DNA of 64,000 nt. It comes from Bradyrhizobium zhengyangense. GTDB taxonomy: Bacteria; Pseudomonadota; Alphaproteobacteria; Rhizobiales; Xanthobacteraceae. The DNA lies in NCBI RefSeq assembly GCF_022012435.1, contig NZ_JAKLUA010000008.1, positions 1 to 64,000 of the forward strand, in the 5' to 3' direction. The number at the start of each line of letters is the position of its first letter. Positions within the stretch are counted from its first letter, which is position 1. A program made the position numbers and the translations under genes. Shown here in pieces: positions 1 to 64,000 of the stretch. The notes beneath the pieces were generated by a model that ran no database searches, was not told the DNA's origin, and saw only the letters and a list, made by a program, of their open reading frames with translations.

Positions 1-425
1 GCCGACGGATTGGTCTCGCGGATGATGCGCTCGACCTCGTCGCCGGTGCCGACAGGCACGGTCGACTTCGTCACCACGACGGTGAAGCCGGAGAGCGACT
101 GCGCGATCTCTTTCGCGGCGGCGTAGACATAGGAGAGATCGGCATGACCGTCACCGCGGCGCGACGGCGTGCCGACCGCGATGAACACGGCGTCGGCATC
201 CGCAACCGGCTTGGACAGGTCGGTGGTGAAGCCGAGCCGCTTGGCCTTGACGTTGTTGGCGACCAGCTCGTCCAGGCCCGGCTCGTAGATCGGGATCTCG
301 CCACGATGCAGCGCTGCGATCTTCTTCTCGTCCTTGTCGACGCAGGTGACGTCGTGACCGAAATCCGCAAAGCAGGCCCCAGACACCAGTCCGACGTAGC
401 CTGTTCCGATCATCGCGATTCGCAT
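1..425 (-). CDS. ugd: UDP-glucose 6-dehydrogenase, N-terminal part (runs off left edge)
   Basis: The reverse strand from the ATG at 425 reads MRIAMIGTGYVGLVSGACFA, the Rossmann NAD-binding start (GxGYVGL) of the UDP-glucose/GDP-mannose dehydrogenase family, followed by DVTCVDKDEKK and YEPGLDELV. Only about 141 N-terminal residues are present; the catalytic Cys and the UDP-binding domain lie outside the window. The enzyme oxidises UDP-glucose to UDP-glucuronate for exopolysaccharide and LPS synthesis in the cytoplasm. UDP-glucose and GDP-mannose dehydrogenases are similar in this region, but the YEPGLDELV motif favours the UDP-glucose enzyme. Confidence 0.93.
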   Translation of the reverse strand, partial: MRIAMIGTGYVGLVSGACFADFGHDVTCVDKDEKKIAALHRGEIPIYEPGLDELVANNVKAKRLGFTTDLSKPVADADAVFIAVGTPSRRGDGHADLSYVYAAAKEIAQSLSGFTVVVTKSTVPVGTGDEVERIIRETNPS

Positions 426-619
426 GAAAATCCCTGCTCTGGCTTGGTTAACGAAACCCCGGATATAGGGCGGTTTAGCATTTTCTCGACAGAAGGAAAC
501 CGTCCGGACGCGAAAACCGGCATGCGAATTGTAGAAGTAAAGAAATCCTAAGCCACGGGGCTGCACACTGCCCCACGCCCGTACAGAACCGGGCGGAATA
601 CGCCTCGAAAAGGGACACC

Positions 620-1687
620 ATGGCATCACCAGGCACATCAGCCGCGAGCCGGGGACCTAGCGCCTCGCCCGCCGCGCGTGTCGACTGGGTCGACTACGCC
701 AAGGGTATCTGCATCATCATGGTCGTGATGATGCATTCGGTGCTGGGGGTCGAGCTCGCCGCCGGTGAACCCGGGTTCATGCATCTGCTCGTGGCCTTCG
801 CAAAGCCATTCCGGATGCCGGACTTCTTCCTGATATCTGGTCTGTTCCTGCCACTGGTGATCGATCGGGACTGGCGAACCTATCTCGACCGCAAGGTGGT
901 GCATTTCGCCTATTTTTATGTCGTCTGGGTGACAATCCAGTTCGGCTTCAAGGCCCCCGCCTTCGCGGCCGAAACCGGCTGGCGCGACGTCGGCCTGCTG
1001 TATCTGGAATCTTTCATCGAGCCGTTCGGCACGCTCTGGTTCATCTATCTGCTGCCGGTCTTCTTCGTTGTCACAAAACTGACACGGCGAATCCCCTCGG
1101 CCGCGATCTGGATCGTCGCAGCAGCGCTGGAGACGGCCCGCATCACGACAGGCTGGACCGCGATCGACGAGTTCTGCGCGCGCTTCGTCTATTTCTATTC
1201 CGGTTATCTGTTCGCGCCCTACGTGTTTGCACTGTCGGACCGCGCAAGAAGCCATCCCGCGCTTGCACTCGCGGCGCTCGCGACCTGGGCGCTGGTCAAT
1301 GCCGGCATCGTCGCATCAGGCGCCAGCGAGTGGAAGATCGTCTCGCTCCTGCTCGGCTTCGCCGGCGCCTGCGCCATCATCACATCAGGCACGCTGCTGG
1401 CGCGCGCTGGATGGTGCAATTTCCTGCGGTTCTGCGGCGAGCATTCGATCGTGATCTATCTCGCCTTCTTCCTGCCGATGGCGGCGACGCGAACGCTGCT
1501 GCTGCACACAGGCATCATTCCCGATATCGGCGCGATGTCGCTGATCGTCACCATCGTCGGCGTGCTCGGATCGCTCGCGATCTGGCAGATCGCGCTGCGA
1601 CTGCACGCCGACTTCCTGTTCGAGCGACCCGACGCATTCTGGATCGCGCCAAAGAAGGTCGGACCGGTGTTGCAGGCGGCGGAATAG
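620..1687 (+). CDS. Acyltransferase family 3 integral membrane protein
   Basis: This 355-residue protein starts with a disordered Ser/Ala/Pro stretch and then RVDWVDYAKGICIIMVVMMH, the N-terminal signature of acyltransferase_3 (OafA/NodX/OpgC-type) enzymes, including the helix-embedded His. About ten hydrophobic segments follow. Members transfer acyl groups (acetyl, succinyl) to periplasmic glycans, LPS or exopolysaccharide at the inner membrane. The acceptor cannot be told from sequence. It is divergent from ugd, which would fit a surface-polysaccharide role, but that is inference. The start at 620 is preceded by a weak AAGGGAC ribosome site. Confidence 0.85.
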   Translation: MASPGTSAASRGPSASPAARVDWVDYAKGICIIMVVMMHSVLGVELAAGEPGFMHLLVAFAKPFRMPDFFLISGLFLPLVIDRDWRTYLDRKVVHFAYFYVVWVTIQFGFKAPAFAAETGWRDVGLLYLESFIEPFGTLWFIYLLPVFFVVTKLTRRIPSAAIWIVAAALETARITTGWTAIDEFCARFVYFYSGYLFAPYVFALSDRARSHPALALAALATWALVNAGIVASGASEWKIVSLLLGFAGACAIITSGTLLARAGWCNFLRFCGEHSIVIYLAFFLPMAATRTLLLHTGIIPDIGAMSLIVTIVGVLGSLAIWQIALRLHADFLFERPDAFWIAPKKVGPVLQAAE

Positions 1688-1693
1688 ACCGCT

Positions 1694-2665
1694 TCAGGGG
1701 CGCAGATACAAAGCGCCCGTCGTCCGCCCGGCCTCGAGGTCGGCCTGAGCCCGCGCCGCGTCCTGCAAGCTGTAGGCTGTGCCGCCCACTTGCAGCACAC
1801 CATCGGTGATCGCGGCAAGCACCCGCTCGGCAGAACGGCGATACGCATCGGCATCGTTCATGTGCGCCATGACGCTCGGCCGCGCCAGCATCAGGCTCCG
1901 CCGCGGCCCGAGATCGTGAACATCGACCGATGGGATCGGCCCGGCCGACTGGCCAATACTGGCCACGACGCCGAAGGGCCGCACGCAGCCAAGCGTCTTC
2001 TGCAGCGTCGTCCCGCCGACGCCGTCATAGGCGACATCGACGCCGCGCCCGGCGGTGACATCGGCGATGGCTGCGGCAAAATCGGCATCCCGCCCAATGA
2101 TCACATGAGACGCACCGGCAGCGCGGGCGATCTCGGCCTTGGCCTGTGATCCGACGGTCCCGATCACGATCGCCCCTGTTACGCTGGCCCAGCGCGTCAG
2201 AAGCTGTCCGAGCCCTCCTGCGGCGCTATGGACGAGAATTGTCGTGCCGCCGCCAACCGGGAAAACACGATTGAGCAGCATGTCGGCCGTGATGCCCTTG
2301 ACGAACGCAGAGGCGACCGCCTCATCCGGAATGCCGGCGGGAAGCTTCACACAGCGCCAGGCCGGCAAATTGCGCTCGGACGCGTAGGCGCCGACCGGCG
2401 CACCCGCATAGGCGATGCGGTCGCCCACCTCGAGACCGGTCACTTCCGGCCCCAGCGCCGCAATGACGCCCACCGCCTCAACGCCTGGAATGCGCTCGGG
2501 TGGAAGCGCGTAGAGACCCTTGCGCTGATAAATGTCGATGGAATTCACACCGATTGCGGTCTGCTGCAACCGGATTTCGCCGCGGCCTGGCGGCGGCAGG
2601 TCTGCGCTCACCAGCTCGAGCTGGTCTACGCCGCCGGGGCTCTTCAATCTCACGAACACGGCCAT
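1694..2665 (-). CDS. Zinc-independent quinone oxidoreductase (MDR superfamily)
   Basis: A 323-residue NADPH:quinone reductase-like protein. It has a GroES-like N-terminal domain (GRGEIRLQQTAIGVNSIDIY, GVEAVGVI), a Rossmann domain with a GGLGQLL nucleotide-binding loop after ILVHSAAG, and the C-terminal GKTTGA-like ending AGRTTGALYLRP. No structural-zinc cysteine cluster is seen, so it belongs to the zinc-free QOR group that reduces quinones or enones with NADPH. The ATG at 2665 was chosen because it has a strong AGGAGGA site just upstream; the open frame runs much further without family similarity. It is divergent from a LysR regulator, which probably controls it. Confidence 0.9.
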   Translation of the reverse strand: MAVFVRLKSPGGVDQLELVSADLPPPGRGEIRLQQTAIGVNSIDIYQRKGLYALPPERIPGVEAVGVIAALGPEVTGLEVGDRIAYAGAPVGAYASERNLPAWRCVKLPAGIPDEAVASAFVKGITADMLLNRVFPVGGGTTILVHSAAGGLGQLLTRWASVTGAIVIGTVGSQAKAEIARAAGASHVIIGRDADFAAAIADVTAGRGVDVAYDGVGGTTLQKTLGCVRPFGVVASIGQSAGPIPSVDVHDLGPRRSLMLARPSVMAHMNDADAYRRSAERVLAAITDGVLQVGGTAYSLQDAARAQADLEAGRTTGALYLRP

Positions 2666-2744
2666 ATCGGGTCCTCCTGTCGATGACGGAGGGACTATGG
2701 AATGACGCCACAATCTGCGAAACTGCCCAAGATTGAGATCCTGA

Positions 2745-2760
2745 TGTGAGAATTCGCACA
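2745..2760. promoter_or_regulatory. Imperfect palindrome abutting the LysR start codon
   Basis: TGTGAGAATTCGCACA is a 16-base near-perfect inverted repeat (one symmetric mismatch pair) that ends one base before the LysR ATG, in the 96-bp divergent promoter region shared with the quinone oxidoreductase. LysR-type regulators commonly bind such sites for autoregulation. No Shine-Dalgarno sequence is visible for the LysR gene here. Function is inferred only from position and symmetry. Confidence 0.4.
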
Positions 2761-2761
2761 A

Positions 2762-3604
2762 ATGGACTGGACCGACCTGCAGCATTTCCTGGCACTCGCA
2801 CGCGAGGGCACCCTGTCCGCCGCGGCGAGGAGCCTCAACGTCGACCATGTCACCGTGGCCCGCCGCGTCGCTGCCCTGGAAGCATCCTTGTCGCTCAAGC
2901 TCGTTGACCGCAGGCCGCGCAGCTATGAACTCACAGAGAACGGCAAGCGCATCGCCAAGATCGGAGCTCCGATGGCCGAGACGGCATTTGCGGTTGAGCG
3001 CGCCGTGCAGGCTTCGAAGTCCGGGATCGGCGGCGAGATCACGATCAGCGCGCCACCTTCGCTGGCCAACGTCCTGATCGCGCCGAAGCTGATCCGGCTG
3101 CGACAACAGCATCCCGGCATCAGAATCAAGCTGATCGGCGAGAAGCGCACGGCCTCGCTCAACCGTCGCGAGGCGGATCTCGCGCTTCGGCTGTCGCGTC
3201 CGACGGAACCAGGGCTGATCGCGCGCAAGATCGGCTATTTCGAGTTCGCCCTCTATGGCTCGCCGGACTATCTGAAGAGGACGCCACCGCATGCTTTCGC
3301 ATTCGTCGCCTACGATTCCAGCATGGACGAAGCGCCTCAGCAGCGATGGCTGATGCGCTTCGCGGCATCGCGCGAGATCGTGCTTCGCACCAGCGATCTG
3401 GAGAACCAGGCGGCGGCCGCAAGGACGGGAATGGGTCTGGCGGCCTTGCCGAAATTCCTCGGCGAGGCGGATCCGCAGCTGGAACGTTATGACGTCGGCG
3501 GCCGTCCCGTCGGGCGCGAGGTCTGGCTGGTTGTCCATCGCGACCTGCGCCGCACGCCCACGATACGCGCTGTTGCAGGTTTCATCGAGGACTGCCTGGC
3601 CTGA
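2762..3604 (+). CDS. LysR family transcriptional regulator
   Basis: The 280-residue protein starts with MDWTDLQHFLALAREGTLSA, a LysR winged helix-turn-helix, continuing SLNVDHVTVARRVAALEASL. Residues about 90-280 form the periplasmic-binding-protein-like effector domain (ITISAPPSLANVLIAPKL). LysR proteins bind as tetramers and usually regulate the divergent neighbour, here the quinone oxidoreductase 96 bp away. The effector is unknown. The start has no clear ribosome site and may give a nearly leaderless message, but the HTH alignment supports it. Confidence 0.93.
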   Translation: MDWTDLQHFLALAREGTLSAAARSLNVDHVTVARRVAALEASLSLKLVDRRPRSYELTENGKRIAKIGAPMAETAFAVERAVQASKSGIGGEITISAPPSLANVLIAPKLIRLRQQHPGIRIKLIGEKRTASLNRREADLALRLSRPTEPGLIARKIGYFEFALYGSPDYLKRTPPHAFAFVAYDSSMDEAPQQRWLMRFAASREIVLRTSDLENQAAAARTGMGLAALPKFLGEADPQLERYDVGGRPVGREVWLVVHRDLRRTPTIRAVAGFIEDCLA

Positions 3605-3685
3605 GGCCACGATTTGCTGTGCGAGTCGGCAAAATAGCGATCCGCCGAGGCTGTCTTTTGCCGCAAAAATTCATACATTGCGGCC

Positions 3686-6600
3686 ATGCCCAAGAGCTCC
3701 CAAACGACATCCCCGAAGACCTCCGCCAAAGCCGACACCAAGCCCACTGCTGCGACAGCTGCTGCCAAACCGGTCGCGGCCAAGGCGGCCGGCAAAGGCG
3801 ACCATATCTTCCTGGTCGATGGTTCCGGCTACATCTTCCGCGCCTATCACGCATTGCCGCCGCTGAACCGCAAGTCCGACGGCTTGCAGGTCAATGCCGT
3901 GCTCGGCTTCTGCAACATGCTGTGGAAGCTTTTGCGTGACATGCCGGCCGACAACCGGCCGACGCATCTGGCGATCGTGTTCGACAAGTCGGAAGTCACC
4001 TTCCGCAACAAGATCTATCCCGAGTACAAGGCGCACCGGCCGCCGGCGCCTGACGATCTGATCCCGCAATTTGCCCTGATCCGCGAGGCCGTGCGCGCCT
4101 TCGACCTCCCCTGCCTGGAACAAGGCGGCTTCGAGGCGGACGACCTGATCGCCACTTATGCGCGGCAGGCGAGCGAACGCGGCGCCACCACGACCATCGT
4201 GTCCTCCGACAAGGATCTGATGCAGCTCGTGAACGACAAGATCGTCATGTACGACACCATGAAGGATCGTCGCATCGGCATCCCTGAAGTGATCGAGAAA
4301 TTCGGCGTGCCGCCGGAGAAGGTGGTTGAAGTTCAGGCGCTGGCCGGCGATTCCACCGACAACGTGCCCGGCGTGCCCGGCATCGGTATCAAGACCGCGG
4401 CGCAGCTGATCGTCGAATATGGCGATCTCGAACAGCTCCTGTTCCGCGCCACCGAGATCAAGCAGCCGAAGCGCCGCGAAGCGCTGATCGAGAATGCCGA
4501 CAAGGCGCGGATCTCGCGCCAACTCGTCCTGCTCGACGACAAGGTCGACCTTGAGGTGCCGCTCGACGACCTCGCCGTCCACGAGCCCGATGCGCGCAAG
4601 CTGATCGCCTTCCTGAAGGCCATGGAATTCACGACGCTGACGCGCCGCGTCGCCGACTATTCGCAGATCGATCCCGCCAATATCGATGCTGATGCCTCGA
4701 ACAGCAGCGGCGCGAGAGGTGGCGACGCAGCGAAGGCTAAACCGAGCGAAACCTCCGGCGATCTGTTCGCAGCTCCAGTTGCCATCGCAAAGGGCGGCGA
4801 CAAGGGCGACAAATCGGCGAGCCTCAAGGGCGCACCGATCTCGCTCGCCGCCTCGCGCGAGGAAGCGCTGCGCAAGCTTCCGGTTGACCGAGCCAAGTAC
4901 GAAACGATCAAATCGCTGAAAGAGCTCAACGCCTTCATCGCACGCATCCATGATTCCGGCCATGTCGCGATCGAGATCAAGGCCAATTCGATCGATCCCA
5001 TGCAGGCCGATCTCTGCGGCGTGGCGCTGGCGCTGGCACCGAACGAGGCCTGCTATGTGCCGCTGGCACACAAGCAGTCCGGCGGCGGCGCCGGACTGTT
5101 CGACGCCGGCCTCGCGCCGGATCAGGTCAAGCACACCGATGCAATCGAGGCGCTGCGACCGGTGCTTGAATCAGCCGGCATCATCAAGATCGGCTTCGAC
5201 GTCAAATTCGCCGCCGTGATGCTGGCGCAGCACGGCATCACCCTGCGCAACGCCGACGATGCGCAGTTGATCTCCTATGTTCTCGATGCCGGCCGCGGCT
5301 CGCACGCGCTGGAATCGCTGTCCGAGCGCTGGTTCGGCCACGCCATGCTGAAGGAGAGCGAGCTGCTCGGCGGCGGCAAGAGCAAGATCACCTTCGATCA
5401 GGTGCCGATCGACAAGGCAGCGCCGCTGTCGGCAGAGGGCGCCGACATCGCCTTGCGGGTCTGGCGCGTGCTGAAGCCGCGCCTCGTCGCAGAACACATG
5501 AACACGGTTTACGAAACGCTGGAGCGGCCGCTGGTCTCGGTGCTCGCACGCATGGAGCGTCGCGGCATCTCGATCGACCGCCAGGTGCTGTCGCGTCTAT
5601 CAGGCGACTTTGCCCAGACTGCCGCGCGCGTCGAGGCCGAGATCCAGGAGATCGCCGGCGAGCCCGTCAATGTCGGCAGCCCCAAGCAGATCGGCGACAT
5701 CCTGTTCGGCAAGATGGGCCTGCCAGGTGGCACCAAGACCAAGACCGGCGCGTGGTCGACCACGGCGCAGGTGCTCGACGAGCTCGCCGAGCAGGGCCAT
5801 GATTTTCCGCGGAAGATCTTGGAGTGGCGCCAGGTCTCGAAGCTGAAATCGACCTATACCGATGCACTGCCGACCTATGTCAATCCGCAGACCCATCGCG
5901 TGCACACGACCTACGCGCTGGCCGCGACCACCACGGGCCGGCTGTCGTCGAACGAGCCGAACCTTCAGAACATCCCTGTACGCACCGAGGACGGCCGAAA
6001 AATTCGCCGCGCCTTCATTGCGACACCCGGACACAAGCTGGTCTCCGCCGACTATTCGCAGATCGAATTGCGCCTGCTGGCGGAGATCGCGGACATTCCC
6101 GTGCTGAAGCAGGCATTCAAGGACGGCCTCGACATCCACGCGATGACGGCGTCGGAAATGTTCGGCGTGCCGATCAAGGGCATGCCGAGCGAAATCCGCC
6201 GCCGCGCCAAGGCGATCAATTTCGGCATCATCTACGGCATCTCCGCGTTCGGCCTCGCCAACCAGCTCGGCATCGCCCGCGAAGAGGCTTCGGCCTACAT
6301 CAAGAAGTATTTTGAGCGCTTCCCCGGCATCCGCGCCTATATGGACGAGACGCGCGACTTCTGCCGAAGCCACGGCTACGTCACCACGCTGTTCGGCCGC
6401 AAGTGCCACTACCCTGATATCAAGGCGTCCAACGCCTCGGTGCGCGCCTTCAATGAGCGCGCGGCGATCAACGCCCGGCTTCAAGGCACCGCCGCCGACA
6501 TCATTCGCCGCGCCATGACGCGCGTCGAGGACGCGCTCGCCGAGAAGAAGCTCTCGGCGCAGATGCTGCTCCAGGTGCATGACGAATTGATCTTCGAGGT

Positions 6601-6736
6601 GCCGGACGCGGAGGTCGAGAAGACGCTTCCCGTCGTCCAGCACGTGATGCAGGACGCGCCGTTCCCGGCCGTGCTGCTGTCGGTGCCGCTGCATGTGGAC
6701 GCGCGCGCGGCGAAGAACTGGGACGAGGCGCACTGA
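3686..6736 (+). CDS. polA: DNA polymerase I
   Basis: A 1016-residue family A polymerase. A low-complexity Ala/Lys N-tail precedes the 5'-3' exonuclease domain (about residues 33-320: FLVDGSGYIFRAYHALPP, FDKSEVTFRNKIYPEYKAHR). A linker of about 70 residues and a 3'-5' exonuclease-like domain (about 410-600) follow. The polymerase domain has motif A DYSQIELRLLAEI, motif B RRRAKAINFGIIYG and motif C LLQVHDELIFEVP, all intact. By my alignment to the E. coli enzyme the four metal-binding acids of the 3'-5' exonuclease are replaced (IEIK for FDTE, KFAA for KYDR, AEGAD for AEDAD), so proofreading is probably absent. The role is Okazaki-fragment processing and repair. It lies 10 bp upstream of an FMN reductase gene. 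Confidence 0.97.
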   Translation: MPKSSQTTSPKTSAKADTKPTAATAAAKPVAAKAAGKGDHIFLVDGSGYIFRAYHALPPLNRKSDGLQVNAVLGFCNMLWKLLRDMPADNRPTHLAIVFDKSEVTFRNKIYPEYKAHRPPAPDDLIPQFALIREAVRAFDLPCLEQGGFEADDLIATYARQASERGATTTIVSSDKDLMQLVNDKIVMYDTMKDRRIGIPEVIEKFGVPPEKVVEVQALAGDSTDNVPGVPGIGIKTAAQLIVEYGDLEQLLFRATEIKQPKRREALIENADKARISRQLVLLDDKVDLEVPLDDLAVHEPDARKLIAFLKAMEFTTLTRRVADYSQIDPANIDADASNSSGARGGDAAKAKPSETSGDLFAAPVAIAKGGDKGDKSASLKGAPISLAASREEALRKLPVDRAKYETIKSLKELNAFIARIHDSGHVAIEIKANSIDPMQADLCGVALALAPNEACYVPLAHKQSGGGAGLFDAGLAPDQVKHTDAIEALRPVLESAGIIKIGFDVKFAAVMLAQHGITLRNADDAQLISYVLDAGRGSHALESLSERWFGHAMLKESELLGGGKSKITFDQVPIDKAAPLSAEGADIALRVWRVLKPRLVAEHMNTVYETLERPLVSVLARMERRGISIDRQVLSRLSGDFAQTAARVEAEIQEIAGEPVNVGSPKQIGDILFGKMGLPGGTKTKTGAWSTTAQVLDELAEQGHDFPRKILEWRQVSKLKSTYTDALPTYVNPQTHRVHTTYALAATTTGRLSSNEPNLQNIPVRTEDGRKIRRAFIATPGHKLVSADYSQIELRLLAEIADIPVLKQAFKDGLDIHAMTASEMFGVPIKGMPSEIRRRAKAINFGIIYGISAFGLANQLGIAREEASAYIKKYFERFPGIRAYMDETRDFCRSHGYVTTLFGRKCHYPDIKASNASVRAFNERAAINARLQGTAADIIRRAMTRVEDALAEKKLSAQMLLQVHDELIFEVPDAEVEKTLPVVQHVMQDAPFPAVLLSVPLHVDARAAKNWDEAH

Positions 6737-6746
6737 CGGCCATCCC

Positions 6747-7286
6747 ATGAAGATCGCAGCCATCTCCGGAAGCCTGCGGGCCGGTTCGAGCAATACAGCC
6801 GTGTTGCGCGCAGCCGCGCAGCTTGCCCCTGCTGGCGTCGAGGTGATCCTGTTCGAGGGAATTGCCGGCCTGCCTTTCTTCAATCCGGATCTCGATGGCG
6901 ACGATGTGCCTGCGCCTGTCGGCGCGATGCGGGAGCTGATCGGACGCGTCGACGGGCTCCTGATCTCGAGTCCCGAATATGCCCGCGGCGTCGCGGGCGT
7001 ATTGAAGAACGCGCTCGACTGGCTGGTGGGGAGTCATGAATTCCCTGACAAGCCCGTCGCGCTGATCAACACCTCACCGCGCGCAACGCACGCGCTGGCC
7101 GCCCTGACGCTGACGCTGGAGACGATGTCGGCGCGGCTCGCCACGGAGGCCTGCGTGACCCTGCCGCTGCTGGGCGGCGCCTGGGACGAACATGGCATCG
7201 CCGCCGATCCTGTCCTCGCGGAGCCTTTACGTTTGGCGGTGGAGCGCTTCGCTGCGTTTATCCGCACCGCGCAGGCGGGGACGTAG
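6747..7286 (+). CDS. NADPH-dependent FMN reductase family protein
   Basis: A 179-residue flavodoxin-fold protein beginning MKIAAISGSLRAGSSNTAVL, the phosphate-binding loop (GSxRxxS) of the NADPH-dependent FMN reductase / chromate reductase family, with SPEYARGVAGVLKNALDW as the second signature. These enzymes reduce FMN, quinones or azo and chromate compounds. The ATG at 6747 is the family-conserved start. It follows polA by 10 bp and may be cotranscribed. The exact substrate is unknown. Confidence 0.9.
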   Translation: MKIAAISGSLRAGSSNTAVLRAAAQLAPAGVEVILFEGIAGLPFFNPDLDGDDVPAPVGAMRELIGRVDGLLISSPEYARGVAGVLKNALDWLVGSHEFPDKPVALINTSPRATHALAALTLTLETMSARLATEACVTLPLLGGAWDEHGIAADPVLAEPLRLAVERFAAFIRTAQAGT

Positions 7287-7377
7287 AACCGAACCGAATT
7301 GTCCTCCGTGCAATTGCGCGATGGCCGCGCGGTCCCGCGCCTATTAGAACCGCTGCATCTCCCGCACCGGTTCAGCC

Positions 7378-8013
7378 ATGCCCCACACCTCCGCTCTGCT
7401 CGGCTTCGCCCTCGTCTGCCTCGGTCTCGTGCTCACGCCTGGGCCGAACATGATCTATCTGATCTCGCGCTCGATCACGCAGGGACCGGCGGCCGGCATC
7501 GTCTCGCTCGGCGGCGTTGCGCTGGGCTTCGTGTTCTACATGCTGTGTGCGGCGTTCGGCATTACGGCGCTGTTGCTCGCCATTCCCTTCGCCTATGACG
7601 CGCTGCGCTTTGCCGGCGCCGGCTACATGCTCTGGCTGGCCTGGCAGGCGGTGAAGCCGGGCGGCCGCTCGCCGTTCCAGGTGAAGCAGCTCGCGATCGA
7701 CAGCCCGCCCAAATTGTTCACGATGGGGCTCGTCACCAATCTGCTCAATCCGAAGATCGCGATGCTGTATCTCGCTCTGCTGCCACAGTTCATCGACCCC
7801 ACGGCCGGCAGCGTGCTGACCCAGTCGGTGGCGCTGGGCGCGATCCAGATCGCGATCAGCGTCAGCGTCAATGCGATCATCGCGCTCGCGGCCGGATCGA
7901 TCGCGCTGTTCCTGGCGAGCCGGCCGAGCTGGATGCTGGTCCAGCGCTGGCTGATGGGCACCGTGCTGGCGGGCCTTGCCGTGCGGATGGCCGTGGAAGC
8001 GAAGAAGGTGTGA
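7378..8013 (+). CDS. LysE/RhtB family amino-acid exporter
   Basis: A 211-residue membrane protein with about six hydrophobic helices. It shows the family signature LVLTPGPNMIYLISRSITQG near residue 20 and LVTNLLNPKIAMLYLALLPQ in the middle, typical of LysE/RhtB translocators that export amino acids such as homoserine, threonine or lysine by proton exchange. The ATG at 7378 follows a short leader region. Downstream is an intergenic palindromic repeat and a convergent GST gene. The substrate cannot be assigned. Confidence 0.92.
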   Translation: MPHTSALLGFALVCLGLVLTPGPNMIYLISRSITQGPAAGIVSLGGVALGFVFYMLCAAFGITALLLAIPFAYDALRFAGAGYMLWLAWQAVKPGGRSPFQVKQLAIDSPPKLFTMGLVTNLLNPKIAMLYLALLPQFIDPTAGSVLTQSVALGAIQIAISVSVNAIIALAAGSIALFLASRPSWMLVQRWLMGTVLAGLAVRMAVEAKKV

Positions 8014-8017
8014 TCTT

Positions 8018-8154
8018 CACCTCTCCCCGCCTGCGGGGAGAGGTCGGATTGCGGAGCAATCCGGGTGAGGGGGCACAGGTCTCACGGGCATCTCATCTGC
8101 GGAGACAGGCCCCCACACCCCAACCCTCTCCCCGTAACAACGGGGAGAGAGAGA
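8018..8154. repeat. Intergenic palindromic repeat, family A (copy 1)
   Basis: Starts with a hairpin (CTCTCCCCGC-CTGCGGGGAGAG) and ends with a second hairpin (CCCTCTCCCCGT-AACAACGGGGAGAG). The interior has GGGTGAGGGGGC and a complementary GCCCCCACACCCC. A second copy in opposite orientation occurs at 45622-45761. It lies between the convergent lysE-like and gst genes and could act as a bidirectional transcript end. This resembles the abundant REP/RPE-type elements of Bradyrhizobium. Confidence 0.75.
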
Positions 8155-8163
8155 AGAGAAGCC

Positions 8164-8790
8164 TCAATCCAGCTTCGCCTCCATCCCCCGCTTCACGGCC
8201 GGACGCGCCATCAGCGTCTCGTACCAGCGCTTGACGTTGGGGAAATCGGCCAGATCCACCTTGTGGCGGGGATGGCGCCAGGCCCACCCGAGGATGGCGA
8301 AATCGGCGACCGAGAGGTTGCCGGCGACGAACTCGCGGCTATCGAGGCGACGGTCGAGCACGCCGTAAAGCCGGCGGGTCTCCGCCATGTAGCGCTTGAG
8401 CCCATAGGCGCGGTCCTGCTCGTTCTCGAGCGCAATGAAATGATGCACCTGGCCGGGCATCGGGCCAAAGCCGCCCATCTGCCACATCAGCCATTCGTAG
8501 ACCGGAATGCGCTCGCCAAGCGATTTGGGCAGGAATTTGCCGGTCTTTTCGCCGAGATAGAGCAGGATCGCGCCGGATTCGAAGATGCTGACCGGCTTGC
8601 CGTCCGGGCCCTCCGGGTCGAGGATCGCGGGGATCTTGTTGTTGGGGGACAGTTTGAGGAACCCGGGCGCCATCTGCTCGCCCTTGGTGATGTTCACCGG
8701 AACCACCTTGTAGGGCAGCCCCATTTCCTCCAGCGCGACCGAGATTTTGCGGCCGTTCGGCGTGTTCCAGGTGTGCAGCTCGATGGTCAT
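8164..8790 (-). CDS. Glutathione S-transferase family protein (YghU/Ure2p-like)
   Basis: The 208-residue protein has an N-terminal thioredoxin-fold domain starting MTIELHTWNTPNGRKISVAL; the NTPNGRK motif is typical of the Nu-class/YghU group that binds two glutathiones and acts as a disulfide-bond reductase. Glutathione-binding residues IPAILD and FESGAILLYL are present. The helical C-terminal domain follows (residues about 90-208). It acts in the cytoplasm in redox or detoxification. It is convergent with the LysE exporter across a palindromic repeat. Confidence 0.92.
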   Translation of the reverse strand: MTIELHTWNTPNGRKISVALEEMGLPYKVVPVNITKGEQMAPGFLKLSPNNKIPAILDPEGPDGKPVSIFESGAILLYLGEKTGKFLPKSLGERIPVYEWLMWQMGGFGPMPGQVHHFIALENEQDRAYGLKRYMAETRRLYGVLDRRLDSREFVAGNLSVADFAILGWAWRHPRHKVDLADFPNVKRWYETLMARPAVKRGMEAKLD

Positions 8791-8989
8791 TTGCCTGTTT
8801 CCTTACCCGGTTTCTTGCCCAGTTTCTTGCCCGCGATATCGGGCATCCACCTACTCCAGGAGCTTGCACCCCCACAACCGGCGGAGCGGGATGGCCGATC
8901 CCTGTTGACGGTAGACACCCCCACTGGAATGTCGTGGCGGTCGCGGATAAATTCCGCCACCTCTCAAAAACGCTGTTCGAGGGACCACC

Positions 8990-9553
8990 GTGTCGAAATC
9001 TGCCTCCCGTGCCCGCCTGTTCGAAATCATCCGCCGCCGCTCCTTCGGCCGGGGCGAGGTGACGCTCGCGTCGGGCCGCAAGAGCGATTTCTATTTCAAC
9101 CTCAAGCCGACCATGCTCGACCCCGAGGGCGCGACGCTGCTCGCCGAGCTCACCTATGAGACGCTGAAGGACGACAATCTCGATTTCATCGGCGGGCTCG
9201 AGATGGGCGCGGTGCCGCTCGCCGGTGCGCTGGCGCAGATCTCCTGGATCAAGGGCCACCCGATCGCGGCCTTCTTCGTGCGCAAGAAGCCGAAGGAGCA
9301 TGGCGCCAAGCTGGCGATCGAAGGCCTGCCCAAAGGCGAGACGCTCGCCGGCAAGCGCGTCGTGATCGTCGAGGACGTCACCACGACAGGCGGCTCGGCC
9401 ATGAAGGCCGTGGAATCCGTGCGCGAGACCGGTGCCGAAGTCGTGCTGGTGCTGACCATGGTCGACCGCGAGGAAGGCGCCACCGACACCTTTGGCGCAG
9501 CCGGCCTGCCGTTCCGCTCGCTGTACAAGGCGTCGGAATTCCTGAAGGCCTAA
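8990..9553 (+). CDS. pyrE: Orotate phosphoribosyltransferase
   Basis: A 187-residue type I phosphoribosyltransferase. It carries the PRPP-binding loop [20 protein letters not shown] and the upstream [17 protein letters not shown] lysine/glycine loop that closes over PRPP. It converts orotate and PRPP to OMP in de novo pyrimidine synthesis, with PyrF next in the pathway. The GTG at 8990 gives the family-typical start ([11 protein letters not shown]). It lies alone between gst and a DUF2865 gene. Confidence 0.95.
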
Positions 9554-9664
9554 GCGGCCGCGCTGCGCCCCCTCAACCGCTCATTTACCATCCCGCTTTA
9601 TGGTGAATCATGTGCTGAGACCTGACGGTCCCGGCCGGTTCAGTAGCGTCGGGTGGAGTAAGCG

Positions 9665-10486
9665 TTGCGTACCATTGTGTCCCATGCGCGCCGGCGGCGT
9701 CGCGCGATGCTTGTGGCCGCCATTCTCGCAGGCCCGCTGCTTGCAGCCCCCGCCCCGGTTTCAGCCGAGGGCCTGTTCGACTTCTTCTTCGGCGGACTAC
9801 AGCAGCAGCGGCCCCAGCGCGACGTGCCGCCGCAGGCGAGCTCCTTCGTCGATCCCTTCGCCAGTCAGCAGACCCAAGGCCAGCCCCAATATGTGCCACC
9901 GACACGCACGGCGGCGGCGGGCGGCTCCGGCCCTGCGTTCTGCGTGCGTAGCTGCGACGGCAAATATTTTCCGCTGATGCGCGGCCTCGCTTCGCCGGCG
10001 CAGATGTGTCAGGCCTTCTGCCCTGCCACCGCGACAAAAGTGTATTTCGGCTCCTCGATCGACGGCGCTTATTCACAGACCGGCGAGCGCTACGCCGACA
10101 GCGAGAACGCCTTCGCCTACCGCAAGGCGCTGCGCGCGGACTGCACCTGCAACGGCCGCGAGCCGGCCGGGCTGGCACCGGTCGATCTGACGCTCGACGG
10201 TTCGCTGAAGGCCGGCGATGTCATCGCCACCACCGATGGTCTCGTTGCCTATACCGGCATCCGCCTCGGCCAGGAGCAGACCGCGGAGTTCACTCCGGTC
10301 GCGTCCTATCCCGGCCTCACCGCACAGGTTCGCGCTCGCCTCGGCGAGATGAAGGTGGCGCCGGTGCGCGCGGAGACAGTGGCGGCCGATGCCCCGGCCG
10401 CCGAGATCGTACGCGAGACGCTGCCTGACGTGACGGCCGTGCCGAAGGCAACGGCGAAATCGGCGAAGCGGGCGGGGCTGGATTAA
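9665..10486 (+). CDS. DUF2865 domain exported protein
   Basis: About 273 residues with a basic N-terminus (RTIVSHARRRRR), a hydrophobic signal segment (AMLVAAILAGPLLAAPAPVS) and a Pro/Gln-rich spacer. A Cys-rich DUF2865 core follows: FCVRSCDGKYFPLMRG, AQMCQAFCPATATKVYFG and DCTCNG. The family is common in Bradyrhizobiaceae and has no known function; the Cys pattern suggests disulfides in the periplasm. The TTG at 9665 is used here; the ATG at 9707 is an alternative that would still leave a signal peptide. Confidence 0.85.
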   Translation: MRTIVSHARRRRRAMLVAAILAGPLLAAPAPVSAEGLFDFFFGGLQQQRPQRDVPPQASSFVDPFASQQTQGQPQYVPPTRTAAAGGSGPAFCVRSCDGKYFPLMRGLASPAQMCQAFCPATATKVYFGSSIDGAYSQTGERYADSENAFAYRKALRADCTCNGREPAGLAPVDLTLDGSLKAGDVIATTDGLVAYTGIRLGQEQTAEFTPVASYPGLTAQVRARLGEMKVAPVRAETVAADAPAAEIVRETLPDVTAVPKATAKSAKRAGLD

Positions 10487-10503
10487 GGCCCGACTGTTTC
10501 CAC

Positions 10504-10539
10504 ACCGTCATTGCGAACGTAGCGAAGCGATGACGGTGG
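10504..10539. repeat. Truncated intergenic palindrome, family B
   Basis: ACCGTCATTGCGAACGTAGCGAAGC followed directly by GATGACGGTGG. The ends are the same as the full element at 15272-15351 (CGTCATTGCGAGCGCAGCGAAGC ... AATGACG), but the middle is missing. It sits between the convergent DUF2865 gene and the next hypothetical gene. Confidence 0.6.
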
Positions 10540-10544
10540 TCGCA

Positions 10545-10976
10545 CTACCGCCCGATGATCACCCCGATCACATTCGGCGCGGCCAGATATTTCTCCTCGA
10601 TCGCAGCGCGCGCGGCGGCGCGATTTTCGGCCGTCAGCAGGCCGCGCTTCTCGGCCAAAATCATCCAGCAGAAGCCCCACCAATCGGTCAGCATGCCGGT
10701 CTCGCCGACGAGGTCATAGCCCTGCTCGGCTGCGAAGATGCGCGCATGGGCTTCGTCCAGCGTGTCGAGGAAATGATGATCCTCGGGCGCGAACAGATCG
10801 TCGCTGATGTCGTCGATGGTGTAGCCCCAGATCGACTGGCACACCGCGTTGAACTCGCGGTCGAACTGGTCGTCGTCGACCGCATGACGCCGCGCCGCCT
10901 GGTGCAGCCGCGACAGCGACCGCGCGAAATCGGCGATCCGGGTGAGTGCAAACTGATCGAAGGCAATGGTGGACAT
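10545..10976 (-). CDS. Conserved hypothetical acidic protein
   Basis: A 143-residue soluble acidic protein starting MSTIAFDQFALTRIADFARS, with several Trp/Asp-rich stretches (SIWGYTIDDISDDLF, TDWWGFCWMILAEKRG). No signal peptide or membrane segment is seen. I do not recognise a characterised family. The ATG at 10976 is preferred over an upstream one because the extra residues read like leader sequence. It is transcribed toward the truncated palindrome and divergent from the sigma 1.1-like mini-gene. Confidence 0.75.
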   Translation of the reverse strand: MSTIAFDQFALTRIADFARSLSRLHQAARRHAVDDDQFDREFNAVCQSIWGYTIDDISDDLFAPEDHHFLDTLDEAHARIFAAEQGYDLVGETGMLTDWWGFCWMILAEKRGLLTAENRAAARAAIEEKYLAAPNVIGVIIGR

Positions 10977-11144
10977 GTAGTCCTCGCGACGGCTGTCAGA
11001 CCCTAGATATTGTGTCGGCAATGCGCCGAATCACAATGATATATCAAAGACTTGCTAAAGTGTTCTTAATTTGTTCCAAGGGAATGGCAATACGAAGTCG
11101 AAGGTCTTTTCTCTTTGTAGAAGAGCTTGTTGGAGGACCTACAC

Positions 11145-11297
11145 GTGAGACGACAGGATGCAATCCGAATGGCACTCGAACTAGGCCGTCCGATGGGTAT
11201 CATCACATTCGATCAACTCAACGACTTGTTGCCAACAACCACCATGACCCCCGAAGACATCGAAGCGGTCATGCAGGCGCCTAGCGACGAAGAATAG
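11145..11297 (+). CDS. Stand-alone sigma factor region 1.1-like mini-protein
   Basis: A 50-residue ORF from GTG 11145 with a GGAGGA site 7 bp upstream and an in-frame stop at 11118. The core reads MGIITFDQLNDLLPTTTM, then TPEDIEAVMQAPSDEE. This matches the region 1.1 helix pattern of primary sigma-70 factors (VTYDELNAVLP...EQIEDIMS). There is no region 1.2-4, so it cannot be a sigma factor itself. Region 1.1 in RpoD blocks DNA binding by free sigma; a free copy could modulate RNA polymerase, which is inference. Codon use is less GC-rich than its neighbours. Confidence 0.8.
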   Translation: MRRQDAIRMALELGRPMGIITFDQLNDLLPTTTMTPEDIEAVMQAPSDEE

Positions 11298-11372
11298 ACC
11301 TCGTCGAAAGTGACCCGTCATAGGGTTCGCCAGGACGACGATGGGCGGCAGTTCGCTTCGCCCCAGCTCGCC

Positions 11373-11600
11373 TCAATTCGCCGCCGACATCAACCTGTCC
11401 CCGCACGCGCTGGCGTAAAACTTGCCGCCGCATTGGCGCTTGATGGCGGCGCAGCGCTGCGCAGGCGTGGCGTTTTGCGGGAGGGAGAAGCCGCAGCTGA
11501 GGCCATCAGCGCTGCGCTTGCCGGCGGCGAAGGCGGCGCTCGAACTGGCGATGCAGATGACGAGAAGCGCTGCGGCCGCGATTTCGATCAGCAGTCTCAT
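11373..11600 (-). CDS. Small secreted Cys-containing hypothetical protein
   Basis: A 75-residue protein with a clear signal peptide (MRLLIEIAAAALLVICIASS, cleavage probably after AFA) and a mature part of about 50 residues with four cysteines (LSCGF, QRCAAIKRQCGG, SACGD). The pattern suggests two disulfides in the periplasm. I do not recognise a named family. It is flanked by the sigma 1.1-like gene and glycogen phosphorylase. Confidence 0.65.
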   Translation of the reverse strand: MRLLIEIAAAALLVICIASSSAAFAAGKRSADGLSCGFSLPQNATPAQRCAAIKRQCGGKFYASACGDRLMSAAN

Positions 11601-11816
11601 GAGGCGTCTCCTCCACAGTGATGGCTGAATCTGCGCTCACTGTAGCACCAAATCAGCGTTTCTCCGTGCTGGTCCGGGTTCCCAAAGCGGCCCGTTCCTT
11701 GCATAATTTTACGCCAGCGCAGTGCACTGCCGCGCCAGCGATGGTTCCGGTGCAGGGGCAAGACCTTTAGAGTTACAAGACGCGTAGGGTTTAGTGGTGT
11801 TTCAGTCGACCAGGAA

Positions 11817-14351
11817 GTGACGGCCTTGCAAGATCAATCGTTCCAGTCAAGTTTCCCAGCCCCCGGTCAGCCCATCGACGAGCTCGCGCTGGCGGAGATC
11901 AAGGGCGCGATCCTGGCGAAGCTGCGCCTTGCCATCGGCAAGGACGCGGGCATGGCAACCAGGCACGACTGGTACCAGGCCGCGGCACTGGCGCTGCGCG
12001 ACCGTATCGTGCACCGCTGGCTCTCGGCCGAGAAGCGCAGCTACGACGCGGGCCGCAAGCGCGTCTATTATCTCTCGCTCGAATTCCTGATCGGCCGTCT
12101 CTTCACCGACGCACTCAACAACATGGGGCTCTTGAAGATCTTCGAGGTCGCGCTCGGCGATCTCGGCGTTTCGCTGCCCGAGCTGCGCAAATGCGAGCCG
12201 GATGCGGCGCTCGGCAATGGCGGCCTCGGCCGTCTCGCCGCCTGCTTCATGGAGAGCATGGCGACGCTGTCGATCCCCGCGATCGGCTACGGCATCCGCT
12301 ACGATTACGGTCTGTTTCGCCAGATCATCAATCAAGGCTGGCAGCAGGAATATCCGGACGAATGGCTCGGCTTCGGCAATCCCTGGGAATTGCAGCGGCC
12401 GGAAGTGATCTACGACGTCAATTTCGGCGGCGGCGTCGAGCATGTCGACGACAAGGGCCGCGACCGCGCGATCTGGCATCCGGGCGAGACCGTGCAAGCG
12501 ATAGCCTATGACACGCCGATCGTCGGCTGGCGCGGCCAGCACGTCAATGCGCTGCGGCTGTGGTCGGCGCGCTCGCCCGATCCGCTCAAGCTCGATGCCT
12601 TCAACATGGGCGACTATGTCAGCGCCAGCGCCGAGCAATCGCGCGCGGAGGCGATCTGCAAATTCCTCTATCCGAACGACGAGAGCCCGGCGGGCCGCGA
12701 GCTGCGGCTGCGGCAGGAATATTTCTTCGTCTCGGCCTCGCTGCAGGATCTGATCAAGCGGCACCTGTCATCCGATGGCCAGCTGCGCAGCCTGTCGGCC
12801 AAGGTCGCAGTGCAGCTCAACGACACCCATCCGAGCCTTGCCGTCACCGAGCTGATGCGCATCCTCGTCGACCTCCATAATTTCCGCTGGGACGAGGCCT
12901 GGAAGATCACCGTCGCGACGCTGTCCTACACCAACCACACGCTGCTGCCCGAAGCGCTGGAGACCTGGCCGGTCGAGCTGTTCGAGCGGCTCTTGCCGCG
13001 CCATCTCGAGATTATCTACCGCATCAACGTGCAGCATCTCGCGCTTGCCGAAGCGCGCGCGCCCGGCGACATCGACTTCCGTGCCTCGGTCTCGCTGATC
13101 GACGAGAGGAGCGGCCGCCGCGTGCGCATGGGCCAGCTCGCCTTCGTCGGCTCGCACCGCATCAACGGCGTCTCGGCGATGCATTCGGACCTGATGCGCG
13201 AGACCGTGTTCCACGATCTCAACCATCTCTATCCCGGCCGCATCACCAACAAGACCAACGGCATCACCTTCCGCCGCTGGCTGATGCTGGCGAACCCGAG
13301 GCTGACCGATCTCTTGCGCGAGACCTGCGGCGAAGCCGTGCTCGACGACCCGACCCAGCTCTCGCTGATCGAGGCGCGCGCCAGCGACGCCGAATTCCAG
13401 AAGAAATTCCGCAGCGTCAAGCTCCACAACAAGACGGCGCTGGCCCGCCTGATCGGCGAGCGGCTCGGCATCAAGGTGGACCCGACCGCTTTGTTCGACG
13501 TGCAGATTAAGCGCATCCACGAATACAAGCGTCAGCTCCTGAACATCATCGAGACGGTCGCGCTGTACCAGTCGATCAAGGACGATCCCAACGGCAATTG
13601 GGTGCCGCGGGTGAAGATCTTTGCCGGCAAGGCGGCGGCAAGCTACCGCTACGCAAAACTGATCATCAAGCTGATCAACGACGTCGCCGAAGTCGTCAAC
13701 AACGATTCCACGATCGGCGGCAAGCTGAAGGTCGTCTTCCTGCCCGACTATAATGTCAGCCTCGCCGAAGTGATCATTCCCGCGGCCGACCTGTCCGAAC
13801 AGATCTCCACCGCCGGCATGGAAGCCTCCGGCACCGGCAACATGAAGCTGGCGCTCAACGGCGCCATCACCATCGGCACGCTCGACGGCGCCAATATCGA
13901 GATTCGCGACCAGGTCGGCGTGGAGAACATCGCGATCTTCGGCATGGAAGCCGGCGACGTCATGATCCGTCGCAAGCAGGGGCTGGACGCCTCGGACGTG
14001 ATCCGCAATTCGCCGAAGCTGCAGCGCGCCATCAACGCGATCGGCGCCGGCGAGTTCTCGCCCGGCGATCCCGGCCGCTTCGAATCGATCGCGCATGCGC
14101 TGCGCTATCTCGACCATTACATGGTCAGCGCCGATTTCGATTCCTATTACGAGACGCAGCGCGCTGTCGACGCGCGCTGGCAGGTGGCGCCGGCCTGGAC
14201 GAGAGCCTCCATCCTCAATGTCGCGCGCATGGCCTGGTTCTCGTCCGATCGTACCATCCGCGAATATGCCGAGGAGATCTGGAACGTGCCGGTCAATCCG
14301 ATCACGCCGCCATTCCAGACAGCCGAAGATCGGCGCGACGCAACCGGCTGA
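11817..14351 (+). CDS. glgP: Glycogen/starch phosphorylase
   Basis: The 844-residue protein is full length for GT35 phosphorylases. It has LGNGGLGRLAACFMESMATL, the ligand-binding loop KRIHEYKRQLLN and the PLP-lysine signature EASGTGNMKLALNGA. It releases glucose-1-phosphate from alpha-1,4-glucans in the cytoplasm. The start is a GTG at 11817. No other glg gene is in the window, so it is separate from the glycogen synthesis operon here. Confidence 0.96.
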   Translation: MTALQDQSFQSSFPAPGQPIDELALAEIKGAILAKLRLAIGKDAGMATRHDWYQAAALALRDRIVHRWLSAEKRSYDAGRKRVYYLSLEFLIGRLFTDALNNMGLLKIFEVALGDLGVSLPELRKCEPDAALGNGGLGRLAACFMESMATLSIPAIGYGIRYDYGLFRQIINQGWQQEYPDEWLGFGNPWELQRPEVIYDVNFGGGVEHVDDKGRDRAIWHPGETVQAIAYDTPIVGWRGQHVNALRLWSARSPDPLKLDAFNMGDYVSASAEQSRAEAICKFLYPNDESPAGRELRLRQEYFFVSASLQDLIKRHLSSDGQLRSLSAKVAVQLNDTHPSLAVTELMRILVDLHNFRWDEAWKITVATLSYTNHTLLPEALETWPVELFERLLPRHLEIIYRINVQHLALAEARAPGDIDFRASVSLIDERSGRRVRMGQLAFVGSHRINGVSAMHSDLMRETVFHDLNHLYPGRITNKTNGITFRRWLMLANPRLTDLLRETCGEAVLDDPTQLSLIEARASDAEFQKKFRSVKLHNKTALARLIGERLGIKVDPTALFDVQIKRIHEYKRQLLNIIETVALYQSIKDDPNGNWVPRVKIFAGKAAASYRYAKLIIKLINDVAEVVNNDSTIGGKLKVVFLPDYNVSLAEVIIPAADLSEQISTAGMEASGTGNMKLALNGAITIGTLDGANIEIRDQVGVENIAIFGMEAGDVMIRRKQGLDASDVIRNSPKLQRAINAIGAGEFSPGDPGRFESIAHALRYLDHYMVSADFDSYYETQRAVDARWQVAPAWTRASILNVARMAWFSSDRTIREYAEEIWNVPVNPITPPFQTAEDRRDATG

Positions 14352-14446
14352 TATTTCCGCGGCGTGGAAGCGGCTACGTCTGAGGTAATTGCGCAAGCCG
14401 GCGATGGACGTGATATGACGTTCGTCATTGAACGCCGGACATCACC

Positions 14447-15262
14447 ATGCACGCCAAGCTCCCACACCCTTTCGATGACGCGACCCGCATCACCGCCGGT
14501 GACTCGAGCTGGCAGGGGCACACCAGCGACGACTACTGGGCCTTCGTCGGTCCATTCGGCGGCGCCACCGCCGCGACCATCCTGCGCGCGCTGATCGAGC
14601 ATCCGCAAGCCGCCGGCGATCCGCTGGCGCTGACCGTCAACTACTGCGCGCCGATTGCCAAAGGCCCGTTCGACCTCGATATCCGCCTGGTGAAGGCCAA
14701 CCGCTCCAGCCAGCACTGGAGCGTCGAACTGTCGCAGGGCGGCGGCGAGGTCGCAACGCTCGCCACCGCAGTGTTCGCCGAGCGCCGGCCGTCCTGGGAG
14801 CACAGGGTCGCGCAATACCCTGATGCAAAGCCGTTCGAGCAGACGCTGCCATTCCCGAAGATCCAGGCATCCTGGGCCAATCAGTACGAATTCCGCTTCG
14901 TCGAGGGCGAGATGCGGCTCGGCCCGCCGCAGGCCGAGCTCGCCAGCACCTACTCGAAAATCTGGATCCGCGATCGCGAACCGCGCAAGCTCGACATGCT
15001 GTCGCTGACGTCGATGTCGGACGCCTTCTTCGGTCGCATCTTCCATGTCCGGCGCGAGCTGGTGCCGTTCGGCACGGTGTCGCTGACGACGTATTTCCAT
15101 ACGGACAGCGAAGAGCTCGCGGCTGAGGACGTCACGCGCGTGCTGGCGACGGCCGACTCGAAAATCATGCACAAGAGCTACGCCGACCAGAACGCCGAGC
15201 TGTGGTCGCCGAACGGACGGCTGCTCGCGACCACGACGCAGATTGCGTATTTCAAGGCGTAG
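14447..15262 (+). CDS. Thioesterase family protein (double hotdog, TesB-like)
   Basis: A 271-residue acyl-CoA thioesterase-like protein. The N-half has WQGHTSDDYWAFVGPFGGAT and the C-half LDMLSLTSMSDAFFGRIFHV, the two hotdog domains of the TesB/4HBT_3 family. It likely hydrolyses acyl-CoA esters in the cytoplasm; the chain length is unknown. A short perfect palindrome (ATGACG-TT-CGTCAT) lies at 14415-14428 upstream of the start, of unknown meaning. It is followed by a long palindromic repeat and the pckA terminator. Confidence 0.85.
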   Translation: MHAKLPHPFDDATRITAGDSSWQGHTSDDYWAFVGPFGGATAATILRALIEHPQAAGDPLALTVNYCAPIAKGPFDLDIRLVKANRSSQHWSVELSQGGGEVATLATAVFAERRPSWEHRVAQYPDAKPFEQTLPFPKIQASWANQYEFRFVEGEMRLGPPQAELASTYSKIWIRDREPRKLDMLSLTSMSDAFFGRIFHVRRELVPFGTVSLTTYFHTDSEELAAEDVTRVLATADSKIMHKSYADQNAELWSPNGRLLATTTQIAYFKA

Positions 15263-15271
15263 TTGCTTCCC

Positions 15272-15351
15272 CGTCATTGCGAGCGCAGCGAAGCAATCCA
15301 GAGTCTGTCCGCGGAGACAGCCTGGATTGCGTCGCTGCGCTCGCAATGACG
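15272..15351. repeat. Intergenic palindrome, family B (full copy)
   Basis: An 80-base element with long inverted ends: CGTCATTGCGAGCGCAGCG at the left pairs with CGCTGCGCTCGCAATGACG at the right, and inside CAATCCAG pairs with CTGGATTG around a GTCCGCGGAGAC centre. The RNA would fold into one extended hairpin. A shortened relative is at 10504-10539. It lies between the convergent thioesterase and pckA genes. Confidence 0.8.
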
Positions 15352-15375
15352 AGGGGAGAGATCGTGCCACAAACA

Positions 15376-15403
15376 AAAAGGGCGGCCTCGCGGCCGCCCT
15401 TTT
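15376..15403. terminator. Bidirectional rho-independent terminator
   Basis: AAAAGGGCGGCC-TCGC-GGCCGCCCTTTT: a 12-bp perfect stem with A- and T-tracts on both sides, so it can work in either direction. It lies 18 bp past the pckA stop on the minus strand and downstream of the thioesterase gene on the plus strand. Confidence 0.88.
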
Positions 15404-15421
15404 GCATTGAAGACAGAGCGT

Positions 15422-17038
<1,617 letters not shown>

Positions 17039-17318
17039 GAAGAATCCTCCTAGAACCCGCGACATCAAGCGCGACCAAGCTTTGGCGCCATCGCAGTCAC
17101 CGTGAATTACAGGCCGGTTGGCCTCGGCTGGATGACCTAATACTGATGAACGCTGGCGTTGCCAAGCTGATCCCGCAGGTTTTGGTTTATTCAAGGACCG
17201 CGCCAAACGTCGCGCATGTCAGCTCTGAACGCGCGCATCGAAAATCACCAATGATCGCGCAACCAAACGCAGCTTTCGGCGTTATCGAATGTTTTGCGAC
17301 GCACAATGGCGCGCCGTT

Positions 17319-19913
17319 CTATCGTACCGCGCCTTCGCCGATGAGCGCGAACGGCCCCCACATTGCGGGATACGCATTGCGGGGCGACGAGGTGTCATCA
17401 GCATACGTTAACATCGCGCGCCGAAGGGCTTCGGCTCTGCCGATTCCTGGTTCGTTTTTGAGCAAATCGAAAGTCGAAGTGGTCAAGCGGGTGGCAGCCT
17501 CTGAATCCACTGCCCAATGCGAAACCAACAGCGCGCGTGCGCCGGCATAGAAGAAGGCGCGCGCCAGTCCGGACAGCGCTTCGGCGCCAGGCTTGTCGCC
17601 GGCGATCGTGTTGCAGGCCGACAGCACGACCCAGCCTGCATTGAGCTTGAGCTGCGCAACCTCGCTCGCTGTGAGCAGACCGTCGTCGAGCTCGGACGGC
17701 TGATCGGGTATCGAGAGCGCAAGCGACGGCTCGCCCACACCCTTGATATCGCCGGCAACGAGGCCATGAGTCGCAAAGTAGATGATGCCGTATTGAGCAA
17801 GCGGTGCACGCTTGAGCGTCGCTTCACTGGCATCGCGGCCGAGATGGATGTCGGCATCAGCCGCGCCGACGTCTTTCGCTACAGCATTCAATTCGTCTGC
17901 GGTGTCGGGAAGCTGCGGCAGCGCCTGCGCGAGCCGCGCGCGATCGACGCCTGCGCCGCGCCAGAAATCGGTATAGGCTGATGTAGCGATATTGCGCGCG
18001 GCGACTTTTCCGGCTGCTGCGCGCCGGTCGGAAGGGCCGCCCTCGGCGGGATTGAAAACTGGGTCGCCGAAGCCTGTCATCGGCTTGACGCCCTCGTCCC
18101 TGCGCGCGAAGGCCCGCAGCGACTTCAGGCTGACGACCGATGGCAGCACCGAGATGGCCTGTCGCCGCAGCAGCCAGGCCGCACTGCGATAGCCTTCAAG
18201 CGTGTCCGGAATCGCAGCCGGCGGTGTCTCCGTGACGAGCAAGTGAAACGGCAGCGCGGTCAGGGCGCCAGATGGCACCGTGAGCAGACTGCGTTTGTCC
18301 TTGATCAGCGCCTCGACCGGGCCGAGCAGCGTGACGTAGAGCTCGTTGGCGAGCGCGAGATCAAAGCGGCCTGATTTGCCGGAGCCATCGCGGGCCTTGC
18401 CGACATCGAGACCTCTGCGGAATGCGGTCACCTTCTGCGCCAGCGCGTCCGCGCCAAGCGGGATTTCTTTCCAGTCCGCGCTCTCGCGCGTGATGGCGAT
18501 GACATAGCTTCGCTTGTCGACGACGGAATGGAGCACCATCGCCTCGTCGGCCGACAGGAGAGACTGCACATCCTTCACCGTCAAAGGCAGCGGGTTGGAG
18601 AGCGAGGCGTAGTCGGGAAACTCGACGGCGAGCGTCTTCTGCAACGCGGTGCGCTCGCTTGCGATCGCCGCGATCCGCGCCCGACTCCGCTGCTCGGAGG
18701 CGACGTCGCGTTGCGCCGATGACTTCGACACGGCCGCGATGATCGCCTTGTCGAGCGCGTCGGATTCAGCCGCGAGATCCTGGTCCTTGCGCACCAGCTC
18801 GGCGAGCCGGTCGGTGCCTGCAGCGAGCCTTACGGCAAGCTTGTTCACGGCCGAGGCTGCGGAAGATTGGGTGCCACGCTGGATCGCGGCGAGCGCCTTG
18901 TCCAGCGCCTTGTCATCAGGCAGCAGGGATTGCTGACGCGCAGCAAACAGGATCGGCAACACCACACGCAGCTGCGCGCGATCACCCGCAAAGGTTTTTT
19001 CCGCGAGCGGCAACGCGTCCGCAATTCGCCCGGACACGTAGAGGAAATAAGCGAGATTGCTGGTCGATGTCGCGACATCAGGATGATCGGGCCCAAGTGC
19101 ACGCTCGCGGATGGCAAGCGCGCGGCGATACAGCGGCTCGGCATCGGCATAGCGCCGCTCGTGCTCGTAAAGTCCGGCGAGATTGTTGAGAGAGCGCGCG
19201 ACGTCGGGATGATCCGCTCCCAACACCTTCTCGCGGATCGCGAGCGACCGCTTGATCGGGGCCTCGGCCTCTGCATCACGACCGAGATCGCGATCAAGCT
19301 GGCCGATATTGTTCAAGAGCGTCGCGACCGCGGGGTGCTCGGGACCGCCGACCTTCTGAAAGATCGCGAGCGCCCGCTGGAAAAGCGGCTCGGCCTCCGC
19401 AAAGCGCTCCTGCTTCACATAGAGCGTGGCGAGATTGTTGAGGGACTGGCCGACATCGGGATGCTCGCGCGACAGTGCCTTCTCGCGGACGGCCAGCGCG
19501 CGCTTGAACAGCGGCTCGGCATCCGCGAAGCGGCCCTGCCGCTGATCGAGCGCGGCGAGATTGTTCAGCACCGGCGCAATCTCGACGCTGTCGAGGCCCG
19601 TCCCCTTCTCCATCAGCGCGATGGCGCGCTTGTAGATCGGCTCGGCCTGATCGTCGTGTCCCTGGTCGGCATAGATCTGCGCGAGATTGTTGAGTGCGGC
19701 GGCGAGATCGCGGTTGTTGCTGGTCTTCTCGAGCGCGGCCACCATGGCCTGCGCCAGCGGCAAGGCTTCGGAATATTTGCCGGCGGTTCTCAGCGCATTG
19801 ATGCGCGCGCTCTGCGCGGCAAGGCCGCCCGTCTGGGCGAGGCCGAGCGTGGCATGAGATGCCGTGATCGCAAGCGCAAGGCCAGCGACCAATGCCAAAC
19901 GACGACGTGCCAT
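17319..19913 (-). CDS. Exported TPR-CHAT protein (caspase-like fold)
   Basis: An 864-residue protein with a signal peptide (residues 1-27, [20 protein letters not shown]). At least six 42-residue kinesin-light-chain-type TPRs follow (about 50-330; repeated LNNLA..Y..Q.R..AEPL..RALAI and HPDVA motifs). A helical linker leads to a C-terminal CHAT domain (about 580-860). The CHAT catalytic pair appears intact: His716 in IIYFATHG and Cys767 in [15 protein letters not shown] proteins are clan CD peptidases related to separase and caspases. Cleavage targets are unknown. A signal peptide implies periplasmic or secreted action. It sits between pckA and the HugZ-like gene. Confidence 0.9.
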
Positions 19914-19989
19914 GAACCCTCGCTGCCAACCTCGGACCGATCACGATCTTGGGTCGCAGCGATGGGAGGCGACGTTCAATGTGTCGTAG

Positions 19990-20736
19990 CTAGTCCGCTT
20001 TTTGGTTCACCTTGGCGCGCGCTTCGCCCACCAGACGTACCAGCATCTTGCGCAGCGCCTGACCGGTGGTGACCCGCTCCGGAAAATCGAGGCGCAGCGC
20101 GGTCTGGCCGTCCTGCATGTCGAGGCCTTCGGGGTCGCAGCCGGTGCAGCGCCAATCGCCCTCAGCCGCACCCAGCAGCTTCGCTGCATAAAGGGCCATG
20201 GCCTCGCGGTGGTCGGCATTCATATGCTCAATAGCGCCCTCCTCCGCCGCCAGCAGGTCGTCGGCGCCGGCCAGGTCCGTGAGGAACTGCTCCGGCTTGA
20301 GATCGACAATCCGGCCGAAACCGGCGACCAGATGGGTTCCCGAAGGGATGATCCGGAAGAACGAAAAATCCTTAAATGAAACAAAGGCTTCCGCCGAAGG
20401 ATGAGCATTGAGATACCGCCGCTGGAGCAAATCCTTCTCACCCTCGGCCTGCTCGGCCCGGCCGGACAGCATGATCCGGCCACCTTCCAGCGGATCGCCC
20501 GGGGCGCGCTCGTCCAGCATCAGGGAGACCCGGCAGTCGCTGAGGATATTCCTGGTGTGGACCGCCAGCCGCGAGATCAGCAGAATCGGCGAACCGTCGG
20601 GGTGGCTGGCCAGATTGACCAGGGAACAATAGGGATCGCCGCTGCCAGCCATGAGAGTTGCCAGCGCACCCTGCCGTGAGCGCCTGAGCAGCGATTTGGC
20701 GAGCTTTTGGGGAACAAAATCGGGGGTCGGTTGCAT
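19990..20736 (-). CDS. HugZ-like FMN-binding split-barrel protein with DUF2470 domain
   Basis: A 248-residue protein. The N-terminal pyridoxamine-phosphate-oxidase-like split barrel (about 10-150: GALATLMAGSGDPYCSLVNL, PILLISRLAVHTRNI) is followed by a DUF2470 domain (AIEHMNADHREAMALYAAKL). This arrangement is the HugZ/HutZ family, associated with haem binding and degradation for iron use. No haem-uptake genes are adjacent. The ATG at 20736 is preferred to a TTG nine codons upstream. It is divergent from chvI. Confidence 0.85.
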   Translation of the reverse strand: MQPTPDFVPQKLAKSLLRRSRQGALATLMAGSGDPYCSLVNLASHPDGSPILLISRLAVHTRNILSDCRVSLMLDERAPGDPLEGGRIMLSGRAEQAEGEKDLLQRRYLNAHPSAEAFVSFKDFSFFRIIPSGTHLVAGFGRIVDLKPEQFLTDLAGADDLLAAEEGAIEHMNADHREAMALYAAKLLGAAEGDWRCTGCDPEGLDMQDGQTALRLDFPERVTTGQALRKMLVRLVGEARAKVNQKAD

Positions 20737-20976
20737 GGGCTTTCTCGGCTCAGGTGGTTGCAAGGCGGGCCTTTTTTCGGGTAAACCCGAACCCGGTTAT
20801 GGGTCGATATGCGGCGAATCCGCCGTGTTTCGTGGAACTTGGTCACACTTCAGCCCAGCTTGCATTGCTCGGTGACAAGGTTCGAACGCCAATTCGGCAC
20901 CCATGTATGCGGCGCATCACTGGATTGCTCGCCGTTTTAAGCCACGACCCAAACGGAAAGCAGAAAGCAGAGGCTC

Positions 20977-21678
20977 ATGCCCACAATCGCTTTGGTCGAC
21001 GACGACCGCAACATTCTCACATCCGTCTCGATCGCGCTGGAAGCCGAAGGCTATCGCATCATGACTTATACCGACGGCGCCTCGGCGCTGGACGGCTTCC
21101 GCACCACCCAGCCTGATCTCGCCATCCTCGACATCAAGATGCCGCGCATGGACGGCATGGAGACGCTGCGCCGCCTCAGGCAAAAGTCCGACCTGCCGGT
21201 GATCTTCCTGACCTCCAAGGACGAGGAGATCGACGAGCTGTTCGGCCTCAAGATGGGCGCGGACGATTTCATCCGCAAACCGTTCTCGCAGCGCCTCCTG
21301 GTGGAACGCGTCAAGGCCGTGCTGCGGCGCTCGGCGCCGAAGGATCCGACCGTCGCACCGAAGGAGAACGATGCCAAGGCACTCGACCGCGGCCTGCTGC
21401 GCATGGATCCGGAACGGCATACCTGCACCTGGAAGAACGAGCCGGTGACCCTGACGGTCACCGAATTCCTGATCCTCCAGGCGCTGGCGACCCGGCCCGG
21501 CGTGGTCAAGAGCCGCAACGCGCTGATGGACGCGGCCTATGACGACCAGGTCTATGTCGACGACCGCACCATCGACAGCCACATCAAGCGGCTGCGCAAG
21601 AAGTTCAAGGTGGTCGACAACGATTTCGAGATGATCGAGACGCTCTACGGCGTCGGCTACCGCTTCAAGGAAGCCTGA
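20977..21678 (+). CDS. chvI: Response regulator ChvI
   Basis: A 233-residue OmpR-type regulator. The receiver domain (1-120) has acidic pocket residues in [10 protein letters not shown], phospho-acceptor Asp in [13 protein letters not shown] and Lys in FIRKPFS. The C-terminal winged helix (about 140-230) has [20 protein letters not shown] and [16 protein letters not shown]. With the downstream kinase it forms the ChvG/ChvI (ExoS/ChvI) system that controls exopolysaccharide, acid response and envelope genes and is essential in several rhizobia. A 13-bp hairpin separates it from chvG. Confidence 0.95.
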
Positions 21679-21707
21679 GGCGCGACGCGCCTTCACAAAG
21701 AGCTCAA

Positions 21708-21736
21708 GCCCGGTTCTGATTCCATCAGAACCGGGC
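21708..21736 (+). terminator. Hairpin between chvI and chvG (attenuator or repeat)
   Basis: GCCCGGTTCTGAT-TCC-ATCAGAACCGGGC is a perfect 13-bp stem with a 3-base loop, 30 bp past the chvI stop and 55 bp before the chvG start. No U-tract follows, so it could be an mRNA-stabilising or attenuating structure, or a dispersed palindromic repeat, rather than a full terminator. Confidence 0.55.
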
Positions 21737-21790
21737 ATGCTCTAGGATGCGGGACCGTCGCAACGAGCTGTCCTAACGCGGGCGTAAGCA

Positions 21791-23581
21791 TTGCTTGACC
21801 GAACGCAGCCTGATTCGAGTTCGAACGCCGAGGACATCGCATCCCACGGCGCCTCGGACCATGAGGACAAGCCGGTTGCAAGAGGCTGGGGGCCGCTGAA
21901 CTGGCTCAAGCGCGCCGGACAGTTCTTTTTCGCGCTGTCGTTCTCGAGCCTGACTCGCCGCATCGTCTCGCTCAACCTTGCCGGCCTCGTCGCGCTGGTC
22001 GCGAGCATCCTGTATCTGTCGCAGTTCCGCGCCGGCCTGATCGACGCGCGCGCGCAGAGCCTCCTGGTGCAGGCCGAGATCATTGCCGGCGCCATCGGCG
22101 CATCCGCAACGGTGCAGACCAATGCGATCACCGTCGATCCGGAACGGCTGCTCGACCTGAAGCTGGGCGAGAGCTACGGCGGAGTGGATGATTCGCTGGA
22201 TTTTCCGATCAATCCGGAGCGCGTGGCGCCGGTGCTGAGCACGCTGATCTCGCCAACCAAGACCCGCGCGCGGATTTTCGATCCCAACGGGAGCGTGCTG
22301 CTCGACAGCCGTGATCTCGATATCGTGCGGGGCATTCCGCTGCCGCCGCTGTCGGAAAAGCCGGGCGTGGTCGAGCGCGTCAAGTCCGCGGTGCGCACCT
22401 GGCTGAACCGCGGCGACCTGCCGCTCTATCGCGAACTCGGGCGCGAAAACGGCAATGGCTATGTCGAAGTCGCCGATGCGCTGCAGGGCCAGAAGCGCTC
22501 GATGGTGCGGGTCAATTCGCGCGGCGAGGTGATCGTCTCGGTTGCCGTCCCCGTGCAGCGTTCACGCGCGATTCACGGCGCGCTGATGCTGTCGACCCAG
22601 GGCGACGAGATCGACCAGATGGTCACGGCCGAGCGCCTCGCGATCCTCAAGGTCGGCGGCGTCGCCGCAGCTGTCATGATCATGCTGTCGCTGCTGCTGG
22701 CAAGCACGATCGCGGGCCCGGTGCGCCGGCTCGCAGACAGCGCCGAACGCGTCCGCCGCCGCATCAAGACCCGCGTCGAGATTCCCGACTTCACGCGTCG
22801 CCGCGACGAGATCGGCCACCTCTCCGGCGCGTTGCGCGACATGACCAACGCGCTCTACAAGCGGATCGAGGCGATCGAGATGTTCGCCGCCGACGTCGCC
22901 CACGAGCTGAAGAACCCGCTGACCTCGCTGCGCTCCGCGGTCGAGACCATGCCGCTGGCGCGCAACGAGAACAGCCGCGCCCGCCTGCTCGAGGTGATCG
23001 AGCATGACGTCAAGCGGCTCGACCGGCTGATCTCCGACATCTCCGACGCAAGCCGGCTCGATGCCGAATTGCAGCGGCAGGATGCGATCCCGGTCGATCT
23101 CAAGCGGCTGCTCGGAACGCTGGTTGCGGTCGCCAATGAAACCAAGCTCGGCCACGACGTCGCCGTCGAGGCGCGCTTCGAGGGCCGCAGTCCGACCGAC
23201 ACGTTCTCGGTGACGGGCCATGATTCGCGGCTCGGGCAGGTGGTTTCCAACCTGCTCTCCAACGCCCAATCCTTCTCGGAAGCCGGAGCCAAGGTGCGCC
23301 TGACCTGCCGCCGGACCCGCGGCGAGATCGAGATCGTCGTCGACGATGACGGCCCCGGCATCCGCGACGACGCGCTGGAGCGCATCTTCGAGCGCTTCTA
23401 TACGGACCGGCCGCATCAGGGCTTCGGCCAGAACTCGGGGCTTGGCCTCTCGATCTCCAAGCAGATCGTCGACGCCCATGGCGGGCGCATCTGGGCCGAG
23501 AACCGCGCTGGCCCCACTGACGAAGACGGCGCACCGACGGTTGCCGGCGCGCGCTTCGTGGTGAGGCTGCCGGCGCTATGA
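21791..23581 (+). CDS. chvG: Sensor histidine kinase ChvG
   Basis: A 596-residue membrane kinase. A cytoplasmic N-tail is followed by TM1 (about 59-78, IVSLNLAGLVALVASILYL), a periplasmic sensor domain (about 80-290), TM2 (around 295-315), HAMP, a HisKA box with the phospho-acceptor His in FAADVAHELKNPLTSLRSA, and an HATPase domain with N, G1 (VDDDGPGI) and G2 (GLGLSISKQI) boxes. The periplasmic part is the site where ExoR represses the kinase in Sinorhizobium; exoR is not in this window. The start is a TTG at 21791. The stop overlaps the hprK start by 4 bases (ATGA). Confidence 0.95.
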   Translation: MLDRTQPDSSSNAEDIASHGASDHEDKPVARGWGPLNWLKRAGQFFFALSFSSLTRRIVSLNLAGLVALVASILYLSQFRAGLIDARAQSLLVQAEIIAGAIGASATVQTNAITVDPERLLDLKLGESYGGVDDSLDFPINPERVAPVLSTLISPTKTRARIFDPNGSVLLDSRDLDIVRGIPLPPLSEKPGVVERVKSAVRTWLNRGDLPLYRELGRENGNGYVEVADALQGQKRSMVRVNSRGEVIVSVAVPVQRSRAIHGALMLSTQGDEIDQMVTAERLAILKVGGVAAAVMIMLSLLLASTIAGPVRRLADSAERVRRRIKTRVEIPDFTRRRDEIGHLSGALRDMTNALYKRIEAIEMFAADVAHELKNPLTSLRSAVETMPLARNENSRARLLEVIEHDVKRLDRLISDISDASRLDAELQRQDAIPVDLKRLLGTLVAVANETKLGHDVAVEARFEGRSPTDTFSVTGHDSRLGQVVSNLLSNAQSFSEAGAKVRLTCRRTRGEIEIVVDDDGPGIRDDALERIFERFYTDRPHQGFGQNSGLGLSISKQIVDAHGGRIWAENRAGPTDEDGAPTVAGARFVVRLPAL

Positions 23582-24042
23582 GCCAAGGCAGGTTGAACGA
23601 CGGCCGGCCGAGCGTTCACGCATCAGCGGTGAAGGTCGGATCCCTGGCGGTGTTGATCCGCGGGCCGTCGGGCGCCGGCAAATCGCGCCTTGCCTTCGAT
23701 TTAATCATGGCGGGCCGCGCGGGGATGCTCGAAAGCGCCGTTTTGGTCGGCGACGACCGTGTCCATCTGGCGACAGTCGGCCATGAAATTGAGGTGCGCC
23801 CCGTGCCTGTCCTCGCCGGCCTGATCGAGATTCGGGGGCTGGGGATCCGCCGCTGCGACTTCGTGGAGCGTGCGACGGTCGGCCTCGTGGTCGATCTGGA
23901 CGCCGACGACGCCGAACGCCTGCCGCCGCTGGAATCGTTGAAAACCCTGGTTTTCGGTGTCGAAATACCGCGAATCCCTGTTGGCCGCGACTATTCGCCC
24001 CTCCCCTTGGTTGTCGCGGCCTTGACCACTACCAAGAGTTAA
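23578..24042 (+). CDS. hprK: HPr kinase/phosphorylase, short alphaproteobacterial form
   Basis: 154 residues with a Walker A motif IRGPSGAGKSRLAFDLI and the HprK catalytic core (VGDDRVHLATVGHEIEVRPV, LIEIRGLGIRR). The N-terminal domain found in Gram-positive HprK (about 310 residues) is missing, as is usual in alphaproteobacteria. It phosphorylates and dephosphorylates the regulatory Ser of HPr. Translational coupling with chvG by a 4-base overlap links envelope sensing to the phosphotransfer system. Confidence 0.93.
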   Translation: MSQGRLNDGRPSVHASAVKVGSLAVLIRGPSGAGKSRLAFDLIMAGRAGMLESAVLVGDDRVHLATVGHEIEVRPVPVLAGLIEIRGLGIRRCDFVERATVGLVVDLDADDAERLPPLESLKTLVFGVEIPRIPVGRDYSPLPLVVAALTTTKS

Positions 24043-24249
24043 CCTTCGGCTAACGCCTGAGGCGATTGTTTGAAGGGAAATGGTAACCATATGAGCCACA
24101 CACTCGCGACCGAGTAGACCGGCGCAGCTCCCCTCATCCATCCGTCTAGATTCAGGGAGATGCGCAACATCCCCTCTTGCGCGGGGGCTCTGGATGGTCA
24201 AAGTGGCGCGTTCGTGCGGCGCACCAAAAGCGCCCGCGGGAGTTTTCCG

Positions 24250-24651
24250 ATGATTGGTCTAGTACTTGTGACCCACGGGCGCCTTGCCGACGAATTCAAG
24301 GCGGCGCTTGAGCACGTGATGGGTCCACAAAAGCAAATCGAAGCGATTACGATCGGCGCTGAAGATGATTCCGATCTCTGTCGAAGCGACATCATCGAGG
24401 CGGTTAACCGCGTCGATTCCGGCGATGGCGTCGCGATCCTCACCGACATGTTCGGCGGCACGCCGTCGAATCTTGCGATTTCCTGCATGAGCCGGCCCAA
24501 GGTCGAAGTGCTCGCGGGCATCAACCTGCCCATGCTGGTGAAGCTCGCCAAGGTCCGCGAGGAGCGCCCGCTGCCGGACGCGATCGCGATGGCTCAGGAA
24601 GCGGGCCGCAAATACGTCACCATTGCCAGTCGCGTGCTCGCCGGCAAATGA
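24250..24651 (+). CDS. PTS EIIA component, mannose family
   Basis: 133 residues starting MIGLVLVTHGRLADEFKAAL. The His in VTHG is the phosphorylation site of EIIA-Man-type proteins, and TDMFGGTPSNLAISCM is the family signature. No EIIB/C/D permease is nearby, so it acts in the regulatory phosphorelay rather than in sugar import. It is 207 bp past hprK, overlaps the HPr gene by 4 bases, and receives phosphate from HPr. An open frame upstream to 24160 was judged non-native because family members start at this Met. Confidence 0.93.
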   Translation: MIGLVLVTHGRLADEFKAALEHVMGPQKQIEAITIGAEDDSDLCRSDIIEAVNRVDSGDGVAILTDMFGGTPSNLAISCMSRPKVEVLAGINLPMLVKLAKVREERPLPDAIAMAQEAGRKYVTIASRVLAGK

Positions 24652-24965
24652 GCGACGACGCGCCACAAGCCGGGGCTGGCGTGCCGGCAGGCGCGATCTC
24701 CAAGGAGCTCCTGATCATCAACAAGCGCGGCCTGCACGCCCGCGCCTCGGCGAAATTCGTCCAGGCGGTCGAGCGTTTCAACGCGCAGGTGTGGGTGACG
24801 CGTGGCGGCGAGACCGTCGGCGGCACCTCGATCATGGGCCTGATGATGTTAGCTGCAGGACCCGGCACGACGATCACGGTCGCGGCGGCCGGCACTGATG
24901 CCGAAGCCGCGATTGAAGCGATCACCGAGCTCGTCGAAAGCAAGTTCAACGAAGAGGGGGTTTAA
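24648..24965 (+). CDS. Phosphocarrier protein HPr
   Basis: 105 residues. After a 15-residue Ala/Gly-rich extension it reads LLIINKRGLHARASAKFVQA, with the EI-phosphorylated His in GLHARAS, and GGTSIMGLMMLAAGPG, with the HprK target Ser in TSIMGLM. It carries phosphate from enzyme I to EIIA. The 4-base overlap with the EIIA gene indicates coupling. A palindromic repeat follows immediately. Confidence 0.95.
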   Translation: MSDDAPQAGAGVPAGAISKELLIINKRGLHARASAKFVQAVERFNAQVWVTRGGETVGGTSIMGLMMLAAGPGTTITVAAAGTDAEAAIEAITELVESKFNEEGV

Positions 24966-24973
24966 CCCTCCAT

Positions 24974-25053
24974 CCGTCATTCCGGGGCGATGCGCAGCAT
25001 CGAACCCGGATTCTCGAGGTTCCGGGTCACGCTTCGCACGCCCCGGAACGACG
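24974..25053. repeat. Intergenic palindrome, family C
   Basis: CCGTCATTCCGGGGCG at the left pairs with CGCCCCGGAACGACG at the right, with inner GAACCCGGATTC ... GGTTCCGGGTC. It forms an extended imperfect hairpin between the convergent HPr and glycosyltransferase genes. Related in outer ends to the elements at 49380-49428 and 52451-52553. Confidence 0.7.
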
Positions 25054-25059
25054 AAAGCC

Positions 25060-26685
25060 TCACTTGGCCGGCGGCGCGATGTAGATATTCCAGGTCATCG
25101 CCGGCCCGGCCTTGCCGTGGGTGAAGCGGCGCGTGGTCATCACTATGCGCTCAGCGTTGGGCGCGATCTCCGACACCCATTTCTCGAACGCCGGCAGACG
25201 GCCGTCAGTCGGATCGAACACGCCGATGAAGCCGTCCTTCTTGACCTCATCGAGTGTCGTCAGTCCGGAGCTCCAGGCCTCGTTCGGGATGAACGCAACC
25301 GGATGGTCGGGGCTGTAGAACACCATCGGCTGGATCGAGTCCATCGTGCCGGTGACGATCGCCCAGCGCGAGGCGAAGCGGGAGTGCCAGGCTTGCGTCA
25401 GCTCGCGCGCGAGCTCGGAGCGCGCGCCGTAGGTCGCCGTGTTGTCCCTGTTCGCCGCCATCTCGCGCGCGGCGATCCAGGGCGAGGCGACAAGCGTCGC
25501 GACGCTGAGCACGAGCCAGATCGCTACGATGTTGAACAGCACCGCGCTCTGCACCCGCAGCGCCGGAATCGCGACCAGCGCGAGCGGCACCAGGAAGAAC
25601 AGCGAAATGCCCCAGTCGGTCTTCAAATAGATGCTGAAGGCGAGCGCGCCGAGCGGCGGTCCGGCTGCAACGATGGTCTGGATGATCCAGACGTTCAGCG
25701 CCTGCGAAACATTGACGCCGGGATTGACGCCGCGCGCCCAGGCCCGCGTGACGATGCGCGAGGGCGCGCGCAACAGCAGGGTCCGCCACGGCGGCACCAG
25801 CGCCATCGCGAGTGCTGCGAGCGCGACGGGGAGAGCCAGCAGTCCGGCATTGTGCAGGACGTAACCGAGCACGAGCTGATGCACGAGACCGGCGTCGTCG
25901 ACGCTATAAGTATCGCCGGCATAGGCCAACGGCACGAAATGCGAATCCGCCAGCCAGATGATGTGCGGAATCATTGCAACGGCCATCGTCGCGATTGCGA
26001 CCCAGGGTGCCGGCGACAGCAGGAACCTCATCCGCTCCGGATGGATCAGCGCGGCGAGGCCGATGGCGCCGAACATGGTCAGCACCCAGTATTTGGTCAT
26101 CAGCGCCAACGCACCGGCGAGCCCCAGCCAGATGCCTGATAGCCAGCTCCGTTTCTCGAACGCGTCGAGATAAGCGAGCACGACGAGCGGGAGGGTGACG
26201 AGCTGAAGCAGATCGGGGTTGTACTTGAAACCCTTGAAATTGAAGATCGGATAGAGCGCGACCATCACCACGACCAGAAACGCGCGGCGTGGATCGACCA
26301 CACGCATTGCCACCAGCCAGCAGATCACCATGCCGACACTGACGGTCGCCATCGCCAGCGCATAGGTCGCCCAGTCCGTCGCGGGAAAGACCTTGAACCA
26401 GAGCCCGGCAATCCAGCCTGACAGCGGCGGGTGCTTGCCATAACCCCACAGGAATTTCTGGCCCCAGCCCCAGGCTTCTGCGACGTCCATGTGAACGTCC
26501 TGCGCTGCCTTGAGATTGATCAGGATGAAGGTCCAGATCACCGCGTGCAGGATGGCGAGCTGGATCACCAGCCAGAGCCGGGCCGAGGGGTCGGTCGCGT
26601 AGGCGACCAGCCAGGCCCGGAAACGGTCAAAGCTGACCCGGGATTTTACGCGCGTTCGGGCAGAGGGGATCGAGGTCGTTGACAT
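25060..26685 (-). CDS. Glycosyltransferase family 39 (ArnT/PMT-like) membrane protein
   Basis: A 541-residue polytopic membrane protein. It has a hydrophobic N-terminal helix with an acidic periplasmic loop (AAQDVHMDVAEAWGWGQKFL) and KHPPLSGWIAGLWFKVFP, which match the GT39/ArnT group that uses polyprenyl-phosphate sugars. About ten more helices follow, then a soluble C-terminal domain. It likely modifies a lipid or protein at the periplasmic face; donor and acceptor are unknown. The ATG at 26685 is favoured over a longer upstream frame. It is divergent from lepA. Confidence 0.85.
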   Translation of the reverse strand: MSTTSIPSARTRVKSRVSFDRFRAWLVAYATDPSARLWLVIQLAILHAVIWTFILINLKAAQDVHMDVAEAWGWGQKFLWGYGKHPPLSGWIAGLWFKVFPATDWATYALAMATVSVGMVICWLVAMRVVDPRRAFLVVVMVALYPIFNFKGFKYNPDLLQLVTLPLVVLAYLDAFEKRSWLSGIWLGLAGALALMTKYWVLTMFGAIGLAALIHPERMRFLLSPAPWVAIATMAVAMIPHIIWLADSHFVPLAYAGDTYSVDDAGLVHQLVLGYVLHNAGLLALPVALAALAMALVPPWRTLLLRAPSRIVTRAWARGVNPGVNVSQALNVWIIQTIVAAGPPLGALAFSIYLKTDWGISLFFLVPLALVAIPALRVQSAVLFNIVAIWLVLSVATLVASPWIAAREMAANRDNTATYGARSELARELTQAWHSRFASRWAIVTGTMDSIQPMVFYSPDHPVAFIPNEAWSSGLTTLDEVKKDGFIGVFDPTDGRLPAFEKWVSEIAPNAERIVMTTRRFTHGKAGPAMTWNIYIAPPAK

Positions 26686-26798
26686 GGCCGTTGCGTAGCG
26701 CGTTTTGGGCCGCCGTGGAATCAGCTTGGCGTGAAGAAAGGCCCTGAAAATACAGCAATATGGTTGCCGCACGGGGATGTGAGTGGTATCCCGCGCCC

Positions 26799-28610
26799 AT
26801 GACGACCGTCCCCATTTCCAACATCCGCAATTTCTCCATCGTCGCCCATATCGACCATGGCAAATCGACGCTGGCCGACCGCCTGATCCAGATGACCGGC
26901 GGCCTCACCGACCGCGAAATGGCGGGCAAGGAGCAGGTGCTCGATTCCATGGACATCGAGCGCGAGCGCGGCATCACCATCAAGGCGCAGACGGTGCGCC
27001 TGCAGTACCACGCCAAGGACGGCAAGGATTACGTGTTCAACCTGATGGACACGCCCGGCCATGTCGACTTCGCCTACGAGGTCTCGCGGTCGCTGGCGGC
27101 GTGCGAAGGTTCCCTGCTGGTGGTCGACGCCAGCCAGGGCGTCGAGGCGCAGACGCTCGCCAACGTCTACCAGGCGCTCGACAACAATCACGAGATCGTT
27201 CCGGTCCTGAACAAGGTCGACCTTCCCGCGGCCGAACCCGAGAAGGTCAAGCAGCAGATCGAGGACGTCATCGGCATCGATGCGTCGGACGCGGTGATGA
27301 TCTCGGCCAAGACCGGCCTCGGCATCCCTGATGTGCTGGAAGCCATCGTCACCCGCCTGCCGCCGCCGAAGGGCGATCGTGACGCCACGCTGAAGGCGCT
27401 GCTGGTCGACAGCTGGTACGACGTCTATCTCGGCGTCGTGGTTCTGATCCGCGTCGTCGACGGCGTCATGAAGAAGGGTAGCCGCGTGCGCATGATGGGC
27501 ACCGGCGCGGCCTACGACGTCGAGCGCGTCGGCTTCTTCACGCCGAAGATGCAGCAGGTCGACGAGCTCGGCCCCGGCGAGATCGGCTTCATCACCGCCG
27601 CGATCAAGGAAGTCGCCGACACCCGCGTCGGCGACACCATCACCGACGACCGCAAGCCGGTTACCGAGATGCTGCCGGGCTTCAAGCCGGCGATCCCCGT
27701 GGTGTTCTGCGGCCTGTTCCCTGTCGACGCCGACGACTTCGAGACGCTGCGCGCCGCGATGGGCAAGCTAAGGCTGAACGACGCCAGCTTCTCCTTCGAG
27801 ATGGAGACCTCGGCCGCGCTCGGCTTCGGCTTCCGCTGCGGCTTTCTCGGCCTGCTCCACCTCGAAATCATCCAGGAGCGGCTGTCGCGCGAGTTCGACC
27901 TCAATCTGATCGCGACCGCGCCGAGCGTCATCTACAAGATGAAGCTCACCGACGGCACCGAGCTCGAGATCCACAATCCCGTCGACATGCCTGACGTCGT
28001 GAAGATCGAGGAGATCCAGGAGCCCTGGATCGAGGCGACGATCCTCACCCCCGACGAATATCTCGGCAGCGTGCTGAAGCTGTGCCAGGACCGCCGCGGC
28101 TCGCAGAAGGAGCTGACTTACGTCGGCGCCCGCGCGATGGTGAAATACGATTTGCCGCTCAACGAGGTCGTGTTCGACTTCTACGACCGCCTCAAGTCGG
28201 TCTCCAAGGGCTACGCCTCGTTCGACTATCATCTGACCGATTACAAGCCGGCCGATCTCGTCAAGATGCAGATCCTGGTCAATGCCGAGCCGGTCGATGC
28301 GCTCTCCATGCTGGTCCACCGCACCCGCGCGGAAGGGCGCGGCCGCGCCATGGTCGAGAAGATGAAGGAGCTGATCCCGCCGCACATGTTCCAGATCCCG
28401 ATCCAGGCGGCGATCGGCGGCAAGGTGATCGCGCGCGAGACGGTGCGCGCGCTGCGCAAGGACGTCACCGCGAAGTGCTACGGCGGCGACATCACGCGCA
28501 AGCGCAAGCTTCTGGAGAAGCAGAAGGAAGGCAAGAAGAAGATGCGGCAGTTCGGCAAGGTCGACATCCCGCAGGAAGCCTTCATTGCCGCGCTGAAGGT
28601 CGACAGCTGA
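26799..28610 (+). CDS. lepA: Elongation factor 4 (LepA)
   Basis: A 603-residue translational GTPase, normal for the family. G1 is [10 protein letters not shown]3 [13 protein letters not shown] and G4 NKVDLP. EF-G-like domains and the LepA-specific C-terminal domain follow ([20 protein letters not shown], with the basic ending [15 protein letters not shown]). LepA promotes back-translocation or aids initiation/ribosome assembly under stress. Start at 26799 matches the conserved [21 protein letters not shown] 7-bp hairpin without T-run lies about 10 bp past the stop. Confidence 0.97.
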
Positions 28611-28795
28611 GGCCGTCCAGGCTCCGGTCCGAAATTCTCGGAGCCGAACGACGCAAATCTCGAAAACAACCCCATGCACAGTAGCCGACGCGTCGGCGGC
28701 GCTGCGCTTTTTCGATTTTCACGAATTTGACTTGCTCCGTCGGGCAAAACAGGGATATGGTGGCATCATGGCAGTGGTGCAGCCGGCAAGCGACG

Positions 28796-29089
28796 ATGTC
28801 CTATCAAGCCATCCCCGTCACGTTTGCGCTCATCGCCCGAATACCCGCAGCGGGCGTTGCGGACTTCACAGCCTACGAGGATGCCGTGCTCCCGCTCTTG
28901 CCCGAGTTCAACGGGCGTCTGGAGCGACGGCTTCGCAACTCCGACGGCACGATCGAAATCCACATCGTCAGCTTCGCATCCGACGCGGACTTCCAGCGAT
29001 ATCGGATTGATCCGCGACGAACGGCTCAAGCCTGGATGCTGGAAAGATCGTCTGCCAAGCTCGAGATGCTTCCGATGTCAGACGTTTGA
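28796..29089 (+). CDS. Conserved hypothetical small protein (DUF1330-like shape)
   Basis: 97 residues starting MSYQAIPVTFALIARIPAAG, with EDAVLPLLPEFNGRLERRLR and IEIHIVSFASDADFQRY. The pattern of two beta strands, an EDxVLPLL helix and an Arg-rich strand resembles ferredoxin-like dimeric alpha/beta-barrel proteins such as DUF1330, but the match is not certain. It has no signal peptide. Longer upstream starts exist (28727) but MSYQ is the most natural. Confidence 0.7.
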   Translation: MSYQAIPVTFALIARIPAAGVADFTAYEDAVLPLLPEFNGRLERRLRNSDGTIEIHIVSFASDADFQRYRIDPRRTAQAWMLERSSAKLEMLPMSDV

Positions 29090-29407
29090 CGGGCCTCACA
29101 GCAAGCGTTCCAGAGACCGCAAGCATCCGATCTCGGCGCCAACGCGCCTCTTCTGCCGCGTATTGTTGCTGCCACATCGGGTCATACGGGCTTGATCGGA
29201 CTGGTGAGCGACATGTCTGAACATTAAGCCGGAACACTAAGGCCCGCCTAGACCGCGCCGAGAGAACCCAGCACACACGTCCAAATGGATGCGCCGTGGT
29301 CCCATTTAAAGTGTGATGAGGATCACGGCGATCAGGGACCGGATCGCGTAATCCTGCACTTACAGATTGGGAGGGAATGGTCCCTCCAAGCCCAGCAGGC
29401 AGCGGAC
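29090..29407. other. Non-coding stretch with putative promoter of the peptide pair
   Basis: No convincing gene is seen in these 318 bases. The right part holds a CRP/FNR-type palindrome (29312-29327), a possible -10 element near 29348 (GTAATCCT) and a GGGAGGGA tract at 29370. A minus-strand frame here has no family similarity and was not called. Confidence 0.5.
29312..29327. promoter_or_regulatory. CRP/FNR-family type palindrome upstream of leader peptides
   Basis: TGTGAT-GAGG-ATCACG: GTGAT and ATCAC arms are perfectly inverted and the full site matches 11 of 12 defined positions of the TGTGAT-N4-ATCACA half-site pattern. Its centre is 88 bp before the first peptide ATG. A class II promoter at 41.5 bp would put transcription start near 29361. 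Which regulator binds is not known. Confidence 0.5.
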
Positions 29408-29581
29408 ATGGAAAGAGACCAGACTGAAATCAATGAGTTCGAGCTCACGGCCGAAGAGCTGGATAGCGTCAGCAGTGGGCTTAAGAACAATCAGACCGAA
29501 GCATGGGCCTGGTTCCAACTCGGGATGGCGAAAGGCTTTGCGGAACAAGGCGGCATCGGTTGTTGGACACATTTATCATAA
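29408..29581 (+). CDS. Leader-type small peptide 1 (bacteriocin-like)
   Basis: 57 residues. An acidic leader MERDQTEINEFELTAEELDS runs into VSSG, the position of a double-glycine processing motif, followed by LKNNQTEAWAWFQLGMAKGF and a tail with one Cys (GGIGCWTHLS). The ELTxEELDxVSGG leader resembles those of double-glycine bacteriocins and RiPP precursors. A paralogue with the same NNQTEAW core follows 40 bp downstream. The second Gly of the motif is Ser-Gly here, so cleavage efficiency is uncertain. No C39 peptidase transporter or modifying enzyme lies nearby. Confidence 0.65.
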   Translation: MERDQTEINEFELTAEELDSVSSGLKNNQTEAWAWFQLGMAKGFAEQGGIGCWTHLS

Positions 29582-29621
29582 CGAGGGTCGTTAGGCGGCC
29601 CCACCAACGGAGGAGACGGAG

Positions 29622-29807
29622 ATGGCTAGGCGCAACAACGAAATCAGCGATGCGAGCGAAATCACGCCGCGGGAATTGATGGCTGAGGACTTGGATGCCG
29701 TGAGTGGCGGATATCGGAACAATCAGACGGAAGCCTGGCATGCCTTCACGAGAGGCATAGAAGCAGGACTAATAATGGGCGGCGCAACCGTCGTGTGTAC
29801 ACCGTAG
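29622..29807 (+). CDS. Leader-type small peptide 2 (bacteriocin-like)
   Basis: 61 residues. The ribosome site GGAGGAGACGGAG lies just before the ATG. The leader ends ELMAEDLDAVSGG, a canonical double-glycine-type motif, followed by YRNNQTEAWHAFTRGIEAGL and a Gly-rich tail with one Cys (MGGATVVCTP). Residues around the motif and NNQTEAW are shared with peptide 1, showing a tandem duplication with diverging tails. Predicted product after cleavage is about 31 residues. Function is unknown; it could be an antimicrobial, a signal or a secreted peptide. Confidence 0.72.
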   Translation: MARRNNEISDASEITPRELMAEDLDAVSGGYRNNQTEAWHAFTRGIEAGLIMGGATVVCTP

Positions 29808-30080
29808 TGAGCGCCGGCGGGAGGAACTGACCGCGACCGTCATTCATCATGCCGCCGGCGAATGCATCGAGGTCCTCAACAACAGACACCGCAGGAATAG
29901 CTGCGTGCAAAGGGTCGATCCCGTCAGCGCATCGGCTGCACCGCTATTCTTGGTTACGAGCATCATTCTTGGAGCTTTCGTCGGACACCGAATGAAGGTG
30001 GATTTCGCTTCCACCTTCGCTCTGCGAGCTACAGCGGACAATTTGCTCGACCCATTCTACGCGTCAACGCAAAATCCTCA

Positions 30081-30773
30081 TCAAGACCCGATCGCGAAAT
30101 CCGCCGCAGTCTCGGCGTGAATCGCCGTGGTGTCGAACGTCTCGACCGACGTATCGGCGGCCCCCACCAGCATCGTGATCTCGGTGCAGCCGAGGATGAT
30201 GCAGTCGGCGCCTCGCGCGACCAGCGCGGCCATCACCTCCTGATAGCGGCGGCGCGAGGCGTCGGCGACGATTCCGAGGCATAGCTCATCGTAGATGATG
30301 CGGTTCACGTCGGCGCGCTCGCCGGCGGACGGAATGAGGACATCGAGATCATGCGCGCGCAGCCGGTCGATGTAGAAATCCTCCTCCATCGTGAAGATCG
30401 TGCCGAGCAGCCCGACCCGACGATATCCCTTGGCCCGAATGCGCCGCGCCGTTGCGTCGCCGATGTGAATGAACGGAATGGTCATTTTCGCGATGATGTC
30501 GGGCGCCAGCTTGTGCATCGTGTTCGTGCACAGAACGATCGCGCGGGCGCCGGCGCTTTCGAGCAGCTTGGCTACCTCCGCCAGGCTTGCCGCGGCCTCC
30601 GTCCAGCGGCCGGCATATTGCATCTCCTTGATGCCCTGGAAGTCGTAGGAATACATCAGCAGCGGAGCCGAATGCAGCTTGCCCATGCGATCACGGACGC
30701 GCTCGTTGATGAGCTTGTAGTAGAGCGCGGTGCTCTCCCAGCTCATGCCTCCGATCAAGCCAATGGTTTGCAT
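30081..30773 (-). CDS. Aspartate/glutamate racemase family protein
   Basis: 230 residues starting MQTIGLIGGMSWESTALYYK, the signature of the aspartate/glutamate racemase (YgeA/RacX) group. Both catalytic cysteines are present, in IVLCTNTMHK and IILGCTEITM. These PLP-independent enzymes invert the alpha-carbon of Asp, Glu or broader amino acids in the cytoplasm, supplying D-amino acids for cell wall or other uses. The gene faces the leader-peptide pair. The substrate is not defined by sequence. Confidence 0.92.
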   Translation of the reverse strand: MQTIGLIGGMSWESTALYYKLINERVRDRMGKLHSAPLLMYSYDFQGIKEMQYAGRWTEAAASLAEVAKLLESAGARAIVLCTNTMHKLAPDIIAKMTIPFIHIGDATARRIRAKGYRRVGLLGTIFTMEEDFYIDRLRAHDLDVLIPSAGERADVNRIIYDELCLGIVADASRRRYQEVMAALVARGADCIILGCTEITMLVGAADTSVETFDTTAIHAETAADFAIGS

Positions 30774-30962
30774 TCTCGAGCCTTTCAATATGAACGATCC
30801 GGATCGTAGACGAAAACGCGGACACCGGTCATCACAACAACTGATGGGCCGGTATCTGCTGGAAAGACCGCCGCTCCGATCGAACCCGATCCTGATACGA
30901 CGACACTATCCCCAGCAGAGGAACGACCTGCCCGTCCGCGGGCGATACGGGGAGGATTTCTC

Positions 30963-31172
30963 ATGCGACGACGGAACTGGCGCTTGATCGCGGTGGGCAC
31001 GGTGCTGCTGGTGCTGGCCGTGCTGTTCTTCCTGTCGATGCGCGACATGACGCTGTGGTCCAATGATCCCGTCGCCTTGATGCGGACTGTCGGCGAAGTC
31101 TCCGGCGTCGTCGGCGGCATCAGCCTCGCGATGATCGCGTTCGGCCTGATCGGCCGCAAAGCGCCGGCCTGA
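30963..31172 (+). CDS. Small two-helix membrane protein
   Basis: 69 residues with two hydrophobic segments: LIAVGTVLLVLAVLFFLSM (about 8-26) and VSGVVGGISLAMIAFGLIG (about 46-64), with a basic N-terminus (MRRRNWR). A GGGGAGGA site precedes the ATG. I do not recognise the family. It follows a 189-bp region divergent from the racemase gene. Confidence 0.62.
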   Translation: MRRRNWRLIAVGTVLLVLAVLFFLSMRDMTLWSNDPVALMRTVGEVSGVVGGISLAMIAFGLIGRKAPA

Positions 31173-31302
31173 CAAACCTCATTCCGCAAGGCCTTCGCGA
31201 CTGCGACATCACGCCTCCGCTATCGGCGGAATAGCAGATGCTCGACGCAAATCCTGATGTCAGAACCGCGCATCGCGCGCGGGATGGCATTTGGAGGCGT
31301 TC

Positions 31303-31548
31303 ATGATCACCTCGAAGCTGCTGGTTGCGCTCGCGCTGGTATCGACGATGGGCGCCGTGTCGGCGCAATCCTTCCACCCATCGGCAATCGGCAAGGAAAC
31401 GACCACCAGACCGTGGACGGCACCGGTCGGGCACCGCCAGCCGCACATATCAGACGTTCCCGCAACGAGCATGGGACCGCTGGATTTCCTCGATCAGGAG
31501 GATGCGATCATCGATCGCAAGACCAGCGGCATTTGCCGCGGGTGCTGA
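31303..31548 (+). CDS. Small secreted hypothetical protein
   Basis: 81 residues with a signal peptide MITSKLLVALALVSTMGAVS, cleaved probably after VSA, and a Pro/His-rich mature part ending in a Cys pair (GICRGC). A TTGGAGG site precedes the ATG at 31303. No family recognised. Its end is 45 bp from the stop of the convergent DUF3551 gene. Confidence 0.6.
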   Translation: MITSKLLVALALVSTMGAVSAQSFHPSAIGKETTTRPWTAPVGHRQPHISDVPATSMGPLDFLDQEDAIIDRKTSGICRGC

Positions 31549-31593
31549 TTGGACTGAAGCGCATGCCGCCGGCCGCGGCCGCCGCAACCGCAC

Positions 31594-31854
31594 CTATCGG
31601 GGACGCGGACCGCCGACCGGCTGAGACGGCCGCTGCTGCACGTAAGGGTTCGTCAAGCACATGGCGGAAAGGCCTGCAGCGGCCGCCTTGCACTCCTCCC
31701 ACGAACTATACTGGCATGAGATGTAGGTGCCGCCGCCCCACTCCCATGTCTGAAGGCACACCGGATAATTGCCGCTGAACCGCTGGGCCGAGGCTGGAGT
31801 GGTCGCAGACACTGCGATCCAGGCCATGAGGATGAAGAGAAGCACGCGCATCAT
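31594..31854 (-). CDS. DUF3551 exported protein (copy 1)
   Basis: 86 residues. The signal peptide MMRVLLFILMAWIAVSATTP is followed by NYPVCLQTWEWGGGTYISCQ and SWEECKAAAAGLSAMCLTNP, the pattern of the DUF3551 family (PVCL..W..G....C.Y.s...C......G....C..NP). This family is greatly expanded in Bradyrhizobium and its function is unknown; the four conserved Cys suggest disulfides in the periplasm. It lies beside a second DUF3551 gene in the same orientation. Confidence 0.85.
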   Translation of the reverse strand: MMRVLLFILMAWIAVSATTPASAQRFSGNYPVCLQTWEWGGGTYISCQYSSWEECKAAAAGLSAMCLTNPYVQQRPSQPVGGPRPR

Positions 31855-31910
31855 GTCACTCCAGGGATTTTCGAATCCGGCTTGCAGCGGCGGACTACCG
31901 CTTGCCGGAC

Positions 31911-32165
31911 TTACTGTGATCTCTGCGTCCGGCGCGGAGGCTGGACCTGCTGCTGTTGTTGTTTGAACCTCACACGCGGGTTGATGTCGCAATAGAGGTT
32001 CCATCGTCCGGATGCCGAGGCCAGGCACTGCTCTCGCGTCTCATACATGCAGTCGCCGGAATAGCCGAGCTCTCCGCCCATGACGCACCAGGGATAGTCA
32101 CGGTCAGCGCGCGCTGCGGAAGAAAGCCCCACCACCATGACGACAACCAGAATGGCGATTCGCAT
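31911..32165 (-). CDS. DUF3551 exported protein (copy 2)
   Basis: 84 residues. Signal peptide MRIAILVVVMVVGLSSAARA, then DYPWCVMGGELGYSGDCMYE and TREQCLASASGRWNLYCDIN, again the DUF3551 Cys pattern. The C-terminus is Gln-rich (FKQQQQQVQPPR). A strong GGAGG site supports the ATG at 32165. It is 56 bp upstream of copy 1 and may be cotranscribed with it. Confidence 0.83.
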   Translation of the reverse strand: MRIAILVVVMVVGLSSAARADRDYPWCVMGGELGYSGDCMYETREQCLASASGRWNLYCDINPRVRFKQQQQQVQPPRRTQRSQ

Positions 32166-32357
32166 GAGATCCTCCATCACGTCAGCCGAACCGCGCCGCC
32201 AGATGCTGGAGCCTGACGAGGTCGCCGGTCGGCTGCACATGGCTTACGAATTGTTCCCTAAAAGGGCAAGCATCAATCCTGCGGCGCACGACATCGTTCC
32301 TCACCTATCACCGGGGATCACTATCGGTTTAGGAACGTCCGCATGCGCGATCTGACG

Positions 32358-32396
32358 GAAAAAAGAGGCTGCTGAGCCGTGCTCGGCAGCCTCTTT
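32358..32396 (-). terminator. Rho-independent terminator of the SRPBCC gene
   Basis: On the minus strand a 13-bp stem (GAGGCTGCCGAGC / GCTCAGCAGCCTC with one wobble) around a 3-base loop is followed by a run of six T. It lies about 50 bp past the stop of the SRPBCC gene. Confidence 0.85.
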
Positions 32397-32445
32397 CGTG
32401 TCTTCTTTTCTGACTTATTTGTTATCTTATTTGTTGTCTTGGCCC

Positions 32446-32862
32446 TTACGACGCCTTCTGCTTTGCTTCGACGTATCGCGCAAAGCTGTCAAGAATCGCC
32501 TGCCAGCCGGCTTGCTGCTGCTCGACCGAGTGGGTGGTTTCGCCATCGAAGGCAACGCGGACGACAACGCCCTTGGGGCCCGGCACGAAATCGACTTCGG
32601 CCTTGCGATCGCCGAAGGCATATTCGATCCGCCTGTGCTCGAGGATCTTCGTGTAGGTGCCCGCGAAGTCAAAACCCATGCTGCCGTCCTTGGCTTCCAT
32701 GCGGGACGAGAACAGGCCGCCTTCGCGCAAATCGACCGTCGCCTTGGTCGTATGCCAGTCGTCCGATGCGGCGTTCCACTTCACGATGTCGGCAGGCGTC
32801 GTGTAGGCACGCCAGACCTGATCGATCGGGGCGGCGACGCTGGTTTCGACGGAGATTCTCAT
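32446..32862 (-). CDS. SRPBCC / AHSA1 family protein (START-like fold)
   Basis: 138 residues starting MRISVETSVAAPIDQVWRAY, with NAASDDWHTTKATVDLREGG and a C-terminal helix (QAGWQAILDSFARYVEA). This is the activator-of-Hsp90-ATPase-like/polyketide-cyclase SRPBCC group, small hydrophobic-ligand-binding cytoplasmic proteins. No catalytic function can be inferred. The ATG at 32862 is the family-conserved start. A strong terminator follows. Confidence 0.88.
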   Translation of the reverse strand: MRISVETSVAAPIDQVWRAYTTPADIVKWNAASDDWHTTKATVDLREGGLFSSRMEAKDGSMGFDFAGTYTKILEHRRIEYAFGDRKAEVDFVPGPKGVVVRVAFDGETTHSVEQQQAGWQAILDSFARYVEAKQKAS

Positions 32863-33053
32863 GGGGGTATTGCTCCAGTTCGATATTTGACGGCTCGAGG
32901 TGACGACATCGCGGCCCATGCGCGGGATTCGTTTACAGCACTGCCGCGACGTGTCCACCCAAGGACGGTGGAGACCCGACCATGCCGACACGGTCGTGAT
33001 AAAAAATACGAAAATGTGCCGTCGGGAAGACCGGCCTGCTTGCGGCCGGCACG

Positions 33054-33584
33054 TCAGCAGACCTTCTGGAAGCGTGCGCGCCAGCGCGACGCCTTGGTCG
33101 GCGGCAGAACGTAGCTCTTGCCCTCGGCCGAGACCGTCAGGGGTTGGCCGGAGGCCAGAAGATCCAGGAATTGATCTTCCAGCGCACCCCTTTTGTCATC
33201 GGTGAGCTCGGGATGGCCGAGATCGGCCTGGTTGAACCACGAGGTATTCGGCGGGAAGTTTTCGGGGGCGGCGTAGGTGAAGCCGGCAAAATCCATTTGC
33301 GTCTTGCCGTTGCCGATCGTGATCGTGGCTTCGGTGTGGTCCTGCTTCGGCGCTTCGCCCGGATAGACCGCATCGAGCTCGTAATGCGTCCCGCAGCCGA
33401 AGCGAAACACGGTCTTGTGGTTCGTATCGTTGAAGGTGAGCCATGGCCGATCGTAGCGGTCCATCTCGAGCGTCCATGCGCCGCCCATGACGTCCTTCGA
33501 CGGGCCGCCGGCCGCCGTTGCGGTAGACAATCCGAGCCACGACAGGGCAACGACAAGTCCGAGCAGTCTTGCAGGCGTCGTCAT
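33054..33584 (-). CDS. Exported hypothetical protein
   Basis: 176 residues with a signal peptide MTTPARLLGLVVALSWLGLS (cleavage near ATA-AGG). The mature part is rich in aromatic residues and strands (GAWTLEMDRYDRPWLTFND, TVFRFGCGTHYELDAVYPGE) and ends RFQKVC. The two Cys may form a disulfide. Probably a periplasmic beta-rich protein; I do not recognise a family. It lies 69 bp downstream of the TPR gene, same strand. Confidence 0.7.
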   Translation of the reverse strand: MTTPARLLGLVVALSWLGLSTATAAGGPSKDVMGGAWTLEMDRYDRPWLTFNDTNHKTVFRFGCGTHYELDAVYPGEAPKQDHTEATITIGNGKTQMDFAGFTYAAPENFPPNTSWFNQADLGHPELTDDKRGALEDQFLDLLASGQPLTVSAEGKSYVLPPTKASRWRARFQKVC

Positions 33585-33653
33585 GGCAACCTCTGGCAAC
33601 CTCTCAACGCGATCCGCGATAATCCTCAGACAGGGACGTCTCGACAGGCCCGT

Positions 33654-34616
33654 TCAGATCGGCCCGGTCTTCCCGCGAATAGCGGCCGACCGCTTGAACA
33701 GTTGCTGGGCATCGGCGTAGCGACCCTGATCCTTGTAGAACGCGGCCAGGTTGTTGAGAATGTCGGCAAGATCGGGATGGTCGGGACCGAGGGTCTTCTC
33801 GAAGGTCGCCACCGACTGCTTGTAGAATCGCTCCGCATCGGCGTTACGCCCCTGCCGCGCATAGAGCGTCGCCAGATTGTTCTGCGCCTGCGCGATGTCG
33901 GGATGGTCGGGCCCATACGCCTTCTCGGTCACCGCTATCGCGCGCTTCAGCAGCCGCTCGGCATCGGCGTAGCGACGCCGGTGGATGTAGGCGTCGGCGA
34001 GATTGCTCATCAAGACAGTGGCCTCGGGATCGTCGGGGCCGTTCGCCTTCTGGAGAATGGCAAGCCCACGCTTGAACAGCGGCTCGGATTGGTCGTAGCG
34101 GCCCTGACTGCTGTAGACCGCAGCAAGGTTGCTCATCGCCATCACGATCGAGGGATCGTTGGGACCGAGCGTTTTCTGGCGAATGGCGATCGACCGCTTG
34201 AGCAGCGGCTCGGCTTCCGTGTAGTGCTCTTCCGCCCGATAGAGCTCGCCCAGATTGTTCAAGACGGTTGCGACTTCCGTGGAATTCGGACCGAGCGTCC
34301 TCTCCCTGATGGCCAGTGAACGCTTGTACAGCAGCTCGGCAACAGGGTATTGGCCCAGATTGTAGTGGATGGTGCCCAGATCGTTCAGCGGCATCGCGAC
34401 CATGGCATCATCGGTGCCGAACTCCTTTTCGCGAAGAGCCAAGGCCTTCTGGGCGAGCGGCAGCGCTTGGCTATACTTGCCGGCCTGATAGAGCTCTTTC
34501 ATCTGCCGGGTGAGCGTGCCCGCCTCATCCTCGTCCGCATAAGACGGCGTGCCCAGCGACAAGCTCAGCGCGAGCGCGGCAACGGCAACACAAATCGATG
34601 CTTTCAGGGCTTTCAT
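33654..34616 (-). CDS. Exported tetratricopeptide-repeat protein
   Basis: 320 residues with a signal peptide (MKALKASICVAVAALALSLS, to about residue 27) and about six 42-residue TPRs of the kinesin-light-chain type (repeated LNNLGELYRAEEHYTEAEPL-like units and LGPNDPSIV linkers). It resembles the TPR half of the protein at 17319-19913 but has no CHAT domain. It probably forms a protein-binding scaffold in the periplasm. AAGGAGC precedes the start. Confidence 0.88.
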   Translation of the reverse strand: MKALKASICVAVAALALSLSLGTPSYADEDEAGTLTRQMKELYQAGKYSQALPLAQKALALREKEFGTDDAMVAMPLNDLGTIHYNLGQYPVAELLYKRSLAIRERTLGPNSTEVATVLNNLGELYRAEEHYTEAEPLLKRSIAIRQKTLGPNDPSIVMAMSNLAAVYSSQGRYDQSEPLFKRGLAILQKANGPDDPEATVLMSNLADAYIHRRRYADAERLLKRAIAVTEKAYGPDHPDIAQAQNNLATLYARQGRNADAERFYKQSVATFEKTLGPDHPDLADILNNLAAFYKDQGRYADAQQLFKRSAAIRGKTGPI

Positions 34617-34797
34617 CGCGCGCTCCTTCGCCGCAGATGTCAGGGACTTCAGCGGTTTGGTGCGTCTGGAGGCCGGGCAGGTTCAAATCCCGGAGGGTTT
34701 CAATGGCGTAGTAACCGCCTTTTGCCAAGGCTCTGGGGCACGACTGGCTATTCGCCGGCAGTCTCGGCTAGGATTGCGCGAAATCTATCTGCAACTT

Positions 34798-35664
34798 TTG
34801 GATGCCGGCAAGGTCGTGGGAATTCTTTGGAGGCGCGCCAAGACGTTCGTCGTCATCGGCTGGATCTTCTTTGTGGTGTCGGTCCCGGTATACCTCGGCA
34901 TCGCCGCGTTGGCCGGTTTCAACAAGTTTTACTTCCCGGCACACCCGCAGGCGACATTGGACGCGTACGATATCAGAGCGTCATACGTCACTCTTGCTGT
35001 CGGCGCCCTTGCTGCCGTGACTTCATCGATTGTACTTGCCTTGAAATTCCGAGCCACTGCATCCCTGCTGGTAATCGTGACTTGGCCCACGATCATCGCC
35101 GGCAACCAGGTCGCTCGCTCCTTTGTCAAACCCGGACCCGACTACTACGAGCGGCATGTCGGCGCGGAGACCTTCCTGGTGCCTTGGAAGTATGTCGATG
35201 TTGGCTTTGGGGGCTCTCCGCTCGAAGTATCAAGCGAAGATGGCTTCATTGCCTATCTCTGCTTCTCCAACCTTCATGGGCGTACCGACCCTGACTGCAG
35301 CCTCTTTCAACAGCTCCGTGTTCTCTCCAAGGAGCCAGTCGACGCTGATCTCGGCCTGAAAGCATGGCGCGAGCACCGGTCTCAAATGAGACCCGGCTCG
35401 GACTACGACGGGTATCAATCCTTCGACCAGAGCTACAGGGTGCAAGCCGACGGGCCTGGGCAAATCCAGCATTACTTCGTACGCATGAATTCGAACGGAG
35501 AGCTCACGCGGCTCGTCGAGTGCCGGCTCGACAACGGCAAGTTCTGCACGCACAGCGCGCACGTGGGCAGCCGTTGGTTCGAATACCAAGGCGACCTGGC
35601 AGACGGTGACGAGACGCTCGACGCGCGGCTCGCGGCCTTGGTCGAATCATGGCGGCGCAAATGA
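34798..35664 (+). CDS. Membrane-anchored hypothetical protein
   Basis: About 288 residues from this start. Hydrophobic segments near the N-terminus (FVVIGWIFFVVSVPVYLGIA; YVTLAVGALAAVTSSIVLAL; SLLVIVTWPTIIAG) suggest three membrane helices, then a soluble domain with Cys (AYLCFSNLHG, DPDCSLFQQL, VECRLDNGKFCTHSAHVG). I do not recognise the family. The start is uncertain: the frame is open from 34549, GTG 34660 and GTG 34816 are alternatives, and none has a strong ribosome site. The base composition is less GC-rich than in neighbours. Confidence 0.62.
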   Translation: MDAGKVVGILWRRAKTFVVIGWIFFVVSVPVYLGIAALAGFNKFYFPAHPQATLDAYDIRASYVTLAVGALAAVTSSIVLALKFRATASLLVIVTWPTIIAGNQVARSFVKPGPDYYERHVGAETFLVPWKYVDVGFGGSPLEVSSEDGFIAYLCFSNLHGRTDPDCSLFQQLRVLSKEPVDADLGLKAWREHRSQMRPGSDYDGYQSFDQSYRVQADGPGQIQHYFVRMNSNGELTRLVECRLDNGKFCTHSAHVGSRWFEYQGDLADGDETLDARLAALVESWRRK

Positions 35665-35739
35665 TCGCGGCCTGGCCGATCCGCTCGCGCCCTGCGATCA
35701 CGCGAAGAAGCCGCCGATTGGACCGCCGCCGCACCCCGA

Positions 35740-36765
35740 TCAATCCCGCGAGGTCGCCGGCAGGATGTAGCGATCCAGCAGGTCGAGCTCGGGCGCGACC
35801 ATGTTCCTGGATTCCCGCCCGGCGTTGAAGACGACGACCATGTCGAGCGCGGGGATGACGATGGTCTTCTGGGAATTGAAGCCGAGTGCAGCGGCCCATT
35901 GCAGGGAGCCGCTCGTGTCCGACGAATGCCCTATCCACCATTGATAGCCATAGCTGAACGCGGCCTTGTCCGTCTTGATGTGCTCGGCCGTCGATTGATC
36001 GATCCAGGACGCCGAAACAATCTGCCTGCCGTCCCAGGCGCCCCGATTGAGAACAAGCTGGCCGATCTTCGCCCAGTCGCGAGGACGCAGGCTCAGCCCG
36101 CGGGACGACGTTGGAAGGCCGCTGACGGGATCCTTGTACCAGGCGACATCCTCGATCCCGAGCGGCGCGAAGATATTCTCCTGCGCCAGCACGTCGACGC
36201 CCTTCCCGGTGACCTTCTTCAGGATCGTGCCAACCAATTCCGTCTCGACGCTGTTGTACTCGAACCTGACGCCGAGCGCCCGGTCAGTGCCCAAGCCCGC
36301 CGACATCGTTAGAAGATGGCGGAGCGTGACGCGATCCTTGTCCGCTTCACGGAAGCCTTTGTAGTCGGGAAGATACGACGCGATCGGAGCGTCCAGATCC
36401 TTGATCAAACCGCGATCCATGGCGATGCCGACCAGCAGCGAGACCACGCTCTTGGTCATGGAATAGCCGTTGTGCCGCGTGGTCGCGTCGTAATTGAGCT
36501 GATGCGGATAGTCATAGTAGCTCTCGTAGACGAGCACGCCGTGCCTGATGACGACGATGTCGTCGACATTGGCGAGCTTGCCGCCGCGAATGCCCTCATC
36601 CATCGCGCACAGCAGCGCCGCGTTCAGCCCCTGCTTCTCCGGCACGGTCATCGTCCATCCATCGTGGATTTCGTGCGGAATGCCGCAAGCCGGTGCAGGC
36701 TCGGCTCTGACGGGGCTGAAGATCACGGCACACACGGCTGCAACGACGCTGGTCCATGTCCGCAT
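35740..36765 (-). CDS. Exported serine hydrolase, beta-lactamase/class C fold (1)
   Basis: 341 residues with a signal peptide (MRTWTSVVAAVCAVIFSPVR). The catalytic SxxK is in HNGYSMTKSVVSLLVG, the YxN-like Tyr in FEYNSVETELVG and the third motif in YGYQWWIGHSS. Such proteins include esterases, D-aminopeptidases and DD-peptidase relatives acting in the periplasm; a resistance role is not implied. It lies 133 bp downstream of a longer paralogue on the same strand. Confidence 0.9.
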   Translation of the reverse strand: MRTWTSVVAAVCAVIFSPVRAEPAPACGIPHEIHDGWTMTVPEKQGLNAALLCAMDEGIRGGKLANVDDIVVIRHGVLVYESYYDYPHQLNYDATTRHNGYSMTKSVVSLLVGIAMDRGLIKDLDAPIASYLPDYKGFREADKDRVTLRHLLTMSAGLGTDRALGVRFEYNSVETELVGTILKKVTGKGVDVLAQENIFAPLGIEDVAWYKDPVSGLPTSSRGLSLRPRDWAKIGQLVLNRGAWDGRQIVSASWIDQSTAEHIKTDKAAFSYGYQWWIGHSSDTSGSLQWAAALGFNSQKTIVIPALDMVVVFNAGRESRNMVAPELDLLDRYILPATSRD

Positions 36766-36898
36766 GTCAGGCCCCCATCATTCCCCACGACGACGTCGCA
36801 AGGATGCCGTTCTGTGTGACCGTTTTGCGGCGTTGCAGGCTTGGGAAGAGCCTTCATTTCAGGCAGACGCTGAATGCAACACGGTCCGTCAGCACGCG

Positions 36899-38254
36899 CT
36901 AGCGGGTCGCGGCCACGATTGCGCGCAGCAGTCTGGCGTTGCTGAAGCCGATGTCCTCGCGCGTCATCCCCATGCGCAGGATCACCAGCTTGCGTGAGGG
37001 GATGATGGCGATCACCTGGCGGAGATGCCCTTCCATCATGAAGGTGTCGGCGGGGAGATCATAGCCCAGGCCCTTGGCCAGCCAGATCTGTCCGCGGCCG
37101 TAGGCCGGGCCGTGGCCCTCGTCGGATACGGGAGAGGGTGACCGCATATAGTCGACGAAGCCCACGGGAAGAAGCTGCTGGCCGTTCCATTCCCCGCCCA
37201 AGCGCAAAAATTCGCCGTATCGCGCCCAATCGCGCGCGGTGGCAAAGAGAAAACCTTCGCCACGAAACGTGCCTGTTTCGTCAGCCTCGAGCACGGCGCT
37301 GGTCATGCCCAACGGATTGAACAACCGCTCGCGCGGATAGGAGGGAGCGCCCTCGCCGACCGCGTCCTGCCAGAGCCGCGTCAGCAGGACGGTCTGGGCG
37401 CCGGAATAGTTGAATCGCGTTCCCGGCGGCGTATCCAGCGGAAGCCCCCGCGCGAAAGCTGCGGTATCCCGCACCAGAAATTCCATGCGCCCGGGATCGG
37501 TGACGCGGCCCTCGGCTTCGCTCCATTTCAGCCCGGCGGTCATGGCCATCAGATCGGCGATCGAGATCTCCGCGCGTCCGTCTCCGGCCCATTGCGGAAA
37601 TAGATGCTTCTGCTCGAGCGACAGTTTTCCATCCTTGATGGCCATGCCGACCAGAGCCGCGGTGACGCTCTTGGTCATCGACCAGCCGTGCAGCGGCGTT
37701 GTCGCGCCAAATCCCTCGCCATAGGTTTCGGCGATGATACGCCCGTCCTGCACGACGACGATGGCGCGCATGCCCGGGCCTTGCAGGGCCGGATCGTTCA
37801 CCGCCGCTTGCAAGCGTGTGTTCTCGGACAGCTCCACCTTCTCGCCGGCGGGCCAGAGCGCATCCGCGCTCGCCCTGGGCGGAAGCGGCTGTGCCGCAGG
37901 GCGCTTCCAGGACTGGTCGTCCATGACGTTGGTGCAACCCCGGCCCTCGACATATTGGGCGTGACGCCTGGCGATGAACCCGAGAAGGGCGGCATCGACG
38001 CGGTGTTCAGCGGGGCTGACGTCGACCTTCACCAGATGAAAGATCCGATAGCCGAGGGCCAGCAGGTCGGTTTGCACGATCGCGTCCACCTCGCGCCCGG
38101 CCATGAAGACATTCGAGCAGACGGTCTTCGCCGTACCAGCGGTAACGAGCTGCAAGATGTCCTGGCGGGCGATGACGATCCAGGCGCCTAACCCCACGAT
38201 CGTCAGCGCCAAAAGGCCGACGACGACACCGAAAATCCTGAGCGGGCGACGCAT
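36899..38254 (-). CDS. Membrane-anchored serine hydrolase, beta-lactamase fold (2)
   Basis: 451 residues. An N-terminal transmembrane helix (FGVVVGLLALTIVGLGAWIV) anchors a periplasmic domain. SxxK is in HGWSMTKSVTAALVG and the YSG triad in RFNYSGAQTVLL; the C-terminal part ends MEGHLRQVIAIIPSRKLVIL. It is similar in motif set to the neighbouring 341-residue protein but longer by an N-terminal region with a Cys pair (CSNVF, GRGCTNV). Likely a cell-wall or ester hydrolase; substrate unknown. Confidence 0.9.
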   Translation of the reverse strand: MRRPLRIFGVVVGLLALTIVGLGAWIVIARQDILQLVTAGTAKTVCSNVFMAGREVDAIVQTDLLALGYRIFHLVKVDVSPAEHRVDAALLGFIARRHAQYVEGRGCTNVMDDQSWKRPAAQPLPPRASADALWPAGEKVELSENTRLQAAVNDPALQGPGMRAIVVVQDGRIIAETYGEGFGATTPLHGWSMTKSVTAALVGMAIKDGKLSLEQKHLFPQWAGDGRAEISIADLMAMTAGLKWSEAEGRVTDPGRMEFLVRDTAAFARGLPLDTPPGTRFNYSGAQTVLLTRLWQDAVGEGAPSYPRERLFNPLGMTSAVLEADETGTFRGEGFLFATARDWARYGEFLRLGGEWNGQQLLPVGFVDYMRSPSPVSDEGHGPAYGRGQIWLAKGLGYDLPADTFMMEGHLRQVIAIIPSRKLVILRMGMTREDIGFSNARLLRAIVAATR

Positions 38255-38376
38255 GAGCTTCCACCTCAACCACGGCGCTTTCTACTACAACGCGAAGGTG
38301 GCTCCAAGGTCCTACCCCATGGCGATCAAGCGAAGTCCGCGATAGACTGGTCTCACGGGACATTGGACACATCTCT

Positions 38377-39045
38377 ATGACTTTCTGGATCGCGAGCGCA
38401 GCCGGATTGGTGATCGCCTATCTGCTCGGCTCGATACCCACCGGCTATCTGGCCGGAAAACTGCTTGGGGGTATCGACATCAGAGAGCACGGCTCCAGAT
38501 CGACTGGCGCGACGAATGTGCTGCGGACCCTCGGCAAATGGCCCGCCCTGGCGGTGCTCGTCGTCGATGTGCTGAAGGGCGTGGCGGCGATCTTCGTGGC
38601 CCGCACGTTCTGTCCCTGGCTGTATGGCGTGCTGTCTCCGAGCGCACCGACAGCGGCCGATCTGCAAGCCTGGGTGCCATGGGCGGTGAGCCTCGCCGGC
38701 ATCGCCGCGTTGCTGGGCCATGGCCGCTCGATCTGGCTGAATTTCACCGGCGGCAAATCCGCGGCGACCGGTCTCGGAGTCTTGCTGGCGATGTCGTGGC
38801 CGGTGGGACTGGGGGCAGCGGCAGTCTTCGGCATCGCGCTGGCGCTGTCGCGGATCGTCTCCTTGAGCTCGATGCTCGCGGCATTCACCGCCATCGCTCT
38901 CGTCTGCGGTTTCGACCACCCGCTGCCCTATCGGCTGCTGGTGATCGCCGGCAGCCTCTACGTGATCGTTCGCCATCGCGCCAACATTCAGCGGCTGCTG
39001 GCAGGCACGGAGCCGCGCCTCGGGCAGAGCAGCCCGGTTTCGTGA
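38377..39045 (+). CDS. Glycerol-3-phosphate acyltransferase PlsY family
   Basis: 222 residues with about five to six helices. Motif 1 is EHGSRSTGATNVLRTLGK and motif 3 GHGRSIWLNFTGGKSAATGL, fitting PlsY, which makes lysophosphatidate from acyl-phosphate and glycerol-3-phosphate in the inner membrane. The usual GSGNxGATN and GGKGVAT motifs are varied (GSRSTGATN, GGKSAAT), and it is not next to the genes that commonly flank plsY in rhizobia, so it may be a second paralogue. Confidence 0.88.
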   Translation: MTFWIASAAGLVIAYLLGSIPTGYLAGKLLGGIDIREHGSRSTGATNVLRTLGKWPALAVLVVDVLKGVAAIFVARTFCPWLYGVLSPSAPTAADLQAWVPWAVSLAGIAALLGHGRSIWLNFTGGKSAATGLGVLLAMSWPVGLGAAAVFGIALALSRIVSLSSMLAAFTAIALVCGFDHPLPYRLLVIAGSLYVIVRHRANIQRLLAGTEPRLGQSSPVS

Positions 39046-39049
39046 GCGC

Positions 39050-39802
39050 CTAATTCACCGCCTGAAGCGCAGCTGTGAATTTGGCGAGATCGGCGCGGGC
39101 GATTTCATCCGGCGCCCATTTCGGAAGATCGGCCAGTTCGGCGATCACACGGGCCCGGTCCTCCGGCAACAGAAAATCCGCCCAAATCTCGCGCGTGTCG
39201 CGCAGCGAAGCCGCGACCAGGCGGGCGTTGGCGGGCTTGCTGGCGCCCTGGATCGCCGCGCAGACCGTGGTCAGGATGAAGAGGGCGCTATTCTTGCGAA
39301 CGCCCGTAATGCCCTCTTCGCGGATGCGGGTGCGATGCTCCGGCGGGAGCTCGTTCCAGAACATCGGCATCGCAACCGCCTCTCGGGCCATGGCGCGGAT
39401 CATGAAGCTGATCGCGGTCGCGTACTGGTCGCCATACTCGATCATGTTGCGCTGAAGCGCGGCCAGATCAGGCTGCGGTCCCGGCTTTGCGCCGTAGAAG
39501 ATGAAGAGCTTGTGGGTTGTGTTGGCAGCGTCGAACCAATCCGGCAGCCAGTTCATGTCGCTCGCCTCCGGGGGCGGCAGCGCGGCGAGCGCTTCCAGGT
39601 CGTAGATGTGGCCGAGCATGGCGCCGACATCAGGCCGGGTCAGGTCGGGCCGCTGGCCCTTTTTCGCGATCCCGTCGATATAGACCTTGAAAGTCTTGGC
39701 GGCATCGCGCGCGGCATTCAGCTCGTGGATGCCATCCTGCGCGAAGGCTGGCGAAGCGAATGCGAGCAGGACCAGGAGAATTCTGACGATCGGCATCACC
39801 AT
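39050..39802 (-). CDS. Exported hypothetical protein
   Basis: 250 residues with a signal peptide (IVRILLVLLAFASPAFAQDG). The mature protein is mostly helical, with NWLPDWFDAANTTHKLFIFY and RKNSALFILTTVCAAIQGAS. I do not recognise a described family. ATG at 39802 or 39796 are both possible. It is convergent with the PlsY-like gene (4 bp apart) and 24 bp downstream of the amidase gene, so it may be cotranscribed with the amidase. Confidence 0.7.
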   Translation of the reverse strand: MVMPIVRILLVLLAFASPAFAQDGIHELNAARDAAKTFKVYIDGIAKKGQRPDLTRPDVGAMLGHIYDLEALAALPPPEASDMNWLPDWFDAANTTHKLFIFYGAKPGPQPDLAALQRNMIEYGDQYATAISFMIRAMAREAVAMPMFWNELPPEHRTRIREEGITGVRKNSALFILTTVCAAIQGASKPANARLVAASLRDTREIWADFLLPEDRARVIAELADLPKWAPDEIARADLAKFTAALQAVN

Positions 39803-39826
39803 TGGTCGCGCGCCCGCCGCCGAGGT

Positions 39827-41437
39827 TCACAGCGCCGGCAGGCCCGGCGGCGGCTTCCGCGCATTCGACGCCTGCTCATAGGCATAGGCGAGCCGCAACA
39901 GCTTGTGCTCGCTCCAGGCACGGCCCGCAAAACTGATGCCGAGCGGATAATCGGGCGTGTCCTTGCCGCCGGCGCCCGCGACGAGGCCTGCGGGCACCAT
40001 GACGCTGGGATAGCCCGCCTTGGCTGCAATTGCAGCGCCAGTCGCACCGGGAAACAGGACGGCGTCCACCTTGTGCTGGTCCATATAGGCATCCATGCCG
40101 TGCCTCTTGGCCGCGAGCAAATCCATGGCACGCGCGGATTTGTACTCGCGCTCGCTCAGGTCGCCTTTGGTGAGGTCGGCGGCGAGAAACAGATCCTGGC
40201 CAAAGCGCAAGGCCTTCTCTGGGTTCGCGGCGTTGAAGGCGATGACATCGGCCATGGTCTTGATGTCTGTCTTGGTCGCCCAATCCCTGAGATAGAGATT
40301 GAGGCCGTATTTCAGCTCGTAGAGGAACACGATCGGCGCACCGGTTGGATTGCCCTTGTTGGGACTCAGCGGATTGCGGTTGAGCACGGCCATGTTGGTG
40401 CCAGGGCCGGCAAGCCAGCCGCGCGTCGGCATGTTGGCGCGCACGATGACGGCGCCGAGATCCTCCATCACCTCGATGGCTTCGGCCATCAGCTTGGCCC
40501 CGTCAGTCGGCAGCTTGCCGTAGTAGCAATCGTTCAAGGGATCGGCGGGATCGCTCGGCACGCCGATGCGCGCGCCTTTCATCGCATCGCGCGTAAGATC
40601 GGCGGTGTAATCGGCCGGCCTACGCTGCCGCTCCGTCGCCGGGTCGAGCGGATCCTTGGCGGCCAGAACGTTCAGGAGGACCGCTGCATCGCGCACGGAG
40701 CGCGTCATCGGCCCGGCGGTGTCCTGGCTGTGCGCGATCGGCACGATGCCGGCGCGGCTGATCAGCCCGACGGTCGGCTTCACGGTGACGATGCCGTTGC
40801 GGCTGGCGGGATGCAGCAGCGAACCCGAGGTCTCGGTGCCGACCGAGGCCGCGCACAGGCCTGCTGCCACGGCGACCGCCGACCCCGAGCTCGAGCCGCC
40901 CGGGTCCACGATCGGAATGCCGCGCTCGTCCACCAGATCAGGCACGAAAGGATTCTTCACCTGGCCGCCCAGCGACGAGTAGCCCGAGGGCATCTCGACC
41001 GCGAGGATGTTGGCGAACTCGGTCAAATTCGCCTTGCCGAGGATCACCGCGCCGGCCTTGCGCAGCAGCTTGATGACGGTGGCATCGCGCCTCGCACGCG
41101 CGCCCTCCAGCGCCAGCGAGCCCGCCGTGGTCGGCTGCTTGTCCGATGTCGCGATGTTGTCCTTCACCAGGATCGGCACGCCGGCCAGCGGCCGTTTGAC
41201 GGACGGCCTGCTGCCGTCGAGCGCGCTGGCGATTGCGAGCGCGTCCGGATTGAGCGCGCGAACGGAGTTCAGCGCCGGTCCGCCACGGTCATAGGCCGCG
41301 ATGCGCGCGAGATAGGCTTTTGTGAGCGCCGTCGCGGTGACGCGCCCGCCGGCCAGGGCCTCGATGATATCGCTCATCGGCGCGTCCTCGAGCCTCAGTT
41401 CGGGCGGCACGGCATTGCCGCGGGTCGGCTTCTTCAT
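39827..41437 (-). CDS. Amidase (amidase signature family)
   Basis: 536 residues. The Ser-cis-Ser-Lys triad is visible: Lys in GVPILVKDNIAT, cis-Ser in PGGSSSGSAVAVAAGL, and the nucleophile Ser in VGTETSGSLLHPASRNG. It hydrolyses amides or aryl-acyl amides; substrate unknown. No signal peptide. AAGAGG precedes the ATG at 41437. A 19-bp palindrome lies 23 bp upstream of the start. Confidence 0.93.
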   Translation of the reverse strand: MKKPTRGNAVPPELRLEDAPMSDIIEALAGGRVTATALTKAYLARIAAYDRGGPALNSVRALNPDALAIASALDGSRPSVKRPLAGVPILVKDNIATSDKQPTTAGSLALEGARARRDATVIKLLRKAGAVILGKANLTEFANILAVEMPSGYSSLGGQVKNPFVPDLVDERGIPIVDPGGSSSGSAVAVAAGLCAASVGTETSGSLLHPASRNGIVTVKPTVGLISRAGIVPIAHSQDTAGPMTRSVRDAAVLLNVLAAKDPLDPATERQRRPADYTADLTRDAMKGARIGVPSDPADPLNDCYYGKLPTDGAKLMAEAIEVMEDLGAVIVRANMPTRGWLAGPGTNMAVLNRNPLSPNKGNPTGAPIVFLYELKYGLNLYLRDWATKTDIKTMADVIAFNAANPEKALRFGQDLFLAADLTKGDLSEREYKSARAMDLLAAKRHGMDAYMDQHKVDAVLFPGATGAAIAAKAGYPSVMVPAGLVAGAGGKDTPDYPLGISFAGRAWSEHKLLRLAYAYEQASNARKPPPGLPAL

Positions 41438-41459
41438 GACGTGCCTCTTGGGCTTTTAT

Positions 41460-41478
41460 ATGCTACAAAACGTAGCAT
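41460..41478. promoter_or_regulatory. Palindromic operator candidate at the amidase promoter
   Basis: ATGCTAC-AAAAC-GTAGCAT has perfect 7-base arms and a 5-base spacer. On the minus strand a TATAAA-like -10 element directly follows (41452-41457), so a bound repressor would block the amidase promoter. No regulator gene is adjacent. It could also affect the divergent flavoprotein gene (start 41638). Confidence 0.5.
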
Positions 41479-41637
41479 TAATCCTGATCACGCGACAAGC
41501 TGATCAGCAAGGCAGCAGATCGGGTCGTTCATCTCTATGCGCGGGGCCGAAGGACACGAGCCACCTTGATCCTCTCCACCAGATAGACCACCATCGGGTT
41601 TCACCGCTCACAGCAGAATGGGCGAGGAAACGCTGAT

Positions 41638-42792
41638 ATGGATGGAACTGTCGAAGTCGATCTCGTCGCCCGGGCGCGGGCCATCGCGCCGCTGATTGCC
41701 GATGAGGCCAACGAGATCGAGCGGACGCGACGGTTGACGCCTGACGTCGTGGGCGCGCTGATCGGGAACGGGCTCTACCGCGCGCTGCTGCCGCAGAGCC
41801 TGGGCGGATCGGAGGCGTCGCCCGAGATCTTCATGGAGATGCTTGAGGAGATCGCGAAGGCCGATGCGTCCACCGCCTGGTGCCTCGGCCAAAACAGCGT
41901 CTGCGCGATGATCGCAGCCGCGCTCGACCACGACACCGCGAACGAGATCTTCAACACCGCGCCCGGCATTCTCGCCTGGGGCGCGGTGGCGCATGAGGCG
42001 CGCGCGGTCGAGGGCGGCTACCGCGTCACTGGGCGGTGGGACTTTGCCTCGGGCTCGCCGCAGGCAAGCTGGCTGGGCGCGCATGTCCGCATCGTCAATG
42101 CCGACGGCACGCCTCGGAAAACTGCAGATGGGTCGCCGGAGCTGCGCACCCTGCTGTTTCCGCTGGCGAGCGCCGTGATGCACGACGTCTGGCAGGCGAT
42201 CGGCCTCGCCGGCACCGGCACCAATTCCTACGAGGTGAAAGACCTCTTCATTCCCGATCGCTTCGCCGCGCTCCGCGACGTGCCGGACGCCCTGCGGGAG
42301 CCGGGCCCGCTCTACCGGCTGCCGACCGGCTCGACCTACAGCCTCGGCTTTGCCGCGGTCTCGCTCGGCGTCGCGCGCGCGACGCTGGATGCAGCGATTG
42401 CGCTGGCGCGCGCCAAGCATCAGTCATTGGCCGCCAGCGCAATGCGCGACAACCAGGCGATCCAGGGCCTGATCGGCCGCACCGAGGGCGACTTGCGCGC
42501 CGCGCGCGCCTATCTCTACGGGACAGCGCATGCGATGTGGCGCGACCTCTCGGCGACTGGCGTCTTCAGCCCGGCGCATCGCAGCGCTGTCAGGCTCGCC
42601 GCAACCTGGACCATCCAGCAATCAGCGGCGGTGGTCGACACCGCCTATCGCATGGCCGGCGCCACCGCCGTCTTCCGCAGCCATCCGTTCGAGCGACGGT
42701 TTCGTGACATGCACGCCATCACCCAGCAGATCCAGGCGCGCGACACGCATTTTGAGGATGTCGGTAAGATGATCCTCGCCGAAAATCGCTAG
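41638..42792 (+). CDS. Acyl-CoA dehydrogenase-like flavoprotein (hydroxylase/DszC type)
   Basis: 384 residues. N-terminal helices (IAPLIADEANEIERTRRLTP), then MLEEIAKADASTAWCLGQNS, a central beta-domain (VTGRWDFASGSPQASWLGAH) and a C-terminal helical bundle (SAAVVDTAYRMAGATAVFRS). This is the class of flavin-dependent monooxygenases related to acyl-CoA dehydrogenase (DszC, HsaA, p-hydroxyphenylacetate hydroxylase C2), rather than a true beta-oxidation enzyme. No reductase partner is next to it. Confidence 0.85.
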   Translation: MDGTVEVDLVARARAIAPLIADEANEIERTRRLTPDVVGALIGNGLYRALLPQSLGGSEASPEIFMEMLEEIAKADASTAWCLGQNSVCAMIAAALDHDTANEIFNTAPGILAWGAVAHEARAVEGGYRVTGRWDFASGSPQASWLGAHVRIVNADGTPRKTADGSPELRTLLFPLASAVMHDVWQAIGLAGTGTNSYEVKDLFIPDRFAALRDVPDALREPGPLYRLPTGSTYSLGFAAVSLGVARATLDAAIALARAKHQSLAASAMRDNQAIQGLIGRTEGDLRAARAYLYGTAHAMWRDLSATGVFSPAHRSAVRLAATWTIQQSAAVVDTAYRMAGATAVFRSHPFERRFRDMHAITQQIQARDTHFEDVGKMILAENR

Positions 42793-43005
42793 CAGCCTGC
42801 GGCGCCTTGTCTCGTTCCAGGGCATCTCAAACCATGCAGGCCGAGCGCTTTCGCAACTTCCGTCCGCTCATGGCGATGAGTCATGCAAAAGCGTGCTGGC
42901 GGCTCCGCCGAAACACGGACGCACACCGCCATTGTTGTTAAGCAATTTCTGGGACCGTCTCGGCAAGACCAAGAATCAATCTTTTGGAATGCCCGGGAAT
43001 TCTCG

Positions 43006-44970
43006 ATGCTGAAGCTCAAGTCGATTGCGGCCCGCCTGATTCTCGCCATTGCACTGACCGTTGCAGTGGCCTGCGCCATCCTCTCCGGCTTCTCGATTAC
43101 CCAGCAGCGGGCGCTGACGCGAATGGCGCTCGATCAGCAGCTCAAGCTGCAATACGAGAGCGTGATCGCAGCCATCGACTATGAGGGACGTTCGGCACTC
43201 GCCGTCTCCGCCGTGATCGCGGCGCTGCCGCCAGTGGGCGACTCCATCGCTCGGGGCGACCGCGACGCTCTCGGCGCCCTGCTCGGCGACGCCAACAAGG
43301 CGCTGAAAGCCCAAGGCATCCCGCTGATCACCTTTCAGCTTCCACCGGCGATCTCGTTCTATCGCGTCCACGCGCCCAAGACCTTCGGCGACGACGTCTC
43401 CGTGCGCCGCGCCACCGTGGTCGAGGCGCTCAAGACCGGCCGCCAGATCGTCGGCGTCGAGCCGGGCCGCGAAGCGCTCGGCATCTTCGGCATGACGCCG
43501 ATCGTGCGCGACGGCAAGAACATCGCCAATGTCGATATCGGCGCCGCCTTCGGCAAGGAGTTCGTCGACCGCGCCAAGAAGCGCTTCGGCATCGACCTTG
43601 CGGTCTATTCCGTCGACGGCGGCTCGCTCAACAAGCTGTCCTCGACCTTTGGCGAGAACGCCGTCGCCAAGCCGGACGAGTTGAAGGCCGTGATATCAGG
43701 CGCGCCGCTGCTGCGCGAGGCCGAGCTCGACGGCCATCCGGCCGAGGTCTATGTCGGGCCGATCAAGAACTATGCCGGGCAACCGGTCGGCGTGCTCGAA
43801 ATCATCAAGGACACGACCGAGTATGAGGCCGCCTTCGCGGCCTCCGAGCGCCATCTGATCCTCGGCACGGTCGCAATCCTAGCCGCCGCCATCGTGCTGG
43901 CGTTCCTGCTCGGACGCGGCCTGTCGCGGCCGCTCACTGCGATCACCGCGATCATGAACCGGCTGTCGAGCGGCGACACCAGCGTCACCATTCCCGGCAG
44001 CGAACGGCCGGACGAGCTCGGCACCATGGCGAAGGCGGTCGAAACGTTCCGCCAGAGCATGCTCGAGGCAGGCTCGCTACGCGAGGCGCAGGAGGCCGAC
44101 AAGGCCCGGGCCGCGATCGAGAAGCAGGCGCTGCAACGGCAGATGGCCGACCGCTTCGAGGCCGACGTCAAGGGCGTGGTCGCCGCCGTCGCCAAGGCGA
44201 CCGAGGGCATGCAGCATGTCGCCGGCGAGATCACATCCAGCGTCAACGGCACCTCGCAGCGCGCCTCCGCCGCAGCGAGCGCATCGGAAGAAGCTTCCAC
44301 CAGCGTCAATGCGGTCGCGGCTGCGACCGAGGAGCTCGCCTCGTCCGTCACCGAGATCGGCCGCCAGGTCACCCATTCCAGCCAGGTCGCGAGCGGTGCA
44401 GTGGTCAAGGCCACCGAGACCACCGAGATGGTCACGAGCCTTGCGGCTTCCGCCGAGCGCATCGGCGACGTCTTGCGCCTGATCAGCGAGATCGCGAGCC
44501 AGACCAATCTTCTGGCGCTCAATGCCACCATCGAAGCGGCCCGCGCCGGCGAGGCCGGCCGCGGCTTTGCCGTGGTCGCCTCCGAGGTGAAGGAGCTGGC
44601 GAGCCAGACCGCGAAGGCGACCGACGAGATCGCCGCCCAGGTCAACGCGATCCAGGCCGCGACCGGCAGTTGCGTCACCGCGATCTCGGACATCAGTGGC
44701 ACCATCCGCGAGATCAGCGGCATCGCCACCACGATCGCCGCCGCCGTCGAGGAGCAGGGCTCGGCGACGCGGGAGATCGCCCGCAGCGTGCAGCAGGCCT
44801 CCACAGGCACGACCGAGGTCTCGGCCAACGTCGCCGGTGCGAGCCAGGCCGCCGATCAGTCGCGGGCGCTCGCCGGCAATGTCATGGTCGCCTCGGGCGA
44901 GCTTGGCCAGCACGCTTCGGTGCTGATAAAGAGCGTAGATATTTTCCTGGCCGGGCTTCGTGCGGCGTAA
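43006..44970 (+). CDS. Methyl-accepting chemotaxis protein with Cache-type sensor
   Basis: 654 residues. TM1 is about 8-28 and TM2 283-303, enclosing a periplasmic Cache-type sensor domain of about 250 residues. HAMP follows (about 304-356, [20 protein letters not shown]). The cytoplasmic signalling hairpin has [20 protein letters not shown] and [16 protein letters not shown]. No CheR pentapeptide is seen at the C-terminus. The ligand is unknown. The ATG at 43006 is the natural start; an upstream frame adds 41 unlikely residues. Confidence 0.93.
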
Positions 44971-45000
44971 GGCGGCCCGCGCGAGCCGGCCTCGATCTAT

Positions 45001-45014
45001 TTGACCTAAATCAA
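45001..45014. promoter_or_regulatory. FixK/FNR-type box
   Basis: TTGAC-CTAA-ATCAA fits the TTGAT/C-N4-ATCAA consensus bound by FixK2 in Bradyrhizobium and FNR in other bacteria. It is 79 bp before the ATG of the Gly/Tyr-rich protein. With the usual 41.5-bp spacing, transcription would start near 45049, with a -10-like GAATAG at 45039-45044. Confidence 0.55.
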
Positions 45015-45092
45015 GCACACGACAGCACGCCTATCTCTGAATAGGCTGTCGATGGCCGCGCCAGAGCGCCGCCGCACAGCACGGAGATGGTC

Positions 45093-45575
45093 ATGAGGTT
45101 TTCGAACTCTCTGCGTATTGCCGTTCTCGCCGCGACCGGTGCCCTGCTCGCCACGGGTGCTCAGGCCGGCCCGATGCCGACCTCAGTGGCGACGATCAAA
45201 TCGATGGTCGATCCCGCCACCACCGAAGTGCGCTGGGGCTACGGCTACCGCGGCGGTTACGGCTATCGCGGCGTCGGGTTGGGATATCGCGGTGGCTATG
45301 GCTATCGTGGTGGCCTCGCCTATCGCGGTGGCTGGGGCTATCGCGGCTATGGCTACCGTCGCCTCGGTTACGGTGTCGCAGGCGCCGTCGTCGGCGCCGG
45401 AATTGCGAGCGCCTATTACGGAAGCGGCTATTATGGTGGCGGGTACTATGGCGGCGGCTATCCCGCGTACAGCTCTGAGCCGTACTACGGCTATGGCGGC
45501 GGCTACGGTTATGGCGGCGGCTACCGCTACGTCGACGATTCCTGCCTGCCCTCCGGCCCCTACTCCGGCTACTAG
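45093..45575 (+). CDS. Gly/Tyr-rich secreted protein with GYRGG repeats
   Basis: 160 residues from MRFSNSLRIAVLAATGALLA, a signal peptide cleaved after AQA. Residues about 45-95 consist of short GYGYRGG / YRGGWGYRG units, then a glycine-rich hydrophobic segment (GVAGAVVGAGIASAYYG) and YYGGGYYGGG / GYGYGGGY repeats. It is presumably an envelope or secreted structural protein. The region has a FixK/FNR-type box upstream, so expression may rise at low oxygen. The ATG at 45087 (MVMRFS) is also possible. Confidence 0.78.
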   Translation: MRFSNSLRIAVLAATGALLATGAQAGPMPTSVATIKSMVDPATTEVRWGYGYRGGYGYRGVGLGYRGGYGYRGGLAYRGGWGYRGYGYRRLGYGVAGAVVGAGIASAYYGSGYYGGGYYGGGYPAYSSEPYYGYGGGYGYGGGYRYVDDSCLPSGPYSGY

Positions 45576-45621
45576 ACGCCTGCATGATGTCGGCTGAGAT
45601 AGCAGCCGCGTGAGAGGTGCG

Positions 45622-45761
45622 CTCCCTCGCCCCGTTCTTACGGGGAGAGGGTTGGGGTGAGGGGCCTCTCTCTCCACGCGAGATCGTCGAGAGACCTGTA
45701 CCCCCTCACCTGAATTCGATCTCCGATCGAATTCGACCTCTCCCCGCAAGCGGGGAGAGGT
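45622..45761. repeat. Intergenic palindromic repeat, family A (copy 2)
   Basis: Begins with CGCCCCGTTCTTACGGGGAGAGGGTTGGGGTGAGG and ends with CTCTCCCCGC-AAGCGGGGAGAGG, the reverse-complement arrangement of the copy at 8018-8154. The middle contains a palindrome (GAATTCGATCTCCGATCGAATTC). It lies between the convergent Gly/Tyr gene and the EAL gene. Confidence 0.75.
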
Positions 45762-45765
45762 GAAC

Positions 45766-47979
45766 TCACGCCACCAGCGCGGCGTCCTCCTCGTCCGTGG
45801 CGTCGATGCCGCGCTGCGCGGCCAGGAGGCTGATGATCTCGGCGTTGGGCCGCGCCTTGCTGAACAGGAAACCCTGCCCCTCGTCGCAGCCCTCGGCGCG
45901 GAGGCAGCTCAGCTCTGCTTCGGTCTCGACGCCTTCGGCGGTGATGATGACCCCAAGGCCTTTGCCGAGGCTGACGATGGAGCGGATGATCGCCTGCGCC
46001 TCGCGGTTGGCGCCGAGATCGCGCACGAAGGACTGGTCGATCTTGATCTTGTCGAAGGGAAAGCTACGCAAATAGCTGAGGCTGGAATAGCCGGTACCGA
46101 AATCGTCCATCGAGATGCGCACGCCGAGCGCCCGCAGCGCATGCAGCGTCGCCAGCACCTGTGCGCTCTTCTCCAGCAGCAGCGTCTCGGTGATCTCGAG
46201 CTCGAGCCTTCGCGGCGGCAGGCCGGAGTGTTTCAGCGCGTCGGTCACCATCGAGAGCAGGTTGCCGCTGCGAAACTGCAGCGGCGACAGATTGACGGCG
46301 ACGCGGACGTCGTCCGGCCAGGTCGCAGCATCCAGGCAGGCCCGGCGCAGCATCAGCCCACCGAGCGGATTAATCAGCCCCGTCTCTTCGGCGACCGGAA
46401 TGAACTCGGCCGGCGAGACCATGCCGCGCTCGGCATGCGGCCAGCGCACCAGCGCCTCGAAGCCGGTGATGCGGCCGCTCTGGAGATCGATCAGCGGCTG
46501 GTAATAGGGCCGCAGCACGTCGTGCTGGATGGCATCGCGCAGCTCGACCTCGATCTTGCGGCGACTCTGCGCCTTGGCATCGAGTGCGGCCTCGAAGAAG
46601 GCGAAGCTGCCGCGCGCGTCCAGCTTAGCGCGCGACAGCGCCATGCCGGCACTCTTGAGCAGCTTTTCGGACTCATCGCCGTCACCCGGCGCCATCGCGA
46701 TGCCGATGGAGGCGCGGATCACCACGGAATGGCCATCGAGCAGATAGGGATCGGCGATGGCCTCGAGCAGGCGTTTTGCGAGGCCGACCGCGTCCTCGGG
46801 CCGCGTCAGGCCGCTCTGGACAATCGCGAACTCGTCGGAATTGAGCCGCGCCAACGCGTCTTCCTCGCGCAGGGTCGAGCGCAGCCGCTTGGCGACGCCG
46901 CGCAACAGCTTGTCGCCGACCGCATGACCCAGCGTGTCGTTGACCGACTTGAAATTGTCGAGCCCGAGCATCAGCACTGCGACCTTCTCGGGACTGCGGC
47001 GCGTGTGCAGCAGCATTTCGTCCACGGTCTGACGCAGCAGGTTGCGGTTGGGCAGGCCGGTCAGGGCGTCATGCTGGGCCATGAAGGCGAGCCGCGCCTC
47101 GGCGCGCTTGCGCTCCGTGATGTCCATCAGCGCCAGCAGCACCGCGGGCTGGTCGGCATAGGTCAATTCGCGGGAATAGATCGCAAGATCGATCAGCGCG
47201 CCGTCGGCCTTGACGTGCTTCCACGTGCGCGCGGCCTGCTCGTCGCTGGACCCGTCGGTGGTCCAGGGCGGCTCGCTGTCGAAGGCCTGCAACGAGCGGA
47301 TCTTCAGCTTCTCGAATTCGGCGCGGCTGTAGCCATAATGCACGATCGCGGCGTCGTTGACGCCGAGGATGCGCTCGTCATCCAGCGCGCAGACGATCAT
47401 GGGGACGGGATTGCCGTCGAACAGCAGGCGGAACGAGGCCTCGCGCTGCTTCAATTCGGTGATGTCGACGCGCAGACCGACCACGCCCCCGTCATCGGTG
47501 CGGCGTTCTTCGATCAGGATGACGCGGCCGTCGGACAACGTCTGCTCGTGGCGCTTGCCGGGCTCGTAGAGCTTCTTTAGCCGCGCCGCGATCCATTCGT
47601 CCTCGTGACCGGCCGCTTCTGGATAGTCGCCGCGGGCAACGCCGACACGCAGCGTGTCTTCCAGCCGCGCGCCTTCCCGGAATAGGTCGGCGGTCTTGCT
47701 GTAGATCTCGGCATACTGCTTGTTCCAGAGAACGTAGCGGCCTTCGGGATCGAGGATGACGATGCCTTGCGGCAGGAGATCGACGGCCTGGCGCAGCCGC
47801 TCATGCGACCTGCGGGCTTCCGCGATGGCGGCTTCAGTTTCCGCGCGGCTTTGCACGAGCTGGTCACGCGCGCCGGAAGGATGAGTCGCGCGCGCAAAGC
47901 GCGGCTTGCGCGGTTGTCGTCCCGCGATCACGGCCTGCTTTCGCTTTCTTGTTTTTTTGGACCCCAAACTCAACTTCAC
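45766..47979 (-). CDS. PAS-GGDEF-EAL cyclic-di-GMP phosphodiesterase
   Basis: About 737 residues from GTG 47979 (the frame is open to 48216). Order: basic N-tail, PAS (about 45-150, LLPQGIVILDPEGRYVLWNK), second PAS (about 170-290), GGDEF-like domain (ARLNSDEFAIV in place of GGDEF) and EAL domain. The EAL is complete: FEALVRWPH, VAVNLSPLQF, LELEITETLLL, DDFGTGYSSLSYL, KIDQSFV and ITAEGVETE. It therefore likely degrades c-di-GMP while its GGDEF part has lost synthase activity. It is cytoplasmic with no TM segment; PAS ligands are unknown. Confidence 0.88.
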   Translation of the reverse strand: MKLSLGSKKTRKRKQAVIAGRQPRKPRFARATHPSGARDQLVQSRAETEAAIAEARRSHERLRQAVDLLPQGIVILDPEGRYVLWNKQYAEIYSKTADLFREGARLEDTLRVGVARGDYPEAAGHEDEWIAARLKKLYEPGKRHEQTLSDGRVILIEERRTDDGGVVGLRVDITELKQREASFRLLFDGNPVPMIVCALDDERILGVNDAAIVHYGYSRAEFEKLKIRSLQAFDSEPPWTTDGSSDEQAARTWKHVKADGALIDLAIYSRELTYADQPAVLLALMDITERKRAEARLAFMAQHDALTGLPNRNLLRQTVDEMLLHTRRSPEKVAVLMLGLDNFKSVNDTLGHAVGDKLLRGVAKRLRSTLREEDALARLNSDEFAIVQSGLTRPEDAVGLAKRLLEAIADPYLLDGHSVVIRASIGIAMAPGDGDESEKLLKSAGMALSRAKLDARGSFAFFEAALDAKAQSRRKIEVELRDAIQHDVLRPYYQPLIDLQSGRITGFEALVRWPHAERGMVSPAEFIPVAEETGLINPLGGLMLRRACLDAATWPDDVRVAVNLSPLQFRSGNLLSMVTDALKHSGLPPRRLELEITETLLLEKSAQVLATLHALRALGVRISMDDFGTGYSSLSYLRSFPFDKIKIDQSFVRDLGANREAQAIIRSIVSLGKGLGVIITAEGVETEAELSCLRAEGCDEGQGFLFSKARPNAEIISLLAAQRGIDATDEEDAALVA

Positions 47980-48397
47980 ACGCCTTAACCGCGCCCAGCG
48001 GCCGCAACTCTTGCTCCAAGTGTCTGAAAGAAAAGTAATCTTGGCCAGCGGCGGCACCGACGGCGCGGCCTGGCGCAGGACCGCTTTGCCTGTTTGCGAG
48101 GCGTGAGAAGCGTCGTCAGGCGCGTCGAACCTGCTTCCGCCTCGCCATCGGCGAGAGCCGAGCTGCAAAAACGCGCAGTCTCCATGAATCAATTCCGGAA
48201 CAGACGCTGCTTGCATGCAGGACGCAAATGCATCTCGAGCAGCGCACGAATTTTGGTCAATGCAGGATAGCGTTATCGCACCGTTAAAGAACGGCCCGGC
48301 ATGCGACTTTGGGATGATCCGATTGGAAAATTAAATGTCGTGTTGGGCGCGTCGCCGCATGCGGCATCGGCTCCGCGTTGGGTTATAAGGATGCAGC
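47980..48397. other. Non-coding divergent region between EAL gene and mepA
   Basis: These 418 bases hold the promoters of the two divergent genes. The start of the EAL gene may lie further left in this stretch (up to 48216), but those codons do not look conserved. No terminator, tRNA or palindrome of note was found. Confidence 0.5.
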
Positions 48398-49342
48398 ATG
48401 AGTCCCCGCCGCATCGCCCCTCTCCTGCTTGTGATGACGCTCCTGGCCGCCAACGGCGCGCTGGCCCAGGACAAGGGCAGCGTGAACCCGAAGCCGCTGC
48501 CGCCGCTTGCCAATCCCAACGATCCCAAGATCGGCGCCAAGGAGCTGTTCGCGCGAAAGCTGCTGCCCTCGAAAGGGCCGGCGCACGTGATCGGCTCTTA
48601 TGTGAAGGGCTGCATCGGCGGCGCCGAGCAGATGCCGCTCAACGGCGACACCTGGCAGGTGATGCGGCTGTCGCGCAATCGGAACTACGGCCACCCTGAT
48701 ATGATCGCGCTGATCAAGCGCCTGGCCGCCAAGGCGCACAAGGATGCGGGCTGGCCGGGCATTCTGGTCGGCGACATCGGCCAGCCGCGCGGCGGCCCGG
48801 CATTGTCGGGTCATGCCAGCCATCAGATCGGGCTGGACGCCGACATCTGGCTGACGCCGATGCCGGACCACCGTCTCTCGCGCGAGGAGCGCGAGGAGAT
48901 GTCCGCGGTGATGATGGTGCGCGAGGATCGCCTCGACATCGATCCGAAAGTGTTCACGCCCGCCCATGTGCTGGTGCTGCGCGATGCCGCGCAGGAGCCG
49001 GCGGTGCAGCGCATCTTCGTCAATCCCGCAATCAAGAAGGCGCTGTGCCGCGAGGCCAAGGGCGACCGCTCCTGGCTGTCGAAGATCCGGCCGTGGTGGG
49101 GCCACGACTATCATTTCCACATCCGCATGCGCTGCCCGGCGGGCGCCAGCGACTGCCACGGCCAGCCGTCGCAATCCGAGGACGAGGGCTGCAAGCCCTC
49201 CGACTTCGCGTTTTGGTTCAGCGAGGGCGTGCTGCACCCCAAGCCGCCGCCGGAGCCGCCGAAGCCGAAACCGCCGATGACGCTGGCGCAGATGCCGGCG
49301 GCCTGCAAAGCCGTGCTGCACGCGGCCGATGCGAAGCCGTAG
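48398..49342 (+). CDS. mepA: Penicillin-insensitive murein endopeptidase
   Basis: 314 residues with a signal peptide (IAPLLLVMTLLAANGALAQD). The M74 metal sites are present: SGHASHQIGLDADIW with two His and Asp, and WWGHDYHFHIRM with His residues. A Pro/Lys-rich tail (PPPEPPKPKPPM) ends the protein. MepA cleaves D-alanyl-meso-DAP cross-bridges in the periplasm during sacculus growth. It has its own promoter region and is followed by an unrelated secreted protein. Confidence 0.95.
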   Translation: MSPRRIAPLLLVMTLLAANGALAQDKGSVNPKPLPPLANPNDPKIGAKELFARKLLPSKGPAHVIGSYVKGCIGGAEQMPLNGDTWQVMRLSRNRNYGHPDMIALIKRLAAKAHKDAGWPGILVGDIGQPRGGPALSGHASHQIGLDADIWLTPMPDHRLSREEREEMSAVMMVREDRLDIDPKVFTPAHVLVLRDAAQEPAVQRIFVNPAIKKALCREAKGDRSWLSKIRPWWGHDYHFHIRMRCPAGASDCHGQPSQSEDEGCKPSDFAFWFSEGVLHPKPPPEPPKPKPPMTLAQMPAACKAVLHAADAKP

Positions 49343-49379
49343 GGCGTGTGGGGAGGCAGCGTCCCGCCTCACCCGCCGC

Positions 49380-49428
49380 CGTCGTCCCGGACAAGCGCGC
49401 CGCAGGCGCGCGCAGATCCGGGATGACG
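49380..49428. repeat. Intergenic palindrome, family C (short)
   Basis: CGTCGTCCCGGACAAGCGCGC ... GCGCGCGCAGATCCGGGATGACG forms an imperfect hairpin with CGTC/GACG ends, downstream of mepA. It is like the other CGTC...GACG elements in the window. Confidence 0.55.
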
Positions 49429-49579
49429 ATGAGTTGGTTGGTACGCACCATTCAAATGCGCTAATATCGGCACTCGCCGCGCGGCCGTAAGTCCGCGGCA
49501 TTTTCGGGATGCGCATCCCGCCTCCGACAAAACCTGACCGCAAGCCGCGCCCACGCGTGGCCAACGATGAGAATTTGCC

Positions 49580-50086
49580 ATGCGCGTCCTCACTCTCCTT
49601 GCCGTGCTCTCGATCGGCGCGACCTCCGCCTTCGCCGCGGAGGAGCCCAGCGGCTGCGACAAGTTCAAATGGCCGATCGAGCGCGACCGGGCCGCACTGA
49701 CCGCACCTGACCGTGCCAAGCTCGCCTCGGGAGCCGAGCAGGCGGCGGTGCCGTCCTCGGCGGTCACGCTGGGGCTGGTCGCGCCGCAGGACGCAAAGCT
49801 GCCCTCGCCGCCCGAGCGCGCGCCGAAGGATGGCACCTTTGCCGGCTTCACCAGCATCAAGGCGGCGAAAGCCGGGCTCTACGCGATCAGCCTGTCCTCG
49901 GGCGCCTGGGTCGATCTGGTCCAGGACGGGCATTTCCTCAAGCCTGTGGCCTTTAGCGGCGCGACCGATTGCGACGGCATCCGCAAGACCATGAAATACG
50001 AGCTGTCGGACAAGCCGTTCGTGCTCCAGATCAGCGGCGCCAAGGACAATTCGCTGTCGATTTCGATCCTGCCGGCCGCCCAATAA
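49580..50086 (+). CDS. Exported hypothetical protein
   Basis: 168 residues with a signal peptide (MRVLTLLAVLSIGATSAFAA). The mature part reads EEPSGCDKFKWPIERDRAAL, with two Cys that may pair (GCDK, TDCDG), and a beta-rich C-half (AGLYAISLSSGAWVDLVQDG, PFVLQISGAKDNSLSISILP). No named family recognised. It is between mepA and modA; linkage to molybdate transport is not evident. Confidence 0.72.
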   Translation: MRVLTLLAVLSIGATSAFAAEEPSGCDKFKWPIERDRAALTAPDRAKLASGAEQAAVPSSAVTLGLVAPQDAKLPSPPERAPKDGTFAGFTSIKAAKAGLYAISLSSGAWVDLVQDGHFLKPVAFSGATDCDGIRKTMKYELSDKPFVLQISGAKDNSLSISILPAAQ

Positions 50087-50277
50087 GCGGGTCTGGTCAG
50101 ACAAACCGTCGGCTTTGACGTGAGGCCTTCACCTGCTATCTTCGAGAGCTGCGATATCCCCGCCGGCCGTAAGCCGTTGCGGGGACGCGGGAACAGCGCT
50201 TCCGCCCGTCGCCTCATCCACCCAACGCCAGAATTGCGCGTACGTTTGCGCGCGCGGGCTCGCACGGAGCGCCATCC

Positions 50278-51057
50278 ATGTATCGTATCGCCGGACTTTT
50301 CACCGCCTTCGTCATGCTCGCGAGCCTCGCGCCTGCGAGCGCCGAGGACAAGACCATCACGGTCTTCGCTGCCGCCTCGATGAAGAACGCGCTCGACGAA
50401 ATCGACGCCGCCTACACCGCCAAGACCGGCATCAAGTTCAGTGTCAGCTATGCCGCAAGCTCCGTGCTGGCCAAGCAGATCGAGCAAGGCGCGCCGGCCG
50501 ATGTATTCGTCTCCGCCGACACCGACTGGATGGACTACGCCGCCTCCAGGAAGACCATCAACGAGGCTTCCAGGGTCAACCTGCTCGGCAACAGCATCGT
50601 GCTGATCGCGCCGAAGGATTCCAAGATCGACAACGTCACCATCGCGCAAGGCTTCGACCTCGCAAAACTCGCCGGCGACGGCAGGATCGCGACCGGCGAT
50701 GTGAAATCCGTGCCAGTCGGGAAATACGCCAAGGCCGCGCTGGAGAAGCTGGGGGCCTGGCAGGCCGCTGAGCCGAAATTCGCCATGGCCGAGAGCGTGC
50801 GCGCCGCGCTGACGCTGGTGGCCCGCGGCGAAGCCAATCTCGGCATCGTCTATTCCACCGACGCCAAGGTCGAGCCCGGCGTGAAGATCGTCGGCACCTT
50901 CCCGGCGGATTCGCATCCCGCGATCATCTATCCCGTCGCGGCAACCACCACCGCGAAGCAGGAGACGAACGACTATCTCGCCTTCCTGCGGACGTCGGCG
51001 GCCAAGACCATTCTTGAAAAATACGGCTTTAAATTCCTGATCAGCCCGACGACCTGA
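50278..51057 (+). CDS. modA: Molybdate ABC transporter substrate-binding protein
   Basis: 259 residues. Signal peptide (MYRIAGLFTAFVMLASLAPA), then KTITVFAAASMKNALDEIDA with AAASMKNAL contacting the oxyanion, SYAASSVLAKQIEQGAPADV, and IATGDVKSVPVGKYAK. It binds molybdate or tungstate in the periplasm and delivers it to ModB. It starts the modABC operon; no modE regulator gene is in the window. Confidence 0.95.
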   Translation: MYRIAGLFTAFVMLASLAPASAEDKTITVFAAASMKNALDEIDAAYTAKTGIKFSVSYAASSVLAKQIEQGAPADVFVSADTDWMDYAASRKTINEASRVNLLGNSIVLIAPKDSKIDNVTIAQGFDLAKLAGDGRIATGDVKSVPVGKYAKAALEKLGAWQAAEPKFAMAESVRAALTLVARGEANLGIVYSTDAKVEPGVKIVGTFPADSHPAIIYPVAATTTAKQETNDYLAFLRTSAAKTILEKYGFKFLISPTT

Positions 51058-51063
51058 TTTTTC

Positions 51064-51759
51064 GTGCTCGACATCTCTCCCGCTGAATGGACGGCGATCC
51101 TGCTCTCGCTCAGGGTCGCAATCATCGCGACGCTGGTGGCAACGCCATTCGGCATTGCCTTGGCGTGGCTGCTCGCCCGCAGGGATTTTTGGGGCAAGTC
51201 GGTGCTCGATGCGATCGTGCATCTGCCTCTGGTGCTGCCGCCTGTCGTCACCGGCTACCTGCTGCTGCTCACCTTCGGCCGTCGCGGCCTTGTCGGCACC
51301 TTCCTCGCCGATCATCTCGGCATCGTCTTCGCCTTCCGTTGGACTGGAGCAGCACTCGCTTGCGGCGTGATGTCGTTTCCGCTGCTGGTGCGGCCGATGC
51401 GGCTGTCGATCGAGGCGATCGACCGCAAGCTCGAGCAGGCCGCCGAGACGCTCGGCGCCGCGCCGTTCAAAGTGTTCTTCACGGTGACGCTGCCGCTGGC
51501 GCTGCCCGGCGTGCTCGCCGGCATGGTGCTCGGCTTTGCCAAGGCGATCGGCGAGTTCGGTGCCACCATCACCTTCGTCTCCAACATTCCCGGCGAGACC
51601 CAGACGATTTCGTCGGCAATCTATTCGCTGATCCAGACGCCTGACGGCGATGCGGCGGCGGGCCGCCTTGTCATCGTCTCGATCGTGCTCGCGCTCGGCG
51701 CGCTCATCGGCGCCGAATGGTTCGCCCGCCGCGCCACCGCGCGCCTGCACGGGAATTGA
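51064..51759 (+). CDS. modB: Molybdate ABC transporter permease
   Basis: 231 residues with about five to six helices and the EAA loop EQAAETLGAAPFKVFFTVTL with IGEFGATITF. The start is a GTG at 51064, 6 bp past modA, so they are cotranscribed. It forms the inner membrane channel for molybdate. Confidence 0.95.
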   Translation: MLDISPAEWTAILLSLRVAIIATLVATPFGIALAWLLARRDFWGKSVLDAIVHLPLVLPPVVTGYLLLLTFGRRGLVGTFLADHLGIVFAFRWTGAALACGVMSFPLLVRPMRLSIEAIDRKLEQAAETLGAAPFKVFFTVTLPLALPGVLAGMVLGFAKAIGEFGATITFVSNIPGETQTISSAIYSLIQTPDGDAAAGRLVIVSIVLALGALIGAEWFARRATARLHGN

Positions 51760-51761
51760 CC

Positions 51762-52424
51762 ATGCTGCGTGTCGACGTCGAAAAGCAGCTTGGCGAGTTC
51801 TCGCTGCACGCGACCTTCGCCAGCGAGGGCCGCGTCACCGGCCTGTTCGGCGCGTCCGGCGCCGGCAAGACCTCGCTGATCAACATGATCGCCGGCCTCT
51901 TGCGGCCCGACCGCGGCACCATCATCATCGACGGCGAGACGGTCGACGACACCGCGGCCGGCATTCATGTGCCGACCTGGCGCCGCCGCATCGGCTACGT
52001 CTTCCAAGATGCGCGGCTGTTTCCGCATCTCAACGTCGCGCAAAATCTTGACTATGGAAGGCGGATGAACCGCCTCGCGCCCGATGCTGCCCAGCACACG
52101 CGCGTGATCGAGCTGCTCGACATCGGCGCGCTGCTCGACCGTCGTCCCGGAAAACTTTCCGGCGGCGAGCGCCAGCGCGTGGCGCTCGGCCGCGCGCTGT
52201 TGTCAAAGCCGCGCCTGTTGCTGCTCGACGAGCCGCTCGGCGCGCTCGACGAGGCCCGCAAGCTCGAGATTTTGCCCTACCTGGTGCGGCTGCGGGACGA
52301 GGCCAATATCCCCATGGTCTATGTCAGCCATGACGTCGCCGAATTGCGCCAGCTCGCGACGCAGATCGTGATGCTGAGGCAGGGCCGCGTGACGTCGTTC
52401 GGCGGGGTGAAGGTGCTGACGTAG
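51762..52424 (+). CDS. modC: Molybdate ABC transporter ATP-binding protein (short form)
   Basis: 220 residues: Walker A GASGAGKTSL, signature LSGGERQRVALGRAL, Walker B LLLLDEPLGALD and the H-loop VYVSHDVAEL. It is only the ATPase domain. The C-terminal Mop/TOBE domain (about 130 residues) usual in ModC (about 350 residues) is missing, so molybdate feedback at this protein may be lost. It is 2 bp past modB. Confidence 0.93.
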   Translation: MLRVDVEKQLGEFSLHATFASEGRVTGLFGASGAGKTSLINMIAGLLRPDRGTIIIDGETVDDTAAGIHVPTWRRRIGYVFQDARLFPHLNVAQNLDYGRRMNRLAPDAAQHTRVIELLDIGALLDRRPGKLSGGERQRVALGRALLSKPRLLLLDEPLGALDEARKLEILPYLVRLRDEANIPMVYVSHDVAELRQLATQIVMLRQGRVTSFGGVKVLT

Positions 52425-52450
52425 AGGCACCAGCAGCCCCACTCACCGCT

Positions 52451-52553
52451 GTCATGCCCCGGCTTGACCGGGGCATCCAGTACGCCGCGGCCTCTCCGTG
52501 TCCCAGCACGGCCTCTGGAATACTGGATTGCCCGCCTTCGCGGACAATGACAG
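52451..52553. repeat. Intergenic repeat with palindromic ends, family C-like
   Basis: TGTCATGCCCCGGCTTGACCGGGGCATCCAGTA at the left contains a hairpin (GCCCCGG-CTTGA-CCGGGGC) and the right end reads ATACTGGATTGCCCGCCTTCGCGGACAATGACA. CCAGTA/TACTGG and TGTCAT/ATGACA are complementary, making a long stem. The middle has two similar CCTCT stretches. It lies between convergent modC and the antiporter gene. Confidence 0.65.
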
Positions 52554-52591
52554 CGAGGGTGTGGAAGCGGTTCGCCAAAAACGAGAGCGGC

Positions 52592-54385
52592 CTAAACCCC
52601 CGCCACCGACGACCAGATCTCCGCGAGCTTCTTCCGCAGCGCCTGCCGCCGCGTCAGTGGCGCCGGCGTCTCGTCGTCTTCCGGCAGGCGCAGACCGACG
52701 ACATTGACACGGCCGCCGGAGATGCTACGTGCGACCAGCACGATCTCGTCGAGCGGCAGCTCCGCGCCTTCCTTCGGCGCGCGGTCGAGATGGACGTCGA
52801 AATAATCGGCAAGCGTGAGCTTGCCCTCGTCCTCGGTCACCTTCACGCCGTAGATCTCGGCGAGCTCGGCGAGCGTGTGCTCGCCCGAGACCACGAAGTC
52901 GCCGAGCAGATGCGGATCGGGTGCCGTGCTCGGCTGCATGTCGACGAAGAAGCGGTCGAGCGCCTCGGCCTTCTCTGGCGGCGCCAGCAGGTAGATGTAG
53001 TCGCCGGGCGCGACCGGCTCGGCTTCCGCGGGCGTGAGGATGTGCTCGTTGCGGATCACCAGCGTCGGCTTCGACCAGGATGGAATCAGGCCGCGGCGGA
53101 AATACAGGCTCTTCGGCCGCACCGGATAGCCGACGAGCTGCTGCTCGAGCTGGCCCGGCAGATCCAGCTCGACACGACGCGGCCCGCGCTCGGCGCGCGG
53201 CAGCGCCACGTGCAGCTTGCGCGCGGCGGGCGCCAGCGTCCAGCCCTGCAGCAGCAGCGAGATGATCACGACGACGAAGGCGACGTCGAAATAGAGATAG
53301 GCCTTGGACAGGCCGACCAGCATCGGGATCGACGCCAGGAAAATCGCGACCGCGCCGCGCAGGCCCGTCCAGGCGATGAATATCTTTTCGCGCCAGTTGA
53401 AGCGGAATGGCGCAAGGCACACGAACACCGCGATCGGCCGCGCCACCAGCATCAGCACCAGCGAGACGGCAATCGCCGGCAGCACGCTGGAGCCCAGCCG
53501 GCTCGGCGACACCAACAGGCCCAGCAACACGAACATCACGATCTGCGCCAGCCAGGTCGCGGCATCCAGGAACGCCACCACCGAATTGTGCGCGCGTGTC
53601 GGCCGGTTGCCGATGATGATGCCGGCGAGATAGACGGCAAGGAATCCCGAGGCGTGCATGATTTGCGAGCCGCCGAAGATGACCAGCGCAGCCGTGGTCA
53701 CGAACGGGGCGTGCAGGCCCTGCGGCAGCGCGACCTTGTTGAGCCCGATGACGACGAGGCGTCCGCCTATCACGCCGACGACGGCGCCGAGCAACGCCTC
53801 CTGGACAAACTCCATCACCACATGGCCTGGGCTGCTCGACCCCAGCGAGATGTATTCGACCAGCATGAGCGTCAGGAAGATCGCGAAGGGATCGTTGGTG
53901 CCGGATTCCGCCTCCAGTGTCGCGCCGACGCGCGGGCGCAGGCGCAGCCCCTGGGTGTGCACCAGCAGGAACACCGCGGCCGCGTCGGTCGAGGCCACCA
54001 CCGCGCCGACCAGCAGCGACTCCGTCCAGTTGAGGTCGAGCGCGTATTTCGCAAACGGCGCCGTGATCAGCGCGGTCAGCAGCACGCCGACGGTCGCGAG
54101 CACCACGGAGGGTGCGAGCACGGTGCGGATGCTGGCAAAGCGCGTCTTCAACCCGCCGTCGAACAGGATCAGCGCGAGCGCCACCGATCCGACCAGATAG
54201 GTGGTGCCGACATCGTTGAACTGGAGCTGGCCGGGACCTGCATCACCCGCCAGCATGCCGATCGCGAGGAAGACAAGCAGCAGCGGCGCACCGAAGCGCA
54301 GCGCGAGCAGGCTCGACAGGATGCCGGCCATGACGAGGACGGCGCCGAGCAGAATGGCGATGCTGAAAGAGTCGAGGGAGGCCAT
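52592..54385 (-). CDS. Potassium/proton antiporter, CPA1 type with RCK-C domain
   Basis: 597 residues. N-terminal about 12-helix Na+/H+ exchanger domain (MASLDSFSIAILLGAVLVMA; GAVVASTDAAAVFLLVHTQG; SGTNDPFAIFLTLML with the ND of the ion site), then TrkA-C (about 400-480) and a CorC/HlyC-like tail (about 500-590). This is the NhaP2/CvrA family of K+(Na+)/H+ antiporters. It is divergent from an MscS-type channel, both serving osmotic ion balance. The ATG at 54385 is family-consistent. Confidence 0.93.
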   Translation of the reverse strand: MASLDSFSIAILLGAVLVMAGILSSLLALRFGAPLLLVFLAIGMLAGDAGPGQLQFNDVGTTYLVGSVALALILFDGGLKTRFASIRTVLAPSVVLATVGVLLTALITAPFAKYALDLNWTESLLVGAVVASTDAAAVFLLVHTQGLRLRPRVGATLEAESGTNDPFAIFLTLMLVEYISLGSSSPGHVVMEFVQEALLGAVVGVIGGRLVVIGLNKVALPQGLHAPFVTTAALVIFGGSQIMHASGFLAVYLAGIIIGNRPTRAHNSVVAFLDAATWLAQIVMFVLLGLLVSPSRLGSSVLPAIAVSLVLMLVARPIAVFVCLAPFRFNWREKIFIAWTGLRGAVAIFLASIPMLVGLSKAYLYFDVAFVVVIISLLLQGWTLAPAARKLHVALPRAERGPRRVELDLPGQLEQQLVGYPVRPKSLYFRRGLIPSWSKPTLVIRNEHILTPAEAEPVAPGDYIYLLAPPEKAEALDRFFVDMQPSTAPDPHLLGDFVVSGEHTLAELAEIYGVKVTEDEGKLTLADYFDVHLDRAPKEGAELPLDEIVLVARSISGGRVNVVGLRLPEDDETPAPLTRRQALRKKLAEIWSSVAGV

Positions 54386-54596
54386 CCACCTTCCGGGTAC
54401 AAATCGCTGGAATTGCATCCTTATCGTCGCCACACTCCTGCGCCAACCCATTTTCGCTGCTCGCGGCAATCTGCCCGTATTTTGCGGCCTTAACGCGCTT
54501 CACTTCACGGTGTATCGATGGCTCGGCTGCAGCCTTTGTGGGATTCTGCAGCGCCTTCGAATCAAACCCGCCCGACCGCTTCCCCGAGACCACCAA

Positions 54597-55913
54597 ATGG
54601 ACATGGACCTCAAAGACCTCATGGAGTTCGTGCAGACGACTGCGCGCAGCGTGGGAGCGGAGATCTCCTCGCCCTGGTTCTACCTGCAATTCGGGCTGAT
54701 CCTGGCGGCGGCCGGGATCGCCTATGCGGCGGACGCCGGCGTTCACAACCGCGTCGACATGAGCTCGGTGGCGAACCGCTGGCCGCTGCCGCTCCGGCAC
54801 TTCGCCCGCGTGATGGTCTCGAGCGCCTCGACGGCGGTGTTCACGCTGCTGGTGATCATCTCGCGGGTGGTGATGTATCACGCGACCTGGCCGAGCCGCT
54901 CCTATCTCCTGATGGTCGCCGCCAAGCTGGGGCTCGCCTGGCTCGCGATCCGGCTCGTCACCTCGGTGCTGCGCAATGCCTTCTTCGTCAGGCTGGTGTC
55001 GATCGTGGCCTGGTTCGTCGCCGCGCTGTCCATCCTCGGCCAGCTCGACAGCACGGTCGACCTGCTCGACTCCTACGCCATCGTGCTCGGCGGACTCAGG
55101 CTGACGCCGCTGCTGCTACTCAAGGCCGGCGCACTGCTGATTTTCGCGCTCTGGCTCACCAACATCGCCAGCAATTTCGCCGAGAGCAAGATCAACTCGA
55201 CGACCGATCTGACGCCATCGGTCCAGGTGCTGCTGATCAAGATCATCCGCATCGGGCTGCTTGCGGTCGCGATCGTGATCGCGCTCGGCACTGTCGGCAT
55301 CGACCTCTCGGCGCTTGCGGTGTTCTCCGGCGCGGTCGGTGTCGGTATCGGTATCGGCCTGCAGAAGATCGTCGCCAACTTCATCTCCGGCATCATCCTG
55401 CTCGCCGACAAATCGGTGAAGCCGGGGGACCTCGTCACCATCGGCGACAATACCGGCCGCATCAGCGCGATGAAGACGCGCTATATTTCCGTCGCCGCCG
55501 GCGACGGCCGCGAATTCCTGGTGCCGAACGAGGACCTGGTGACGCAGAAGGTCGTCAACTGGACCTATACCGACAAGAACACGCTGGTGAAGATCACCTT
55601 CGGCACCAATTACGACGCCGACCCCAAGCTGGTCTGCAGGCTCGCGATCGAGACCGCCTCCGCCCATCCGCGCGCGCAAAAGGGCAAGCCGCCGAACTGC
55701 CTGCTGACCGAGTTCGCGGAGGCCGGCATGAAGTTCTCGCTGACGCTCTGGCTTGCGGACCCCGACGGCATGGATGCCGTCAAGAGCGACGTGATGCTGG
55801 CGCTGTGGGATGCCTTCAAGCGCGAGGGCATCCGGGTTCCCTACCCCGTCCGCGAAATCCGCGTCCGCGGCGGGGCGCTGCCGGTCGAAACCACCGTAGA
55901 AGTCCCGAATTGA
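54597..55913 (+). CDS. MscS-family mechanosensitive ion channel
   Basis: 438 residues. About five to six transmembrane helices, including the pore helix region VFSGAVGVGIGIGLQKIVAN with FISGIILLADKSVKPGDLVT, then the cytoplasmic beta domain and vestibule (REFLVPNEDLVTQKVVNWTY). It opens under membrane tension to release solutes at hypo-osmotic shock. ATG 54597 or 54603 are both possible. It is divergent from the K+/H+ antiporter gene. Confidence 0.93.
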   Translation: MDMDLKDLMEFVQTTARSVGAEISSPWFYLQFGLILAAAGIAYAADAGVHNRVDMSSVANRWPLPLRHFARVMVSSASTAVFTLLVIISRVVMYHATWPSRSYLLMVAAKLGLAWLAIRLVTSVLRNAFFVRLVSIVAWFVAALSILGQLDSTVDLLDSYAIVLGGLRLTPLLLLKAGALLIFALWLTNIASNFAESKINSTTDLTPSVQVLLIKIIRIGLLAVAIVIALGTVGIDLSALAVFSGAVGVGIGIGLQKIVANFISGIILLADKSVKPGDLVTIGDNTGRISAMKTRYISVAAGDGREFLVPNEDLVTQKVVNWTYTDKNTLVKITFGTNYDADPKLVCRLAIETASAHPRAQKGKPPNCLLTEFAEAGMKFSLTLWLADPDGMDAVKSDVMLALWDAFKREGIRVPYPVREIRVRGGALPVETTVEVPN

Positions 55914-56034
55914 GCCTGCTTTCGGGCGCATGGCGGGTAAGCCAAGCTTGCACCAAGGCCCGCAATCATTAAATTAGGGCCTGAAATCAAGCCTTTCCGC
56001 CCGTAACGGGCCCGAGCCAGAAGAACCAGCCCGC

Positions 56035-56853
56035 ATGAGCTACGTCGAAGCCACCGATACCTCCCTGCGCAAGACCGGACAGATCAAGCTGCATGGGCCG
56101 GCCGCCTTTGCCGGCATGCGCAAGGCGGGTGCTCTGGTGGCGAAGTGCCTCGACGAGCTCACCGACATCGTCGGCCCGGGCGTGCCGACCGACCGTATCG
56201 ACGAGTTCGTGCGCGACTTCGCCTTCAGCCACGGCGCCTATCCGGCGACGCTGATGTATCGCGGCTATCGCTATTCAACCTGCACCTCGCTCAACCACGT
56301 GGTCTGCCACGGCATGCCCGGCGACCGTCCGCTGAAGGAAGGCGACATCGTCAACATCGATGTCACCTTCATCGTCGACGGCTGGTACGGCGATTCCAGC
56401 CGGATGTATGCGGTCGGCCCGATCGCGCGCAAGGCCGAGCGGCTGATCGAAGTGACCTATGAAGCGATGATGCGCGGCATCGCCGCCGTGAAGCCCGGCG
56501 CCACCACCGGCGACATCGGCCACGCTATCCAGAGCTTCGTCGAGCCGCAGGGCATGAGCGTGGTGCGCGATTTCTGCGGCCATGGTCTCGGCCGCATGTT
56601 CCACGACGAGCCGAACATCATCCATATCGGCCGGCCCGGCGAAGGCGTGCAGCTCAAGCCCGGCATGTTCTTCACCATCGAGCCGATGATCAATCTCGGC
56701 AAGCCGCATGTGAAGATCCTGTCCGACGGCTGGACCGCTGTGACGCGCGATCGCTCGCTGTCGGCGCAGTTCGAGCACTCGGTCGGCGTCACCGCCACCG
56801 GCGTCGAGATCTTCACGCTCTCGGAGCGGCATGGCGAGAAGCAGATCGGCTGA
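56035..56853 (+). CDS. map: Methionine aminopeptidase, type I
   Basis: 272 residues. The five metal ligands are in place: two Asp in NIDVTFIVDGWYGDSSRM, His in GHGLGRMFHDEPN, Glu in FTIEPMI and Glu in QFEHSVGVT. It removes N-terminal Met from nascent proteins in the cytoplasm. The 18-bp gap to the convergent ECF sigma gene leaves little room for a terminator. Confidence 0.96.
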   Translation: MSYVEATDTSLRKTGQIKLHGPAAFAGMRKAGALVAKCLDELTDIVGPGVPTDRIDEFVRDFAFSHGAYPATLMYRGYRYSTCTSLNHVVCHGMPGDRPLKEGDIVNIDVTFIVDGWYGDSSRMYAVGPIARKAERLIEVTYEAMMRGIAAVKPGATTGDIGHAIQSFVEPQGMSVVRDFCGHGLGRMFHDEPNIIHIGRPGEGVQLKPGMFFTIEPMINLGKPHVKILSDGWTAVTRDRSLSAQFEHSVGVTATGVEIFTLSERHGEKQIG

Positions 56854-56871
56854 TCTGCTTCCACCTCGACT

Positions 56872-57792
56872 TCATCGGTCCAGCGTGAACAGCTCTGCGC
56901 CTTCGATTGCGTAATGCGCGAACAGAAAATCCCTGATGTTGACGATGCTGCCGTTTTCCCAATCGAGGAGGACGAAGTAGCGCGGCGGACCTGAGGGATC
57001 CTGCGGATCGAACATGATGATCGCAGGGCGCCGATCGACGAAGCCCGGGACGCAATGCCAGGGGCTGGTCTCGGCATAGCGCCCGAAATATTCGCTGACG
57101 TCGCGGCGGCCGGCCCGGCGCGTCCGGTTGACCATCTCCAGCCGCACATCGTCGGCCAGCATGTCGCGCAAGGACTCGAAATCGCGCGCGTTGAAGCGCT
57201 CGACATAGTGTGTCAGGCGGGCGCGTTCGGCGGTCTCGAGTTCAGGAGGCCTGACGTCGTCGGGCTCCGCCGCGAGTTCACGCAGGCGAACGCGGCCGCG
57301 TTGCAGTGCGCCCTTGGTGGCCGCAACGCTCCCGCACATGATGCTGCAGACCTCGTCGACGGAATATCCGAGCACGTCGCGCAGGATGACCGCGCTGCGC
57401 TGCGCCACCGGCAGGCGCATGAAGGTCCCGAGGCTCGCGGTGACGGTCTCGCGTTCGGTCACGGGGCTGGTCAAAGCGGGGATCATGTCCAGATCTTCAT
57501 CGGCGTGAGCAGCGTTGTAGCGGGCGCGCCGGCGCAGGAAATCCAGCGCCGAATTATGGGCGATGCGGAACAGCCAGCCTTCCGGATTGTCCAGCGGCTC
57601 GGTCCCCGGTGCGGCCTCGAACGCCTTGAGCAGCGCCTCCTGAAGCACGTCCTCGCCGTCGATAACGGAGCCCGTCATGCGCGCGCAGTAACGATGCAGC
57701 TGCGGCCGCATCTCCACTGCAAGGCGTTCGAGAGCCTGAAGGGCGGTTTGTCGGACCGCCCCCGCACCATTGCCGGTCACATCGTCTGCCAA
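56872..57792 (-). CDS. ECF sigma factor with C-terminal SnoaL-like domain
   Basis: 306 residues. Sigma region 2 (PQLHRYCARMTGSVIDGEDV, NPEGWLFRIAHNSALDFLRR) is at about 30-100 and region 4 (LPVAQRSAVILRDVLGYSVD, EVCSIMCGSVAATKGALQRG) at 130-185. A SnoaL-like domain (YVERFNARDFESLRDMLADD, residues 205-300) follows. This layout is typical of ECF41/SigJ-like groups in which the C-terminal domain modulates activity without a classical anti-sigma. No anti-sigma gene is adjacent. The regulated genes may include the ABM/hydrolase genes upstream, but this is only positional. Confidence 0.9.
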   Translation of the reverse strand: MADDVTGNGAGAVRQTALQALERLAVEMRPQLHRYCARMTGSVIDGEDVLQEALLKAFEAAPGTEPLDNPEGWLFRIAHNSALDFLRRRARYNAAHADEDLDMIPALTSPVTERETVTASLGTFMRLPVAQRSAVILRDVLGYSVDEVCSIMCGSVAATKGALQRGRVRLRELAAEPDDVRPPELETAERARLTHYVERFNARDFESLRDMLADDVRLEMVNRTRRAGRRDVSEYFGRYAETSPWHCVPGFVDRRPAIIMFDPQDPSGPPRYFVLLDWENGSIVNIRDFLFAHYAIEGAELFTLDR

Positions 57793-57854
57793 GCCAGGCC
57801 TCCCGTCATCCGTACGCGTGATACGTCAACCGAGATCGCAGCGCCACACGCAGG

Positions 57855-58295
57855 TCAGGCGTGATTGACCTCGACGACCTCGCACAGGATGGTCTCGGCC
57901 TTCGCAATCGCGGCGAGGCGCTGGATGTAAGGCGCGAATTTCGGATCCTTGCGGAAATTCTCGATATCCTCGGCGTTCCGCCACTGCGAATAGTTGATGG
58001 CGCGGCCGCCCTCCTTGCCGGCGTGCACGCTGGACGAGATGAAGCCGGGCTGCTTGCTGAAGAAAGTCTCCGTGCCCTCTTTCAGGAGCTGGACCAGCTT
58101 CTGCTGGTTGTCAGGCTCGACCGTGAAGACGTTGACGAGGGTGGTGATGTCGCTGCCGGTGCGGATGGTGGCTTCCATGTTGGAACTCCTGGTCTGGCTG
58201 TGGGACGGGACGATCTGGGCGGCGAGCAGTGCGCCGGCACCAAGGCCGGTGGCAACGACGACTCGTCGCGATGGCCTGGTTTTGATCTCTGGCAT
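57855..58295 (-). CDS. Antibiotic-biosynthesis-monooxygenase domain protein with Tat-like leader
   Basis: 146 residues. The N-terminus MPEIKTRPSRRVVVATGLGA has a twin-Arg motif and a hydrophobic stretch (GLGAGALLAAQIVP), suggesting Tat export. Residues about 45-146 are an ABM dimeric alpha/beta barrel (LVNVFTVEPDNQQKLVQLLK, YSQWRNAEDIENFRKDPKF). An in-frame ATG at 58181 has its own AGGAG site and would give a cytosolic 108-residue form. ABM proteins oxidise small aromatic or quinone-like compounds or bind haem. Function here unknown. Confidence 0.82.
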   Translation of the reverse strand: MPEIKTRPSRRVVVATGLGAGALLAAQIVPSHSQTRSSNMEATIRTGSDITTLVNVFTVEPDNQQKLVQLLKEGTETFFSKQPGFISSSVHAGKEGGRAINYSQWRNAEDIENFRKDPKFAPYIQRLAAIAKAETILCEVVEVNHA

Positions 58296-58396
58296 CGAGG
58301 TTCTCCTTCGAAGATTGTTCTGGCCGCTCGGCGAGGCCCATACCGCTGAGACGAACGGGAGGTGAAAAGGAAACGGTCGGTGCAGATTTTTTTCGC

Positions 58397-59641
58397 TCAG
58401 CTGCCCTGCCCATAGACCGCGTCACGAATTTCGACCGGGAAAGCACCAAAACCGCCCTCAAGCCCGGTATTGGTGAAGGCGATGACGGTCAGCCTTGCGA
58501 CGGGATCGACGAAAAAGCTCTGGCCATAGGCGCAGTTGAAGGTCCATGTTCCCGCCCCTTGCGGCGATTTCGCCAATGCGCTGTCCTTCAGCACGAAAGC
58601 CCCGTAGCCAAAACCCCAGGCGGGAAGTCCCGTCGGCGTCAGTTCGCCGATCCGGCTGGTCGTCATCCGCTGTACCGTCGACGCTTTCAGGACCGGCGCG
58701 CCACCGAGGCGGAGCGCCTCGGCAAGGCGGGCATAATCGCCGGCCGTGCTGACAAGGCCGGCGCCGCCCGACGGAAAGGCCTGATGATCGAGCGCGCGCG
58801 AGGGCGAGGCATGAATGATCCCGGGGCCCCGGAAGGGCACAAGATGCGGGTCTGCCATCCGCGCCGGCCCCGGCTTGCCGTCGACGTAGGGCACCGCGAG
58901 CCGCGCTCCGTCCTCGACGACGAAGGTCGTGTCACGCATCGCAAGCGGCGTCGTGACCAGGCGGCGGACAGCGTCCGGCAGGGGCTCGCCGGTCGCCTTC
59001 GCGATGACGGCGCCGAGCACGTCGGTCGCGAGCGAATAGCCCCATCGCGTGCCCGGCTGGTAGAGCAGCGGCGCGGCGGCGATACGGCGGATCTCCTCGT
59101 CGAGCGTGATGTCGGACCGGTCGAGGCCGTCGGAGATTCCGGCACGCTGATAGGGGCTATCAGGCGGCTGCAGGAATCCATAGGAGAGGCCGGCGGTATG
59201 AGTGAGCAGATGATGGATGGTGATCTCCGGGATTCTTCCATCCGCGGTCTGCGGCCGGAAATCCGGCAGCCATTTGGTGACGGGGTCCTGCGGATCCAGC
59301 ACGCCGCGCTCGACCAGCATCATGGCGGCGGCCGAGACGATCGGCTTCGACAGTGAGGCAAGGCGGAACATGGCGTCCTCGCGCATCGGCGACGCGGCCT
59401 CGCGATCCGCAAAACCAGCAGCACGGCGATAGACGAAGTCGCCATCCCGCATCACCAAGACGACGCTGCCGACGATGCGCCGCGCGGCTATAGCGCGATC
59501 GATCACCCGGTCGAGGCGAGCCTTGCGTTCGTCGGTCTCTGATTTCGCAGGCCGGCTGAGGGTCGGCGCGGCCACGGCAAGGGTCGCGACGGCACTCCGC
59601 GCAAGAACTGTGCGGCGTGAAAGACTTCGGAACGGCCACAT
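58397..59641 (-). CDS. Tat-exported serine hydrolase, beta-lactamase fold (3)
   Basis: 414 residues. The N-terminus MWPFRSLSRRTVLARSAVAT carries SRRTVL, a twin-Arg Tat-like motif. SxxK is in RLASLSKPIVSAAAM, YxN-like Tyr in WGYSLATDVLG, and GAGTWTFNCAYGQSF is the third-motif region. It is a periplasmic class C-like hydrolase (esterase or peptidase). It has the same orientation as the ABM and ECF genes downstream. Confidence 0.9.
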   Translation of the reverse strand: MWPFRSLSRRTVLARSAVATLAVAAPTLSRPAKSETDERKARLDRVIDRAIAARRIVGSVVLVMRDGDFVYRRAAGFADREAASPMREDAMFRLASLSKPIVSAAAMMLVERGVLDPQDPVTKWLPDFRPQTADGRIPEITIHHLLTHTAGLSYGFLQPPDSPYQRAGISDGLDRSDITLDEEIRRIAAAPLLYQPGTRWGYSLATDVLGAVIAKATGEPLPDAVRRLVTTPLAMRDTTFVVEDGARLAVPYVDGKPGPARMADPHLVPFRGPGIIHASPSRALDHQAFPSGGAGLVSTAGDYARLAEALRLGGAPVLKASTVQRMTTSRIGELTPTGLPAWGFGYGAFVLKDSALAKSPQGAGTWTFNCAYGQSFFVDPVARLTVIAFTNTGLEGGFGAFPVEIRDAVYGQGS

Positions 59642-59877
59642 CGATTGATCTCCATCAGGAGCTCGACCTGCCCGCCGGAGGGCGCGCGGAATATGGGGAG
59701 CTCACAGATAGCAAGACGAATGGGCCGGCCGGCTGGAAACGGTGAAGTCGAATTTTTTTGTGAAGCGCGTGAGGCGCCTATCACCGGCCGCGAAAGGACC
59801 TCTCTTCGCCACGCGCGGCCGAAACCGCCGCAATTGACGGTTGCAAAAGCGATGATCCGCGGCAATGCTGGCGCGCG

Positions 59878-60591
59878 ATGCCCACCAAGACCGACGCCGA
59901 CAAGAGCAAGCCCGACGACACGCCGCACTATCTCGGCCATCGCGAGCGGCTGCGCGAGCGCTTCTACAGCGCCGGCGCGGACGCGCTCAGCGACTATGAG
60001 CTGTTGGAGATGGCGCTGTTTCCGGCGCTGCCGCGACGCGACACCAAGCCCTTGGCGAAGACGCTGATCAAGGTGTTCGGCTCATTCGCCGAGGTCGTGC
60101 ATGCGCCGGTGGCACGGCTGCGCGAGGTCGACGGCGTCGGCGAGGCCGCGATCAACCAGCTCAAGCTGATCGCGGCGGCCGCGCATCGCGTCGCCAAGGG
60201 CGAGGTCAACAGCCGCAACGCGCTATCGTCCTGGAACGAGGTGATCGCCTATTGCCGCACCAGCATGGCCTTCGCCGACAAGGAGCAGTTTCGCCTGCTC
60301 TTTCTCGACAAGCGCAACCAGCTCATCGCCGACGAGGTGCAGCAGACCGGCACCGTCGACCACACCCCGGTCTATCCGCGCGAGGTGATCAAGCGCGCAC
60401 TGGAGCTGTCGGCGACTGCGCTAATTTTGGTGCACAATCATCCCAGCGGCGACCCCTCGCCATCGCAAGCCGACATCCAGATGACCAAGGCAATCATCGA
60501 GATCGCCAAGCCGCTCGGGATTTCGGTGCACGACCACATCATCGTCGGCAAGAGCGGGCATGCGAGCTTGCGCGGAATGCGGCTGATCTGA
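59878..60591 (+). CDS. radC: RadC family protein (JAMM domain)
   Basis: 237 residues. Helix-hairpin-helix region ([20 protein letters not shown]) then the JAB/MPN metal site [14 protein letters not shown] with upstream Glu. The family was named for DNA repair but its role remains unsettled; it may be a DNA-associated metalloenzyme. It is followed by a fragment of a DUF4239 gene. Confidence 0.93.
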
Positions 60592-60613
60592 ATATCTGGG
60601 ATCGGCGATCGCG

Positions 60614-60751
60614 ATGGGCCTGTTCGCGACCGGCGTCGCCACCTCGGTGCTGCTGATCGCGGCACACGACCGTCCGTTCACCGGCCAGATATCGATCTCG
60701 CCGGAGCCGCTGCGACAGATCATGCCGGAAGCGCCGGCGGCGCGAAATTGA
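60614..60751 (+). pseudogene. C-terminal remnant of a DUF4239 membrane protein
   Basis: The frame reads SAIAMGLFATGVATSVLLIA and then AHDRPFTGQISISPEPLRQI, which matches the C-terminal helix and LDxPFxGxIxISxxPL motif of DUF4239 (bestrophin-like) proteins. Only about 45 residues remain; the other four helices are absent and radC takes their place upstream. It is probably a decayed gene rather than a functional peptide. Confidence 0.6.
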
Positions 60752-60776
60752 TTGCGACGGGCGCCAGGCTCTCGCC

Positions 60777-61181
60777 CTAAGCGCGCGCCAACGCGCAGTT
60801 CAACATCCATTGCACACCGAAGCGATCGGTGAGCTTGCCGTAATAGTCACCCCAGGGCTGGATGCCGAGCGGCGTGGTGATCGTGCCGCCCTCGGCAAGA
60901 CGCGCGAACAGATCTGTGGTTGCCTCCTGATCATCCATGATCAGGATATGAGCGGAGCCGCGCATCGGCTCGGCGTCGTCGTTGTCCGATGCATAGAAAC
61001 AGATGCCGGGGCCTTCGAACTTCGCGTGCATGATCTTGCCCCGCATCGCGGGATTCCGGAGCGGCATGCCGGGCTGGCCATGACGCATGATCTCGGTGAC
61101 GTTGCCGAGACCGCACGCCGCGTAGAAGGCAAGCGCCGGTTCACACTGGGTCGTGAAAAAGAGATAGTTCGACAGGCGCAT
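60777..61181 (-). CDS. VOC family protein (PhnB-like)
   Basis: 134 residues starting MRLSNYLFFTTQCEPALAFY, with GKIMHAKFEGPGICFYASDN and LGIQPWGDYYGKLTDRFGVQ, the PhnB/glyoxalase-like fold with repeated beta-alpha-beta-beta-beta units. Metal-dependent activity is unproven in this group. GAGGAG precedes the ATG at 61181. A 28-bp perfect palindrome lies 112 bp upstream, so it may be the controlled gene. Confidence 0.85.
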   Translation of the reverse strand: MRLSNYLFFTTQCEPALAFYAACGLGNVTEIMRHGQPGMPLRNPAMRGKIMHAKFEGPGICFYASDNDDAEPMRGSAHILIMDDQEATTDLFARLAEGGTITTPLGIQPWGDYYGKLTDRFGVQWMLNCALARA

Positions 61182-61529
61182 ATCTCGCACTCCTCGCTTG
61201 AATTGCCCCGGCGGCGGAAGCCACGGCCGGCAGCCGCGATCATGCGCGCGCGGCCTCTTTATTGACGGCGTCGCCCGCGCCGTGCGATCGCAATCACGAT
61301 CGTTATATAACGATCGTGATATGGTCGCAAGCCGCGCAAGCGGATTGTCGTCAACATGGTTCTATGCGGTGGACGGCCTGTGGGGCATCGGCGGCAAGGC
61401 CTACACCAATGCCGTGCTTGGCGACGCAGTCACACGGGCCAGCGCCGCTTAAGCAGCGCGATCAGACACAACGATCAGATCAGACATGGCAAGCCGGCGC
61501 GTGCGAGACAGCGCCGGCGCGAGATCGCC
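61182..61529. other. Intergenic region with palindrome and a small uncertain frame
   Basis: No recognisable gene in these 348 bases apart from the 28-bp palindrome at 61293-61320. A plus-strand frame from ATG 61321 to 61452 (43 codons; MVASRASGLSSTWFYAVDGL) starts one base after the palindrome but has no ribosome site or recognisable similarity. Confidence 0.5.
61293..61320. promoter_or_regulatory. Perfect 28-bp palindromic operator
   Basis: ATCACGATCGTTAT directly joined to ATAACGATCGTGAT: 14-base arms with no spacer and no mismatch. The core TATATAACGATCG/CGATCGTTATATA resembles operators of TetR-family repressors. No such regulator gene is in the window. It may control the VOC gene (minus) or a plus-strand transcript. 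Confidence 0.7.
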
Positions 61530-61835
61530 TCAGTAGCAGTACCTGGGATCGACCGGGACGTAACGGCCGTCCCGGCGCTGCATGTAGCAGCCGCGCTGAT
61601 AGGCATAATAGCCGGAGCGGCGGCGTTCGCCTTCGGCGGCGATTGCGGCTCCGGTGCCGGCGCCGACGACGGCACCGATGGCCGCACCGCGGCCACCGCC
61701 AAGCGCGCCGCCCACAATCGCCCCGCCCACGCCGCCGATGATGGCGCCGCCGACGGCGTCCTGCGCCATCGCGTCATGGACCGGGACGGCCATCGCAACC
61801 GAGAAACATACTGCAATTCCAAGGCGTCGAAGCAT
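61530..61835 (-). CDS. Glycine-zipper exported protein
   Basis: 101 residues. Signal peptide (GIAVCFSVAMAVPVHDAMAQ), then GGAIIGGVGGAIVGGALGGG and AAIGAVVGAGTGAAIAAEGE, a glycine-zipper segment of the YMGG/Gly-zipper_2 type, with an Arg/Tyr/Cys tail (YQRGCYMQRRDGRYVPVDPR). Likely an envelope-associated small protein. Function unknown; such proteins occur with outer membrane or stress functions. Confidence 0.78.
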   Translation of the reverse strand: MLRRLGIAVCFSVAMAVPVHDAMAQDAVGGAIIGGVGGAIVGGALGGGRGAAIGAVVGAGTGAAIAAEGERRRSGYYAYQRGCYMQRRDGRYVPVDPRYCY

Positions 61836-61977
61836 TCCGAATCCTCCATTTGATCGGGTCAGTCATAGCGTTTGAAGCGATCCCGGGCTAGAAATTTCGC
61901 CTGGATTCGGCACACCCCCGATCCTCGCGCCAAAGCGCCTGCCTGTCGCGACACCCATCGACGACCTTTGCACCGCC

Positions 61978-62298
61978 TCAGATCGAGGGCCCTTTGTCGA
62001 GTGTAAATGAGAGCACGATCGCGTCCGGCGTCTGCTTGAATTCCTTGATTACCGCCGCGCGCACGAGGCCGGCGAGATCCCCCAGGGGCTTGGTGTCATA
62101 AAGCTTCGGAAACAGGACGGTCACCGATGTGAGGCGTCCATTGTGCCAGTTAAAGCCGACCTGCGGCTTGACGCCGGTCAACTGCTCGAGATCGCCTTCG
62201 ACCGCCGCGGCCTGACGCATGCCGTCCTTCACGACGGCGACGACATCGCAGGCGGACAACGCAAGGGCGACAACGACGATGACGACGGCTCTGAGCAT
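61978..62298 (-). CDS. Small putative lipoprotein
   Basis: 106 residues. The N-terminus MLRAVVIVVVALALSACDVV ends in the lipobox LSAC, predicting lipid attachment at Cys17. The mature domain (GDLEQLTGVKPQVGFNWHNG, KLYDTKPLGDLAGLVRAAVI) has a mixed alpha/beta pattern. I do not recognise the family. The ATG at 62298 is used. Confidence 0.72.
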   Translation of the reverse strand: MLRAVVIVVVALALSACDVVAVVKDGMRQAAAVEGDLEQLTGVKPQVGFNWHNGRLTSVTVLFPKLYDTKPLGDLAGLVRAAVIKEFKQTPDAIVLSFTLDKGPSI

Positions 62299-62393
62299 CG
62301 CAGGATCCGGCAAAATTATGCTCTAGGAATGGTTGCATGAATCCTATCATGCAACATGATCCGCGCACCACCGGAAAGAGGCGCTTGCCGCGA

Positions 62394-62768
62394 TCACGGA
62401 TCGACCCAGCGCTGCACGGCTTCGGCGGTGTCGGCGGGCGTCGTGTTGAAGCAGATCGCAGCCTGCGGCGCCAGCTGATGGACGAGGTTGAGCACTTTCT
62501 CGAACAGCCGTAGCCGCTCCTTCGGCTCGCGCAGGCCCGCGCCGATGACGACGCAGTCGAAGCGCTCGTCGCGCAGCGCCGCCGTCACCGCAGCTTCAGC
62601 GGTCGCATCGAGATCAATCAGACAGCTTGTGACCTCGTAGCCGAGGCCGCGCAGGCGCAGGAGCTGCGCTTCGATATAGTTGCGCACGAGCGCGGGCGTG
62701 AGCTGCGGAAAGGCGCTGTAATCCGCACTGCCGGGTTCGATGCCGATCGCAAGGATTCGCTTGGCCAT
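62394..62768 (-). CDS. Conserved hypothetical cytoplasmic protein
   Basis: 124 residues starting MAKRILAIGIEPGSADYSAF, then a helix (LVRNYIEAQLLRLRGLGYEV) and a strand-turn VVIGAGLREPKERLRLFEKV. The alternating strand/helix pattern fits a flavodoxin- or Rossmann-like fold but no catalytic motif is clear. No signal peptide. Confidence 0.68.
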   Translation of the reverse strand: MAKRILAIGIEPGSADYSAFPQLTPALVRNYIEAQLLRLRGLGYEVTSCLIDLDATAEAAVTAALRDERFDCVVIGAGLREPKERLRLFEKVLNLVHQLAPQAAICFNTTPADTAEAVQRWVDP

Positions 62769-63027
62769 TGCTAGATTCTCGAGCTGGACCATCCTGATTG
62801 CTAACGGACGGCCGCTCGGCCGGTTCCCGCGTTGCGTGTGGGGACGATTGCGTCCTTTGACCGCAACCTTTCGCGCCGCATCTGTAAGTCATTTCACACG
62901 CACTCCGGCGATGGCCTGCCACATTTGCCGAACCACACCCAGAGGACGTGCCCGCCCGACGGCAGCACGCGGCTCACGCCTGATTTGCACAACGAACCGA
63001 TATTTCATCAACTCGCGGGAGCAGGAA

Positions 63028-64000
63028 ATGGTGTCATACGAGAGCCTGAAGAGCGGGTATGAGAGCAACTGGGCCAATCTCCAGATCCGGCCCGCACGAC
63101 TTGCCGAGGCCAAGGCAACGGCACGCAAGGCCATCAGCGGCAAGGCGACCTACCAGCAGGTCGAGCGGCTGACCGGCGTGCCCTGGTGCTTCGTCGCGCT
63201 CTGCCACTATCGCGAATCCAATTTCGATTTCGATACCTATCTCGGCAACGGCGAGTCGCTGCATCGCGTGACAAGCCTCGTTCCGAAAGGGCGCGGCCCG
63301 TTCGCCTCGTTTGTCGAAGGCGCCGTGGATGCGCTGAGGATCCAGAACTTCGTCGGCGCGCAGGACTGGTGCATCGCGCGCACCCTGTACCGGCTCGAAT
63401 GCTTCAACGGCCTTGGCTATCACGCCAAGGGCGTCAACTCGCCTTACCTCTACGGCGGCTCGACCCTGTACGGGCAGCCCGAGGCGAGGGCCGGCAAATT
63501 CGTGGCCGACCACGTTTTCGATCCCAACCATATCGATTCCCAGCTCGGCACCGCGGTCATCCTGCACGCGATGATGTCGCAGGATTCCTCGATCAATTTC
63601 GACGACAGCCCGTCCATTGCCCCGCATTCCGAGCCCGACGAGGACGAGACGTCGTCGGTGCTGCTGATGCAGCAGACCCTCAACAGGCTCGGCGCCAAGC
63701 CGCCCCTGGTCGAAGACGGTATCAGCGGACCGAAGACCAAGGCGGCGGTTTCGCTGTTCCAGCAGCAGAACGGCCTGCAGGACACCGGCTTGCTCGACGG
63801 GACCACGATCGCAGCCGTCACGCGCGCAGGGATACAACCGGTCCAGATGCCCACCGTCGATCTGTCCCAGATCCTGTCGCGCCTGGAGAGTCTTGGGCAA
63901 TTGCTGCAAGGCGGAGGCGCGACCAAGGGAGGCACGACGTCAGGAAATGTCATATCCGGAGGGACGACAGTGGCCAACGATCCGATCGGCCTGCTCGAAC
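63028..64000 (+). CDS. Lysozyme-family/peptidoglycan-binding protein, N-terminal part (runs off right edge)
   Basis: The frame from ATG 63028 (site GCAGGAA) stays open to the right end, giving at least 324 residues. The N-terminal part has VPWCFVALCHYRESNFDFDT with the presumed catalytic Glu in YRESNF, YLGNGESLHRVTSLVPKGRG and ECFNGLGYHAKGVNSPYLYG, the pattern of COG5526-type lysozyme-family proteins. A peptidoglycan-binding domain (SSVLLMQQTLNRLGAKPPLV, DGISGPKTKAAVSLFQQQNG) and a Gly/Thr linker follow. It lacks a visible signal peptide and resembles phage-derived lysozymes. The end is outside the window. Confidence 0.85.
   Translation, partial: MVSYESLKSGYESNWANLQIRPARLAEAKATARKAISGKATYQQVERLTGVPWCFVALCHYRESNFDFDTYLGNGESLHRVTSLVPKGRGPFASFVEGAVDALRIQNFVGAQDWCIARTLYRLECFNGLGYHAKGVNSPYLYGGSTLYGQPEARAGKFVADHVFDPNHIDSQLGTAVILHAMMSQDSSINFDDSPSIAPHSEPDEDETSSVLLMQQTLNRLGAKPPLVEDGISGPKTKAAVSLFQQQNGLQDTGLLDGTTIAAVTRAGIQPVQMPTVDLSQILSRLESLGQLLQGGGATKGGTTSGNVISGGTTVANDPIGLLE

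What the first reader, a model, noticed from the sequence alone, without database searches (positions are those of the whole stretch)
29408..29807. Tandem leader-type small peptides sharing an NNQTEAW core
Two adjacent small ORFs (57 and 61 residues) each have an acidic leader ending in ELDSVSSG or DLDAVSGG, followed at once by K/R-NNQTEAW and a variable Gly-rich tail with a single Cys. This is the architecture of double-glycine-processed bacteriocin or RiPP precursors, but no C39 peptidase/ABC exporter or modifying enzyme is adjacent, and the core motif is not one I know as a characterised peptide family. The conserved part straddling the cleavage point with diverging tails suggests a family in which tail diversity matters. 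The neighbouring Asp/Glu racemase is a possible but unproven partner.
Basis: partly seen in the sequence, partly recalled or inferred. Interest (0 to 1): 0.72.

Follow-up and report, generated by a model that had tools for sequence, protein, structure and literature searches.

The report
Co-regulated secreted small-peptide genes
Two neighbouring small genes make peptides that look built for export from the cell, and they belong to a scattered set of very different peptide genes in related bacteria, most of which share one unusual switch and occur with one kind of exporter.

Summary
Both ORFs (29408-29581; 29622-29807) are real genes under selection: a tandem pair of orthologues in G061 (dN/dS 0.30, 0.41) and single copies in G078 and G191. 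An exporter exists elsewhere: contig C26 carries one NHLP-type set with a C39 peptidase ABC transporter, flanked by other Gly-Gly peptide genes. In the genus, 50 of 54 genomes with Gly-Gly leader matches have this exporter, against 17 of 211 others. The unexpected part is regulatory. GTGA-N6-TCAC precedes 59 of 97 non-redundant Gly-Gly genes but 4 of 233 control genes, lies 41.5 bases before a start predicted from a fixed -10 element, and in 37 of 116 is followed by a hairpin motif whose stem covaries. The window has all three. Best reading: exported, probably unmodified glycine-zipper, bacteriocin-like peptides, switched on by a CRP/Clr-type regulator and exported in trans. Peptide function, regulator and hairpin role are not shown. 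The racemase has no support as partner.

The parts
29313..29326 (+). CRP-type box GTGA-N6-TCAC (GTGATGAGGATCAC), centre at 29319.5
   Evidence: position, letters; genus-wide enrichment
29349..29354 (+). predicted -10 element TAATCC; predicted transcription start about 29361, which puts the box centre at -41.5
   Evidence: position-fixed T/A peak at +36/+37 from the box in 73 non-redundant sites; letters
29370..29387 (+). hairpin near the predicted 5' end, GGAGGGA-AUGG-UCCCUCC
   Evidence: fold; motif; covariation
29408..29581 (+). peptide gene 1 (P0001, 57 aa), leader ends VSSG, core with NNQTEAW and GMAKG (GxxxG)
29622..29807 (+). peptide gene 2 (P0002, 61 aa), leader ends VSGG, core with NNQTEAW and GIEAG (GxxxG); starts 40 bases after gene 1, no box of its own
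29746..29910 (-). probable relic of a third Gly-Gly peptide gene of another family (VEDLDAFAGGMMNDGRGQF), convergent with gene 2
   Evidence: compare VEDLDAVRGGMMNDGRGQ of L185

Best explanation
The two ORFs form a small operon of double-glycine precursor peptides. Shown: they are real genes, share a leader type with many other scattered small genes of the genus, and stand behind a promoter module shared with most of those genes. Inferred: a CRP/Clr-type regulator bound at -41.5 activates transcription (class II geometry). The mRNA begins with, or close to, a short hairpin with an AUGG loop. The NHLP-type C39 exporter encoded elsewhere (C26) removes the leader and exports the peptides. The mature 31-33 residue peptides are unmodified glycine-zipper, membrane-seeking peptides that act on competing bacteria, like class IIb or Cdz bacteriocins.
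For: Family and selection. Leaders: a leader profile finds matches (E up to 0.001) in 54 of 265 genus genomes; in the own genome it gives 9 matches at E up to 10, 5 of them below 0.001. Boxes of the GTGA-N6-TCAC type stand before the window pair, both C26 peptide pairs and the weaker candidate on C57. Exporter: of the four C39-type transporters only the one on C26 has the Cys motif (QMEAAECGAAC) in its C39 domain; it scores 1039.5 bits to NHLM_micro_ABC1 (cut-off 853.3), with partners TIGR03797 and TIGR03794 over their cut-offs. Co-occurrence 50 of 54 against 17 of 211 (Fisher p 2e-34, kinship not corrected). In the two genomes with an NNQTEAW-type remnant and no exporter over the cut-off (G203, G227) that gene is broken, by a frame change and by a stop in the leader. 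Promoter: 59 of 97 against 4 of 233 control genes, dinucleotide shuffles mean 0.46 of 97 (maximum 2 in 50), six other spacers 0-2 of 97; first of 3328 dyads tried; -10 peak at a fixed place. Hairpin: 80.6 % of cells paired against 69.0 % shuffled and 34 doubly changed cells against 13.5 (0 of 500 each). Composite box-plus-hairpin pattern: 49 places in 27 of 265 genomes, reversed control 0. GxxxG is kept in the five aligned members and in G191.
Against: No export, cleavage or activity is shown. P0001 has Ser where double-glycine leaders nearly always have Gly (position -2; recalled), which may impair cleavage. No immunity gene was recognised beside the pair, and G078 and G191 have one peptide, not two. 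17 genomes have the exporter without a leader match, and G227, without the exporter, has another Gly-Gly gene that looks intact and has a box (L157). The C26 exporter genes have no box of their own: in L014 the only two lie before peptide genes. Of 35 distinct composite matches read, 10 are not followed by a Gly-Gly ORF and one is unclear; several of the 24 positive ones are near-copies. The weight matrix, trained on these same sequences, misses 22 of 97 at 10 or 12 bits. The hairpin motif was found in 42 of 116 only; one covariation measure is weak (5 pairs with double changes against 3.8, 39 of 500 shuffles), and the window's own copy folds only modestly better than shuffles (z -1.34, 19 of 200 as good).
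Confidence: 0.6

Rival explanations
1. The peptides are secreted signals (pheromone-like or host-directed) rather than antibacterial; exporter and promoter are the same.
For: Many different cores share one promoter, which suits a response programme as well as warfare; double-glycine peptides serve in communication and in competition elsewhere (start of the abstract of PMC7018657 in the listing). No immunity gene seen by eye.
Against: No receptor or sensor kinase was noticed beside the genes; the cores carry GxxxG zippers, which I recall as more usual in membrane-active bacteriocins.
Confidence: 0.22
2. The peptides are precursors of a modified natural product (RiPP), for example cross-linked at WAW as in darobactin, by enzymes elsewhere in the genome.
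For: P0001 gives a weak hit to the darobactin precursor model (17.1 bits, E 0.0042); WAW is also in the first G061 peptide.
Against: Below the curated cut-off of 45 bits; WxW is absent from P0002, G078, G191 and the second G061 peptide; no modifying enzyme recognised beside peptides or exporter (by eye; 79, 80). The rest of the genome was not searched for such enzymes.
Confidence: 0.08
3. The box and hairpin belong to a wider CRP-type regulon in which Gly-Gly peptides are one set of targets; the peptides may be decaying in this strain.
For: Box-only sites occur elsewhere in the genome (39 places, control 7); 10 of 35 composite matches precede no Gly-Gly ORF, five of them two groups of other small ORFs; P0001 has SG for GG; a third peptide gene nearby looks like a relic.
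Against: dN/dS 0.30 and 0.41 for the pair. In the own genome, in 29 of the 39 box places that were read, a strong hairpin score stands only before the two C26 peptide pairs (20.1 and 22.6 bits; next 8.5), and the exact composite occurs once, at the window pair.
Confidence: 0.1

Closest known systems
NHLP / Nif11-type microcin systems (Haft 2010, PMC2887384, passages)
   Same: Same exporter trio TIGR03794, TIGR03796, TIGR03797; precursors may lie away from the exporter genes; Gly-Gly cleavage motif
   Different: Leaders here are 24 and 30 residues, where the paper gives average motif positions of 83 and 70; no modification enzyme recognised; a shared CRP-type promoter or hairpin is not in the passages seen
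Double-glycine precursors of Gram-negative bacteria (Dirix 2004 as cited in PMC3140520, passages)
   Same: Leaders fit most of the quoted consensus M(R/K)ELX3E(I/L)X2(I/V)XG(G/A); diverse small cores
   Different: P0001 has Ser for the first Gly and P0002 Asp for the Glu; the NNQTEAW core is not in the passages seen
Cdz glycine-zipper bacteriocins of Caulobacter (PMC5380434, passages)
   Same: Leader ending in G[G/A/S], glycine zippers, two-protein set, type I exporter, no obvious modification enzymes
   Different: No linked exporter or recognised immunity gene here; the paper's length range is 60-151 residues, P0001 has 57
Class IIb two-peptide bacteriocins (recalled)
   Same: Two adjacent peptides with double-glycine-type leaders and a GxxxG each
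   Different: Singletons in G078 and G191; no immunity gene seen
Clr of Sinorhizobium meliloti (PMC10127613, passages)
   Same: Its core site GTNNCNNNNGNNAC has the same 14-base length and covers the GTGAC-N4-GTCAC form of the box; two CRP-family proteins of the genome resemble Clr (7PZA): 98.9 bits for C23 (its best hit) and 113.2 bits for C6 (whose best hit is 3D0S, 146.5 bits)
   Different: Many boxes, the window's among them (GTGAT...ATCAC), do not fit that core strictly and are nearer the E. coli CRP site; binding not tested

Membership tests
Double-glycine leader peptide exported by a C39 ABC transporter | Leader with the ELxxxELxxVxGG pattern | tested here: met
   profile A2: E 1.0e-7 (P0002) and 1.6e-7 (P0001) in the own genome; both leaders were among the 23 rows of A2, so this is partly by construction; P0001 has SG
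Double-glycine leader peptide exported by a C39 ABC transporter | C39 transporter with the Cys motif in the same genome | tested here: met
Double-glycine leader peptide exported by a C39 ABC transporter | Cleavage after GG and export | not testable with these tools
   needs peptidomics
NHLP / N11P precursor | Long nitrile-hydratase-like or Nif11-like leader | tested here: not met
   no such model among the listed hits at E up to 10; leaders are 24 and 30 residues
Class IIb two-peptide bacteriocin | Two adjacent peptides with GG leaders and GxxxG | tested here: met
   with SG in P0001; G078 and G191 have one peptide
Class IIb two-peptide bacteriocin | Linked immunity gene | tested here: inconclusive
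   none recognised by eye
Class IIb two-peptide bacteriocin | Antibacterial activity needing both peptides | not testable with these tools
   bench
Bacteriocin class II models in Pfam/NCBIfam | Score over the curated cut-off | tested here: not met
   P0002: PF10439 13.7 of 27.1 bits; NF038167 12.7 of 32 bits
Cdz-like system | Exporter linked to the peptide genes | tested here: not met
   exporter is on another contig
Darobactin-type RiPP | Precursor model cut-off | tested here: not met
   17.1 of 45 bits
FixK/FnrN target | Site TTGANCNNGATCAANG (PMC4999443, passage) | tested here: not met
   the sites found have GTGA, not TTGA
Clr target | Core GTNNCNNNNGNNAC (PMC10127613, passage) | tested here: inconclusive
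   fits boxes of the GTGAC-N4-GTCAC form; the window box differs at two of the specified bases
Rfam RNA family | Score over gathering cut-off | tested here: not met
   window 29200-29900: only Acido-1 at 20.8 of 50 bits, not listed in 16 related loci

The most novel reading that the evidence does not exclude
In this genus, dozens of unrelated, scattered secreted peptides form one cyclic-nucleotide-controlled arsenal. A Clr/CRP-type regulator at -41.5 switches them on together, a shared AUGG hairpin at the 5' end gives a second, post-transcriptional handle on many of them, and a stand-alone cyclic-nucleotide-binding protein found beside four of the eight exporter sets read gates their release. 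NNQTEAW is one of the cores.
Probability: 0.25. Interest if true: 0.8.

Novelty: new variant of a known kind. Interest (0 to 1): 0.62.

Why it matters
Orphan double-glycine peptides are hard to connect with an exporter, a regulator or a condition. A shared promoter with a recognisable box, a fixed -10 distance and a covarying hairpin gives a way to find them without a gene cluster, to ask when they are made, and to test the exporter in trans. If the hairpin is a common RNA handle, it would be a new way to co-regulate diversified secreted peptides.

Tried and rejected
Racemase partner: no racemase seen beside relatives (by eye on printed ORF starts). Darobactin-type RiPP: below cut-off. Named relatives in genome contigs: two scans, none confirmed (the tool says records near the window's genome may be left out), so no call names the host genus; 'Bradyrhizobium', used in my paper searches, is my inference from genome size and kind. 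The stand-alone cyclic-nucleotide-binding protein beside exporter sets was first taken for the regulator and dropped because the one scanned (L162) has no DNA-binding domain. The first box pattern was too loose. Regulator identity stayed open: of 32 matches to HTH_Crp_2 in the own genome I looked at 21 loci; two have an R-E-S-x-N-[KR] helix, at C6:14060-14275 and C23:43094-43288. Boxes near CRP-family genes: four chance-like sites in 30 loci. Acido-1 RNA: one weak match in the window, none listed in 16 related loci. Outside the genus: the leader profile matched 7 of 397 order-level genomes, 3 of them of other genera, and no good box stood before the four places looked at there. PADLOC: no relevant hit. 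Literature: ten searches answered, some with capped lists (5 of 11, 10 of 37, 8 of 25 and 8 of 25 shown); no listed title or abstract start was about this promoter, hairpin or core. Papers seen as passages only: PMC4222275, PMC5380434, PMC4842269, PMC5082802, PMC3140520, PMC4999443, PMC10127613, PMC2887384. PMC7018657: abstract start in a listing.

Full report
Observation. The two ORFs are present as described. DNA that spells NNQTEAW occurs twice in the 8.8 Mb genome, both times here. With P0002 as query, 3 of 149 genomes (own included; 57 genera) had a match at E up to 0.01, all in the own genus. A five-row profile matched 34 of 265 genus genomes at E up to 0.1, 7 of them (own included) at E below 1e-6: G000, G061, G078, G191, G203, G227, G304. 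The gene is intact and close in G061 (tandem pair), G078 and G191; broken in G203 and G227; distant in G304. The G061 pair lies between different neighbours. Synonymous changes per site exceed the others: 0.51 against 0.22 for gene 1 and 0.43 against 0.22 for gene 2, dN/dS 0.30 and 0.41. The genes are short and these are two pairs only, so the ratios are rough; more distant pairs are mostly saturated.

Anatomy. P0001 has a 24-residue leader ending VSSG and a 33-residue core; P0002 a 30-residue leader ending VSGG and a 31-residue core. After the cut point all six members carry [RK]N, N or C, Q or E, T, then a Trp region and a GxxxG. Twelve columns are invariant over the five sequences, among them both Gly of GxxxG and a C-terminal Cys; G191, not in that alignment, lacks the Cys. 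The SG in P0001 is a departure from the Gly-Gly rule; its G061 orthologue has GG.

Exporter. The Peptidase_C39 model finds four proteins in the genome. Only the one on contig C26 has the ECGAAC motif; the others have no Cys there. It is an NHLM_micro_ABC1 protein over the curated cut-off, followed by NHLM_micro_ABC2 and preceded by NHLM_micro_HlyD. Four Gly-Gly peptide genes flank it, two on each side. In the genus, 54 of 265 genomes have a leader-profile match at E up to 0.001 and 67 of 265 an exporter over the cut-off. 50 genomes have both; four have leader matches only (G203, G227, G240, G302), 17 the exporter only. G240 and G302 are incomplete assemblies with partial exporter matches. In G203 the start and the body of the NNQTEAW-type gene lie in different frames, in G227 a TAG stands in the leader. 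Two cases are few, G227 has another Gly-Gly gene that looks intact and has a box (L157), and the association is not corrected for kinship.

Promoter. I collected the ORFs of 25-200 residues, in the loci then held, that matched the leader profile with at least 13 bits (237), grouped those with enough upstream sequence into 116 non-redundant clusters, and used the 97 with at least 18 bits. Thirty of the loci then held had been fetched with a box-like pattern, but none of the 97 representatives comes from them (listing). Among 256 tetramers times 13 spacers, GTGA-N6-TCAC came first with 59 of 97; those next in rank (23, 15, 12, 10) are shifted readings of it, the first unrelated one has 9. Upstream stretches of 233 other predicted genes from the loci gave 4, dinucleotide shuffles of the 97 a mean of 0.46 (maximum 2 in 50), six other spacers 0 to 2. 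Second genes of an operon, such as P0002, count as misses. A weight matrix trained on the same windows finds 75 of 97 at 10 or 12 bits, and 5 or 4 of 233 controls. Aligned on the box, 73 sites show T 66 % and A 86 % at +36 and +37. If these are the first bases of a -10 hexamer, the start lies 12 bases further and the box centre at -41.5, the place of an activator that overlaps the -35 region (class II, recalled). In the window the box is 29313-29326, the -10 element TAATCC 29349-29354, the start about 29361. In the own genome such boxes stand before the window pair, both C26 pairs and the weak candidate on C57.

Hairpin. A second element, GGRATGGTCC with flanking complementary bases, was found by the motif model in 42 of 116 clusters, in 37 of them together with the box, and in 35 of those 37 at 50-60 bases from it. 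Taken as RNA it is a stem with an AUGG loop. On 31 chosen sequences 80.6 % of cells pair, against 69.0 % after shuffling, with 34 doubly changed cells against 13.5; slid versions reach at most 65.9 %; the number of pairs with a double change, 5 against 3.8, was reached by 39 of 500 shuffles. All 40 sequences give 78 %, slid versions at most 64 %. G-U pairs are frequent, which speaks for RNA rather than a DNA dyad. The window's copy folds as 29370-29387, though not much better than shuffles.

The other way round. The composite pattern, searched without regard to peptides, gave 49 places in 27 of 265 genomes and none for the reversed pattern. Of 35 distinct matches that could be read, 24 are followed by a Gly-Gly ORF (20 found by the script, 4 added by eye, among them the window's own), one is unclear (L187) and 10 are not. 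Several of the 24 are near-copies from related genomes. Five of the ten form two groups of other small ORFs. So the module is strongly tied to these peptides but not exclusive. In the own genome box-only sites are spread (39 places, control 7); in the 29 of them that were read, strong hairpin scores stand only before the C26 peptide pairs, the window's own site not being among the 29.

Regulator. The box is not the FixK/FnrN site (TTGA; PMC4999443, passage). Its GTGAC-N4-GTCAC form fits the core of the Clr site GTNNCNNNNGNNAC (PMC10127613, passage); the window's box differs from that core at two bases and is nearer the E. coli CRP site. Of 21 CRP-family loci looked at (of 32 matches) two proteins have an R-E-S-x-N-[KR] helix. 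The one on C23 has Clr (7PZA) as best solved relative, 98.9 bits; the one on C6 has 3D0S as best (146.5 bits) and Clr at 113.2 bits. Neither was tested. A cyclic-nucleotide-binding protein lies beside the exporter set in four of the eight exporter loci read (L052, L055, L162, L180; not seen in L014, the window's genome, L149, L161, L174); the L162 one was scanned and has no DNA-binding domain.

Judgement. Most likely these are exported, unmodified, membrane-active peptides of bacteriocin type under a CRP-type switch. Shown: genes, selection, leader, exporter co-occurrence, shared promoter box, fixed -10 distance, covarying hairpin. Inferred: binding, activation, export in trans, antibacterial action. 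No title or abstract start listed by ten searches (some lists capped) was about the NNQTEAW core or the promoter-hairpin module; the library lacks most subscription papers.

Noticed in passing
29746-29910 (minus strand): Probable remnant of a Gly-Gly peptide gene of another family (MMNDGRGQ type), convergent with P0002; longer relatives in L185 and L196.
   Followed up: partly
L052 and L055 (G002, G321): Tandem arrays of near-identical 70-residue Gly-Gly peptides, mostly 239 bases apart, beside the exporter set.
   Followed up: no
L188, L205, L213; L192, L204: Two groups of small ORFs without Gly-Gly leader behind the same box and hairpin pattern.
   Followed up: no
L162 10432-10944, L180 1264-1776, L052 19080-19685, L055 2317-2949: Stand-alone cyclic-nucleotide-binding protein beside the exporter set; the L162 one has a weak hit to 'bacteriocin-type transport-associated protein' (33 bits, cut-off 161).
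   Followed up: partly
L028, L033, L053, L157, L162: Another recurring core after the leader, MK(W/T/A)...V(I/V)DARGG..., in several genomes.
   Followed up: no
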